Source: Mytilinidion resinicola (Eukaryota; Ascomycota; Dothideomycetes; Mytilinidiales; Mytilinidiaceae). Taken from it: DNA of 64,000 bases. This document shows positions 1 through 64,000 of the stretch, piece after piece. The notes below the pieces were generated by a model, which saw only the letters and a program-made list of their open reading frames with translations, was not told the origin of the DNA and did not search any database. Made by a program: the position numbers and the translations under genes. The stretch lies in contig NW_022985468.1 of the NCBI RefSeq assembly GCF_010093595.1, forward strand, positions 62,001 through 126,000. The letters run 5' to 3'. The stretch's first letter is position 1, and each line of letters starts with the position of its first letter.

Positions 1-303
1 CACGAAATAGCGCTTTTTGTCAAGAATGGGACCGAATTGGCCTTCGCTTCGTTGGGAGTCTCCTGATAATATACTCCGATCCCGTAAACGAACTGGACTC
101 GCATGGCAAATGATTGAACCAGAGTCAAGTATTTCTTTCTCGGACCGAGCATTGTGGGTTGGGTTGACAGGTTGAGCCGGACCCGACGGTGCTGTAGAGA
201 CTTGTTGATTTGGAGATATAGTCAACGTGCTCACAGGAGTTTCGGGGATTGTTTGCCCTGTAAGCAAAGTAGTCGTTGCCGCTGGTGGACGCCATGAGTG
301 CAT
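1..303 (-). CDS. Partial unknown gene running off left edge
   Basis: On the minus strand a frame stays open from a TAG near position 452 to the window edge. The first ATG in it is at 303 and gives 101 residues ending at base 1. The protein is rich in Ser, Thr, Pro, Asn and Gln, then becomes charged, ending in GQFGPILDKKRYFV just before the edge. The frame also reads well upstream of the ATG (Asn/Ser-rich, through NASRNHNSNYRNR), so this may be an internal exon. A possible acceptor, TCGCAG, lies near 406. No family is recognised. Disordered regions of this composition are common in fungal regulators, but that is not evidence of function. Confidence 0.4.
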   Translation of the reverse strand, partial: MHSWRPPAATTTLLTGQTIPETPVSTLTISPNQQVSTAPSGPAQPVNPTHNARSEKEILDSGSIICHASPVRLRDRSILSGDSQRSEGQFGPILDKKRYFV

Positions 304-1157
304 CTGAGCTAGACTCAGTCCCCTTCCCGTGAAGCTACTTTGTGGACGATTTCTATAGTTGGAATTATGATTCCGAGAGGCATTGTGACGTGGTAAGAGT
401 ATCTGCGATGGGGCAAAATCTGACCCAGAAGTTTGAGCGAACCGGCGCTAGTCGGGTGGAGTTGACATCAGCTATCCTTCATTTACGACAAGTATACAGT
501 GCGCGTGATCATGCGGTCCGTGAAGGTCGCTTACCTGAAGATTAGTAGATGGACTCCTATTCTGCGTAGTAGACTTTTGGAACCCTCCAGGGGTGTGGTC
601 TTTCCTTGGGTATACCATATTATCGAAACAGTGGTGGAAAACAGGCGATCCCGTGTGAAAATAATATCAAGATTGAGCGAGATGGGCCATATTTCGCCAA
701 ATTAACATCGGTATTTTCCTTCTTTGTGTCTTTGACCGATATACGGTATTTCTTTGCACGGTCGAGTACGCTGAGAAAGGTTATTGTTGAAAAGTTGTGC
801 ATAGCTGTTCAACTTCAAGGCCAAGGTTTATAACATCTGAGTGCAACCTTTGACAACTGTGTTAATGCGCTGTGCCATCTTTGTGGTATGCGATGGTGCG
901 TCACAATGGGAAATCGTGGGATGCGCAGGGTGTTGTTCAGGGGCTGTCACGTGATTGATAACCTGCCTACGTGTTGGCAAACGAGTGAAAGCCACCTTCA
1001 CTTGACTAGCAAGACCAGCGTTGTCACGGTCTTTTACAACTCAATAAAATACCCGTCTCACCATTTCACGATCAGAATATCTTCCAATTACCAGCCTCCC
1101 TCACGTTGAATCCCCCGGCTTGACTTGCGAGCTGCAGACGTGCTCCATTAGACACAA
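304..1157. other. Intergenic, no supported gene
   Basis: Apart from the possible upstream extension of the left-edge gene (to about 450), I see only short unsupported frames here. The stretch 1040-1157 probably holds the promoter and leader of the next gene. Confidence 0.4.
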
Positions 1158-2660
1158 ATGATGGGAATGACGAACCTCATCGAACGCTGCCTCTGGAGGC
1201 AGCGTATGGCTTCTATCTTCCCCCAACCACGTATAGATTTCTGGAGCCTGCTTCGCGTTATGTACAGTCGTCTGTTGTTCTGGAAGTCTCAGAGCACCCA
1301 ACCTCAAAAACCGACGATGACAGATACATACCACACCTTAAATGGTCAAAAAGCCTCATGCGGAGAGTCTCAGCTATCAAAGAAGCCCAAATCTGCTTCC
1401 GGCAATGGGAACGAAAACGATAGGGCTTCGCAGTTGCCGAAGATGCACGCGGAAACAGATCCCATCCCACGAAAACTAGCTATAAGGGACTTTCATACAT
1501 CACATGAAGCGGACGCCAATTACTTCCCGGGACCTGCAAAGATGGCTATCGTGGGCGATGAATCACCAGGTCTCATTGCCCTTCTTCTGTCGCGTGAGCT
1601 CTCCCAAGGCTTACAGGATGCTTTACTGGCAAAGCGAGAGCTCCGTACTACAACAGTTGCAATAGAGCAGCAGCGACAGAATATACACCAGAAAGATCAG
1701 CACACCTTCGTCCATCTCATAAGACAAGAAAAGCAGTTGAGGAGATTGGAAAAGAAAGCGGCCCAAGGCAATGATCTTCCTGAAAACGAACACCAAACTC
1801 TGAAAGAGCTGCAACAGGAAGTTCACACGCTAAACAATAAGCGGGATGACTTCGTAGATCAGACCGAGGAGCTGAATGAAGGGCTGAAAGCAGTCCAAGA
1901 TCGTTGGGAATACCTTCAGGAAGCAGTCGATCAAACTCTAGACGAAGTCTTCGTCGGCTGTGGGATCCTTTTGCCCCTGGGGCAGCTAACAAATCGTGAG
2001 GAGCTACAACACGAAAATGGCGATTCGAGGCAAGGAACATTGATGGGTTCTGGAATTGGAGGATTCCTGTATCCGCAAGACCAACAAATATCTGGATCTA
2101 TGGAGCAAGCGGAGCGGAAAGTGGCAGACAAGAGATCCCTTTACCAGCATGCGTATCGAGACTTCGAAGCACACTACGACCAACACGCGTATAGGTATGA
2201 TGTCGAATTTGAAGCTTATGCCAAAAGCCAGACCAATCGCCCCGATGTCGACTTGAGAATGGAGTTCGATCACATCTACCTTGTAAAGCGGTCGAAGCTA
2301 ACCAGAGAACTCATTGAAGCCGAGGAAGAATTTGAGGCTGCGAAACAAGAAGCAAGAGCAAATGGGTGCTATTGGCATGATTACGATGGCTACTCGCAAT
2401 GTGCGGACCATCCGGATGACGGGTACCGGGAAAGCGAAGAGAGAGAAATGGCTGCAGATATGGATCGAGATCGAGATCGCATCGAGAAATGGATACTTGA
2501 TCATACAGGTCCATATGAAGATAGTACTTCGACCTCTACTCCTACCATAGATGAATGGCCGATTGATTCGAAGAGGCCGTTTGACAGCCTCAGTATGGTA
2601 GCAGAGGGAGTTGAGCGGAAGCGTATCGACCGCCAAGCTCGCAATTTGGGACATTATTAA
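1158..2660 (+). CDS. Orphan coiled-coil protein
   Basis: A single intronless frame of 500 residues. A later ATG at 1317 (residue 54) is an equally plausible start. The family is not recognised. The first 50 residues are basic and hydrophobic. Residues about 60-120 are polar and low in structure. Residues about 150-260 are rich in Glu, Gln, Lys and Leu and look like a long coiled coil (for example RQEKQLRRLEKKAAQ). A second helical charged stretch lies at about 320-410, followed by an acidic, Tyr-rich tail. No transmembrane segment or enzyme motif is visible. Coiled coils suggest a scaffold or oligomer, but I assign no function. It is probably lineage-restricted. Confidence 0.6.
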   Translation: MMGMTNLIERCLWRQRMASIFPQPRIDFWSLLRVMYSRLLFWKSQSTQPQKPTMTDTYHTLNGQKASCGESQLSKKPKSASGNGNENDRASQLPKMHAETDPIPRKLAIRDFHTSHEADANYFPGPAKMAIVGDESPGLIALLLSRELSQGLQDALLAKRELRTTTVAIEQQRQNIHQKDQHTFVHLIRQEKQLRRLEKKAAQGNDLPENEHQTLKELQQEVHTLNNKRDDFVDQTEELNEGLKAVQDRWEYLQEAVDQTLDEVFVGCGILLPLGQLTNREELQHENGDSRQGTLMGSGIGGFLYPQDQQISGSMEQAERKVADKRSLYQHAYRDFEAHYDQHAYRYDVEFEAYAKSQTNRPDVDLRMEFDHIYLVKRSKLTRELIEAEEEFEAAKQEARANGCYWHDYDGYSQCADHPDDGYRESEEREMAADMDRDRDRIEKWILDHTGPYEDSTSTSTPTIDEWPIDSKRPFDSLSMVAEGVERKRIDRQARNLGHY

Positions 2661-3036
2661 CTATCCATGTTAACTCAGATCATGGAAAACGTCGTGTGTT
2701 TAGGCTCTTCAATTCCGCCCTTTATGATCAGTAGTATCACTATCAGATAGACCAATTTCTTTTTAAAAGAGCCTCTTTCTTGCCATATCTAGGTATTGCA
2801 TGCAAATTTTGACAAAACCACAGAAGTAATAGTTCCATGCATGCATAAGTGCAGGGAAACTGCTAAATGTTACCTAGACTAGACATTCAAAGGAAGCCCG
2901 ACATAGCCCTATCAAGCAACTTCCAACCCCCCTCCCGTAACTGTTTGTGAGCAGCTGAGACAAACATGAAGACTTTCATTCTGTTTCAGCGCTCCTTAAA
3001 TCTGGTGATGAAAGATCGACTCGTGCGAAACCCTCA
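2661..3036. other. Intergenic, nothing recognised
   Basis: 3' flank between two convergent genes. No RNA gene, repeat or coding frame is supported. Confidence 0.4.
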
Positions 3037-3694
3037 TTAGATCTCCTTGCTGATGTCTAGGATCACGATGCTGTGGTTCTGTAGCCGCGCAATGAACTCG
3101 GCGTGTACCAATCGGCAGCTTGCCGGTGTCAGTAAGCCGACGATCTCCATAGTTGCCCTTGGCTTGATAGTACATGTATCCAAGCGCACGTACGAATTCG
3201 GTCTGGGTGTGAATTGAGGCCACCCCTCTGTCTTCACCACCTCCAGCTCCTGTCACGGAGCACGATTCAGGTAATCTGTATCACTCTGGAGCTTGATTCC
3301 CATGTACTGTACCTTTGCCCAGTCAGGGACGCTCAATAGGCCGGTACCGTTGCGTCTTGTAATGAGGCATGCTTGGAGCTTCCCCCCGGGCCATTTTTGG
3401 TAGATCACGTATGGCCGTGATTTCTCGCCCGCAATTGGCAACTCGTGGATGACAATGTGCCCAGGGTGGATAGCGCCTGTCGGAATGGGAGTTCGGACAG
3501 CAGGAGCAGCAGGTTGAAATCCTAGGCGGAATCCGAGGCTTGGGGATGTCGCAGATTCTTCCTCTCCTCGCCGCCAACTTCGCCCACTCGTGAATTGAGT
3601 CGAAACATATGTCGTGCGGCGAGACTGGTGATGTGTACGATGGTGAGCGTTGGAGTGGGGAGCCTTCGTCCTGTTGCTTTCTGGGCCATTTGCA
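3037..3694 (-). pseudogene. Upstream paralogue with in-frame stop
   Basis: One frame on the minus strand reads from about 3694 to a TAA at 3037, interrupted only by a TGA at about 3262-3264. Its second half aligns with the neighbouring gene at 3887-4594: GHIVIHE against GDIASHQ, YVIYQKW against YWVIWWKL, VQYMGIKLQ against ALHMSIKRQ, and PQFTPRPNSYVRL against SQFTPRASSYVVL. The TGA falls where the neighbour has GGA, so a single G-to-T change explains it. The 5' end is not resolved. An alternative is a 63-nt in-frame intron beginning GTACAG and ending GTGACAG, which would remove the stop but also residues shared with the paralogue. Function unknown. Confidence 0.45.
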
Positions 3695-3886
3695 TGTTGT
3701 ACAACCCGATGGGGACCTGCCAGGTGATGGCCAAATCAATGTATACGCCATCTGGAACCACCAAGCTAAAATAGATCTGGACTAGTATAGAGCAAAACCC
3801 TAACCTAACCATTCTACGACCTACGATGCAGTGGGGACAGCTAAAGCCCACCCTATATCCATTTTATCGACTCTCAGTGCTTGATT

Positions 3887-4594
3887 TCACACTCCAGATT
3901 CATTCAAGGGTTCGCCGTTCAACTTCACATACAAACTATTGTTGACGCGCTGCGTCATAGTTTCGTGCAGATTCCTAAAGCTCTGATCGGTCAGTCTATG
4001 GGCAAACCTCGTCTCTGCAGTGGGGATAATCGATGTAGGTTCTAGGACAACGTAAGACGAGGCTCGCGGAGTGAACTGGCTGTTGAGGGTCATTTCAAGG
4101 GCTGGCCCTGGAGCATCTTCGTGATGCGTATTGTCCCCTTGACGCTTGATGCTCATGTGCAAGGCCTTGATATCATTGCGGAATCCCCCAATACCCTGAC
4201 CATCGTAGGATTTTATTGGAAGCGCGCAGAGAGGTGCCGAGGGAAGCTTCCACCAAATGACCCAATATCGCCGTTTTCGGTCCTCGTGCTGGTGGCTGGC
4301 GATGTCTCCGCTTTCTAGACTATGAAGGCGGTTGTAGATGCGGAAGATGGTGGCCCTTCCCCCCTTCGCCCACGAGCCGCATAGTCTCCATGAGCCCGTT
4401 AATCTAATCGCCCTCCACACAGCCATCCTCATCGCCCTGTTCGACCTCATCTTCCTCGCATCTGCTGTGCTCGTCGCCCATTGTGATGTGGTACGTAGAA
4501 CCCGCGTCGACGTCTTAGACGGGATTTGAGGTAATCGAGGTTGGGCAATGGAATTGGTGTCTGGAGCCGTGGCGGTGACGCATAAACTGGCCAC
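3887..4594 (-). CDS. Unknown protein, paralogue of its neighbour
   Basis: The minus-strand frame ends at 3887. The part from about 4370 down is supported by alignment with the pseudogene copy at 3037-3694, which shares a patchy domain of about 130 residues around a QFTPR.SSYV core. The N-terminal part (4400-4594) is not supported by the paralogue and may contain an intron. The start shown is only the frame limit. No signal peptide, catalytic motif or known domain is visible. The two copies are in tandem on the same strand, pointing to a local duplication followed by divergence. Confidence 0.45.
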   Translation of the reverse strand: MASLCVTATAPDTNSIAQPRLPQIPSKTSTRVLRTTSQWATSTADARKMRSNRAMRMAVWRAIRLTGSWRLCGSWAKGGRATIFRIYNRLHSLESGDIASHQHEDRKRRYWVIWWKLPSAPLCALPIKSYDGQGIGGFRNDIKALHMSIKRQGDNTHHEDAPGPALEMTLNSQFTPRASSYVVLEPTSIIPTAETRFAHRLTDQSFRNLHETMTQRVNNSLYVKLNGEPLNESGV

Positions 4595-4955
4595 CGGGGA
4601 TGGAATTTTCGTGGGCCAGGGGTTGTCATCGGAGTCTCAGGTAAGATATCTTGAAAACGCTGGCAGATGTCATTCGTACTCCGTCTATGCATCCCCATAA
4701 AACGCGAATCCCCCATCAACTGAGTTGTCCGGCAGCTGGATTGGTGAATCGGCCACGTGGAGTGTATGTCTGCGTCTCGAGGTAGCGTTTCACGGGTATA
4801 GAACAAGACGAGATCTACGGTTGTGTTGGGGAGAGAGAGAGCGCGCGGCGCGTTTGTTGTGATCCCAACCCGTGCCTCGCCCAACGTAATTTCCCTGCCG
4901 CGTCCTCACTCAGCCTATATAGTTCAAGTAAAATGCAAAACCCATCCACTAACCC

Positions 4956-5093
4956 GCCCCTCTAGCTCAGTTGGTCGGCCACATCGTGTGTAAGCCCGTC
5001 GGCCGGATCCCAGGCATCATACCTCGCGAGGTAGCGTTTCACTACCGTCGACAAACCTCACCTGGGTCTTGAGTTCGATTCTCGACTCGACCT
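4956..5093 (+). tRNA. Degenerate tRNA-like sequence (possibly Thr)
   Basis: A good A-box-like start (CTCTAGCTCAGTTGGT, from 4959) is followed about 100 nt later by a good T-arm/B-box (GGTCTTGAGTTCGATTCTCGA, about 5065-5085). Both halves resemble fungal threonine tRNAs. They are separated by about 66 nt more than a normal tRNA allows. The 3' acceptor strand does not pair with the 5' GCCCCTC, and no clean anticodon loop is seen. It is best read as a tRNA pseudogene or a tRNA disrupted by inserted sequence. Confidence 0.3.
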
Positions 5094-5440
5094 TTCCGGT
5101 GTTAAAAAGTCGAGTTGACTTCGGGCGGCCTGGTTCGTAGAGAGGCTTGGACGCCTGGTTAAGAGACGGTATGTAGTTGGTGCGTGAGGCTGGGAGTGGT
5201 CGGTGAAGATGACGGATTGAAAGATACCGCGGGCGGGCGGACTTAGAGAAACCCCGTCCGGGGTGGCTACACCCTCGAGAGAGGGTGGTGTTTTGCTCCG
5301 TGGATGGTCTTTTTTTCTTTTCTTTTCTTTTCTGGAGATGTGCGCAGAGCAGCGCAGAGGTGAGAGAATGCGCGCAAGTTTACGAAGACTTGTAGTAAAT
5401 GCATATAGTATCTTCTACCTTACCTCTTTACTCCCTCCGC
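5094..5440. other. Intergenic with CT-rich tract
   Basis: Holds a T/C-rich run (TTTTTTTCTTTTC repeats at about 5310-5333). Nothing else is recognised. It is the 3' flank of the acyltransferase gene. Confidence 0.4.
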
Positions 5441-7108
5441 CTACCTAAATTTCCTCACGTACCCATCTCTAACCAACTCATCCACCACCTCCGCCCTCGC
5501 ACTCACCATAACATCAACCCCATTCTCCGTCCAATGCCCCCCATTCTCGTTCCCTCCCGCCTCCACCACAACAACCACCCCATCCAGCTCCGGCATAACC
5601 GGCTCCACATACCTCGCTCCCCCCTCCCCAAACCTTACCTCCCACACCCCTGCCCTGACCCAACTCGTCACAATCCCATTCCGCTCCCCCAAAAACGCAT
5701 CCCAGTACCTCCCCGGCGCATCCACAAATGCCGCCTCATGCAACAGCGCTCCCACCCTCTCCTTATCAAACGACGCCAGCGCCGCCGTGACCTCAGTAGC
5801 AGTCTCGCTCAGCGACAGCGCCGGAGCGCCGGATGTCCCGGGGAGCGGCACCGCTGCCGCCGCATGCACGATCGGCGACCCTAGGAATTGCGCGGGCAGG
5901 GGCGGGGCCACGCGCGTGCGGAGGGAGAGGGAGAGGGTTAGGTGTGCCACATCCGCTTTCCGCTCCCTTCCCTGCACCGCCGCGCCTGATGCCGTGGCGG
6001 GAGGCGGGGAGGTGGCGGCGCGCGCGTGGAGGAGGGAGAGCCAGACGTGCGAGACTAGTGCTGTGTGCTGGCTCACTTTCGTCTCGCGGGTTGGAGTAAC
6101 GGCGGCGTGGATGGCGAGGATTTCGGGGACGGTGAAGTGTAGGATTACTTTTTTGGAGGCGGCGCGCTGGTTCCAGAGTTCCCACGGCGGTGGGCGGCCG
6201 GGGGGTGCGAGGGGGGTGCTGGAGAGGTCGGGGGGAGGGGACATGGCGCTTGCAGCCCAGGAGGGCGCGGAGGGGGTGGGGGCGTAGTAGTCGTAGCGGG
6301 TTCTGGAGACGGTGTTGGCGAGAGAGAGGAGGGAGGGGTCGGGGGTGGGAGCGTCGATGTTGCCGGAGGCGCGGTGGGAGAGGGTGGACGGGGAAAAGAG
6401 GGGTTCAGGGGTGAAGAGGCTGCGGTCGTGTTAGTATCAGTGACTTTAGGGGTAGTGGAGGTGCTATATCAGGGGCTTTACTTACGGGTCCCTATATATG
6501 TTTGCCCAATCCTTCATGAAAGTGATCAACGTCTGCGCGTCACCCAGAACATGTGCCATCTTCACCGCGACGGCTAGAGCTCCACACTCAAAGGCTGTCA
6601 ACTGGACAATCATCCCTGGAAGTCCTTCGTAGGTTGCAGCATCTGCGAACGCAAGCTTGATGTCTGGGAACAGCTCGTGGGAGGGGAAGCTCGCGGGCTC
6701 CCATGACTTCTTAGCCCTCTCCTCGGCATTTAGTAATATTTCAGAGATTTTCAAAGGAGAGTGCGCGACTATAACTTCAACGCCAGGGTCGTTTGCAGAG
6801 CCCCATGTTAGCTGGACGCGCTGGCAGCGGTTGGCGTGTCCGAGGGAGGGGTTGAAGGGGGTCCAGGAGAGCTGGCCGCACCATTGGGGATAGTATGAGA
6901 GTGTTTTACGAAGGCTGTCAAGGAGATGTGACGGAGAGTAGGGGGTTTGCGTAGGTGGGTCGTAGATCCAGATTGCGCCTGTGGGGGCGAAATGGAGGAC
7001 TGATGAATCGATAGTTGATAGGGGTTGGGTAGATGATTGAGAGGATGGTTGAGAGGGTTGGAGACGGGCTTGAGATATTGTTTTCAGGTTGAGAGTTTTC
7101 GCAGGCAT
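5441..7108 (-). CDS. BAHD-like acyltransferase
   Basis: Two exons, 7108-6486 and 6419-5441. The 66-nt intron has donor GTAAGT, branch ACTAAC and acceptor CAG. The product is 533 residues, within the usual range for the Transferase (PF02458) family. These enzymes move an acyl group from CoA to a hydroxyl or amine, often in secondary metabolism. The catalytic HxxxD motif is seen as HVLGD at about residues 186-190. The C-terminal half carries the family signature RTRVAPPLPAQFLGSPI followed by a region like the structural DFGWG segment (VWEVRFGEGGARY). The middle is rich in Ala and Pro. It is probably cytosolic, as no signal peptide or membrane segment is seen. The substrate cannot be told, and no other biosynthetic gene is adjacent. 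Confidence 0.85.
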
Positions 7109-7881
7109 GATGATGAGATGATCCTCGACTTGGGTTGAGAAAAGGGGTATTTACTGAAGCTTGAGTTGAAATGCAGTTGCGAGACTAGAGAATATGTATG
7201 AGGACTGAGAGGAGTGACATAGACAGAGGATCAGACTTTTCTACAGAAGATTATCACGGGAACACTTAAGACATAAGGTCTAGTCATAGCTGCTGAAGGA
7301 AAAAGCAGTCTCCAACAGAAGGGGAAATTGAAAATCTTGATGCATTTCGACTCATTGTGATGTTTCGCCACCATCGAGACTAGCGTGGTGCTGTGCGGGC
7401 CAGGTGGAACTACTTTAGGTAGGTGGCAGCTTCCAAGGTTTGCTGTGGTGGAGTGACTCAACATAATTGCTTGATGTCTGACTCGGCTCAGATGTGTTGT
7501 AGCTATGCCGCTGAAAATTGGGAGACAGCATCGTGAGCTGCTGAACATACGTACGGAGTAGTGGTCTGTTCCGTACGAAGGACGAGCGATACGCGCGTAA
7601 AATTCCGAGGGCTGGAAGCCCCGCATGCCCGCATGAAGTCAGCCTTACTCCGCCCCAAGTGCCAAGGATGATATTTTAAGCGATCGGCGCTGCAGGCCGC
7701 GAATAAGTGTATTTTTGCTATTTTCTAGGACGTATGGACCAGTCGATTACCCTTCATCATGAGTGGCAGTTCAACACCGTGTGGGGTGGTCTGGAGACTT
7801 ATCAAGATTGCTAATAATGTCGCTCTAGAATCTTAATGCGGTCTCAGAGAACCTCGAGCAGTGCGCCGCAATTGTATGTCC
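7109..7881. other. Intergenic between two minus-strand genes
   Basis: Probably the promoter of the acyltransferase and the 3' flank of the hydrolase-like gene. A minus frame at 7231-7626 has no family resemblance or plausible context and is not called. Confidence 0.4.
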
Positions 7882-9177
7882 TCACGCTTTTATTCTTGTC
7901 TTCATCCAGGACCCTACTTCTTCGACGCTGTTTTTCCATCCCTCTATACTGTTAACCCCAGTCCATAGCCCCAGTCCGGCTTGCACGCTCAAAGAGACTT
8001 TGCGATCTGCAATTTCTTGAGCTTTGGCTTTCAGTTGATCCCCTTCTTGGCTATCTCGGCTGTCTCGGGTATGTCGGTTTGAGGTGATCTGTCGCGCTAC
8101 TGCCCGCTTCGTCATGCCACTGAATTCGGATGCTTGGTCCAGAAGAGGGCTCTCAGACCCAGTCGTGATACGCATGAATGGTAAATCGAGGTCGAGATGC
8201 GAAGGTGGGTAGGGCCGGTAGTACGCGCGGCACCTTAACAAAGTAGGAAGAGCAGGTGGAGGACGAGGCTCGTGGGACTCGACTTCAGATAATATCTCCT
8301 GAAACGATAGATCGGGGTCTAGAGTAGGACTGTCAACTTCGGACGTGGGAGGCGAAGACGATGCCAAGATATCTTCATGTTCTGGATACACCAGCTCGCC
8401 TTTTGGGGACCGGAAGAAGCAGATAGGCGATGCGAATCGATCGAAATAGTCTTCTTGCTTCTTGAAGAAGACCTCACGTGATTCAAGGAGGGCAGACGTC
8501 GGTAAAGCAGCGTTATGCGCGTAGTCTTTCCATGAAGACTTTGCAGCTTTTGGCGCCCGTTTCGGGGGCTTTGGGGTTGCTACTTCTTCCGCCTCTTGCT
8601 GTGCCCACCAGTCCATGAGGCTGTCGCTCCCGTAGGATTCGTCTTGAGCCTCATACACAGGGCTGCTATCAGGTTTGATAATTGCCGCAAGCTCATCGGG
8701 GAAGACCCAGTCAACGACGGGATTGTTGACAGCTGCGGCGCCAATTCGGCTGGAGCCAAGCTTGCATTCTGTTAGTGCAAGCATTGCCGCAAGCCCACCT
8801 CCGACGAGCTCGCCATACACGCCTAATCGCGCAAGTTTACTCGTAGTGCGGCCATTTGTGGGTCCTGTCGTGGAGGATCTGACTAGGTTCTGAAGGATCC
8901 AATCGTACGCTGTCAGAACATCGTGGACAGGGGTTGGAAACTGATGGCGCTCGGAGCGTCGGTAGTTGATGCGTACTACAGTGCTGCTGGACGAAGCCAG
9001 GAGTGCAGATAGAGACTGATCTTCATAGTCGTCTGGCTGCCCGGGGAGTGAGAGCCCAGCGGGGAGGTAGATCAGCACCGGCGCCGGCTGAGTAGTGAGA
9101 TGTCGGGATCGGTATATACTGGTGATTGTTAGCGCAGTTCCCGAATACCGATGCCAGTTCAAGCACGAGAAGATGCT
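7882..9177 (-). CDS. Alpha/beta-hydrolase-fold protein, no nucleophile Ser
   Basis: The frame ends at 7882. It reads from NWHRYSGTALTI through PVLIYLPAG, the strand before the oxyanion region, and DVLTAYDWI, typical of the alpha/beta hydrolase-3 fold of lipases and carboxylesterases. The nucleophile elbow, normally GxSxG, reads GELVG at about residues 114-118 of the 426-residue frame, so the catalytic serine is absent. The C-terminal half is disordered and acidic, then ends with a helical region. There is no in-frame ATG upstream of NWHRY before a stop at about 9178, so the true start is probably in a small upstream exon that I cannot place. It is likely a binding or structural relative rather than an esterase. 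Confidence 0.7.
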   Translation of the reverse strand, partial: SIFSCLNWHRYSGTALTITSIYRSRHLTTQPAPVLIYLPAGLSLPGQPDDYEDQSLSALLASSSSTVVRINYRRSERHQFPTPVHDVLTAYDWILQNLVRSSTTGPTNGRTTSKLARLGVYGELVGGGLAAMLALTECKLGSSRIGAAAVNNPVVDWVFPDELAAIIKPDSSPVYEAQDESYGSDSLMDWWAQQEAEEVATPKPPKRAPKAAKSSWKDYAHNAALPTSALLESREVFFKKQEDYFDRFASPICFFRSPKGELVYPEHEDILASSSPPTSEVDSPTLDPDLSFQEILSEVESHEPRPPPALPTLLRCRAYYRPYPPSHLDLDLPFMRITTGSESPLLDQASEFSGMTKRAVARQITSNRHTRDSRDSQEGDQLKAKAQEIADRKVSLSVQAGLGLWTGVNSIEGWKNSVEEVGSWMKTRIKA

Positions 9178-10471
9178 TCAACAAAGCATACATGCAGACA
9201 GGGAAATCGATATCATGTGACTGCGAAGCGGGCCAATCTGACTCGGCAAGATAGAGATGTGCGGGCTGGGAGAGGAAGAGAGGAAAACTAGCGATCCCGA
9301 ATCCCGCAAGTGGAGGGAAGCTGGTGGAACTCTCGGCAGAAGATGCCCAGGCAGCCAGGGCAGGTGGGCAGCAACCGGCCGGGCCAAGTCGACCAGGGCA
9401 TGCCTGAGCAAATACGAGGCCTTGCGGAGAGTTGGTTGTGACTTCATCGCACAGGAGATCGACTGCTGGCCGTCCACAGCAGGGCAGGACTGCGCAAGAG
9501 GATAATAGCTGCACGCAACGAGGCGGAGCAAAGAGACGTGCATGCACCACTGACCTCAGCGTAACGGCGCCGTTGGACCGACACGGAACCACGACGTGTT
9601 CGGGAGAGAACTGGCGTGTGGAGAGCGGACTGCATCTCAGCCGTGTCGCAAGCGGGCGCGGGAGGCGTGGTCGCAGCTGGTCGAAGGCGAGTTGCGGGCG
9701 TCGCGGCAGCAGGTGCGACGGCATGTGTCTCGCAGTCCAGCAGGCTCGCGGGGTGTCGATAGCCGTTGCGTGGTGTTGAATTCACCGCGGACTGTCGCCG
9801 TCCCAGTCGCGAGGCTTTCCCCATGCTTGCTAGGCTTGCGCGCTGACTGTCAGGGGCTGGGTGGCAGCGAATTGGCTCGCTCGCGCCCAGCCCTGCGCCG
9901 TGGTGATGTCGGTCTCAGCCCGTGGCCAATTTCACCCAAGTCGGCGCCCCCAGCTTGGAAGAGGAGCCCTTCATTCACCTCCTGCACCGCCCCAAGACTC
10001 TTCTTCTTCTTTGTCTATCCTTTACATCTCCCACCGCTCTCACGGCGCATACCAACTCTTACCACCCAATCTTTTATCCGTCCTGAACGTGGACCGCCCG
10101 TGTACCTGCTCTGCACAGCCGACTCAGTCGCTCCTTGGCCTCGCCCCGAGCCTGGCACACGCTCCCTACAACCACTTCACCTCGCCCACCGCCCCAGTGT
10201 GTCCGGTGACCCTCTGGCGACCTAATTACTACTGCAGAATTGATTATCCGCCCTCGTTAGCACACATCGGAGCCCACTGCGGGTTTACTGCTGCCACACG
10301 CCGTGCACCAGGCTTCAGCCGCACCTGTCGCGACCTTCTGAGCACGAGACCGTCGTGGCCCCTCGCCCGAGACACATAAGGAAACATAGAGACACTGGCA
10401 GAGCTGGAGGGCCTACAATCGCACCTGTACACACCGGCGGCAGGGTCCAGTACCCCTAGCGACCTTTCGAC
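9178..10471. promoter_or_regulatory. Shared 5' region of divergent genes
   Basis: Lies between the hydrolase-like gene (minus) and the glycosyltransferase (plus). The part from about 9950 is pyrimidine-rich, as in long fungal leaders. Several overlapping frames on both strands (such as 9023-9724 and 9596-10225) share no family resemblance. A missing first exon of the hydrolase-like gene could lie at its left end. Confidence 0.35.
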
Positions 10472-12596
10472 ATGGCCGACGGACGCAACCGCAGGAGCTT
10501 CTTCACCCTGCTCAGGAACCTGTTCTGTGCAGCCCTGCTGTACACTGTCATTTTTGGAATCATATCGCTAGCCCGGGACCCCAAGATTGCGGCGAAGGGA
10601 AAGCTTGGAATCCCAGCCTTCCTGGACAAGACGGGGCCAGCCGAGCTCATCAAAACCACCAAGGCCGGGCTGGAAGTCAAGTTCGCGTCATCCTCCAAGA
10701 CAGTCACCATCAACCCTCACGCCAATGTCTTCAATAGGCCAGTCGGTGCTGTCAAGGCGAAGGACGACTACCTAGGCCCTCGGCCCCACGTCGACACTGA
10801 GGCTGACCTACACCTGCTGGTAGAGAAGTGCAGAGGCACATACTTGGGGATAGAAAAGATGCGCAACGTGTTCGACTGCCTGCAGTTCTTCGCCAATGAC
10901 GAGTCGGAGTACTATCACCTCCCCGAAGAAACAAGCCGAGCCAGCATCCAGGACCCTCGCGAGGCCGAGTACAACAACGCAGACGGCCACGATAATACGC
11001 TATCCAAGTACGTGTCTACCTCGGACGCCCTCCCGGCAAACAGAACCAATATTGGAACATGTTCTGGCCCTATCATTCCATATCACACCTACTGGACCGG
11101 ACCGGCCACATGGCGGGTTGAGGCATTCGTTAAGAGCTATCTCCACACCCAAAATCTGGCCTGTTCACGCCTGTTTATCTGGCTGGATAGCGATAGAAAC
11201 CCGAACGCCGTTCGCGACATGCTCAATAAGGATGCGCTTTTTGCACGATTCCTGCCCCTAGTGGAGCGGGGAGACATCGTCCTAATGGCTTGGAAGTTCC
11301 CCTCTCGGATTCCCATTCCCAAGGCCAACGACACCATTGACGGAGTGGACTACTACAAAAGCCCCTCAAAGCCCAACACCAATGGCGAAAAAGTTGTCGC
11401 TGACGGGATCATCGAGGACAAGGATGGTCAGCAGTGGCTCGTGCTTACCCCGAAGCAAATGACGTTCCTCCCTGTCGCTGTGTCTGACGCAGTGCGGTTC
11501 GTCGTCCTGCACGTCTATGGCGGATCTTACTATGACATGGACGTACTGATGTTGCGAGATATGCGCCCATTGCTGTTACCCAAGGAGCACTCATTTGCCG
11601 AGCGCTGGGCCGCGCACCCCCACCCAGGCGACTACAACACCGCGATTATGTCGCTAACAGCCAATTCGTCACTGTCGTCCTACTTACTCCGCGGTGGCGT
11701 GCGCATGGGCATGAACTTCCATCCCCGAGTTCTTGGCAGGATGGCGTGGAAGGATGGACGAGACCAAGAATTCCTCATGCTGGAGACCGCAGCATTTGAC
11801 CCTATCTGGACCGAATTCAACTGGGATAGGGAAGGACGATGCACAGTCCCTTGCTTGCGAGACTACGGCGCAGCCTTCAAGGGCAAGCAGGGCGCATTCA
11901 AGGATGAGTGGGAGAGTTACGATGGGCCACAGCTGGAAAAGATCGATCTTGCAACAGCTGGGGTCAAGGAACTGCGGTTACGAGACGATTCAACCAACGA
12001 AATCGACACCGCCGCACCAGCACCAGTCATGAAGAGGGATCGAGAAGACAACACCCCCGTATCAGCCGCAGCGCCCACACCAGCCGTCGAACCGCTGGAA
12101 TCATTCAGCGCCACGACCGACGAGGAAGCCGAGCTGCGAAAGGCGGGCGTCGTCTCTGACTACATCCTCGAGGAGGATAAGTTCGCGCCCAACAACCGCA
12201 CCCTCGAGAACTTCTTCCGCGGCGCCTGGACCTACCACATTCACAACCAAGTAAGCTTAAATTTCTAAATCCCAGCACTCGACCCGACGCCATGTTATTT
12301 CCCTGCACACCATATCCGCCGTTCGCTGCGAGATCGAGTTCTGCGGAGCCGAAATTCTGCGATATTCGCACTGTGTGATTCCTGTTGCTTATCTTCGCTA
12401 CTACCTCCAACCAATCACGAACCCTGCTAACAAATCACTTTTTTAGTGGCTCAAGCACCCGGAACCCTCGTCTTGGATCTCCATCCTCGAGCACGCCCAT
12501 GACGGCTTCTTCGCAGGCACTCGCACAAACATGTACGGCGAGAAGTGGCGCGGACCTCCACTCATGCCCTACAACTACTGGCCCGAGTTCGTGTGA
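10472..12596 (+). CDS. Type II membrane DXD glycosyltransferase
   Basis: Exons 10472-12250 and 12447-12596 give 642 residues. The 196-nt intron starts GTAAGC, has branch GCTAAC and ends TTTTTAG. A short cytosolic N-terminus (MADGRNRRSFF) is followed by one membrane segment at about residues 13-33, the signal-anchor layout of Golgi enzymes. The catalytic region contains FIWLDSDRN and a DXD box in GGSYYDMDVLMLRDM at about residues 349-363. That matches the Gly_transf_sug (PF04488) family, which binds a nucleotide sugar through Mn2+. Ser/Thr/Ala-rich sequence at about 505-560 looks like an inserted loop. It probably extends glycans in the Golgi; donor and acceptor are unknown. Confidence 0.85.
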
Positions 12597-14312
12597 TTTC
12601 CGTCAGCAGCTTCGACTTGTCCAAATTTTCCGCATTGCGTTCCTGCTCCCTTTTACGCAGATCCACGAGCTCAAGCGTGTTACGTTTTTTCTGCGTTATG
12701 CGCGGTGTAATCCACGGCGTTCGGCTCCTGGGTAGAGGCTTCCATCTCATCCCTACCCACCCCCCCTCCTCATCTTCCCTTTTTTTTTTTCAATCGCCCC
12801 ATTGTTTCCATTCTATAGAAGGAGAGGCATGGGCATTTCTCTCAACTGTTTTTGCGATTTTAGGCCGCTTTATTCCTGCCGCGCCCACGGGGACTGGAGT
12901 TTCTGTGTTTTTTCGACGTGCAAAAACATTGCCTCGTATAAAAAGCCCGGGGGGGATTTAGCAAACTCTCCCATGTTTTGCTGTGTCTACTTTCTCTTGC
13001 GCGCGATTCTAGCGTCGCTGCAGCCCACGGGCTTTTTTGCTCTGTTCGTGTTTATGTCTTTGTTGTTTTCAAGAGGAATATATGCATAGAGATGGGGCTG
13101 TGCGTACATAGAAGATTAGTGGTTGGTTGGTTGCGTTTGAGGGAAGGTGCAGGTACAGAGAGGATCATATATGCCAGCTGCGGTACAGCGGCGATGTCGA
13201 TGGATACAGATGGGATGTTCAAAAATACAACCATTACATGACCGTAGTTCCAGCAAGCGATCCGATTTGTTGGCGACAATTGGTGCTGTCAATGCTGTGA
13301 CGACGCTAGGGCTCCGAGCTTGAAGAAAAGAAACGATTCACGCCACACTATGCTCCCGCCACAATCTCTCTTCATGCCTCGAATAAGAAAAGATACTCCT
13401 CATCCTCATTCTCATCCCTCTCTCCCATCTCCGCCACCACCCACCCCCTCCTCCCCTCCCCTCCCTTCCCCTTCCTCAGCACCGCCCCCACTCACCCCCG
13501 CCTCCTCTCCAACCCCTTTTCAGAACCCCCCACCGCCCAGCCTTCTAAACCACAGCGGCCCCAGCACAACTCACCCACAGAAAAGAGGCACACATCAACA
13601 AAGACCAAAGCAGAACACGAAAAACGATCTTGCCCCTGAGTCTTCCTACCACGGCGCAATCTAGCCACGGTCTTCTTGCCACGGTCTGGCTGGAGTCTCT
13701 CGCCCGTGGGTCTGGCCGACACTCTGGCTTTTCAACGATTTTTTGATTTTTTGATTTTTTTTTTCCCCCCAGATTTGAGCGGCCAAGAGAGTTGCTGTGT
13801 TTGGACGTGACGTGGTGGTGTGTGCTATACTTGGGGCTTTTGGAAGGGGGGGGGGGGGGGGTTTGGCGTGGATGGTTGAGGAGCGTGAGGGAGAGTGGTT
13901 TTGGGGTAGGATGGAGGCAGGAAGGAAGGAAGGAAGGGGAGCTTATATGGACGGGTGTCTTAGTTAAGGAGAGCATTTTGCTTGGTATGCAAGGAGTCTA
14001 GAGTATTCATTCCTGCGAGTGCTTCACGCTGCCCTAATCCACTCCTCATTCCTTTTGCGCCATCGAGCACAGGCGAAAGGGAGTACCAGAGAGTATGCAA
14101 CACGGCGTGAAATCTTCCTTCCCCCCCAATACCTGTCCTCTAGCCCATATCTCGCTCATACATCTCCGCCATCCCCGCAGCGAGCGCCAGCACCTCGATG
14201 CCTTGCTCTCGCCACCTCTATACATACAGCGGTCCATTCCGCTCGTTTCAACAACCCCTTATTCCTCCCCGCCCTCCACAGCTAAGCTGGTAATGACCCC
14301 ATCCAACGCACC
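12597..14312. other. Long intergenic region, low complexity
   Basis: 3' flanks of two convergent genes. It contains a polypyrimidine tract (about 13400-13560, CCCCTCC-type), a T run near 13740-13765, a G run of about 14 near 13848-13861 and a GGAA repeat near 13920-13937. Frames here follow the skewed composition and are not called. Confidence 0.5.
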
Positions 14313-17300
14313 CTACTTCATCGGACTCGGACTCCCAATCGCCAACCCCCTGCCAAACCCCGTCTTGCGCGGCGTCGGCCCCGAACTCGGCGTGTCGCTC
14401 CTCTGCCCCGGCTCCGGCGTATCGCTGCGCCCCCCCGCGGTGCTCGGCCTCACGCCCTCACTCCCGGGAGCCCTGAAGCCCACATCGCGCCCAATCGAGT
14501 ATATATCATTGAGCATCTGCTCCAGCACGCCGGCATCCACAAACTCCTGGTGCTTGCGCCACAGCTTCAGCGCCGTCGTCGCGTCCTCAATGCTGTCGTG
14601 GTTGCTCTGCTGGATCTTCTCCTTCAGCACACACCAGGCCAGGAACTTGAGGTTGAGCTTGCGGTGGAGCGAGGGCTTGAAGAAGAGGTCGACCGTGTCG
14701 ACGACCTGCCGCTTCGGCACGTGCATGTTGATGGTGCGGAAGTCGTTGGCGAGGCTGTGGCCGACGAAGACGCAGCCCTTGTTCAGCAGCAGCCAGAGCT
14801 TCTTGTACGCGAGCTTCAGCCCGATGGGCGAGTGTGGCGACGTCGAGCGGTCGAGGTCGCCCGGGTTGATGCCCGACCACACCGTCAGGTAGTCGACGAT
14901 GGGCTCTGTCACGGCGATGTAGTCGTCGATGAACGGGAGGCGCGCGAGCTCGCCCGAGCCCCGGCACACGGACACGCGGCCCAGGCCTTTGCGATCGGGG
15001 CGGATGACTTCGCGCGTGCCGTCTGCGCTCATTTCGATCTCTTCCGATTGGAGGCGGATGAATTCGGCGTCGATTGCGACGGGAAAGCCCGAGTATGGCA
15101 TTTCGGTGTACGGATCTAGGAGCTTGAAGCGGTCTTCGGGAGGCTCTGGTTGGGTAGACCACCAGCGGAACAGAACCTGTGTATCCAAATTCTCTTTCCA
15201 CGTGTTGTCGATCATGTGTCTGGCACTTTTCTTCTGATAGGTGAGCACAGCAGGCAATTTCCAAGTCGGCTCGAACCGTAATGCTTCGTCTTTTGGAATT
15301 GGGCGGACGAGGAAGTCATTGAATAGGTACCATTTTTCCGCTGACGAAGGTTCCGGAGAAGATATGCTGGTGTTGATCATGGAAACAAGATGGGGCTTCT
15401 GATGTTCACCGCTGTTGATATCTGCTACAACACCAATGAGCTCGTATATCTCCATTTTGTAAACCCCTCGCTGGAGGTGTTGATTGATATCAATCCCTTC
15501 GTAGCAAAAGAAATTGCCTTGCTCGACGATAATGCCGATTTCCGTAGGCAGCCAATTTGGAGTCGCCCACAGTTGCTTAGCTTCGTGGCTTTGGATCGCT
15601 GCGTTAAGCATCAAGACATCCGGAACCGACTGTATGGTCTTCTTCTGGTTCATTTGCGTATACCGTCTGCACTTGGGACACCACCCTCGTGGTTGGTCCT
15701 GCCTCTCGACACTCGCTTTTAGGATTTGTGAGAATGTTGGTGGAGGCCTTAGTTTGGCCGTATGCTTCGGTGGATATATCAATTCGTTTACGAATGTTTT
15801 CCCGTCTGTCAGGATCTCATTTCGGCAGACTCCGCATCGCATGCTGGCCCAGGCCTGTGTTTCAAGGGCCTCATCCAGTGGGGATCGATCAGAGGGATAC
15901 GGACCCATCCTACGAAACTCCTCTGAAATCTTGTGAAACAAGAACCGGTTGAAGTTCTGAATCATGGTGGTTAGGGCAACGTTTGGAGACAATTCCTCAA
16001 GCACATTCAGTGACGCTGCATTCGAGAGGCTGCTGAAAGTCTTTAAGAAGTTAGACGCTTGACAATTCACCCCGTTAGCTTTTTCGAGCATGTCGACCAG
16101 GAACCCGAGTTCGCAGAGAAGACATGTCTCATAAAGACATGATGAAGCAGTATGGTAAAGAGCGAGATTTCGTATCCAAGGGGTGAACCGGCACAGCTGA
16201 AGTAGTGGATTGGCGTATGAGTTTGCTATGTGAGTTTCTAGTCCCGAGAACGTGGTTTGGTTATAGAAACTGCTAATTGTAAGCATGTCGAATTTAGGGC
16301 GGGAGAGAAGGCTTACGCGAAATCAAAATCATCGACTCCATACTTGCTGTATTTGATTTCCACGTTACCATACATGGCAGGGACATCTTTCCGCGTCACG
16401 TCGTCCAGGTGCATGTCCGTTAAGGTCTCCATAGTTTCTCGAGCTTTTAAATTCACGTCGCTGGCCGATTGAGCTGATCGTGCCTTCTCGCTGAGAAATT
16501 TGGGGGCGTTGAGAGATTCGTTGATCCGATCAGGAAGACGGGTATCCTCAATCTGGTTTCTACGTTTAGTATTGGGATTACGCGCCCAGAAGCCCATCTC
16601 TGATTTCACCATGTTGTTCTGTACCACGGGGTCAGGCTTCGGAGGTGGGGCGCCAACCTCGAAGACCATGTGACTCGGCCAAGCAGACAGCAGCGGCTCT
16701 TTGTAGGGGGGCATTCCAACTGTGCTCAGTGGTCTAAAAGAGCGGTCAGCGTATTGCCGAGCCAGTAGGTCGATGCGATCAACTTACGTATCAATAGACC
16801 AGTCCATGGAAGGTGGTGGGACAGGTTGATCCGCAAATTCCGTGGGATTGGTGTATTCTGGGAAATGTATCTTGGAAGGAGACCCCCAAAGATGGACGTT
16901 ACAGGTGTTGCTTGCCATTGCAAATGCTTCCCCAGAGGGCGCGATCTCGAATCCCGTCAAAAACGCGTCATAGAGATTTACTTGACGGAGGTTGGCTGTA
17001 TCAGGGTTCATGAGATCGATTACTTGCATCTGACCGTTCTGAGACGCAATGATACTTGTCGTGGACATTCGAGGATGCATTCTGACAAAGGCTGCGCCGG
17101 TGTGGAAAGGTATGGGCGGTAGTGCGGACAGTGTCTTTAAAGAGAAGACATTAGTGAACGGATCTAACATGAAGCCATACTGCTGTCGAGGAGACCAGCC
17201 GCAAGTTACAAGGAAGTCGGCTTTCGCGTCCATATCATTGATTGATCCGGCGTGCGCCTTAAATGTGTGAACCAAGTTCAAGTTTCCTGAGTCGAGGATA

Positions 17301-18037
17301 TGCACCTCTCCGCCGTCTGTTGCCGCGCAAACATACTGTCCTGTCCTCTTCATAATAGTATAATATGACGCGGTAGGAATCTGGCTTATATCAGTTATTG
17401 CCACTATACAAGTCCGAGATACATCACTAACCGTTTCCACGATAATCCCTTTATCAACGTTCACTTTGAACATATGATCCTGGCATCCTGCTACAAGCAC
17501 TTCTCTAGTCCCCTTGGAAGTGAAATTCATGCATCGTAAATCCGCGAAGACGTCGTCGCTACGCCACAATATCAGTATCCAGCCTTCAGTCCCAAGTATT
17601 GACCACGACGTACGCAAGATGCCATTGTGTCAATCCGCGGCGGATGGCAAAGTGTATGCTTCCCTTCGAAATAGACAATACGCCGTTCTCGGTGAGCAAT
17701 ATCTGTTTAACAGCACCTTCGGATGGAGCGTGTCCTCGATATGACGTGTACCTGTCGAGACTAGAGCCATAGAAGGAGGTAATGCGCCCCTAGAACGGTC
17801 AGCTTTCATTCAAATCTGCCGGCCTAGAAGGCGTGAAATGGACGCACATAGTCATTCCCGGTCCATAGGAGCTCTTGAGTGGTATCGAAAGTGAATGTCG
17901 TCACCGGTGATGGTGCATGTTGCGGCCCAGGTGGGGGGAGCTGTATGAGGCCGACCTGTGTGAACAATGCTGGTTAAATGAATTCGCGGTTGCGGGGTCT
18001 GGACTCTTCTCCGTACCTCGTCCCAGTCTGCCTCCAT
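14313..18037 (-). CDS. PAN2: PAN2, deadenylase catalytic subunit
   Basis: Seven exons: 18037-18017, 17955-17848, 17789-17614, 17558-17432, 17380-16788, 16733-16317 and 16269-14313, giving 1132 residues, the normal PAN2 length. All joins keep phase. With PAN3, PAN2 shortens poly(A) tails of cytoplasmic mRNA from the 3' end. The N-terminal half is the WD40 propeller, from MEADWDE through [19 protein letters not shown] linker and an inactive ubiquitin-hydrolase-like domain follow (about 495-850). The DEDD exonuclease has DAEF at about 880, GHSLANDFR at about 989 and HDSIEDA at about 1040, so the metal ligands are kept. The tail is Gly/Ser/Pro-rich. The 51-nt intron at 17431-17381 is in frame and could be mistaken for coding sequence. 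Confidence 0.95.
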
Positions 18038-18631
18038 TCCGAAAATACTCTCACCGAGTGCGTGCTTCCATGGAGGTCTGTAGCAATTCCTAGCAGGCGC
18101 GGGTCATGGCGAGAGCTTCGCGCGTTGGGTGAAGGATAGCGGGGCGTGGAGCTTCGAGGCTTCGAGTGACGGTGCCTACGAGGAGATACGAGCCTTCGCA
18201 GCAGCGCGAAAGGTCCTGGTAGAGTGAGCGCGCCGCGCCAACACAACGCGCTTCACAATCCGGCTGGCGAAGGCGGCACAATGAGGTACGTCCCACGGTT
18301 CGAGGTGGAGCTGAGGCGGAGCTACCCAAGCACCCAAGATCTACGAAGGAGGGTCCGGGTGCACGGCCCTCAAAGTCCACCATTCAAGGATGAACAAAGG
18401 CCTTCTTCACAGATCGACAGCAGGTAAAGTATGGAATAGACGCATGAGAGCAGGCTCTTGATTAGAAGCCCAGGGGCATTGAAAGCCCTAAAGCAAGCTG
18501 GATATATCAGCTTACTGCCTTTCACTCTGTATTTGATATGAATAGAAGCTTGGCGATCGCAGGATACATCGAGCAGTATACTAGGTGACATTTGGATGGG
18601 ACCTCACTATATAAGTATTCCTTCCACAGCA
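18038..18631. other. PAN2 promoter and SWF1 3' flank
   Basis: No supported gene. Frames at 18090-18383 and 17974-18246 have no family resemblance. Confidence 0.45.
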
Positions 18632-19980
18632 TTACGTTAGAGCTTCCATCAGGTTGTCCCAAAACCCTAGATCATACACATTCTCCACCTCCGCTAGCCG
18701 CCAACACCGCTCCCAACTCCCCTCCTGAGCGGCCTCTCGAAGACGCCGGGACAACTGCTGAGGCGGTTGGCCGTCCCTGGTGCGCACTAGAAGATGTCTG
18801 CCCGAAACTGGCCATGACGTGGGTGGTTCCTCCAGTTCACGTTCCGGATCTAGATGATTATCTTCCTCTTTGCTCTTCTGCAGTCCCAAGAAGACGACCC
18901 CGTCGTACATGTCATCTCGCCAGTCAGCCCACTTGCTGCTCTCATTGGTCGTCATACCCGCCCATATAAGGTACATGTGGTAGCCTAGTAAGCCGAGGGG
19001 CATGGGCCAAGTCAGAAGAGCTAGAAGCCCGACTCCGGCAATGGATACAGAGCCGATGTCCAAGGCTATGGATAGGTAGGTGATTAGGTAATGCGTGCGT
19101 TCCAAAATGGAGCCGACCAAAACCGCTAAGCGCGTCGTCTCGGCCGGCTGGGCCGGATATCTGTAATAGTACTCGTATCGCGCATACCGTGCTTTTACTT
19201 GTGGCGCAAGCACGAGATAGGCCAGGTATGCTCCATATGCCAGCAGTAGGCCGGTAGAAAGGAGAAGCGCCAGGAACCATTTGTAGTTGCCGCGTCCCAG
19301 ACAATTATTGACCCAGACACAGTGGTGATCCGCTCGCGCAACACAGGTTTTACAGATACTGCAGTGTTTACTTCGAGCAGGTTTGAGGAGGTGGCAGGTC
19401 CGGCATTCGTTCCCTGGGTAGTATAGTATTCGGTCATATGGGTAGTGTCGCATTTGAGCCGTGTGATTAGAGGCCGTGACATGCGTTTGGAGGTTGCGGC
19501 GAGCGCTGAGATACGTAAAGAGGTATGGAAGAGGAAGAACGAGAAGTAAGATAGCCTTGTGTTTGGCGAGGAGCTTTGACCAAACAGCAGGGACGAAGAG
19601 GGATGCGCTGCCTGTTATAAGGCCTAGAAAGAAAATCTGGTGGTGTTAGCCCAAGATAAAGCTGAGAACAACCAAGATTCATACCACAACAACGGGGTGC
19701 TTCTCATGCATAAGATAGTGGCCCAGTCGCGAGCTTCCATTTGTAATACGGCCATTGGTGAGGTATAAATCGACATTCCGCATACCATTCGGGAGGTGTA
19801 TTATCAGTAAACGGTGGAGGAAGCCGATGGGGGTGTTTCTGTAATGGCGCTTAGAATCGACGTCATCTATTATGGAGCCCACGCATCGTACCTTAGAGCC
19901 GGAAGTCTGCCAAAGAAGGCGACAAATGTTATGAAGGAGACAGAGATTGTAAATATCGCAAGTTTCTGGAGCAAAGACAT
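18632..19980 (-). CDS. SWF1: SWF1, DHHC palmitoyltransferase
   Basis: Exons 19980-19892, 19838-19685 and 19636-18632 give 415 residues. The start fits the family N-terminus ([19 protein letters not shown], then [19 protein letters not shown] across the first intron). It S-acylates the juxtamembrane cysteines of SNAREs and other membrane proteins at the ER. Membrane segments are seen at about residues 7-24, 83-103 and 107-122 and two after the catalytic loop. The Cys-rich domain contains [21 protein letters not shown] and the catalytic DHHC at about 184-187. The C-terminus is cytosolic and acidic ([14 protein letters not shown]). The gene is divergent from RAP1. Confidence 0.93.
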
Positions 19981-20461
19981 GTCGGCGGGAATAGAGGGCG
20001 AGATCGTCCTGAGCTCATGTTGGGGCAGAAGTAATTGAAGTGTGACGCGCCCGGCTGGCTGCCATCAAAGCTGGATACAAATGCGCTGCATTTGAATCCG
20101 AAGTACTCGGTTCGGTTTTCTTGTGATTGTTGTTTGTTGGTGAACATGGAGATGTTGAAGGGTTGACATTAGTTTAATGTCTTGGCACTATTTATTGTAG
20201 ATCGCAGATCGCGTCGCGTCAAAAGACCAACATCCCACGATTTCTGGACTCCAACTCACTCCCTCCACCCTCTGTACACTTTACGACCTCAATTCTATCC
20301 AAGACCCGACTCTTTTCCACCGCGACTCCGACTGCAGTCTTCTGAACGCCCTTTTTGGGGCGCAACAGTGCTACCTGGAAACTTCTAGGGATAAACACAG
20401 CCGTTCACCATCGTCGGCGAGCCAACGACGGCCTCCCGGAGCTACAGTACAGGACAGCGAT
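19981..20461. promoter_or_regulatory. Bidirectional promoter of SWF1 and RAP1
   Basis: The 481 bp between two divergent start codons must carry both promoters. The RAP1 side (20250-20400) is pyrimidine-rich. No specific factor site is claimed. Confidence 0.55.
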
Positions 20462-23136
20462 ATGGCAGAAGTTCGGCCGCAAGTGGTTTATAGCGATGTT
20501 GCCGAAGGAGCAGATCTCCAAGGGCAGCTGTTCGCTGGCAAGAAGTTCTTTATAGCTCAGCGCTGTCCTATGCGCTCGTCATTCGTCGAACAAGTCAAAA
20601 GCAACGGCGGCAAGGTCGTGCCACTCGAGAAGCTGGCGGACTATATCATTGTGGATCACATGCGCAAAGACATTCCAGCAGGCAGCATCTCATACACGTT
20701 TATTGAGCAATCCATCCGGAAAGGCGAGCTGCAAGACCCAGACGACCACGTCGCAGGCGAACCAGCGGGTACGGTGCGAGAAATTGGTTCATTCAGACCG
20801 ACGAAGAGTGGCCGCATTCCATTCACCGCTGAAGACGATAGACAGCTGTACAACTGGATCAAGTCGTATGAACGCGACGGGAGCGCAATCATGGGCAACG
20901 TGATTTACAAGCAGTTGGAGGAAAAGGTATGGTCTTCCAGATTTTCCTAACTTCATTGATTGACAAGTGCAGAATCCACGCCACCCATGGCAATCATGGC
21001 GAGATCGCTACGTCAAACATTTGCAATACAAACCGCCTCCTGGTTGCGCGCCTACTAATGGCCCACTCTCACCTCCTTCCGATGTACCTCCGTCCGATGT
21101 TGACTCAGCCGCTCGCCAGCCCGTTTCCGAACGACGGAAGGACAGCACAGTTTCGAGAAACGCGGATAGAATAAAACAAGTTCGGAGTGAAGTTGAGGAA
21201 CCGGAAGAAGCAGAACAGCCCCGAGAAGCCGGCTCCCCAGTTTGGAACTCGGAAGACTGGGACGAATTATACAACAATGTTCCCATTATCCAAAACGCTC
21301 CGGCTAGAGATTATATAGCGGGCTGGGAGCCATGGGCCCAAGGTACCGACCACACTGCTCAACAATGGCGAGACTTCTACGAGAAAACGGTGCTCCCGCG
21401 TTGGGAGAAGGACCAAGACGTAAAGGACACAATTGAGGTGAAGCCAGCTAAGGAGCAACGTCAAAGACCACCATCTCCGAGCGTGATTATCTACACACCA
21501 AAGAAAAACACCAAGAATCGGAACTCATCGTCTGCACAGAAACCAAGAAAGTCACCTGTGCAAGCTTCCACTGCGACGATGCAGTCTCTAGCTGTAGGGG
21601 ACTCTGTAAAATCACGCGACGATCTGATATACGAGCTGATGGGGCATCGAAAAGGCCGGCAACAAATGGTTGCTTACCGATTTTATTTCGAAGCTCATCG
21701 ACACGAACTCGAGGACTGCGATCCTACTGACTATTGTAAGTAGATTTATGCTGAGCTACTTGCCATGCGCTAAAACTTTGTGAACAGCAGCTCCTCATCG
21801 AAAACTTAACCCACGTTGGAAAGCTTTATCAGGAAAGGAGCAAGCCCCTTACTACCAACTAGAAGCTGCCGACAGGGAACGCCATCGCCTAGAAAGTAAT
21901 CCAACTGAGTACCGGGAATGGCGCCTCCAATATATAAACTCTAGCAAAGGCAATTCTAGCAAACGAGGCCGTGAAGAGGACGACGAAAGTGAGGAAACAC
22001 AGAAGGAGTTCTCAGACTCACGGAGAAGTAAGAAGCAACGCCAGCAGGAAAGCGTAGCTAATCAGGGCGATGTCCAGAACGAGATGGAGGGCCAAGATCA
22101 AGACGTAGTGGATCAAAGCCAAGACGCAATGGAGGACGACCAGGCGGCGGAAAGCAGTCATGAGGACCCGTCCATGGAGCAAAACGCCCAGAGGATATAT
22201 GTTGATGTTTCGGACGATTCTGAACCCGAGGAGGAAGATGAAGCCCCAGAAGAAGCACAAGAGGCCAGAACTCCGAAGCATCGAGTAATCGACCTGAGCG
22301 ACGATGAAGATGAAAGTGAGGAGGAGCAGGAAGACGAGGGGCAAGACGAAGTGGAGGAAGTTGATCACAAGGAGCAGACCGTATTTGACGATGCTTCTGC
22401 GTCTCCATCTCCTCACCAAAGCCGCTATAAACCCCCCACAGCGCTTGACACGCAGGCAATTCTCGCGGACCCAACACAGGTGCTTGATGTAGGCCTAGCC
22501 GACCTCCCCAACTCGCAGGAACATATTCCTAATGTTGATGTCCCCGATCTTTCTTATACGCAGGGAGAGAACCCTGATACCGGCCCAGTCGAACTCCCCG
22601 ACACGCACTTGGACCATTCGAGCGACCGGTCATCCTCTCCGCTTCCGGACCATGCTGCTTCCGATGGAACATCGCACTCGATCCAGGAATTTCGCAGCTT
22701 AGAGCATCTTGAACGCCAGCGCCAGTCTACTCCACCGCTGGACCTGAACATGCCCGAACCTGACATGGACTCAGACGTCGAATGGGACAGCCAAGAGGAC
22801 CCGGACCCACCTCTCGACGGCGAGGCTACTATGGAGTTCTACCATGAGATGCTAGACCGCGGCTACGACGATGAGCTCATCAGAGACGTCATGCGTGCTT
22901 GCATGACTAGAGCCAAGCTGTCGGAAGAGGTATTGGCTAAGGTAGCCCATGGGGAGCCGTGGCCTGAGAGGAGGGGCGTATGGACTGCCGAGGATGATGA
23001 AGATCTGGAGTCAACCGATGCGAGACGAGTCCGGAGAGTCATAAAGAAGCATACGGATGACGAGTGGGGAGGGTGTATGGAGCGGCGGACCGTGCTGGAA
23101 TATATCCGCCAGGTGTCCGAACAACGGCAGGGTTGA
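20462..23136 (+). CDS. RAP1: RAP1, telomere-associated protein
   Basis: Exons 20462-20926, 20973-21735 and 21788-23136 give 858 residues. RAP1 proteins bind telomeric chromatin directly or through a TRF-type partner. An N-terminal BRCT domain (about 24-105, GKKFFIAQRCPMRSSFVEQV onward) precedes a Myb domain (about 118-175, IPFTAEDDRQLYNWI). It is followed by a second helical block at about 380-460 with a conserved W and LNPRWKALSGKEQAPYY, like an HMG or Myb fold. Residues about 500-600 are strongly acidic (SDDEDESEEEQEDEG). Residues about 640-700 hold loose repeats of a D-x-P-D-L/V-x-x-S/T-Q type. The last 110 residues resemble the RAP1 C-terminal protein-interaction domain (TMEFYHEMLDRGYDDELIRD). 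Confidence 0.9.
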
Positions 23137-23894
23137 GGGCGTAGAGCACTTAACGATGCATACGATATTTTCAGCGAGTGGGCTTCCGAGGGTCATTCGG
23201 GGTTGAATACCATCGATCGGGCGCATGGATTGTGCGCTCAGGCTACGGTACCCAGATGGTTGGATTGTGGTCAGCCAACGTGTGGATGACACTTCATGTA
23301 ACGACCCTGAATAGTACACATTCGATATCTCAATACAGTGCCGTGAGAAAAGTCCGTTGTAGACTTGTCTGTCGCCGTTTGAAGTCCTTCAATACATCCT
23401 CGAGACTCTAGACGTCAAGATTCACAAACGTTTTGGACAGTTGGTAAGCTTGCCAGGTCACCTCAGACGATGTCATCTGGCCGTAGATTGGTATCAATCA
23501 ACGTATATCTGATTACCGGTGCGAGAAACTTTACATCACCTACTCACTGTCAGAGCTACATTAAAGCCCTTCCGACAGTGGTATGAATGTACACAAGAGA
23601 GTTTGAACGGAGTCTAAATTGCACTCAGTGGCCCAACGGTTTCGTCACGACAGCCATTTGGAAGTTACCTTGAAATTTGCCTCGACGGACTTGGCGTGAT
23701 ATTTGATTTTCAAAGACGGTCTGAAGCACCTCAGCCAGTAGCAAAATAGATGCAAACAGATTTGAATTTCGGCGTTATCTCATATGTACACTTCTCAACG
23801 CTCCAGTCTAGTCCCAAACACGCAGATCACTCATCCACCACGCACACGCTTCGCGGCAATTGAAGCCCCATACAGCACGCCAACCCTTCCTACC
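23137..23894. other. Intergenic, nothing recognised
   Basis: 3' flank of RAP1. No gene or RNA is supported. Confidence 0.4.
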
Positions 23895-24240
23895 AGTCCC
23901 ACTTCGCGTCTACATCATTTAGCAAAGCGAGGACGCAGAGGCAATACTTAAGCAAACCAAAACCTGAGTTCAACCCCGCCAACAGCCTCTTTCCTCCGCA
24001 CATGCGCTGCAGCTGCACGCCACGTCTAACTCACTTAGCAGAATGAAGACAGTGCGGAATCATTTTGTCGAACCGAAACCGAAACTCGAACCCACCACCA
24101 CCCTCGTTCCTCCGCACATGCGCTGCAGCCGTATGCCGTGTCTGATTCACTTAGCAAAGTGCGGAAAATGCGGGAGTGTTTAATCAAACCGAAACCGAAA
24201 GTCGAACCCGCCAACAGCCTATCCCTCCGTGCATGTCACT
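23895..24240. repeat. 115-bp imperfect tandem repeat, three copies
   Basis: The word CCTCCGCACATGCGCTGCAG occurs at 23993 and 24109, and a decayed copy (CCTCCGTGCATG) is at 24224, giving periods of 116 and 115. Other landmarks recur at the same spacing: an ATTTAGCAAAGCG-like box, an AACCGAAACCGAAA box and an AACCCGCCAACAGCCT box. Copies differ by substitutions and small indels. No reading frame is shared by all copies, so this looks like a minisatellite. Confidence 0.8.
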
Positions 24241-24751
24241 ACAAGGCGCGTCTCGGGCGTAGGACTGGGGGGCTTCGGGTCGGATTCTGCGTCTGTTGGC
24301 TCTTAGTCCATAACGGTTAGCTTGGTTCTTTTCTACGGAAAAGGGAGTAGTTGGTAGATCATAGACTTAGTTTTGGCCCACGGTGACGGTGATCATCGCG
24401 GCCTAAGGAAAAGGAGAAGTGTAGGATGGAGTATAAAAATGTGAAGCGTAAGACGTAGCAGTAAGTTGATGTTGAACGTGAAGCAGTCGTCGTATACGAT
24501 GTTCGCAGTAAGTCCATAAGGCCCAAGATATCATTTTTGCCACCGCGTTTTTCGGAGTTCGTCTTCTTCGGTTGAAAGCTAGAGGCCCCGATCTCATGCC
24601 AACCCTCAGAGGCTCCCTCCTATCTATTTTGAAGTTTTTTTGCGATTGTTTTTGTTTTTTGGCGGTAAGAGCATGTAAACGCGGAGTGTTGCCGTTCGGC
24701 GGTCAGTAGATATAGAAGAAAGTAACTGTCAGTGGAAAAAGAAAACTAGAA
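24241..24751. other. Intergenic, 3' of amidoligase gene
   Basis: Nothing recognised beyond T-rich runs near 24635-24660. Confidence 0.4.
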
Positions 24752-26066
24752 TCACTCGTCAGTATCGTCAATATTAGGCATGTACTCCCAGTCAGCCCTC
24801 CACAGCCATTCCAAGTTCTCGTCAGTGATGTTGGCTATATGGAGGGATCTCGCATCGTCGTATAGGCCGAGTGCTTGATCTATTTCCATATTGACTCGAA
24901 TTCCATAGGCCGCGTTCATCAGTAACGTGTCGAACGTGGGCTGCGGGAAGCGGTCGATGTTCTGGGAAGACGGCGGGTCGAACTGCTCCGGACTTGCTTG
25001 AATTGCCATTTCAGTAAAAGCCATGGTAAATGCAACCCAGTGTTTTGTTTGCCAAGTAGTTGTAACGCCTGGAGGTCTTCGGAACTCGATGCTACCAAAA
25101 CCAGTTGTCTTCGCCGAGCGAAAGTTCCACGAGACGTATTTGTCGGGAGACACAAAATCGACAATTTGATCTCTCTCCGACGTTTCTATGACTTCAAAGG
25201 CATCTTTAATGCCACGCAAGAAGCCACGCTGCTTGATAAGCCTGGCGATAGGTGTGCATCCCTTGATGTTGCTCTTGCAAAACGCGGAGATACGATCTTG
25301 TCTTGACATGGGACCCCATCGTGCGGTTTCTGGCTCATAAAAGGCGACGGCCTTTGCCACTTGACGAAGTTGGACGAGACTATATGACCCGGAGGCTGGC
25401 GAAATATGGACATGGGTACCACAGGAGATGTCCCGACGATAGAGGAATGCATCGTCCATAACCGACCAGAACTTGTCGATGGTGTAGACCCAATCAGCGT
25501 CTGCCTTGATGATCGGAGTGACGATTTCTACAGGATCTATGCAGCAAAGCGTGTCAGCATTCTTGAGAAAACTTATTCATGTGAATAGGTTCTAAGAATG
25601 GAGACAGTTTTGTGCCTTGCTTCAAAGCAGGCTTACAGAAACCGTTGGCAATATGGGCCTTGGAAATGGAGGCATCAAGCGTGGCGTTCCATTTGGTGTA
25701 ATCGGGTTCTTCATCGCAGTTGTGATCGAACACGTTGCAAGGCATTTCGGACGCCGATAGCAGCTGGGCAATCATTTTCAACAGAGTGAAGTTGAAGTCG
25801 CGCGTCTGTCGTGGAGTTGCATCGGAGTCTGGAAGACGGAGATCGAAAGGAAGCGAGTCGATGTGCTTCGGTCGGATGATGAGTTCGAGTTCCACACCGA
25901 AGTTGAAAGGTAAATGGGCACGGGCATGTGGCGTGCTTGTCGAAGGACGAGGGGTTGCGTTTGCGGGGGACGCGATTGACCAAGAGAGTATACCTGCAGA
26001 AGTATGACGGACGGGCGGGCTCCGTGTGAGGGAGAAGAAGTTTTCTGCACAAAAAAGGGAAGACAT
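24752..26066 (-). CDS. Putative amidoligase
   Basis: Exons 26066-25637 and 25536-24752, joined by a 100-nt GT-AG intron with correct phase, give 404 residues. The start is uncertain, and upstream sequence includes other splice-like sites. The Amidoligase_2 family (PF12224) belongs to the glutamine-synthetase-like COOH-NH2 ligases, which join carboxylates to amines using ATP. The N-terminal strand FGVELELII at about 54-62, the central CGTHVHIS at about 182-189 and the late IEFRRPPG at about 292-299 are the metal, nucleotide and substrate motifs expected. No signal peptide is seen. The next gene upstream, on the same strand, encodes a gamma-glutamylcyclotransferase-like protein, a combination reported in bacterial amidoligase operons. 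The substrate is unknown. Confidence 0.82.
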
Positions 26067-26362
26067 TGTGTCGGATGTCGTGTGAGCTGCGAAGCTTGAG
26101 AGTTGTGGGCTGAAAGTGGTGCTGCGAGTATGGAGAGTGAGGAGAGTGAGAGCATTGGGGAAGAACAAATACCTCGCATTTGTTTACAATTTACATACGT
26201 AAGTCGAGAAGGTGATAACGACGCCGGGTGAGCTCATAGAGCTTTCCAAATATAACCTTTAACAAAGTGGACTACCGGCTGATAGCTCGATTCAACCTGC
26301 CTGAAAAGGACATCATACAACAACAAGGATATCCGTAAATTCTCTTGCACCGCCTACCCGCA

Positions 26363-27313
26363 TCAAGCCAAGTCTTCCTCAGATCCAGCATACCTGAATG
26401 TGCAGCCCTTTACCAGTTGCTTCAGACCCACGGAGGCAATAACTTCCAGCACTATATTGCACCGCACGACCTCGTACTTCTCCGTCTCATATACCAGTAA
26501 AGCGTCTTCTTCGTCCCTGGATTGGACTTGGTATGCAAAACCCTCCACGAGGTTTCCAGGTGAGTCAATCATCGCCCTATATCGGCCACCCCACGTCTTC
26601 AAGATGCCACCTTTGAGAGAAGCGCGGTATAAGATAGGCAACTTATGAGCGACGTCACTCCACCCGAACAGATTGGCCAAGAGGTCTTGGTCTGCAAGGG
26701 TGCCGTAGAAAAAGTACCAGACGGGGTACTCGTCCTGCAGAGGATATGGACGCGAGGCGTCCCAGGCATTGGGTCGATGTTGGGGAAGTGTAGTATCGAC
26801 ACCTAGACTGGGGTAGGTAGACGTGCTTGACAGCTCCTTGGATGCCTTCCCGATTCTGATGAAAGTTGGCCGGTATGAGGGGTGCTTTAGATTCAACCAG
26901 TCGACTAGAACGTCCTTTGAATGGGGGCTCAGACGACAGAAACGAGCTGTGCCTTCGTCTCCAGTTGCTTTTTCCACGCTGGGTGTATTGTTCGGGCCAA
27001 GGTTTGCGGCTACGGCGAGCTCTTCTGGGGTGCTGAATGGAGGCTCCAACTTGACCAAGTAGAAGACATTTCCGCCCGTGGTCTCTCGCTTCCGGCACTG
27101 TGAGGCGCCAATTTGGGAACGCTTCTGGCGCGAGTTGACTCCATTTTGGATGTCGTGGATGTGCTGGAGAGTATCATCGCGTAGAAGTTGAGGATCTTTG
27201 AGCTTTGCCGGGGTGTAAAAGGCCTCCTCGTGAGCTTGGGTACCTGCCTCGAGGGCCATATCTTCCAGTTCTGCCTCGAGGGCCACGTCTTCCAGCACAC
27301 TGAGCCAGTCCAT
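26363..27313 (-). CDS. Gamma-glutamylcyclotransferase-like (AIG2) protein
   Basis: Intronless, 316 residues from the ATG at 27313. The same frame is open further upstream, but only the part after this ATG is convincing. The N-terminal 80 residues are charged and helical and recall no family. The C-terminal third has the GGCT/AIG2 fold: the nucleotide-like loop WYFFYGTLADQDLL at about 205-218, GGRYRAMIDSPGNLVEGFAY and the YETEKYEVVRC strand that closes the family domain. Enzymes of this fold cyclise gamma-glutamyl amines to 5-oxoproline or remove gamma-glutamyl groups from amines. The amidoligase starts about 300 bp downstream on the same strand, so the two may make and remove the same kind of amide bond. 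Confidence 0.78.
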   Translation of the reverse strand: MDWLSVLEDVALEAELEDMALEAGTQAHEEAFYTPAKLKDPQLLRDDTLQHIHDIQNGVNSRQKRSQIGASQCRKRETTGGNVFYLVKLEPPFSTPEELAVAANLGPNNTPSVEKATGDEGTARFCRLSPHSKDVLVDWLNLKHPSYRPTFIRIGKASKELSSTSTYPSLGVDTTLPQHRPNAWDASRPYPLQDEYPVWYFFYGTLADQDLLANLFGWSDVAHKLPILYRASLKGGILKTWGGRYRAMIDSPGNLVEGFAYQVQSRDEEDALLVYETEKYEVVRCNIVLEVIASVGLKQLVKGCTFRYAGSEEDLA

Positions 27314-28349
27314 TTGGAAAGAGTTGGTAGTCGAGTGAGTATTGTTGGTTTGTTGTTTGGTATTCGTGAGAAGTAGTTGAGCGGGCTGTAGTTTCCGTGA
27401 GTGTGTGTAAGTGAATAGGTAGGTGTGGCCGTGGCCATTTATTGTGCGGGTTGCATCACGTGGCATCAGAGCGCACTCTGAACCCTGGAACCTTGGAAAG
27501 CCAGGCCGACACTGTATGGGGTACCCCAGAAAGCTACCACGCTTCCCATTACTGTGGCTTCGCAATCTCTACTAATATGTCAGAGGTTACGTTTACATCT
27601 GCCAAGTAAGCTGGCACATAGGTAGAATATGCCTAAAATAGATGCCACGTGACCTGCAAGCGGATTATTATCGAGTCGACCTGGACTTACATCGCGACTT
27701 CACAAAGATGTGTACAAATATTGGACACTGCTTGATGCACTCCAATACATTCTTGAACGATTCGGTTCGATCCGCGTCTACTTGTGACTAGTAGGATGCC
27801 CCGTTGAGCACGGTCAGACGACGTCGTACTGTGTCTCGTCACAGATATCCGCACACTTCTCTACCATCACTTGTGGTGCCTCATGCTATTTTCAGAACTC
27901 CAATTTAGACGGAAGTACCGCCTTTTGAACAACTGGTGAACTCGTCAGGCTGCCCCAAGCAGCGGCAGAGGAGTGTACACAGATTGGAAGTGTGATCCAT
28001 CGCCATCGATTTCTGAAGTTACCATGATGCACTATAAGCGGCGGCAGGAAAGTGTGAGGATATTTATGACCACGCACTGTATATGCCCGTAAGTTGCTGA
28101 ATCTTCATCGGGCCAAGCAGAGGTGAATCAGCGTAGACGCACCTAAGACGACACACGGTCCAGTCTTCGATCTCCACTAATTTCCTCCAGATTTGAGCAG
28201 TATATGGTGAAGCGCCCTGGTTTAGCGATGTTTTCGGCGTTTTCGGCACAAAACTCCGTGCTAGCTTTACAACAAACTGATACCGTGAACAGAGTTGAAG
28301 AATTGTAATACTACGGCGAAAGGATTGTTACTTAGAATTTCCTCTCCTT
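27314..28349. other. Intergenic, nothing recognised
   Basis: About 1 kb between two minus-strand genes. It should hold the GGCT-like gene's promoter. No frame, RNA or repeat is supported. Confidence 0.4.
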
Positions 28350-31032
28350 CTAATCCCTAGGCTTCCAACTCGCCAACCTGTTCCCCACTGACGCCTGAAC
28401 CTCTTCTACTCAAAGTTAGCCTTTACTCCCACAATTCAGTGTCAAACTCAGTAAACTTACCAGCATCCATCTTATGCAACGTCTTCATATACTCCGCAAA
28501 CTCCTCACCCATCTTCACCACATCGTCAAGATGCCTCGCACTAATTGGTACGTGCGCCTGATCCGCCAGCGCAATAGCCGTCCTCACACAGTTCCGAATC
28601 TGCCTCCCATTCAAGTTACACTTTCCCAACTTCGCATTCACATGTTTCAGCAAGTCTTTCCTTGAATCTTTATGTATGCCATTCAAATCCTTGATAAAGA
28701 TTTTCCAAATATCCCTCCTCGAGTCCTCGTCTAGCAGCGGCAGACCCAGCGTCACATGGATTCGGGATTGGAACGCTTCGTCGATCGCTCCAACGCGGTT
28801 CGTTGTGAGAAACAGGATTCCGTCAAAGTACTCGAGCTCTCGCAGGAAGACGGAGACGAGGGCGTTGCGGTTGACATCTTTGTAGTCGCGCATTTGGAGG
28901 AAAATATCGGCTTCGTCAAGGAGGAGGACGGCGTTCCATGTTGTGGCGTCTTTGAAGATGCGTCGCAAGTTCATTTCGAGCTCCCAGGGCTCGGTACCCA
29001 GGTCGCCACAGGTGACCATGTAGAGGGGGCGTTGGTATTCGTCAGCAACGCATTCTGTTCGTGGTAAGTAAAGTAACCCTACTAGTCTGCCAAGGGAGTA
29101 TAGCATGCTTACCCGCTGTCAACGTTTTACCGGTACCAGGTGGGCCATGGAGAAGTAGCACGAGACCGCGTCCCTTGCCTTCTACGATGTCGCGGAATTT
29201 ACGATCATCAGATGTGTATGTGGAGACGAGGGCTTGAACAGTCCGCTTGTAATCAGCCTTCATGACCAATTTGTCGAACGCCTTCTTCCTGAACTCCACA
29301 GTTTTCAGATCACGAAGTTTGACCGGCATCCAGGATTTATCGCGGAGAGAAAATGCGTACGCGCGATCTGGACAGAGTAGTAGCGTCAGGTCGTCCGGCT
29401 CAGAATCGGGCTCGACCGAGTTGTACTTTGCGTATGGCGACACTCTATCCAAACGCTCAAAGTTTTGTCGAGCCGTCTCGCGTTTCTCTTTGCAATCGCT
29501 GCATGGACAGTGCATTTCTTGCGATTGGTTACTGACCCCCTCGATTTTGATACCTTCGCTACCGGTCTTGGAGTACGCTGCGTGGTCTACTACCACTCGG
29601 AGGGTGTCCTAAAGCATGGTTCAGTATTGCAAAAAGCGCCCGGATAGAGGATGTGTAGCAATCTCACCGCTAAAGAAGTCTTAGACCAAGCCTTTCCAGT
29701 GTACAACCGGAATATTTTATCCTTCTCTTTCAAATTCCAGAACGAACGGCCTCTCTCAATCAATTTGTCCCTGATTTCTGGATCACTGTACTTCTCCGGC
29801 ACAACCTCCAGCTGCTCGATCTCCCGGGAACCATTGAAAGGTCGAACATAAAGCTCTGTGTATGTCCGGCCAAACCGATATCCATCGAAATCAATGGACC
29901 AGCATCGGAGCTTCAGAGAGGTTCGGATTTCCCGACCACTTGGCAATTTTTCGATTTCACAGCCAGCCAACTCTTCGACCATGTATGCACGCTTTTCGCC
30001 TTCAGGTGATGAAACAACCACCTTTGCCTTCTCGCCCTCGTCTTTATCTTCAGATTCTTGTGTCGAGTACACGATCGTTCCAGGACGGAAGATAAGCCAA
30101 GAGTTGGCGAAGGAGATGACCTTCCGATCTTCATCTTCCTCCAAGGCGTCTAGCTCCTGCGAAACTTCCGGACACTCCGTCTTCATAAATTCCAGAACAT
30201 GCTCGAGATGCGTCCTCGTCTCTACATCCAGCTCAGGATTGGCTAGCTCCTCAGAAATGCTTTTTCTGTAATGGAAAAGCAGCATGAATGGATCCATGAA
30301 AGCAACCATACTCCCTCCTAGGGCCTGCCCGGGGTAATATTTGACAGCCCTGCGAAGGAACTGGATGACCAGTCTGGATCTAATCTCAAGGGTCTTCTGG
30401 TTGTTTTTCTCGATGTTACGAGTCACGGTCAAGATATGCTTCTGATCAGCCCCATTCTTCCCTTTTGCATTCTCGTCTTCGTCGGCGACCGCTGCGGCAG
30501 CTGTGGTCTCCTTGCGAAGCCTTTTGACTACAAGCTTAGGTCGTCCATTCTCGTCCTTGTTCTCTTCCTCTTCTTTCTTCTCGGATTTGGTTTCGTCTTT
30601 CTTGCTCTCGTCCTTTGGTTCTTCTTTCTTATCCTTCTCGAGTGCGGCAACTTTCTTTTCTAGCTCTGTAATGTACGACGCCAGGAACCGCGACGTGAGG
30701 CCATCAAGTCCTTCAGGTCGTCCAGAATTGCGGTCCTGGGTCTGGATCTCAAGTCGTTCCTGCTTCAGAATCTCTCTCACAAGCTCCTTGAGAGCCGTCG
30801 GATCGTTGCCATTGACGGCTGGCTTCTCCGTTGACTCCATGGCGGTAGGGCTTAGGGCAGTTACTTCACTTCCAGTCAACTCGCCACAACTCTCATTTTC
30901 CGTCTCGAGGGTTGCGGTAGTTGCAGTTGAAGCGAACGTATCGTACCGCGCAATCGAAGGCTTCTTCGAGTCCTGCAAGAGTCCAGGTTGAGGGAGAGGT
31001 TGAGGCTGAACAGGTGGGGCTGTCGCAGCCAT
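28350..31032 (-). CDS. AAA+ ATPase with fungal N-terminal domain
   Basis: Exons 31032-29668, 29608-29113, 29054-28461 and 28405-28350 give 836 residues. All joins keep phase. The last intron has branch GCTAAC, and the final exon encodes only EEVQASVGNRLASWKPRD. Residues 1-130 are disordered. A Lys/Glu-rich coil lies at about 140-200. A beta-rich domain of the fungal DUF7025 type spans about 230-450. The AAA core has Walker A GPPGTGKT at about 608-615, Walker B LLLDEADIF at about 665 and sensor LFLTTNRV. It is complete and probably active. Proteins of this layout are abundant in filamentous fungi and their client is unknown. No membrane segment is seen. Confidence 0.88.
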
Positions 31033-31656
31033 ACGAAGTACCAGAGAAGATTGCTGCGGTAGGGGTGTTATAAGCTAGTTGCCGCGATCCTTCTGCCCAG
31101 TAGTCGTCTGGAGTCCACGCTTATGGATATACTGGGTTTGAAAGGTCGCAAAGGTTCTAAGGTTCTGCGGCAGTCAGCCCCCTGGCGCACAACGCTTGCC
31201 TAAGCTTTTAGTGCTTGTACGGGGGCAGGGGGGGCGAAGAGGGCGTGGAGAACGCCACCACTGTCTCCAGATTTCGAAAGCAGGATGCGCCGGACCACCC
31301 CACATGGACGGGCCGGCGCGATTGGCGTGATGAATGGCCGCCCGCGCCCAGTAAGAATGGCTGAGACGCCTTCTAAGCATTGCTGGCTATTTCCGGCGTT
31401 TTTCTTATCGATCCTCTGCACTTGCTGGGGGTTAGATGGCACAAGAATTCAGCCCACGCGTTAGGGTTGGGGGCCAATTTTGTCCAATCAGGGAGAGGAC
31501 CGGATTTGCTACCTAGGTGCAGGCAGCCTGGTAGTGCAGTATCCGCCTTTCCACCTCCAAGAAAACGACGGTATGAATGAAGAATCACTACAACGGACCA
31601 AAGGCGACTATTCGTAAAAGTAGGCGAACTATCAACAGAGAGACGCGTTTACGAGC
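31033..31656. promoter_or_regulatory. Divergent promoter region
   Basis: Lies between the AAA+ gene (minus) and the STAND-like gene (plus). Overlapping frames at 31174-31588 are unsupported. Confidence 0.4.
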
Positions 31657-34290
31657 ATGGAGCTCTCTGAAGGCATAAGCTTCATCAAGCCCCCCAAACG
31701 GGCGTCCACTATAGGCGCAAAACCCACTCTAGATCAGCTACAAAGACGACTCCCACTCGCAGAGGGAGATGGAGCATTGATCCCGAGTCCAGCTCCTAGT
31801 CAAGGGAAGCAGTGGGCTTTAGAGATCTGGAAAAGGTTTGTAGATTTCCTTCATATCACGCTTCATATCTTTGCTAGAGCATTCTAACCAGGCAATAGCC
31901 ATGGAACCCAGCAATCATACCAAGCACTCAAATCAGCCGTCCATACATACAACAGCTTGGCCAACACAGAAAAGCTCGCCCAAATCCAAGAGCGCTCAGC
32001 GTGCTTCGTTGACGTCCGGAACGCCGCCTTCGCCGCGCGGGACAGACGAGCAAAAGAGGCCGCGAGTTCGAACAAGATCGTGCGGAAAATAAAGTCCGGC
32101 CTCGACAAATTTTGCTCTACAATCTACTTTTACGCCCCGATCGTAGACGTCGTGTCCCAGGCAGCGCCCGAGTATGCAACCCTAGCGTGGGGATGCATCC
32201 GCTTCCTACTGATCATGAACATCAACTCCGTAGAGCTGAAAGAGACGGTGCTGCAAAAGTTGGCGGATATCGGCGATCAGTTCGAAGTCGTCAGATGCTT
32301 TCTAGGATTGTACCCGTCGGAAGCCATGGCGAAGCACGTGTGTGGAGCGTACGAGGCTTTCACGAATTTTCTCGCGGAAGCAGTCAAGTATTACCAGGAG
32401 AACTCAATAAGTTAGACCCACAGCGGTCATATTGGTTTGAACGACGCTAATAATATATACAGAGAACTTCTTCAAAAATATAGCCCTGCCGTACAAAATC
32501 CGCTTCGAGCCACTCTGTCAAGCCATCAACGGCCACGTCATTAAAGTGAAGGAAGTGGCATCATTGGGCCAAGGCATCGCCATCGCCGAAAACACGACCA
32601 TCACCAAGCAAACCCACGCCCTGATGACCATGGGCAACTGGAAAATCGACGAAACGAACCAAACCGTGAAAGGCCTCAGCCAGGGTCTGACCGCCATGAT
32701 GGAAGAGGCCCAAAAACAGTTCGACTGGCAGCGCCAACAAGCAGAAGAAGCACGCAAACGCGAAGAGATCGACCCCTTTGAAGCATCTAAGACTCTCCTC
32801 AGCACCCGCGCCCTCCCTGTAGTCCTCCTCCTCATCCGTCCCCCGACCCTCGCCCCCGCTTTGTTAGATTCATCGCCTCACGCCGAACTCGCCCGCCTCT
32901 CCCTCGCCGCCGAGACAAAAGGCAGCACAAGCCGCACCTACGAACGTCTCGGCCTCCTCGAGAACCCGCAAATAAACACGTGGGTCGAGTCGCGCGCCTC
33001 CTCCTTCCTTTACATCGACGGCTTCCTCTCCCGCCCGGACTGGACAACACAGCTATCCCTCGACGTCGCCAAAGCCGCGCGCGAAGCTGGGAACGTCGTC
33101 CTGAGCCTCATGACTGGCGAGCAAGCCACAGCCCCCAACTCTGACGGCAGCGCCGGGAGTGGGAGTGGGAGCGGACCCAGCCGCCCAGTCGCCTGGACCT
33201 GGCGCTTCATCGAGCAGCTCGCGCACCAGCGGCCCGACTACTTCACCTTCGAAGCGCAGTGCGCGCTCGTGACGGGCCTGTTAACCGCGCAGGCGGATTT
33301 CAAGGGCGCATGGCAGGTCCTGCTCAGCAGCATCCGCGCGACGAACTTCGGCTTCGTGTATATAGTCATCGACAACATGGACGCCGCGTTCGACGAGTCC
33401 GCGAGCGCGGACGAGCTGGACGAGCTGTTGCAGGGGCTGCACGCCCTCACGCAGATCGAGAACCGAGTCGGTGCGTGACGCTCTAATCTGTCCCTTCGTG
33501 GGAGGCTGCTGACGGTGGTTTAGTCAAGATATTGATCACGGCTCGGCGCACCCGCTTCTACGAGCTCAACGTCACGCCGCCGGGAAGCATGACCATCGTC
33601 CGCGTCTCCCCCTTCACGGATCTCGGGCAGAAAGGGAGACCGAGCGGCCGCAAAGGCGTGCTCGCGGCTATGCGAAAACCTAGAATGGGGCGGCCAACCC
33701 GCCTGCCCGATCGTGACACAAGTGCTGATGTTACGTTGAGCGATAGCAGCGAGTGGGATGACGAGAAGCTGGAGGAGATGCTGGAGAGCAGTGACGAGGA
33801 AGGGCGGAAAAAGAAGGCGGCGAGGCGGCGGGAGAGGGGAAGGAAGGTGAGTGTGGTTAAGGCTTTGGGTAGTGTCGATTCGTTAGACTCGTTAGATTCG
33901 GATTCTTCGAGCGATGGTGGGGGAGGGAATGGGCTGAAGGAGCTGGGGAAAGCCAAGGCGAGTGGTGGAGTGAAGAAGAGGGTGGCCGGGACGGAGAGCG
34001 AAGATTCGCTAGACTCGTTGGACTCGCTGGATTCGCTGGATTCGCTGAAGTCGCTAGATTCGCTAGACGAGGCGCTGAAAACGTCGAGTGATGAGGAGGT
34101 CTCGCCGAAAGAGGATCGGAAGAAAACCAGAGCGTCGACTCAGCCGAAGAGCGGGGGGAAGACGGGTGAGGAATCTAAGAATGTAGCTACAGGATCTGGA
34201 GCATCAACCCACTTGCATGCTCCTCAGCCTGTAGCTCCTACTTGGACACACTCTCCTGAAGGGTCCGACTCGGACTTAGACTCTCTATAG
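31657..34290 (+). CDS. DUF7708 STAND-like protein with DSL repeat tail
   Basis: Exons 31657-31835, 31899-32410, 32463-33470 and 33524-34290 give 821 residues with consistent phase. Residues about 80-230 match the DUF7708 helical domain found at the N-terminus of fungal NACHT/STAND proteins (ACFVDVRNAAFAARDRRAKE through EAFTNFLAEAVKYY). An NTPase-like region follows: SFLYIDGFLSRPDWTTQLS sits where Walker A should be but lacks the GxxGxGK[ST] core. Walker B is recognisable (VYIVIDNMDA, about 528) and the next strand is VKILITARR. No ankyrin, WD40 or TPR repeats follow. Instead there is an acidic/basic tail with runs of Asp-Ser-Leu. It is probably a non-hydrolysing relative of fungal NLR-like receptors. 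Confidence 0.8.
34003..34065 (+). repeat. 9-bp coding repeat (Asp-Ser-Leu) x7
   Basis: Seven consecutive 9-bp units of the form GAYTCGYTR encode DSL DSL DSL DSL DSL KSL DSL within the STAND-like gene. A shorter DSL run occurs at about 33880-33900. One unit has AAG in place of GAY. Copy number is likely to vary. Confidence 0.85.
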
Positions 34291-35183
34291 TTATAGCAGC
34301 TCATCAATCTGAACAAGCCGTAAAATCATTAAGCCATCCCAGACAGCAGGGCCCCGTGTACATGTACTGGAACTGGAACCATTCTTGAGAATGCATTTAG
34401 GCGATTCGGGGCAGCGTCAAACAGGTACACACAGATCAGAAATGTGTCTTGTGTGCTAAAAGAGCATCGAGTTTCTTCAGACATAAGCAGATGGAAGTCT
34501 ACAAACAGAGATTGTCTATTTGTGAGAACGGAGCCATAGCTCGAACACTCGAACACATGATCGATGAAAGGCTCAACCTTATTAGTACACTCCAGACTCT
34601 ACCGTTCCAGTCTACCTGGTACATTGATGTCGTCCTCGACAGTGTTGGATAGCAACGTCTGAGGTAGCCCACCTGGACAGCAATCGTACCCATCGTCCGC
34701 AACAGTAGCTTTGCACCCGTGTCAATTTTCCAAAGCATGGTGAAGCCGGGATGAAGTAGTGAACCGATGTATTCAGACTACAGTCCTTGTCTTGTACTGT
34801 ACCCACAGCAAGCAAGCATTGGTATATCTTCTCATTCCGCACCATTCATTCGCCCTTCCGTTCCCATCATCCTCGGATGCAGCATTGCCCAAGCCATCGA
34901 CCGCCAAGCCAAGCAATCAAAAGCCAAGCCATCAACCAACCGCTGGGGAGATAATATGGGAAAAGGGGATTGGGCAGAACTAGAAAAGAAAGCACTCAGC
35001 ACCTACCGAACGCCTCGAAGCAAGATTGATTCCAGTCATGTCTGGACATTGCTCTGCCTTGCAAATCATCCATTAGCCTCTGTACTCATGGTAAATAGTT
35101 AGGAGAAAAGTGAAAAAGATGTCGCGATATGCTTCCTTGTCCACAGTACCGTTGTTCGCCGTTCAGTCATGGTGCCTTCGTAC
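34291..35183. other. Intergenic between convergent genes
   Basis: 3' flanks of the STAND-like gene and SPF30. No supported coding frame. A short imperfect repeat of AAGCCAAGC type lies near 34900-34930. Confidence 0.4.
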
Positions 35184-36222
35184 TCAGTTTTCGTAGTCGC
35201 CGTCGTCTTCAACAGTGTAGGTGTGTCTGGTGCGGGTAGGATCCTTGGCCATAGGACGACCAGAACCAGTGAAGCCAACTAAGTCCAAAATTAGCGATTA
35301 ATTCCAAACAGGATAGGGGCATTTACCCCTAGCATTGGGAAGATCCGGAGTCCGGAACATAGACTCTTTCTTGACCTTCTTGGTTCCCTTGGCCTGGAAG
35401 GCTTGCCAGTTGCTCTTGCTCTTCTCGAGAACTCTGTTTCCACGGGCCTTGCGAGCCATCTTGGCGGGCTTCGGAGGGCCATCGCTGACCTTGCTGGGCT
35501 CCTGTCGGGCCTGAGAGGCGAGATTGACATCGATGCTGGCCGGCGCAGAGATGACATTGGTGGTGACAGGTGTCTTGACAGGGGCTGCCGCCGGTGCTGC
35601 TGTCTCTTCAGCCTTCCTCTTCTTTGACGGGTCCAATGCTTTGATATCGGTCAACTCTAGACCTTCGTCCGTGTCATTGTTGAAGTCAGGAAACTTGACG
35701 CGGAACTTGGGGGCTGCTGCGGAGCCCATGACCATGGTTATCTTCGCCTTGTAGAAAGCACGGTCTCCGTGGATCCAGCGTGCCATCACCATGTCGTTGA
35801 CCTTGAATGTGTTGATGACTTGCACGTCGGCAGGTGGGGTTTCCGTGATTTCGGGCTTCTTGCCAAGAATTGGGTGATTTTCGATAGACCATTTCTCTGG
35901 CTGAGTAGCCTTCTTCTCCTGAGCTTGTAGCACAGCTAGCTCTTTGGTCAAGTCAGCAAGCTTTGCCTCATCTTCCTTGTATCGTATTTCCGTTAGATCG
36001 ATAAGAGGTTGGAATTCGGCGATGTTATCCGGGTTAACTTTGATGGACTCCCGCATGGTATTCATCTGTTTTTGAAAATGTTAGCAGAATAGTTCAGGAA
36101 GACTCTTCCAGACCGTCCGGGGCTGGTGATAATTGCTGTGCACTTACCATTGCTCGAAGCTCCACGAGTGACTTCTCGTGCTCGGCGATATCTGCCTGGC
36201 AGTCTTTCACCGTGCGCGCCAT
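35184..36222 (-). CDS. SPF30-like Tudor splicing factor
   Basis: Exons 36222-36148, 36065-35327 and 35278-35184 give 302 residues. SPF30 (SMNDC1) relatives help assemble the U4/U6.U5 tri-snRNP through a Tudor domain that binds dimethylarginine on Sm proteins. A helical N-terminus (MARTVKDCQADIAEHEKSLV) precedes the Tudor domain at about 110-172, with VNDMVMARWIHGDRAFYKAKI and VKFPDFNN. Ala/Pro-rich and basic sequence follow (KARGNRVLEKSKSNWQAF). The C-terminus VGFTGSGRPMAKDPTRTRH is a signature of fungal SPF30. It is nuclear by inference. The last intron begins GTAAAT. Confidence 0.9.
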
Positions 36223-37738
36223 GTTGGCAGGTTTCTGCTGTAGAGGAGTCGCCGGTGTTGTGGCGTCGTGTCGGGTGAAGAGGTGGTGAGCGGCAGGAAA
36301 GTGAGGTCGTAGATGAGGCGCGCCGAGGCACGCTAGCGACTAGCGGCTCTTGGCATCAAGTCACGTGCTAGGTATCAAGGCATCATCATCCGAGTCCATC
36401 CCTCGAGCCGGTCGATATGCACAATGAAGTGGAACTGTGACACTCGACGATCCAGTTCATACACGAGCGCAGCACTATGGTGGATCACATAGACCAATGC
36501 ACCACTCGCTTGCCAGAGAGTGCTCTAGACATCATATCAGACTCGAAGCCATAGCTATTAAGGATCACATGAAGCTTACCAGCATTTCACTGCAAGTAGA
36601 AAGTGACGAGGACCAAGGAATGTTTGAACAGGACCCGACCAACTCGTGAAAAAACTCATCAGCGAATACATGAGGCTGGGGTGTCCAGTTGAACACCCTG
36701 ATCTCTCGTGCCGAGCATACGCCTACCAAAGACTGCTGAGAATATACTAAGGGAATGAGACATTTGAGAGCTCGCCGTGCAGACATGACCTCTCTATTCT
36801 AAGCCGCTCTCTTCCATGTAGGTCTAAAAGGGCTTGCGCGTCAATATCAGACTTCGGATTGCTCCTCTGCAGATGACGCAGCAACCTGCAGTTCACGAAC
36901 TTCGTCGACCAGGGTACAAGAACTACTCCGAGTGCAGCAAGTCAAGGAGACGTCGCCACATCGCCTTGCCAGGAACGCTCGACAAGCTCTGCTGCGGCTC
37001 GCGGCCGTGTTTCAAGCACTGGCGGGTGCAGACTTCGATCCTGTTCCTCCACCGTCTTCCAGCCCTAACACCGCTTAGTCCGCGATGCTGCTTTTACGCT
37101 GATTATGAATCAACGCCCTACAACGGCGCCGCCAGCCAACCACGGCGGCAGCACGGCTCGAATCAGTCTCGCGCTGCCCGCTGCTTTGTGCTGCTGCTCC
37201 TCCATTCCCCTCCGATCTTAGCTGCGCCCATCTGGCCTGGCCCGCTTCCTCCCACCTCGCTCCATCATCTCACCAACCTCGTCTTTTTCGCCTCCCGCCA
37301 GCCCTCTGCCTCCCCTTCGCCGCCCTGCCTACGAGACGTCGTAAAACTCGACCTGTGCGCGCTGCTGCTCCAGTCGGCCGTCTTGCAAAGGCACAGCGAA
37401 CCCCGCCAGCACAGCCGACCGTTGGCCCGACCTCGTCCGTAGTCCTCAACCTGTCCTCCCTCTGCAACCTCACAGAGTGCTGGTTGCTCCTCTCACGCAT
37501 CCGCGACATTCCAGGCACTGGGTGTGGCCGATAGTGCCGATTGAGCCCTTCGGAGCTTGACATTGTATTTGCTCACCTTATCCACTCCGTAGCCTACCGA
37601 TCCCAATACAACCGCCTCAGCTTTTCCTGTCTGGTTTCTTTCACCCTCCCCGGACACCGTTTGGCGTCTGCCTGAGGTGGAGTCTCTACCATCGAGCACC
37701 AGCGTGAACTCCAATCCAACTCGCCATTACCATCAGAT
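36223..37738. promoter_or_regulatory. AP-1 promoter and long leader
   Basis: Lies between divergent SPF30 and the AP-1 gene. From about 37150 it is rich in CT and CCTCC tracts, typical of long untranslated leaders of fungal regulators. A plus frame at 36834-37442 follows this composition and is not called, though short upstream ATGs exist and could regulate translation. Confidence 0.45.
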
Positions 37739-39796
37739 ATGGCTGGCACATCAACCACCGACTACAAGAACAATCAATACTACCTCAATCCAAACCAACA
37801 AGACCTCCTCCTAGCCGCCCTGGCCTCAAACCAGAACGGCAAGAACAACAACATGTACTCCAACGGTCCCAACAAGCAGGGTGCGGCCAATGCCGGCCTG
37901 CAATATTCTAGCATCGACAGCATCGACCCAACCTTCTTCGCATCTCCTCAGCAGGGTACTCCCGACACCTTCGGTGCCAACCTCAATTTCGACAACCTCG
38001 ACGACAGTCCATTTGTCGACTACCTCGATGGCGACAACAGCTTCGATTATGACAATGGCGACAACAGCGATTTGATGATTGGCGGTCTGCCAGGTGACTC
38101 GTCGAGCCATTCGAACGAGGGGGACAACGAAAGCACCGATAAGCGAAAGAGCCCGGATGACGACGGTGATGATCAAGAAGGCGGAGGAAAGCGACGAGAA
38201 GGTGAAGATAAGACGGCAAAGAAGCCCGGTAGGAAGCCATTGACATCCGAACCTACGACTGTAAGTCTCATGCTGAATCTCATCAACCCACATCAATTTT
38301 ATTAATGCCGCATCAGAAACGCAAGGCACAGAACCGCGCAGCCCAAAGGGCGTTCAGAGAGCGAAAAGAGAAGCATTTGAAAGACCTTGAGACTAAGGTC
38401 GGCGAACTGGAAAAGGCATCTGACGCTGCGAATCACGAGAACGGCATGCTTCGCGCTCAAGTCCAGAGGCTCCAAACCGAGCTGCGTGAATATCGCAAGC
38501 GTCTGTCTCTCAACAGCTCTGGTCTAGGTCGCGCTCCTGCGGTCACGAGTGGATTTGCATCACTTAACACTGGAAATGGCACCCCTGCGAACAACTTCCA
38601 GTTTGAGTTCCCAAGATTTGGTGGTCTGCCAGGCGCCCACCTTCTTGACAACGGCGGTCTCGCCAAAGGAAATAAGCCATCCACAATTACTACTTCACCT
38701 GTTCGAACGAATAGCAACGGTGCTAGCCTAAGTCCCAAGAGTCAACTCAGTGGGGTTGCTTCCAATTCGCCGACGACCAACTCCAAGGGAAGTCCTCCTA
38801 ATGGCTTTCCTAATAGCAATGCTTCGAGCAGCAGCAATATCAATGGACTTTTCAGTCCCATGGTCAACGGAATTAACTCCAGTTCTGTTTTCGACTACAA
38901 CAATAACAACAATGCTCCCAACCATGGCAGCCGTCGCAGCACTGACAGCTCGGCTCAGTCGCGCGTGTTCCAATTCAATAGCGGATCATCTACCTCAGAC
39001 TCTCCATCTGCTTCGTCCGTCTCTCAATACGGCATGGGATCCTCATGCGACACATCTCCGGAGCCAAGTCACAACTCGCCGAGCAATGGTCTGGACACTA
39101 TCAATGAAGGAGGATGCGGTTCTGGAAATCCCGAAGGTGAGGTCACCTTCTGTGATAAGCTGAATATGGCCTGCGGCAATTCTCGCAATCCAATTCCTCG
39201 TGCGATGTCTCAATCTAACGCCACCCCAGCTGCTGCAGCTGCAAACCAATCGCCTGCGACCGACTTCAACGGCATTGATTTCCTCGCCAACCAGAACGGT
39301 GGACAGTTCGACCCAACTTTGTTTGGTGACTACCGCGAGTCGCAGGCCGCTATTGTTGGCGACGGTGACTTCACCGGCGGGTTCTTCAATGACGCATTCC
39401 CACTGGCTGATTTCGGAAGCCCGTTCAACTTTGGTGACAACAACACGCCAGCCGTTCAAAAGTCAAATCCTTTGGAGGAGATTGAGCGCATACAAGACGG
39501 TATTGATGACGAAGTCGTTCCCGGAGAAGATCCTGCTCAGTTGCTCAACTGTCATAAGATATGGTAAGTATTCATCGTTTGTCCACCTTATCATCGGACA
39601 CACTGCTCACTATCACAACAGGGACAAACTCGCCAAGAGGCCCGACTTCAGAGACGGCACGATCGACATCGACAACCTATGTTCAGAACTGCGCTCCAAG
39701 GCCAGGTGTTCTGAAAGCGGCGTCGTCGTCGACAACAAGGACGTCGAGGCAGCCCTCAAGCGTCTCCCGGAAGGCCAACGCCGCTCGAGTAATTGA
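37739..39796 (+). CDS. AP1: AP-1/Yap1-like bZIP oxidative stress regulator
   Basis: Exons 37739-38260, 38317-39563 and 39622-39796 give 647 residues. The basic region KRKAQNRAAQRAFRERKEKH starts at residue 175, right after the first intron, and contains the Pap1/Yap1 contact motif. A leucine zipper follows to about 240. The middle is Asn/Ser-rich. Redox control regions are present: an N-terminal Cys cluster at about 419-460 (CDTSPEP, GGCGSG, FCDKLNMACG) and a C-terminal one at about 586-620 (NCHKIW, NLCSEL, RCSESG) overlapping the nuclear export signal. In this family, oxidation folds these together, blocks export and turns on antioxidant genes. The second intron splits the Trp codon inside the C-terminal region. 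Confidence 0.95.
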
Positions 39797-40733
39797 TTTT
39801 GCTTCGCGTCACGACTCTCACGACCAGCACGGCGGCAGTCACGGCGTATATCCTGGTTCTGGATCCTGTAAACAAGAAAACTACATTGGTGGCCGGTACC
39901 TCGGGCTTTTTTTCATTTTGCTTCGGACTCCCTTTTCAAGAAATGTGCGGCCGTGCGCTAACTAGCCCGGCCTGCCTTCGTTTGTGGTGCGTCTGTGTAC
40001 CAGTCACTCCTTATGGAGCCTGAGCCTCCAGCTTGACTGCAGATGCGGCGATATGGTGACTGGGTGTTTTATGGGTGCCTTCCTTTGCTGCTTCTTTGTG
40101 CTTTGCAGATCGAGTGAGCTGAATGAGTGGAAGGTATGCGTGGATGAGAATGCATTTATCCTAGGCAAAGATGATGGAAATGGGACGATGCGGATGACAG
40201 AGGATGATGCTCCCATGCTGTAATTGACTGACTTGCTCGTAAAAATACCACTTTCCTTTCCACTCAGGTGTTTGCCTCTCCTCTCCGTGTACTATATCAT
40301 GTTTACAGTGAATCCTGGTTTTTGTTCAGGTCTTGCAATGCTGAAGCCTTTGAATTCACTCCTCTTCCACCGCTCGCCATAGGAGTTTCGCAATGTCTCC
40401 AAGAATCGGACTATCTCGCTAATACTACCGTACTCGAGCCCCACATAGTACACGGGCTGATCCGTGATCATTGTGAAACAGCCCGACGAGGCCCGAGTAA
40501 TCACGTGGCTCATGCATCCTTTCGCCTATAAAACCCAGCATACAGACAATCGACTTTCCTTTCTTCAGACAGCGGAGCCTCTAGAGCTTCGAAAAAGCCC
40601 ATGTTTCGAACTCATGGTGGAAGTGGATCCGAGAGGACTGCGTTCGCCTACCAGCTAAGATGACGACGAGCAGTAGTGTCTAGTAAGACTAGCCCGCATC
40701 GCTCCTCGTCCCTACGGACTCGGAGTACTAGCT
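39797..40733. other. 3' flank of AP-1
   Basis: No supported gene. Confidence 0.4.
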
Positions 40734-41900
40734 AATAGAGCAGTGGAACGTCGCGTCGATGTCACGATGCTCATCGTCACCTCCGATATCAAATATCCCA
40801 GCCCGCCCGAACCCACTCCACTCCATCAGGCGTTGAAGCGCACCTTTTGATCCCACCAACCCCAACTCCATCAGCTTCCCGGCAGTCCTTTTTGAAGCAC
40901 CTCCACACCCCACTCCCACTCCATTGGGGAAGATTATGGGCCATTTTGCTCCACCAACCGCCGACTCCATAAGCTGCCCAGGTCATGCATGTTCAAACAA
41001 CTCCCCAACCCACCGACCACGTGGAAAGACGAAGGGCAGTATCGAACCTTCCAACCACTCCATCGCGGAATTTTGAAGGGGTTTTGATCCTCCCACGAAA
41101 CCCAAGCGACATGGTAGGTGTCGTTTTCTCGTTTCATCCGCCACTCCACCGCTCCGAACATGGGATGCTTAGAGGTGGCATTTTGCAGATCTTGCCGCTA
41201 GCAAGCTGCGTGTTCTGGAGAAAAAGAGAGCAGGTTGAGAAGGGGAGGGGGAGGTTTTATAGGCGTTGCAGGGATGGGGCACGGGGGTGTCATGGGGTGG
41301 TCACGGGATTCGGAGGCGATAGGAAGGTGGAGCTTAGGATTGATTGGTGACCCTGGGAAAGAAGGCAGAAGGAGTTGCTCACGGGAAAGTCAGTTGATCT
41401 TACTGGCTCATGTGATGGTCACGTTGGAAGTGGGTTCTTTGAGGTATAACACCAGTCCCGACCATGGGTACAGCCTCCTCAGTTGAGGAGGTCCTGGAGA
41501 GCAGTTTCAAATTGCATTATGCAAGGCCATCATGGTGTGGTCTGTAGAGTTGGAGCTGGTTGGGATCAAAACTTTGCTACCACGCTTGATGGTGTTGGGG
41601 GAAGAGGTTTCGTCGTCATTAACTACGCTTTTCTGGAGCAGCAAAATCCCAGCCTAATGCTCTCTCTGTACGAGGAATGTTCGTCGCTACCATCTTGTCC
41701 ATTCTACCATGCTGGAGCTCATAAAACGTAACAAAGCTGCACATTATCGTCCCTATTAAAACCCAAACACCAAGCCCCAACAACTCTTTCCCAACATGAC
41801 CAAATTGGACTTTCTGTATTTCACTTCCCAAACTCCCATAATACCTTCTTTTTCCTCATTTTGCTCCCTCCACTCCATCAGTAGATCATCTTGCCAATTT
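40734..41900. repeat. Degenerate dispersed repeat island
   Basis: A loose motif of about 30 bp (TTTTG-[AC]TCC-CCA..CC..ACTCCAT) recurs at about 40848, 40951, 41081 and 41857. Its reverse complement appears at about 41542-41572. Spacing is irregular and identity moderate. The two orientations flank about 700 bp, which could be a worn-out inverted-repeat element. Overlapping minus-strand frames share W/G-rich pieces because of the repeat. Confidence 0.4.
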
Positions 41901-42825
41901 GACTCCCTCCTCAACGCACCGCACATGGAGCGCCCTGCTCCGCGCTTTTGCAAGCCAGTACGTCCCTCTTCTATCTCGTTTGCAAGCACCTCAACTCTCC
42001 ATGCCTCACTGTTTCTTCCTCTCTTTCAATCCAGAGGAAGAAAGAAACCCCACTGTCCAAGTCTACCTCTCAAGTCGGCGGCAGATATTTATACCCTATC
42101 GATCCTGCCTTGCACGTGGGTATCACGAGGTATCTGAAAGGTAGGTATTCAGAGATATATCACCGGGGCTCCACACGGCTGACAAAGCCATTTTCGTTTT
42201 CGTTTCTTTGGGGCGGGGAGGTATAAATCCTGCCTCGCCGGCTCTTGGTCTTGGTCCTTGGAACAACATAGGAGTTCGGTTCGGGGAAAAAGCACTATTA
42301 CTGCCACCAATGTATGGCGGGGAGCAAATAGGAGGAAGAGCCGGGCCCATGGGGTTGGTCGTGGTGGCAAAAACAACTGTGAAAGCCTTCCATGGTGGGC
42401 GTCCAGTGGTGGGAGTTTGAAGGCGGTGGGATAGTCGTTGTCCAAGCAAGGTATGAGTGTCTTGTGGCTTCGCGTAGGTACGTGCCAAGATTACGAGATG
42501 AGGATGATGATTATCATTCTTCAGAGACTGGGCTCAGCAAAAAGATAGGGCATATATGATAGCAATGACCAAAGAGATTTTGGGATGCTGAGCAGCAACC
42601 CAGAAATTTTGCGTCGTCCTGACGTCCTCGCAAGCTCGGCCCAAAGCCGCAGATATAGCGTCTTCTTCCTGCGATATCTTAACACACCATGAGGTGATGC
42701 CAGCGACTCTGTTGAAGTCTTCCGTTCTGACTGTTAGATAAGAAAGGGGAGAGTCTTATACCCCAAACAACCCCAATGCACGTGACATATCTCGTGCTGA
42801 AACTCCAAACTCCAAAAAGATAGCT
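41901..42825. other. Intergenic, no supported gene
   Basis: Two minus frames at 42123-42488 have no family resemblance. The 3' end of the following regulator could extend here through an extra intron (donor GTATGTGTGAG at about 42870). Confidence 0.35.
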
Positions 42826-45088
42826 TCAAAAGTGTAACTCTGTCTGGCTGACCTCACACATACCTTGCGTGAAGGAGGAATCGAGCCCTGCGAAGATATC
42901 GTCCCAGTCAAAGTCGACGCCTTGCTCAAAGCTTTGCGCCAGCTCGTTGAAGTACGACGACATGTCCTCTCCATTCGTAAACCCATCACCACCCATATCC
43001 ATGCTATTGGCATCATTACTTCCCAACACGCTTGGTGGAGCCGTAGGTAATGGCGCCATAACAGGCTGGCTGTATGGCTGGCTATTGGCGGCGTTGTAGG
43101 TCCCCGCCGCAACTGTTGAAAGCTGCTCGCTCCCCATCCCAGAGTCCAGCGGCGATGGCCCAGCACGCTTCGGACGGGGCAGCTTGTGCCTCCGCAATAA
43201 TTGCATCAGCGAATCCAAAAACTTTACAGCCGTCTCCGAATCATCTCGAGCTTCTTCAAGTAAGCGAAAAGCGTCGGCGATCTCTCCTTGTTGTTTCTCA
43301 CGCTGCGGTGACGATTTGTTGTGACAGAGATCCATTATTAGCACAATGGTTGCCATGAAGATGCCTAGCAAGAGTAAGATGATCCTGTAGCGTGCCGCCG
43401 TGCAGAGACCTGACTGCTCCAGCCGTGTCTCATTCTGGATGATTTTGCGGGCGGACCGAATGCATACTTCCCGAGAAGATGCGTATGTAGGATCCACATA
43501 TCCGCGAGTGAAATACGCAAAGTGAATTTTACAATGCATGGCATGAGTAAGGGAGCTTAGCATATATCCTTGGTGGAAAATTTTGGCAGCACGACGATGA
43601 TCGAGTTGATAAATCTGAGTGATCTGTGCCACCGACATGGAAAAGAATGGTGGAGTCTCACTCAAGATCATTTGCAGCTCCGTGTCGGCATCCATTACAG
43701 TGCCGTAGCCGGGGATGCCGGCGTGTATGATAGGAGTGCGGTCAACGATGTTCCGGCATACTTCGGATAGTCGAATTCGTTGCAATGAGTACGACATGTC
43801 GGTCGGTTGAGATAGTGGCTGTTCGATGCAGCTCATGCCATCTGTAACGTCCTCGTCATTAAGATTCTTAGGTTTCTTAACCATCATTTGGCGCAGCTGG
43901 CACTGATAAACGCCTTGGGCGACTCCGTTGAACCTCGCGGCCATTTGCCTGAAAGCCGTCAACATGGCTTTGTAATTCGGGGGTCGTGGGAACTTACCAA
44001 TCAGAAGCAGCCAGATACCACCACACTCTCCGTCCCATTTCAGCCTGAGCTGTGTTTGCGGTGCTCGCAACAGATGGATGGTCTATACAATGTAGCCCTA
44101 TTTCTCGGGCTAGAAAAAGAGCCATACTATACATGGCTCTGCATTTTCGAGAAAAGCCTTCGACATTTCCGAGGACGAATGAAGCAATGATGATCCCTTG
44201 AATGCCTTCTATCGATACACGTGTGGATCGGTGGGAAATATCGATTACATCTTCAGTCGCTTTGATCCACAACGACGACTGTTTATTGACTTCTGCAGAT
44301 GTGGAGAATACGCCACGCTCGCAGTCGCGTCGGACCCAGGAATGGGTAGAGCTCGCCATTATGCTGAGGAGCAGAATCATGGGACCCGGCTTGACTTGGC
44401 ATTGCTGGTTGAGACAAGCGTATAGCTCGTCGAGAATGGATGGAAGTGAAGGGATGTGGACGACATGATGACCGCCGTCGATGTCTTCAATAAACTTGTC
44501 CAGGAGTATCTTAGCTTCGGGGTATTGTGGCAGCCAAATACACCTTGATGGTTCTACACTTGTAGGGGAAAGGAAAATATATGACTGAGCCTCCATAATG
44601 TGCTGGATCGGGCATATCCTGAACACGACTTTATTGGACGGTATCTTCTCCTATTATGGCTATCAGATTGGGAATAGTGCTGAAAGTAGACTAGCACATA
44701 CCGCGACTTCCAGACCGCTGTAGATACTCGCAAGCCAAGCAACGTCTTTGTCTAGGTGCTCAGCTCCAGGGCAAAAACCGTACATGGGGGTTTGCAGCAT
44801 TTGATGACTATAGCTTTTGGTAATTGGCTTCAGGCTTCCGTTTCGCTGTGACCTCTGACTTTCCACAAGCTCCTCCAGCTTACGGATGCGTTCAATTACT
44901 TCAGACTCTGAGGCCTGGTTATTTCTGGGCGGAGACGCCGCGGGATTATCTAATTCGCAATGGAGACCACGAGCTACGCAATTGGTGCATGGTGCCTCTC
45001 TACTGCAGCGGAGCTTTCGGGCCCTGCAAGAGCGGCAACTGACGGGCCTTTGGCGAGGAACACCATGCGTTTGTTGGTATTTGGGCAT
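42826..45088 (-). CDS. Zn2Cys6 transcription factor
   Basis: Exons 45088-44702, 44650-43998 and 43948-42826 give 720 residues. The Zn2Cys6 cluster is complete at residues 18-44 (CRSCRARKLRC, then CTNCVARGLHC), followed by a short linker and coiled coil (VIERIRKLEELVESQ). The fungal_trans middle homology domain covers about 180-450, with GRRVWWYLAASDW at the second intron. One hydrophobic helix in the C-terminal half (RIILLLLGIFMATIVLIMDL) is common in this family. The 3' end is uncertain: a GTATGT donor just before the stop suggests a possible extra exon. A membrane transporter lies about 480 bp upstream on the same strand and may be its target. Confidence 0.88.
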
Positions 45089-45566
45089 TATGGCGACGGA
45101 TATTCCATGGAATTGAAGATGAAAGAAAGTGTGTTGTGGCTGGTAACAGGAGGGTTTGGGGCTTTAACTGGATTCCCCGCGGACTTTCCGCGGGGTGGAC
45201 TATTATTAAGGGCGAGGTCTTGAATCAGCAACACTGGGGCCATCATCGGATAGCCCAGTCAAAGCATTCGAATGCCACGGCTATCAATTATTTACTTCAG
45301 CAATGGCAGGTGCTGGTGGGTGCTGGGGTATGGGTAAAAATATCAGGGTAAAGTGATGTTGAGGTTACTCCAGGCACTAGGCTTTGAAAATATGTCCGCC
45401 AGCCTCGTTGACACCTTCGATCTTCTTGACTTGAAGTAAATAGTGTACAATTATAAAGTGGAGTAATCTATTAAATGAACGGAAAAAAAATCTATGAATG
45501 GTTTATACAGCCGAAATCTGCGCCTCCTGCAGTGTTATCTACGATCATTGCCTGTGGACAATCCTA
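45089..45566. promoter_or_regulatory. Regulator promoter / transporter 3' flank
   Basis: 478 bp between two minus-strand genes. Nothing further is recognised. Confidence 0.4.
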
Positions 45567-47307
45567 TCAAAACTTGACTTGGGAGAATCTGCTCTCTCGA
45601 ATGCGCTCGCCAAATGTCCATAAGATGAAAGGCATTGGAATGAAGGCCACCGCAATGAAACCTAGAAGCGACGTTCCCCATCCCACTCCCAAGGCATCAT
45701 ACATTTTGCCGCCCGCCAGAGGGAGCAGTGCTCCGAGAAGTGACCGCAAGACGGTTGACGCAGCCGTTACAGACGCAGCGTAAAGGGTAAAGGCATCAAC
45801 CAGGTACGTCGCGCATGGCATCTATGCAAAGTCAGTGACAGCTTCTGCGAGCGAGGGCAGAGCAACTTACGAATATGGTGAACATCCCAATACCAAGGAA
45901 TCCAGTGCCAATAATCGGGAGTATCCAATGCTCCTTCTTCTCTGCCGTCCATCCATACATAAATAGAGCGAGCGGTATAAACAAAGCCCCAATGGCCATG
46001 ACTGGAAGACGATACTCAGGCTTCGCGATCCCACCGTTACGTTTGGTCAGGTAGACTAACAGTCGGTCTAAGGTCGCGCCGCAGAAGACCAAGCCTATGA
46101 AAGTCCCGATCCCCGAACCTAAGTACGCCAATCCTACGGTTCCGTTCGAGAATCCGTATTGGCCTTGGAATACTCGAGGGTAAGTGGTAAATAAGAGGTA
46201 GAGGTAACCGTATACGATTGCCATGTAAAGGGACATCAAGAATACAATCGGAGATAAGAACAACATCTTGAGGGGTCTCACGATAGAAATCTTGAAGAGT
46301 TCCCCTGGGGTATTGCCGGTGTGCAGAGCAGAACGGAGCTGCTGGTTTCCTGTTTCCTTTCGTAGTCGCTTGGTTTTCCACTTTAAGATCACGTAGGCGT
46401 ACGATTCGTGTATGAACAGCATAGCAGCAACCCAGACAACACCAGCCTGTAGCCCTATCAGTAAAAGGGTCACATTCGAGGATCTGTAGACGTACCAAAA
46501 TAGATATAAGCCAGAAGATCCAACGCCAACCCTTGGCTTCGGCAAGATAACTGGCAGCTACACCTTGTCAGCTTACGCTGGCAAAGATTGGTGAAGAAAT
46601 TACACACCCAGAGGCGCAAAGGTTGGACCGACCAATGGTCCCATATATAGACCAACCATAGCCAGTCCACGCTTCTCCACCGGCGTCATATCGGCAACCG
46701 TCCCCGGTCCAAGCGTGATGGCGCAAGACGCAGCTATACCAGCGAGTAGTCGAAACACAATAAGAGCGCCGAGATTATTCGCAAGCGCACACGCAATGTT
46801 GAAGATCAGGAATATAAAGTTGCAAATATTGTAGAGGATGGCGCGGCCATATAGCTCTGACAATGGAGCTATCACCAGGGGACCGAAGACGTATCCGAGG
46901 AGGTAGACAGTGGTTACGAAGGCGCCTAGGGTCTCGTTTGTGGAATGGAAGGTCTTCATGACATCTGCGCTGGCCGGCGAGATGACGGTTGATGCGAACG
47001 GCCCATTTGCTGTCAGTCGTGCTCGTTTGACTAACATATGTGAAACTTACGATAGAAACGAGATAATGGATACGATGCCTATAGCCGCAAGCTTCTTTGC
47101 TGAAGACCAATTCATCGGGTTTGCAGGATCGTCTGGACCATCCCAGTCGACGATGTTGGGGTCTTTCTCGCGACTGGTGTCGCCAACTCCCTCGGTTTCC
47201 GGGACGGGTTGCTTTTCTACATCTGGCGCATCTGCAGCATCGTCGTGTTGACTTATGTCTTTCGACATAATTGAGGGATCGGTACGAAAATCTTTTGAGT
47301 CATCCAT
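45567..47307 (-). CDS. MFS drug:H+ antiporter-type transporter
   Basis: Exons 47307-47051, 47009-46608, 46557-46496, 46446-45871 and 45821-45567 encode about 516 residues. It has a DHA1-like layout: an acidic cytosolic N-terminus ending in NPMNWSSAKK, then twelve membrane segments. Motifs seen include LLGYVFGPLVIAPLSELYGR (loop 2-3), GLYMGPLVGPTFAP and YLAEAKGWRWIFWLISI. Such proteins export small molecules with proton exchange. All joins after exon 2 keep phase, but exon 1 to exon 2 does not: exon 1 leaves two bases and every acceptor before the conserved PFASTVISPAS leaves the wrong number. This is either a one-base indel (mutation or sequencing error) or a splice site I missed. Confidence 0.75.
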
Positions 47308-49147
47308 ATTGAAGTCTGTTGAGAAAGCACGGCTCCAGTGTGGAAAGAGAATGAAATATGAAGAGAACGAGAAGGATTTGAATTATGCAAGAGACTACTT
47401 GGAAAGAGATGGTAAGGCTGTAGGCAGAACATGGAAATCACAGTGCCCTCCGATTCTTTTATTGTTGTGAATTCGTAGGGGCTGAGAGCACTGACTAGCG
47501 CAAAGGATCAGGCCGTGGAGCTTCCGCGGGTCTGACCCCGCGTGCAATAACTTCGTACTCGGCCTTTGGTTAACACCGCTCAGCACTGCCCTAACATTTC
47601 CACGGTATGTATTACGCAGGGTGGACTAGTGTGTTCCTAACCATTGGACCTTTGCCGGAAGACCTCTCTTGATCGCTGAGCTTGTCGCAAGATTGAATAT
47701 TTTCAATCACTCTCACTGCGACACGAAGCTCAAGCAAACAACGTAAGGCATTGCGCAATTGACGTTGTCCATTTGGTAGCGGCGCAGGTACCGACACATC
47801 GCCAACATACTTTGCTTCTTTTTTCCTATAAGAGCCGTCACCTGCCTGCTCTACCTTGGATCTTCAACGACAAGCATAAGGTAGTCCTGGAGATTGAGAC
47901 CCGAACGAAATACTTCATAGACCACCAGCTGCACGCAGACCACGGATGGAGCAAATACCAGCAAATGGTCGTGGTGATTGTACTTCTATACAACAGGATT
48001 TGAGGGTCTTCAACGTTAAACCAGTCTGCGCGCAGGGCCTTGTCCATGAGGTCAGAATCATTCTTGCACGAGGAGAGCAGGCGGACAACTTCATAATTCC
48101 TCTTCCACTAGCGCGACCGCAAGGTGTCTGACGTGGCCATAAACGACTATAGTTTGGAAATGCGCACTGGAATTCCGCGTCTAGTACCGGGCAGAAGGTC
48201 TCACCAAGCGACACATCTCCAGGTATCAATAGCAGCTCCCCTAAGAAGACGCCCAGGATAATTGACTTGCGGGATTAGCGCTAACACGCTTCGTGAGTTT
48301 TCAAAATTGGGAGCAGAAACTTGTTATCATGAAAAAGAAAAGGACGACTTAGACTACGTAGAAAGTGATACTCTGCCATCCGAAGAGGTATCTGATGCAA
48401 TCAAGTCGATATCGGCGTGACACGAAGCTTCTCTTTTAGGGTTGTATGTACATATTTACCATTACTTGAGAGGCTTCAATGCGCTTGCACTATCTTGAAT
48501 CTGTACACTGTAAGCAGGACATGGACCGGACCTCACGATGACGCGCTCCCGCGATCGTGTCTTTCTGGTGTCGTCGTCTCACGTGGTGACCCCTGGCGAT
48601 CCTCCAAGCGCACGGACCACTCCAGCCACGTTTGAGGTCCAGCCACTCGACTTCATCCCGCCTCCCCAAAAATACCAACCACCACCAATTTGCGCAATTG
48701 CTAGAAAAGAAGCCGCCGGTCGCTGCAATGGCTTTCCTCTTTCATCTTGCATACTCTGCACTCCCGAACACTGCATATCGCCGCCCACTATCCAACTGCG
48801 ATCCAACTGTTACGTCGCCAACACCGCATTTGCACCAGCGAATAGTACCACACTGAGCTGGCATCCATCCCAATTCCCTACTATTGCTCTTCGACATCAA
48901 CGCTTCGCATCGCTATTATATCGTACCGACGACCTGCTTGGACCTTCGTATAAACATCTCTGAGAAAAGGTATGCCAATCAACCCTCCAGTCTTCAGTCT
49001 CCGACTAACACATCACAGCTCCTACACCTCTTGCTCACGCATCACAACCACCAACCACTCTCCGCACTCCCACACTCTGCCAACGAGTCAGCCAGCCGCC
49101 AGCTCCCAACCTCTCCCACAACCACCTCCACCCACCCACCCGCAACC
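47308..49147. other. Long intergenic region
   Basis: The first 400 bp should be the transporter promoter. From about 48640 the plus strand is C-rich (CCACC, CTCC tracts) and may be the leader of the small membrane protein. Frames such as 48538-48963 are not convincing. Confidence 0.4.
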
Positions 49148-49294
49148 ATGAAGCGCAACATCGTCATCTTCCTCATCGTGCTCATCCTCTTCATCCTCAT
49201 CGCCCTCATCGCCTGGTTGATCTACTACCTCCAAACCCGAATGGCCGTCGGCGGCGGTGCCGCGAGCAGCGTGAGCGATGTGACGGAAGTGTAG
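49148..49294 (+). CDS. Small single-pass membrane protein
   Basis: 48 residues from the ATG at 49148, in a good context (CAACCATGAAG). A basic MKRN is followed by one hydrophobic helix (VIFLIVLILFILIALIAWLI, about 5-24) and a short Gly/Ala/Ser tail ending in Val. There is no signal peptidase site, so it is probably an anchored microprotein. The frame continues upstream without this ATG, but that part is low-complexity leader. The combination of good start context, a clean membrane helix and a pyrimidine-rich leader supports it. No family is recognised. Confidence 0.5.
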   Translation: MKRNIVIFLIVLILFILIALIAWLIYYLQTRMAVGGGAASSVSDVTEV

Positions 49295-50123
49295 ACCTTG
49301 CACACTCGTCCGGTGTACGAATCATGACGGAAAAAGAAACCGGTGCTTATATTGTCCAGACCTGGACTTGTATTTACGCGAGAGGGATACGGGACATGTG
49401 TTTAATGAGTTCGACACAGCGACACGCGCATTAGGTTGGCGTTTGGATTTGAGCATTGATTTGGATTGGGTCGGGATGGGATTGGGTCGGAGTCTTCCTT
49501 TTTATATATTGACGTCGCTGAGGCGATTGTTACCCCGTTGGTCATGCGGGAGGACTGTAATTATGTATACAGGCATTGATATAACTATCATAAATCAACT
49601 ATTCTGCCACCCAGACATCTCAAGATTTCGAGTTTCACATTGCTAGCAAAGATCAAAATCAAGGACCGGTGTAGTGTCGATACTTCGATTACCGTAACTA
49701 TGTAGCGTCCGCCACTCCATCCAGGTTTCCAACCTTCAAACCTTCCAGTTCAGCGCCGGCATATTTAGAGTACAAGATTGGGCGGGGTGGTAGGGGGTGC
49801 TGGTGTATACGCCAAAGAGTGCAGAAGGGCCAGAACGTAAATGTGCAACCGCAGCAGAAAAGATGAAAGAGAAACTTTGTTCCTGACGCCTGTCTGCAAA
49901 GCGCGAACACATGCAGACCCGAACCTGAATCATTCAACCTGAGCCCCAAAGCTACCCACCCCGCGCCTTTTGAACTTAAGGAAATAAGAAACGACAAATC
50001 GAAGGACCGGGGCCCTCTTGACGCTGTAGATTGGGTCGCTTGGTGGCTGTACAGCGAATAGAAGAAGGATCGGACCGTGTCAGGGCTGTGAATGGAAGCG
50101 GGCTGCTGTGAAGAATGGGTCCA
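49295..50123. other. Intergenic between convergent genes
   Basis: Nothing recognised. A minus frame at 49698-49997 is unsupported. Confidence 0.4.
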
Positions 50124-51203
50124 CTAAACGTCATTCTCCTCCATCTCGTCTTCACCGACAGCTTCCTGACCCTCTTTGAACACCCTAGTAAATAGCCACG
50201 TTAGGATGTAATTGTCCTTGACAGGATTCAGAACCAAATTTCAACAGGGAGTCTAAGCAACTTACAAGTGACGTTCGTAGAATTGAAGCATCTGCAGATA
50301 GACGTTAGTCATGTACAGTGAAGCGAGAGGGTAATACTATACTTTTTGCGGGCACTTCCTGTAGAGAAGGCCTATGGCGTGCTGTGTCCTCTTCTCATCG
50401 TTCCACTGGACGTATCCCATTAACTTGGGCTCTCCAGTTTTGGCGTCAATCGTCTGCTCCAAAGATTCGACGGCGATGATAAGGTCTTCCCACAGCCCTT
50501 GTGGTGGTTCCCATACTGGCTCCGACTTGATCTTGCTCTTCAAAGTCGGTGTGCTGTCGTCCCCAGTCTTGCCTGCCTTCGACTTCCTGCGGCCTTGTTT
50601 TGGAGTTTTGCTGGCGACGGGGGTACCAGATTGCTTCCTCTTTCTGCCCGCCCCAGGAGTTGGGTCTCCTAGCTTTGGCCTACCGCCAATCTTCTTGTGA
50701 TATGCCGCCAAAATATCCGTTGCGCCCGAGCTATGAGCTTGTTAGCGCAAGAACAGAGCATTTGGCGCACAACTCACAGATTCTCTTCTGGTTCCCAAGT
50801 ACGTTCCGATTTCTTCTCGTACCCTGCCCACTTCACCTCATATTTGAGGACCTGGATATGTTAGTGTTTGCGGTGATTGAGTCGGCTGGTGTACTGACGT
50901 CGTCTTCGAATGCATGGTTGAGGATTGCCTCGACTATGTATCTAGAGATTAATTAGCAAAAGACGCGCGTAGTGAGGGTCGCGGTTGCGTACTCCTCCTC
51001 CTCCTCCTCCTCTTCTTCTTCATCATCATCGCTATTCTCGTCGCCGTTTTGCGCATCAAGCATGTTCTTGTTGTCCTTGAACGGGATCTCGTCCTCGTTG
51101 CCAGAGGCAGAAGCCTCATCGTCGCTAATGGCAGCTATTACGCGACGCATTAGTGAGGTGTTCGCGATGTTTAAGAGGGCGGAGGGACTGGCTCACGCGG
51201 CAT
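50124..51203 (-). CDS. HP1-like heterochromatin protein
   Basis: Seven exons: 51203-51197, 51134-50993, 50941-50899, 50851-50778, 50730-50343, 50291-50266 and 50184-50124, giving 246 residues. The first exon is only 7 nt. The N-terminus MPPAISDDEAS leads into an acidic run of Glu (about 40-50). A chromodomain follows at about 50-97 (EYIVEAILNHAFEDDVLKYE, VKWAGYEKKSERTWEPEENL), which binds H3K9-methylated histone tails. A basic hinge with KKIGGRPK, GRKRK and QGRRKSK follows, then a chromoshadow domain at about 165-230 (WEDLIIAVESLEQ, GYVQWNDEKRTQHAIGLLYRKCPQKMLQFYERHLVF, in segments) for dimerisation. It is orthologous to Neurospora hpo and Aspergillus hepA by domain order. Confidence 0.93.
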
Positions 51204-51587
51204 GTTGGCTGTTTGGCGACAGCGCGCGCGTTGAAAAGCTAAAGGCGGTGTAGCTGTAGATTTCGCGAGAGCTTTCGACGCACCAGCTCAATCGGCGCTG
51301 CAGTCTGGCAATGGCTGCGACGCGCCGGGAGTGACGAAGCGGTGGCTGGGGTGAAGTGAAGTTAGCGAGCTCTGTCGCGTAACAGATGGCGATCCGGCGA
51401 TGGCTTGGCAGCGACAAAGTTCACGTCCACTTGAAATTTTGGAGCCGCAAACACCGCAACCCCACCCACGCGTCGTGTGAAGCTCAACCCACTGCTCTTT
51501 GAATCAAACCTCTGTCTCTGGTCGTTGATACCCTAGAGAGTTCCTTTTAACGCGGAAAAAATCCCCGCAGCGGGGTCCGGTGCAAAG
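51204..51587. promoter_or_regulatory. Bidirectional promoter of HP1 and CCT5
   Basis: 384 bp between divergent starts, carrying both promoters. No specific site is claimed. Confidence 0.5.
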
Positions 51588-54500
51588 ATGGCGATGAGTA
51601 AGTGTCCCTCAGGCTCCAGCATAGCTCGAAAGAGCTCTATACTGCTGGAATCCTCATATAAGGAGCATAGGCTAACGTATCATGCACCTAGACCTTGACA
51701 TGTCCAATGGTAGACCTACTCCCTCGCGATTCTAGCGACACCGCACGTCCTCGAAGTAAATACTAATAGAATACAGCCCAGGTGATGAAGGACGAGTCAG
51801 GGCGGCCATTTATTATTGTCAGAGAGTGCGTAGCCTTCTATATATGAACCCCGACAGTTGTGATACGGGCGGACTGCTGACAGGATTGCAGTCAGGGCAA
51901 GAAGAAGAGGCAGCATGGAACTGAGGCGGTCAAGTCACATATTCTCGCTGCACGAACAGTCGCGAATATCGTCAAGACATCACTCGTACGCTACTCGCAA
52001 GTCAGAGACTCAGAGCAAATGCTAATATCTGTGCACAGGGTCCAAGAGGGCTGGACAAGATCTTGATATCCCCCGACGGAGATATCACCGTCACAAACGA
52101 TGGCGCCACAATTCTCTCCCAAGTACGCATGCACATTTCTCAAATCTTTTCCATCTCTAACCAAATAGATGGAAATATCAAACCACGTAGCCAAGCTGCT
52201 CGTAGAACTTTCGAAGTCCCAGGATGACGAGATTGGCGATGGCACAACTGGCGTCGTTGTGCTCGCCGGAGCACTGCTCGAACAAGCTGCAGACCTCATA
52301 GACAAGGGCATACATCCCATACGGATAGCAGACGGATACGACCAGGCGTGCGAGGTGGCGGTGGCAGAGTTGGACCGGATCAGCGACATAATTCCCTTTT
52401 CCAAGGAAAACTCCTCGAATCTTTTCAAGGTTGCGAAGACGAGCTTAGGAAGTAAGATTGTCTCCAAGGCACACGATCAGTTCGCGCAAATTGCGGTGGA
52501 TGCCGTGCTATCGGTCGCCGACCTCGAACGAAAGGATGTCGACTTCGAACTCATCAAGGTGGACGGAAAGGTTGGTGGCTCACTCGAGGATACTACCTTG
52601 GTGAAGGGCGTTGTTGTCGACAAGGACTTCTCTCATCCGCAGATGCCCTCGGAGGTTAAGAACGCGAAGCTGGCCATCCTTACCTGTGCCTTTGAGCCCC
52701 CGAAGCCCAAGACTAAGCACAAGCTGGATATCACATCCGTGGAAGAGTTCAAGCGTCTCCAAAAGTACGAATCCAACAAGTTCACCGAGATGATTCAGCA
52801 GATCAAGGACACAGGAGCGAACGTCGTGATCTGTCAATGGGGATTCGACGATGAGGCCAACCATCTTTTGCTCACCAACAAGCTCCCCGCAGTCCGATGG
52901 GTCGGCGGTCCAGAAATCGAGCTCATTGCCATTGCCACGAATGGCAGGATAGTACCCCGATTCGAGGATCTTAGTGCAGAGAAGTTAGGAACTGCCGGTA
53001 TTGTGCGCGAAGTGTCTTTCGGCACGACGAGAGATAAGATGCTTGTCATTGAGGACTGTGCAAACACGCGGGCTGTAACAGTGTTCGTCAGGGGAAGTAA
53101 CAAGATGGTATGTGTCAACTCCGCAGTATTCCGTTTAGATATCCCGGATGGGCTGTATCAAGCCAAGAGATCTTCGAGAGATTCTTACTCATAGTGACCA
53201 CCAGATCATCGACGAGGCCAAGCGCTCCTTGCACGACGCGCTCTGTGTTGTTCGAAATCTCGTCAAGGACAACCGCATCGTCTATGGTGGAGGTGCGGCA
53301 GAGATTGCGTGCTCATTAGCCGTTGAAGATGCAGCGATCAAGGTAAGCATCCAGCACCGGTCTAGGACTCAGATACGGCTTTGCATATACCGGCAACTCT
53401 GAGGATCATTTCTGACACATTTGCGCAGAGTCCTGGTCTGGAGCAGTATGCGATGCGCGCCTTTGCCGACGCGCTGGATGCCGTGCCAATGGCCCTTGCC
53501 GAGAACTCCGGCTTGAGTCCAATCGAGACGCTGGCGGCTATCAAGTCTCGCCAGGCGAAGGAGAAGAACACGCGCCTAGGCGTTGACTGCATGCAGACCG
53601 GGAGCAACGGTAAGCCTGGCTTCCAATCCTTTCAAGCCTTTAGCCCACGATCTCCGTTGTACATTGCCGATCCGTTCGAGATCGTATCAGCGACTCTCGA
53701 GCGTGCATGCAACTCTTCACCGCTCACTACATGCGAGTTCACTGGCGTGCACTTTGACGCACTACTTCCTGGTTTTATGTTGCACTACCCTAGCAGAGAG
53801 GCGCTCGTCACCAGTCCACTTCGACCCCCACGTTTTATCGACGCGCACTCATCAATTTTGTTGGCATTTCTGTTTACCTCACCTAATGCCCTTTTGCCCC
53901 CTCTCGGCTCATTATCGCATCATGAAACTCCTCCTGAGCAACGCTAATATTCTTGTGACAAATCAGACATGCGCGAGCACTTCGTCATTGACCCGCTCAT
54001 CTCGAAACGGCAGCAATTGCTACTAGCCACGCAGCTATGCAGAATGGTGTTGAAGGTACGATTCAAGACTTTTCATTACTTCTCATTTCAATACGTTATT
54101 AAAAATCGTTCCCTCTTTTCCACGTCAGCCATGCATTGTAATCTTGGAAGCCTTGTCTTCCCAGGTCTTGTTAATAGACCCCGGCTCCTTACCTCCCGCA
54201 TCCCATTCTCTTCAAACCGCCTTTCCCGTTTCCCCGATGCTTCACGCAACACAAACACAGGCCGCGCAAACACAAACACAAACACGGCAGCGATGCATGC
54301 ATACCCGTTCCGCGTACCGTGTTTGCACTTGAAGCGTCGCCTCTATACCCAATCCCCTCGCACTTCTTTCCCGACTATCTCTCACCGCTATTTCCCCCAC
54401 ATTTTGTATCCGGTCCTCATCGCTGTCGTGTTTTTGCAACTGCGTCGGTGCTTTTTGGCCCGGGTCATGCTTCCGCTCCTTCCCCGGGCCCACTTCCCCG

Positions 54501-54645
54501 CAGTGTTCGTGTTCTCTCCTTGCGTTGTGCTACTTTGTTTGTTACACGAGAGAGGGATGATGAAGAAGAACGAAGACAGCTAATGATTTCTATGTGATAG
54601 GTCAACAACGTTATTATCGCCGGCGGTGATGACAATGAGTTCTAG
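51588..54645 (+). CDS. CCT5: CCT5, epsilon subunit of TRiC chaperonin
   Basis: Ten exons: 51588-51597, 51692-51709, 51777-51825, 51892-51985, 52039-52122, 52169-53107, 53205-53342, 53429-53609, 53967-54055 and 54601-54645, giving 548 residues, the family length. CCT5 is one of eight subunits of the cytosolic chaperonin that folds actin, tubulin and WD40 proteins. The group II signatures are seen: [47 protein letters not shown] and [12 protein letters not shown]. The C-terminus [14 protein letters not shown] is typical. Exons 1, 2 and 10 are only 10, 18 and 45 nt. The last two introns are unusually long (357 and 545 nt). Confidence 0.96.
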
Positions 54646-55660
54646 GTGCGGTCGCAGTGGACTGGCTGGATCGGCTCAGATGCAGAACTACTGCTTCAAT
54701 AAAGTGCCAGTACTCAGGATGACGGGGAACTCGAAACCACATTCTTCGCCACGAAACTGGCCTCCTACTAGGAGCAATCCTTGCTTAAGCATCGGTTGTG
54801 TTGTAGAACGTTGGCATAGCTGGCCGAAACCCCTACCCATAAACGGCCAAACCTCTACCTAGATAGCGTCGAGCGAAAATGTACTGTAAAGACCGTTTGG
54901 CAGTGTGAATGAAATTACCTGCCCATGACAATCGAGATGACTGTGATGTGCGTATTGCTTGTATTTCGTGTATCTGCACAAACGTAAGGTTGAAGGAAGG
55001 CTCGGCCCGCTAGCGTCTCCGAGTAGTGTGATTCGAGGCGGACGATGACGCATATGCTCATTCCTTTGTATCGTTGATGCGACGAAAACTAGCCCTTGGA
55101 TAGTTGACAGGCTTTTGGAGCCCGACTTGAAGCCTTCAGGATATGTATCTATTTTCTCCTTGCGGCTTGAATGGCTCGGCGGTGCTTTCGTGGTGCTGTT
55201 GTGATGGCTGCTTCTTGATCTCGGTTCCATCTCTCCAGAGTCTTTTTTAGTAGTTAAGCGATTTTGAAGGCACATAGTTAGGGGGCCTTTTTGCGCCTTT
55301 TGGTACCGATCACTGACGGTAATTCGGCTGTCGGGATTCGAGGAGTGAGGAAGCATGCGGTTTGGGTGAATGTGGTGGGTATTCTTGGATACAAGCTCAC
55401 TTTTTGCTCTTGATGGAGTAACAGCTGGTGAGTGAGGCTTTAAGGAAAATGGTTGTTGGGTGTGGAGGGCGGTCTTGGGGACTTGAGCGAGGGAGGATTT
55501 GTGGGAGTAGGAGCGGTGGAGAGGTTATAAGGGTAGGCTGGTTGCTTTTCATACCTCTGATATGTATTGCAGGATAGTAGGAGGATATTTAAGGGAGAGG
55601 GGGGCCCCAGGCCACGCATCACGATTCCTCAAGGATTCGTCTCTCAATACACGAAATCGT
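54646..55660. other. Gene-poor flank of CCT5
   Basis: A minus frame at 54859-55356 (165 residues, Ser/Lys/His-rich, true ATG) is possible but has no family resemblance and no supporting context. I leave it uncalled. A G/A-rich stretch lies at 55440-55510. Confidence 0.35.
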
Positions 55661-56385
55661 CAATTCCATCTACGAGCTCCCTGCCGTGCACTCTTCCATT
55701 ACAATTAGGGTGTAATAGTCTTTAAAAGGTAAGGCAAATTAGTTTTAGGCATAAAATAGGTTACTTTTAATAGGTAGTATTAAAGTTTTAAGTTAAACAC
55801 AAGGTTCCTATCTACATAAACAAGTGTGCTTAAGTACAAAAGCTAACTCCTAAGAAACCCATGTGCTCGTGGACTCGTCCAACGAGCCCTGCTCGTTCGA
55901 TCCCTCTACGAGCCAGCACGTGACCTCTGTCCCGTGATGTTCCTATTCTTAGATCGTTCCCGTCCACCAGCAGTCCGTGGGGGAATCCAAGATTCCTATA
56001 CGGCCAACCCTCGCTCCTCAAGGTCCCGTGATCTGATCCTGCGTAATCAATCTAATCTGCTTACTTGTCTCCTCGAGTACCTCAGTACTCGGACTGTTCG
56101 TGTTACGGGTTGTAACAATTGGTTAGATTCAGACTGTTTCTAAGTAGTCCGATTAGTTGCACGCTGCGTGGTGCTGCTAATTAGTCAGATTAGCCTAGAT
56201 AGGGCAGATTAGTGCGTAGGCTTAGCGCTATAGGATAAACAGGCGATACCCCTTAGTTTTAGGGGGGCAAGCGGCTCATTTAGCATAACTGTACGGATCA
56301 ACGCCTTATATTATATATTGCCTGACGAACACCAACTATTCTTTTAACACTAAGACGGAGATTTATCAGCCGCTAATCACTATTA
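55661..56385. other. AT-rich island beside transposon
   Basis: Composition becomes much richer in A and T than the coding blocks, especially 55705-55860 and 56140-56385, with many TTAGT and TAGATTA words. Such islands in ascomycetes often hold old mutated repeats. I cannot identify an element in it. Confidence 0.4.
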
Positions 56386-56432
56386 ACGTAGCCGGATAGC
56401 ATGTGGCCCAGGATAGCATGTGGCCCACCCCA
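56386..56432 (+). repeat. Left terminal inverted repeat
   Basis: 47 bp, identical to the reverse complement of 57480-57526. It contains the 17-bp word GGATAGCATGTGGCCCA twice in tandem. Confidence 0.92.
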
Positions 56433-56499
56433 CCAAACCACAACGCCAAATATTGCGAATTGCTCAACCACAACGAATTGTATTTGGTGTAGCTACCTG

Positions 56500-57435
56500 C
56501 TAGCTAGTTGCCTGGCGTCTAGGGCACGTACGAGCGTTGTGCTCTAATGATTCGCACAAGCTACACTTTGGTGGTGCTCGCTGCCGTCGCTCAGCTGGCC
56601 CTGATGTTGCCCCCTCTGCTGCCCCTTCTTGGGCAGCTTGTGCGAGAGCAGCTCCTTCTGCTCCTAATAGAACACCTCCTCTACCTATATACCTGCGTTT
56701 CTTTGCCCTCTTTTTTTTGGCGCTGATTCTCTTTGCGTAGCTGTTCAACTTCGCGTTCAAGCAGCACAGTCCTTAACATTGCGATTTCACATCCTTTCGC
56801 AAGTTGTCGAATTGCATCATTTGTTGGGCTTGGTAGGCTATGCGTGCGCTGCCTAATTAACCGTTGTATTAAGGCCCTTTGCTTTTAAAGCTCCTCAATA
56901 TTATAAGGTGTCTCAGCAGCCCAAGATGAAGCTTTTGATTGTGGACGGCGTTGGGGTGATGGCGTTTGATATTCAACATGCAGCTGTGATAGCACGCGAT
57001 CAGGGCTGTATGGAACTAGCCCAGTAGCTGCGAATCCTGCCCGTATGTTGTTCTGTGATAGTGCTAGCTACCTAGCCTGCTTGTATAGTGCCGTGCCCAC
57101 TTCTCGCCAATAGGTCTTGTATCCCCACGCTGCGTGGCTAAGACGCCAGCTATCTCCCGTACGGTCGCGATTCTTAGCGGCATACCGCGTTGATCCATCG
57201 ATAGAATCCACTGCTTGAGGACCTCTTCTTGTGCTTGTGTAAGACGGCGATTTGGTGCTGCTGAGCCACGTTTTGGCTGGATACCATTGACGCGTCGCCG
57301 TGCTGTTGTTCTGGCCACATCGTACGTGCTAGTGGCCTTTCGGAAACTTGTAATTTGGCCTTGTTTATAGGCATTGATAGATAGAAGAATTCTGCCCTCT
57401 TGATGAAGGGCCTCTTGTTGTTGTGGTGGAGGCAT
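56500..57435 (-). pseudogene. Transposase remnant, catalytic core deleted
   Basis: The N-terminal part starts at the ATG at 57435 and reads to a stop at 57064. It has an HTH of Psq type (ILLSINAYKQGQITSFRKAT, VARTTARRRV) and the CENP-B-type second helix region (LTQAQEEVLKQWILSMDQRG, EKWARHYTSRLGS). Just downstream, in another frame, the typical post-catalytic sequence appears (LSQNNIRAGFAATGLVPYSP, about 57060-57000). It runs to a Lys-rich coil and a CSLCESLEHNARTCP zinc knuckle ending at 56500. Intact relatives have a DDE domain of roughly 200 residues between these, so the deletion junction is near 57060-57070. Confidence 0.85.
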
Positions 57436-57479
57436 TGAGGTTGTAGTTGTATCACGCGTCGCGTTTCCGGAGAATTTGA

Positions 57480-57526
57480 TGGGGTGGGCCACATGCTATC
57501 CTGGGCCACATGCTATCCGGCTACGT
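57480..57526 (-). repeat. Right terminal inverted repeat
   Basis: Mirror of the left repeat with no mismatch over 47 bp. Pairing stops at the next base. Confidence 0.92.
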
Positions 57527-57876
57527 TAAAAGGGGTTGCTCGGACGCGGCTTACGCCATATTCCAGGGGTCTACCGCCAGCGCGTTTTGCTCGGAGAAAG
57601 TTGCCTCGCATTATCAACAAACACTCCAAACATGAATTATTAATATTACTTCGCAAATACTTTCCAGTGATTATAGTATACTCGACCGGATACCTCTCAC
57701 TCCCATGGCACATCGCGATGTGTCCTACGATGGGTATAAGAGGATGCGACAGCCTCCCCTTCTGTCGTTGCATCACTACAACCAAACGAACTGAGTAAAA
57801 CGATCCATATTATCCTAAACCTCTTCAACATTCTATACTGGTCATTTATCGCTGCCTAATATCGACGAAACTGAAA

Positions 57877-58967
57877 ATGGTTTCCTGGGCTATCACCGGC
57901 GCGACGCGAGGCATTGGCGTAAGCTTCCCCAGGTCAACACAACCACATCCTCAAATGCTAATAAGATCATCTTTGCAGTTCGGCTTCGTCAATAATCTTG
58001 TAAGTCTACCGCTACAATTGTAGTCATGGCAAATGCCTGCCACTGACTGTGCCGCCAAAGTCTGTCGATCCGAAGAACCAAGTGTTTGCCCTCATTCGAA
58101 GTCGAGGAACTGCCGGTCCGCTTGAGAAGCTTGCTGCAAAGCGCAAAAACATCCATATTGTAGTGACCGATATCTCCGACCCGAGGAAGTTGGATCAGGC
58201 TACCGCTGAAGTCTCTAAAGTCACAGCCGGTTCGCTTGATGTCTTGATTCTCAACGCTGGCTCCGCAGGGCCAGATACCAACGCGCTACCGCCAAGTGCC
58301 TTGTGAGTGAACGGTCCTAATGCGCTTGAGAGTTCAAATTGCTGACACAGTGCAGTCGTGGCAAGGAAGAAGCGCTGGAGAAGGAGATTAATGAGAACGT
58401 ATGATCCTTCAGCTAGCACATGAGCGATAACAGTAAAAATTGACTGCTCCCAGATCAAAAACAACCTGATCAGCAACATCTACGTCATCCACTCCTTCCT
58501 CGATCTCGTTCGTAACGGCAAAGAGAAGAAGATCATATTCATTTCCAGTCAGAGTGGAGACGTTGAGGTCACTCGTATCTCTGGCCTACCTACCATGCTG
58601 GGATATTCTATCAGCAAGGCTGGCATGAACATGGTCACCACCAAGTTCGGCATTGAATTAGCCCAAGATGGCATCAAGACACTGTCTATGAGTCCAGGAT
58701 GGGTAAACACAGATGCTGGTCAGTCAATACGCAAGGCGAATCGTGTCGGCACAGATGACTGACTTCAGAACAGCTCAAGCAGTCACAGGCGACCCGGAGA
58801 TACGCAAATTCATGCTAAGTGCCTTTCACAAGATCGACCCAAGCGTTAATGGACCGATTCCGGTAGATGAATCAGTCACCGCTATGCTTCAGGTGATTCA
58901 GAACTTGACGGAAGCGAACAGTGGGAAATTTCTGACGCATCACGGAAATGATGATGAGTGGTTCTAG
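57877..58967 (+). CDS. Short-chain dehydrogenase/reductase
   Basis: Six exons: 57877-57918, 57979-57999, 58061-58302, 58356-58398, 58454-58718 and 58774-58967, giving 268 residues. The second exon is 21 nt. The classical SDR features are all present: the cofactor loop TGATRGIG at 7-14, the NAG motif (DVLILNAGSAGP), a catalytic Ser in IFISSQSGDV and the YxxxK as YSISK. An Asp at the end of the second strand (VTDISD) is not diagnostic of NAD or NADP here. It is a cytosolic oxidoreductase and the substrate is unknown. A Zn2Cys6 regulator ends only 75 bp beyond its stop on the other strand. Confidence 0.9.
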
Positions 58968-59041
58968 TTTGGAAGCTGAATGGATCTATCTTGATAGAAT
59001 ATCAGGACAGTGAATGGAAGTGATGGGGCCGAGACGCGAAC

Positions 59042-60791
59042 TCAGGCAAATGGTGGCATGAATGGAACTCCACCAACAACCGCATCGAAAATAGTTAAAT
59101 AATCGACTTGGTTCTCCACATTGAGATCATGCTGGTTCCACACAGCCTCAACCAAATGCTGAATAAAATGAATGTGGCTTGATCTTCGTCTTCGATTCTG
59201 CTGACTTTGTTCAAAGACGTCCAGGATAGCAAGGCGCTGATCGTCGTCAACTGCTTCGCAGGCGATAATGAACAATGGCCAGGCGTTCTGGCATGTTTTC
59301 ATGTCGGTCAACAGCAATATTCCTTCTCTCACAAGTCGTCTATGATGGAATTCTGTTCCTGAAACGCAATGGACCGCCCGATTGACATATATCAAGGACG
59401 CGATTCGATGAAGATCGGAGACCATGGTATTCCGGTCTATCGGTGCCGCAGATTGTGCGTGAATGGGGCCATAATCTCCCACCGCCCTGGAAATGTTCTG
59501 TTCCTGCACCTTCGTGCGCTCCATTTCAGCATTCGTATATTTCATCTCGGAGGAATTCGCGACTATAGCTCGTCTACATGTATGTACAACGAGCTGGAGC
59601 ACATCAGTTGGACAGCCGATGTTGTCCTCTACCTGCCGCAGTGTTAGATGATGCAGAAGAATGTGCAAAAGGCTTCCATTTACCTTTGAACCGCTTCCCT
59701 CGATGGCTCTGGGTGATCTTGCTATTGGAACAAAGCCGCAACCTTCATAAGGTACAGCCCAATGCCTGACTGTGAACTCTGCGAGGGCCTCGTGATAATA
59801 AATCCAATCAAGGAAGACCGAATATTCTTGCCGCACAAGTTTGTGAATTGCTGTTGACGTGTTGATAATCCTTTTCACTGCGCATAGAAATGTTACCCAG
59901 CTCCCTTTGGAGTCTGATTCGAGTGAGAGCTGTGATTATTAGCCGACCATGGCAAGCCTATGTGGACCGGGTTATACTACCTCATAATGATACAAAAGCA
60001 TCATCGCTATCAAGTTCTGAAGCAGCGTCTTCTCGTCGGGCCAGTTGATTGGCTCTTTAACTGATGACATGACAAGACACTTGTAGCGAAAACTCTTCAA
60101 GCTACCGTGAAGCTGTAGTGATGCGAGAGCAAACACGCCTTGTAGGACTGGATTGGTCGCATCGGATGGATCTGAGAAGGCAATTCTCAAGATAAATTGT
60201 GCCAAAACCTCCTCGTCGGTTGGTCCTAGTATCAGTGATCTCGATTCGTTGACTGAGATGTTTTGATCAGTAGGACGATTAGGGTCTAGAGAGTCACCCT
60301 ACATACAGAACCCCAGTAAATGCGACTCTTCTGAGTTTATGACGGTGGGCGATAGATAGTTCGGGCGAGGGAATTTCATGGTACGAAGGTAACGAGCTAC
60401 AGGAAACTGCCGTTAGTATCAAGCAGCTTGACGGTGTATCGGAGGTGATTTTCACCAGAGATCCTTCCGTTCTCTAGCTCCTCTGATAGCGATATGTCCC
60501 AGGAAGATGAATTCAAGAACGTCTTGACATTTGAATGAAGATTATTCACTGCGCGGCGCGTATCTCGCGAGATGATTGCTCTTTTTCTGTCGCCATCTCG
60601 AGGCCAGGACAGCTGGATACCATAGCCTTGACAGACGCGCCCCGCCTTCGTGCAGTTGCCACATCTCGGCCGATGAGAGTCACATCGAACTTTGCGCCCT
60701 AAGTAGAAATCAGCCCATTAACGTTTGTATGGCGGCTTATCCACTCTTGATGGTGTTTACCTTTGCAAGTCCAACAACCTTTTATTCCCAT
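59042..60791 (-). CDS. Zn2Cys6 transcription factor
   Basis: Exons 60791-60761, 60698-60456, 60396-60307, 60252-59981 and 59929-59042 give 507 residues. The cluster is split by intron 1: MGIKGCWTCKG/RKVRCDSHRPRCGNC then TKAGRVCQGYG. All six cysteines are present. The remainder resembles the fungal_trans_2 (PF11951) domain, with ESHLLGFF early, FRYKCLVMSSVKEPINWPDE and a C-terminal helical region ending FDAVVGGVPFMPPFA. It regulates an unknown target. Its tail-to-tail neighbour SDR is a candidate. No in-frame stop or lost residue is seen. Confidence 0.88.
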
Positions 60792-61559
60792 GGCGAGATC
60801 CTTGTGGGGCCAAGCCAGTATGTTCGTCTAAATCGTAGAGACTGCAGGAGTCTTATCACAGTCTAAATTCGATATGGGCTTGGCCTAAGTTCATGATGCG
60901 CCGTGAATCTTCTTTGGTACAATGTTTTAATGCCGGCGTAGAGTGTTCTTATGGAATTACTCACCCCAGTCCGCGCGGGGTGTAATAAGGTCGTCTCGGG
61001 CCAATCGGATCAGAGCAGAGGATTGGTCGGCAACAGTCAGCCACCTACGCCATCACAACTGAGACACGCCAAATCTCGGAGAAAGTTGCATATGATGATT
61101 AAGCACCCCCGGGTCAGTGCGGGCCAAGATATTTATCACGTGATATATCTGATAGATATAGGGCGAGCCTAATCGTAGCCCCCCTTTTTACTCCGTGTAG
61201 CCCCCCCCAAACTGAGTCTAGCTCCGGCCCGTATAAATATTGTTCCACCAATTAAACTTACTCGCTTGCCTTCGTATAGGCTGCGGAGGGCTGCGTAAAA
61301 TGGAGAGTATACATACACAAAACGGAAAGGATGCAGGAGTCTATTCACTCTATCTACTCTAGCTAGTCTAGAAGCGGAAAGCGCCTAGATGGGCTCCGTC
61401 CAATTACAGTCGCATTACACAAAAACTTTGCGCACTTGTGCCTTTGCATAGGCCTGGATAGATGCTATACCAGCCTCTACGGACTCGTAGCGGGCCTAAG
61501 GGGGTGCCCGGAGTGGCATGGTGTTAAGGTGGGATGCTGGAGAGAATGTTGTATATTCA
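60792..61559. other. Intergenic, truncation zone
   Basis: Contains the regulator promoter. At about 61170-61215 there are C-rich runs (TAGCCCCCC twice, 61178 and 61199). The missing C-terminal half of the neighbouring transporter should lie at 60900-61560 and is not there. No element boundary is identified. Confidence 0.4.
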
Positions 61560-62650
61560 CCTGTGATGGCGCCAAGGACATAGACTGGAATGGTCATATA
61601 ATTGACCTGAAGAGAGGCAAAACTAGACCTAATCAGCGAGTTTGAAGTTTTTATCGAGCATAGGTACTCACCCAAGGCCAGCGATAATTGTAGGCAGGAA
61701 GACACCAAATCCGTTAATGGCAACAGACGAAGTAAAGAAAGCTATACCAAGCAGGTAGACAAAGGGGTCCGTGAGAGCAATCTTGATCTATTTCCGGTCG
61801 AATTTTTCCTCTCCTCGGATCATAAAGTCTCGCTGTTTTTTCAGACGCATAGTTTCCCTCTCTTCGGCGTTCAAAAACCATGCCGATTCAACCTCGCCTG
61901 GGAGGAAGAACAAGCCAATACCACAAACAACGATGGTAATCAAGAACTCGATGATGAAGAGCCATCTCCAGGCGGCGAGTCCATTGCGCGATCCCATGGT
62001 CTGGATAGCATATGCGAACAGCCCACCAAAAGCACCGGAGATACATTGGGCGAGATTCGTCGTCATTATACGCTTTCCTGCCAATTCCCGGGGATAGATG
62101 GTGGAAAATAGAAAGGCGAAACCCTGGGCAAGGCCGGCTTCAGCGGCATTCAACAGCATACGGATGACGATAGCCTGGCCGTAGGTATGGATAAACGCAG
62201 TCCCAAGCGTTAAGATACTCCAGAGGACGAATGCAGTGCCGATCGATTTTTTAGCACCCCAGCGCCTGACAGCCAGGACCCAAGGGACCTCAAAGAGAAT
62301 GGTGCTGACGCTCGATAGCGTCTGGATATTGCCAAACTGGCCGCCATGGAGTCCGAGGTCTTGGTCGAAGCCGAAGACCCGAGCATTTCCAAGCTGATCA
62401 ACTATTAGTAACAATGGGATTCGCGGAGCAAAGGCTTCACTCACGTTGTTTCGGTCTAGGGTAGACAGAACAAGGAAGATGACCGAAACCGGCACGGCAT
62501 ATCTGTCAAATTTCTTGCGACAAGCTGCTTCTTTCAGGGGATCAATGTGAATGATTGTGCCTAGCTTACTTCCCCGGAGTCATAGTCGACAGGGTTCTCA
62601 GTGTCGGCTAGGGCAGACTTCTTTGTTTCCATGGTCGGCTTAGACTCCAT
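61560..62650 (-). pseudogene. Decayed MFS transporter (ACS-type)
   Basis: The start is the ATG at 62650 (MESKPTMETKKS). The conserved HIDPLKEAACRKKFDRYAVP lies in a different frame from this N-terminus, with a TAG between and only about 20 bp separating them, too short for an intron. An in-frame 51-nt intron (62444-62394) restores LDRNN/LGNARVFGFDQDLG. The first six membrane segments follow, with GNIQTLSSVSTILFEVPW and FFLPGEVESAWFLN. An in-frame TAG at about 61787 interrupts FDRK/IKIALTDPFVYLLGIAFF, where relatives have a residue such as Tyr. Coding continues to VNYMTIPVYVLGAIT at about 61562, then the rest is missing. It resembles anion:cation symporters of the allantoate permease family. 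Confidence 0.82.
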
Positions 62651-63031
62651 TGTGTAGCCTATAGTGGGGACAATTGTGCAAAGATGTGGATGTGAAGGTT
62701 GAGATGTCGCAAGTGAGCTGTTGAAGAAAGAGTCGCCAGGTCGCATTCCCAGAATATATACAGCCCATTTCGTGGTCTTTCGGGAGGGGTCGTTATTGCA
62801 CTGCCAAGTTGCGATGATTGGTGGCCATATCATGATAGCAGTAGGCAAGTGTGGCGCGGCCAATGGGTGCTCGATTACCTAGGTAGCAATGGTGCACCGA
62901 TCGGCTTAAGCCGAAGAACCATTGTAAATGACTTATCCCTATTTGATAGCGGCACCCCTCATCTACCATCATCGCTATCGCAGTCGCAAACTCCATGCCG
63001 AAACTCGAAGTGTGAAGATCAGAAATCGCAG
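62651..63031. promoter_or_regulatory. Divergent intergenic region
   Basis: 381 bp between the decayed transporter and the right-edge regulator. This divergent layout is common when a regulator controls its neighbouring transporter. Confidence 0.4.
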
Positions 63032-64000
63032 ATGGATTCGCTATCGCGCCCGAGTCCGAGGCTTGCGAGAGCGGTGACGGCGTGTCAGAGGTGAGTCGGA
63101 CGAATGGGCATGGCCGGCGTGGCTCACTAGGTGCACAGGTGTCGTCGGAGAAAGCAGAAAGTAATCATGACCTTCGCTCCAGCCCGAACATCGTGTCGCT
63201 GATAGTTGCGTGTACGCGCAGTGCGATCTGAAGCATCCCGATTGCTCGAATTGCGAAAGCGCACACGTCCGGTGCTTGACTTATCACTCAGGGAAACATG
63301 CCGAAGTGAGTACAATGAGAATTGATCGGACTCCCATCGCACGTCACTAAACCCTTGCAAGATACCTCGCAATTACGTGTCCGAACTAGAGGCGCAGGTC
63401 GAACAGTTGAATCGGGAAAATCAAGAACTACGAACGCGAACTCAGCCTACTCAAGTCATCAGTGCAGATTATACTTCGTTAGCACCGTCTTCTCCGGTAA
63501 CACGCGAACTCAGCAGCACTCCTGCAGAAGAATCTGCGACCTCTAACGAAACCTCAAGGCATCTCTAAGATTTGGTCAAGAGTGTCAGGGACGTCGTAGT
63601 TGAGCCGTCAAGACAGCCGCGGTTCTTGGGACCAAGCAGTGGCATCACGCTCGCCAGAATGGTTATGGCATCAATCCGCACCGACGCCCTGCCACCCTCT
63701 GCTCTATTCCCTAAAGACCGTTCACATGGCCAATATTCGTCTGCGTCTGCGCCTGCACTAGCACCCGAGTCTTCTCTTCCCCAACGCTACGCTGCAGATC
63801 ATCTTGTCCAGGTCTACTTCCAGTACCGTACGCCCCATCTACCAATCATGGAGCGGTCACAGGTCGAGGAAGCCCTTGAGAGCGCCTACCTCTTCATAGT
63901 CGGTCACCAACCCGCAAATCGAGTAGTCGAGAGGGATATTTTCACTACCTACATGATCTTCGCCATCGCCCTCTGCAACGTTCCCAATCCGTCTGGTGGT
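63032..64000 (+). pseudogene. Zn2Cys6 regulator with in-frame stop, partial
   Basis: Exons 63032-63090, 63139-63160, 63222-63305 and 63362 onward, running off the right edge. The zinc cluster is complete across the introns (ACQRCRRRKQKCDLKHPDCSNC, in segments, then ESAHVRC), followed by a coiled coil (YVSELEAQVEQLNRENQEL). A TAA at 63566-63568 follows ETSRHL. In the same frame coding continues at once with DLVKSVRDVVVEPS and QPRFLGPSSGITLARMVM to the window end. CAA-to-TAA is one possible origin. No intron with matching phase removes the stop. It could be a dead gene, a natural allele or a sequence error. Confidence 0.75.

What the first reader, a model, noticed from the sequence alone, without database searches (positions are those of the whole stretch)
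24752..27313. Amidoligase next to a gamma-glutamylcyclotransferase-like gene in a fungus
Two same-strand neighbours appear to have opposite chemistry: one a GS-like COOH-NH2 ligase (FGVELELI, CGTHVHIS, IEFRR motifs seen), the other a GGCT/AIG2-fold enzyme (FYGTL loop seen). This pairing has been described in bacterial operons that make and trim gamma-glutamyl-type amides. In a fungus a persistent pair would suggest an undescribed peptide or amine modification pathway, or horizontal gain.
Basis: partly seen in the sequence, partly recalled or inferred. Interest (0 to 1): 0.8.

Follow-up and report, generated by a model that had tools for sequence, protein, structure and literature searches.

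The report
Fungal ligase and cyclotransferase gene pair
Two neighbouring genes in a fungus look like one enzyme that builds an amide bond and one that removes it, and the same two genes sit side by side in three other fungi, one of them distantly related, which hints at an undescribed make-and-remove chemistry.

Summary
On the minus strand, 26363-27313 encodes a 316-aa protein with a GGACT/AIG2 domain, and 24752-26066 a two-exon, 404-aa Amidoligase_2 (PF12224) protein, 296 bp downstream. Motifs are intact; the catalytic-type glutamate E276 is kept in 61 of 61 aligned relatives. AlphaFold models (window GGACT; a relative's amidoligase) match the GGCT and glutamine-synthetase folds.

The pair persists. 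In the three species whose two proteins both stood in my lists they are neighbours: the window, Plenodomus lindquistii (tags 005891/005892) and Trapelia coarctata (005468/005469). Massarina eburnea carries both in one gene model. That spans two classes. For the other 10 of 14 named species with this amidoligase no partner was visible. Gene trees roughly follow taxonomy, with exceptions, so recent horizontal gain is not supported.

Amidoligase-GGCT pairs are already annotated in phages and a Clostridium element. A fungal pair turned up in no paper I saw in eight searches; the key 2009 review was not held. Function is inferred: the ligase makes a gamma-glutamyl-type amide, the cyclotransferase releases it as 5-oxoproline.

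The parts
24752..25536 (-). Amidoligase gene, exon 2 with stop codon (residues 144-404); PVEIVTP at 25514-25534, CGTHVHIS at 25400-25423, IEFRRPPG at 25067-25090
   Evidence: PF12224 E 7.9e-9 on 24755-25459; splice model and residue numbers; motif coordinates worked out by hand from these
25537..25636 (-). Intron of the amidoligase gene, 100 nt, GT...AG, phase 1
   Evidence: Joining gives the NGFYPVEIVTP reading seen in relatives and in the public protein P0001
25637..26066 (-). Amidoligase gene, exon 1 (residues 1-143 and first base of 144); FGVELEL at 25881-25901
   Evidence: In-frame ATG with an upstream in-frame stop at 26186; relatives align from about residue 40 on. The start codon is a prediction
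26067..26362 (-). Intergenic stretch of 296 bp between the GGACT stop and the amidoligase start
26363..27313 (-). GGACT/AIG2-like gene, 316 aa, no intron
   Evidence: PF06094 E 4.4e-7; 100% identical to P0028
26390..26728 (-). GGACT (GGCT-fold) domain, residues about 196-308; FYGTL at 26696-26710; YETEKYE with Glu276 at 26471-26491
   Evidence: Foldseek and VIA-align to Arabidopsis AIG2-like and human GGACT/GGCT structures; E276 in 61 of 61
26846..27070 (-). N-terminal beta-alpha-beta-beta-alpha-beta domain, residues about 82-156, of unknown role

Best explanation
A conserved two-gene module of leotiomyceta (filamentous ascomycetes). The downstream gene encodes a glutamine-synthetase-fold carboxylate-amine ligase that, with ATP, joins a carboxylate (most likely the gamma-carboxylate of glutamate) to an amine. 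The upstream gene encodes a two-domain GGACT-type cyclotransferase that takes such a gamma-glutamyl amide apart, releasing 5-oxoproline and the free amine. Together they would put on and take off a gamma-glutamyl mask or tag. Shown: both genes, profile and fold matches, intact active-site-type residues, neighbouring genes in four species of two classes, trees that fit mainly vertical descent. Inferred: catalytic activity, glutamate as the acyl part, and a shared substrate, which may be a small amine or a peptide or protein lysine.
Against: I saw no report of activity for any close relative. The cyclotransferase family is far wider (649 hits at E<=0.001) than this amidoligase clade (26 rows in the tree), so it must also work without it. 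Lophium mytilinum has an 80%-identical cyclotransferase, yet no Lophium amidoligase was listed. General gene-order conservation was not measured as a control. Pairing was visible for only 4 of 14 named species of the clade. The first His of CGTHVHIS is Tyr in 2 of 22 non-gap rows. 7 of 10 phage loci opened had no GGCT gene annotated near.
Confidence: 0.55

Rival explanations
1. Two unrelated enzymes that merely stay neighbours because gene order was kept by descent; the cyclotransferase does ordinary gamma-glutamyl turnover and the amidoligase something else.
For: The cyclotransferase family is much wider than the amidoligase clade. Among the flanking proteins scanned no other gene of such a pathway showed; they are RAP1, PAN2, DHHC, AAA ATPase and others.
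Against: The genes are neighbours in both Dothideomycetes and Lecanoromycetes, between which gene order is generally scrambled (recalled, not tested). The same two families pair up in some phages and a Clostridium element.
Confidence: 0.27
2. A protein-tagging or isopeptide cycle: the ligase attaches glutamate or a peptide to protein lysines, in the manner of the Pup ligase family, and the cyclotransferase clears gamma-glutamyl-lysine, the substrate type of animal GGACT (recalled).
For: Dop depupylase structures are among the Foldseek matches of the ligase model; human GGACT is among the best matches of the partner.
Against: YbdK, GMAS and GS rank above Dop and Dop is not among the 50 rows; no tag or target was found, nor was one looked for.
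Confidence: 0.1
3. Recent horizontal gain of a ready-made bacterial or phage pair.
For: Such pairs exist in some phages and a Clostridium element; phage amidoligases match weakly (6 records, 23-25% identity, E 1e-4 to 4e-3).
Against: Trees roughly follow fungal taxonomy; the fungal cyclotransferase has an added N-terminal domain; the first named bacterial match to the ligase profile is only E 2.8e-8, though unnamed rows above it may be bacterial too; scans of viral and GTDB contigs found no relative, but they use a few exact peptide patterns; the gene has an intron.
Confidence: 0.04

Closest known systems
Amidoligase_2 (PF12224) plus GGCT/AIG2 (PF06094) pairs of phages and mobile elements: Arthrobacter phage Laroye gp97/gp98, Blautia phage NatCom_24097, C. 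difficile Tn6164 Orf22/Orf23
   Same: The same two families side by side; same strand in the two phages, strand not seen for Tn6164
   Different: The fungal cyclotransferase has an extra N-terminal domain; no glutamine amidotransferase or ATP-grasp gene was seen beside it, unlike Laroye gp99 or UFV-P2; the ligase gene has an intron
GS-fold gamma-glutamyl-amine ligases (gamma-glutamyl-methylamide synthetase, 1-naphthylamine GS, YbdK, plant glutamate-cysteine ligase)
   Same: Fold and a similar pattern of acidic, His and Arg residues (residues; the comparison is recalled)
   Different: Identity only about 9-14% in the structural alignments; no sequence hit in the PDB; substrate unknown
GGACT/AIG2-like proteins (human GGACT 3juc, Arabidopsis At5g39720 and At3g28950)
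   Same: Fold, and a Glu at the same aligned place in At5g39720
   Different: Two-domain architecture; 120 of 649 hits seen, named ones fungal

Membership tests
Amidoligase_2 (PF12224) | Profile match over the curated cut-off | tested here: met
   36.2 bits vs 22; 58.5 bits in the genome scan
Amidoligase_2 (PF12224) | GS-fold core with acidic, His and Arg motifs | tested here: met
   Fold on the model of relative P0004, not of the window protein itself; residues present in the window protein. That they bind metal and ATP is recalled
Amidoligase_2 (PF12224) | ATP-dependent carboxylate-amine ligation | not testable with these tools
   Needs purified protein
GGACT/AIG2-like (PF06094) | Profile match over the curated cut-off and GGCT fold | tested here: met
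   30.9 bits vs 22.8
GGACT/AIG2-like (PF06094) | Catalytic glutamate and YGTL loop | tested here: met
   E276 61 of 61; Y203 61, G204 60, T205 59, L206 60 of 61; E276 aligns with a Glu of 2g0q in a weak match, E 0.1. That it is the catalytic Glu is recalled
GGACT/AIG2-like (PF06094) | Cyclotransferase activity releasing 5-oxoproline | not testable with these tools
   Needs an assay
Amidoligase-GGCT gene module | The two genes are neighbours in divergent genomes | tested here: met
   Window plus Plenodomus, Trapelia, Massarina; for 10 of 14 named species nothing could be seen
Amidoligase-GGCT gene module | Further partners such as a class II glutamine amidotransferase or ATP-grasp ligase next to the pair | tested here: not met
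   None among the 16 open frames scanned, which are part of the window's genes; none annotated beside the Blautia phage pair either
Amidoligase-GGCT gene module | Adjacency above the general level of gene-order conservation | not tested
   No fungal genome collection on hand

The most novel reading that the evidence does not exclude
An ancestral, vertically kept module of leotiomyceta that reversibly caps an endogenous amine or lysine with a gamma-glutamyl group, lost repeatedly with the cyclotransferase surviving alone, and with the extra N-terminal domain recognising the capped substrate: a eukaryotic write-and-erase gamma-glutamyl modification not yet described.
Probability: 0.25. Interest if true: 0.8.

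Novelty: new variant of a known kind. Interest (0 to 1): 0.5.

Why it matters
If the two enzymes share a substrate, filamentous and lichen-forming fungi have a make-and-remove gamma-glutamyl pathway that I found described nowhere. In the passages I saw, the phage and Clostridium pairs are annotations without a tested function. A fungus in which only one copy of each gene kind was found could give a clean genetic system in which to learn what such pairs do.

Tried and rejected
Recent horizontal gain was considered and set aside. Scans of viral contigs with A1 and A3 and of GTDB contigs with P0171 and A1 found no relative; they use a few exact peptide patterns, so distant kin would be missed. 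A tblastn of P0004 against phages gave 6 weak records and PHROGs gave a phage amidoligase family at E 2.2e-6. A sequence search of the PDB with A1 found nothing up to E 1; NCBIfam found nothing for P0004 and P0028.

A true gene fusion in Massarina was rejected: the joint 616-aa model lacks the cyclotransferase's YETxKYEVVRC end, so it reads as two neighbours merged by gene prediction; it still shows neighbourhood and order.

Duplication of the genome's other GGACT gene was rejected: the open frame there (C37) is 260 aa, with a differing DIFEGHEY motif and, by eye, no such N-terminal domain.

The unannotated protein just upstream of the amidoligase in seven of the ten phage loci was tested as a hidden cyclotransferase in all seven: none matched PF06094.

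Rows dropped: P0026 and the 135-aa fragment P0149 were left out of the amidoligase tree, as were most rows beyond P0148; the GGACT tree used 65 of 120 rows plus the Massarina part, alignment A3 61 of 120.

Iyer et al. 2009, which classified these ligases, is not held; I know it from citations and reference lists and recall, so whether it mentions a fungal pair is open.

Full report
What is there. The stretch 24752-27313 holds two minus-strand genes. The upstream one (27313-26363) is a single open frame of 316 aa with a GGACT/AIG2 domain at its C-terminal end (PF06094, 30.9 bits, cut-off 22.8). The downstream one has two exons, 26066-25637 and 25536-24752, around a 100-nt GT-AG intron, and gives a 404-aa Amidoligase_2 protein (PF12224). 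Stop and start are 296 bp apart. Of the six frames of each coding sequence, no other is open for as long.

Which organism. The window is part of contig C32 of its genome, 446,750 bases long. A public protein named BDZ99DRAFT_370568 of Mytilinidion resinicola, on a contig of the same length, matches the amidoligase apart from one missing internal stretch and its ends. The window's own GGACT protein is listed for a contig of that length too. M. resinicola belongs to Dothideomycetes, Mytilinidiales. The genome scans, which read exon by exon, found one PF12224 place and two PF06094 places; the second GGACT gene is a different protein.

Are the enzymes intact? In the alignment of 24 amidoligases, gaps left out, E59 and E61 are kept in 13 of 13 rows, E147 in 22 of 23, H185 in 20 of 22, H187 in 20 of 20, N281, E294, R296 and R297 in 23 of 24 each. 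In 61 GGACT relatives E276 and Y203 are kept in 61 of 61. E276 aligns with a Glu of the Arabidopsis AIG2-like protein 2g0q, although that sequence match is weak (E 0.1). That this Glu is the catalytic one rests on recall; a human GGACT E82Q mutant entry stands among the structural matches.

Does the pair persist? Three protein searches gave 81 amidoligase rows and 120 GGACT rows; for GGACT that is 120 of 649 hits. Comparing contig lengths, three pairs agree exactly and none is off by 1-5 bases: the window itself, Plenodomus lindquistii (NX059_005891 and NX059_005892) and Trapelia coarctata (MMC30_005468 and MMC30_005469). I take consecutive tags to mean neighbouring genes; their strands could not be seen. 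In Massarina eburnea one 616-aa gene model carries the GGACT part within residues 1-215 (E 8e-49) followed by the amidoligase. Trapelia is a lecanoromycete, the other three are Dothideomycetes. By my reading of the listed names, no named species stood in both lists without being such a pair. For the other 10 of 14 named species of this amidoligase clade (Letrouitia, Dirinaria, Wetmoreana, Loekoesia, Hypoxylon, Xylaria, Naviculisporaceae, Pleomassaria, Stylonectria, Trichoderma) no partner was listed, which says nothing either way.

Descent. Apart from the four species looked up, class names here are recalled. In the amidoligase tree (31 rows, 5 as outgroup) the Sordariomycetes form a group (99/94), most lichen fungi another (93/87), and Pleosporales a weak one (85/43); Wetmoreana, also a lichen fungus, falls outside, the window's own place is open, and only 9 of 28 inner branches are well supported. 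In the GGACT tree (66 rows, SH-aLRT only) the linked proteins do not form a clade of their own: Trapelia sits among lichen fungi, and the window, Massarina (a long branch) and Plenodomus in one 12-row set (96). There are exceptions: Macrophomina, Diplodia, Lasiodiplodia and Trypethelium stand apart from the other Dothideomycetes, and Xylographa apart from other lichen fungi. This fits an old pair inherited mainly by descent, with the amidoligase lost or unseen in many lineages, but does not prove it. Against a strict partnership, the GGACT family is far wider than the amidoligase clade, and Lophium, whose GGACT is 80% identical, had no amidoligase listed.

Precedent. I opened ten phage loci with an amidoligase, taken from hits. 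In 2 of 10 a GGCT gene is the immediate neighbour (Laroye, Blautia phage; PF06094 E 2.1e-18 and 2.6e-16), in 1 of 10 it lies four genes away (Bacillus phage 031MP003, by its annotation), and in 7 of 10 none is annotated within the 2.5-4 kb shown. In print, passages seen: Arthrobacter phages, genes 97 and 98 (PMC5513430); Phage-ZRK32, both genes in one genome (PMC10945688); phage UFV-P2, ORF23 and ORF29 (PMC3890496); C. difficile Tn6164, Orf22 and Orf23 (PMC3485107). For fungi, searches for amidoligase with fungi (15 papers), with fungal (16), with AIG2 (3), with gamma-glutamylcyclotransferase (2), amidoligase alone (81, of which 40 listed), and three further searches on AIG2 or cyclotransferase in fungi (0, 0 and 4 papers) listed no paper whose title or abstract start tells of a fungal amidoligase-GGCT pair. 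I saw passages of only a few: of the 15 papers, three. PMC3158057 notes the amidoligase domain as enriched in Sclerotinia and Botrytis.

How it most likely works. The ligase would activate a carboxylate with ATP and join it to an amine, as GS-fold ligases do; the partner would cyclise the glutamyl part and free the amine. Close structural matches on both sides handle gamma-glutamyl amides, which is why I name glutamate as the likeliest acyl part; that step is inference. What the amine is I cannot say. Among the flanking open frames scanned no biosynthetic cluster shows: RAP1, a DHHC transferase and PAN2 on one side, an AAA ATPase and a DUF7708 protein on the other.

Verdict. It is a new variant of a known kind: a fungal version with a two-domain cyclotransferase. 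What would raise its interest is a gene-order control and an assay.

Noticed in passing
window 26774-26845 (GGACT residues 157-180): The linker AxKxLS..S.YPTLG.D.TLPQHRP has six residues invariant in 61 sequences (A157, K159, P168, L170, P177, R180), yet the model is unsure over most of it (block pLDDT 46-68 for residues 161-190); it may be a lid or a substrate-like segment.
   Followed up: no
[not shown]
   Followed up: partly
window 25204-25380 (worked out by hand): The public gene model P0001 skips this stretch, which is open here and present in 17 of 23 relatives of A1; models of Hypoxylon, Naviculisporaceae and Xylaria relatives skip an overlapping part, so this gene may often be annotated wrongly.
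   Followed up: partly
window 20462-23136: RAP1-like telomere protein gene (BRCT, Myb, Rap1 C-terminal domain) beside the amidoligase gene.
   Followed up: no
window 28423-31032: AAA ATPase gene with DUF7025 and a fungal AAA lid domain, same strand, upstream of the GGACT gene.
   Followed up: no
window 31957-34290: DUF7708 protein followed by a frame with a weak NPHP3_N match below its cut-off, and Ser-Leu-Asp repeats in the frame at 33532-34290.
   Followed up: no
L008, L009, L010, L011, L013: In five phage loci the gene just upstream of the amidoligase is a protein of phrog_4877 or phrog_11055, of unknown function and without a Pfam match over a cut-off.
   Followed up: partly
L012:1642-2406: The gene just upstream of the Blautia phage amidoligase, annotated hypothetical, itself matches the phage amidoligase family phrog_2443 (E 1.8e-49).
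   Followed up: no
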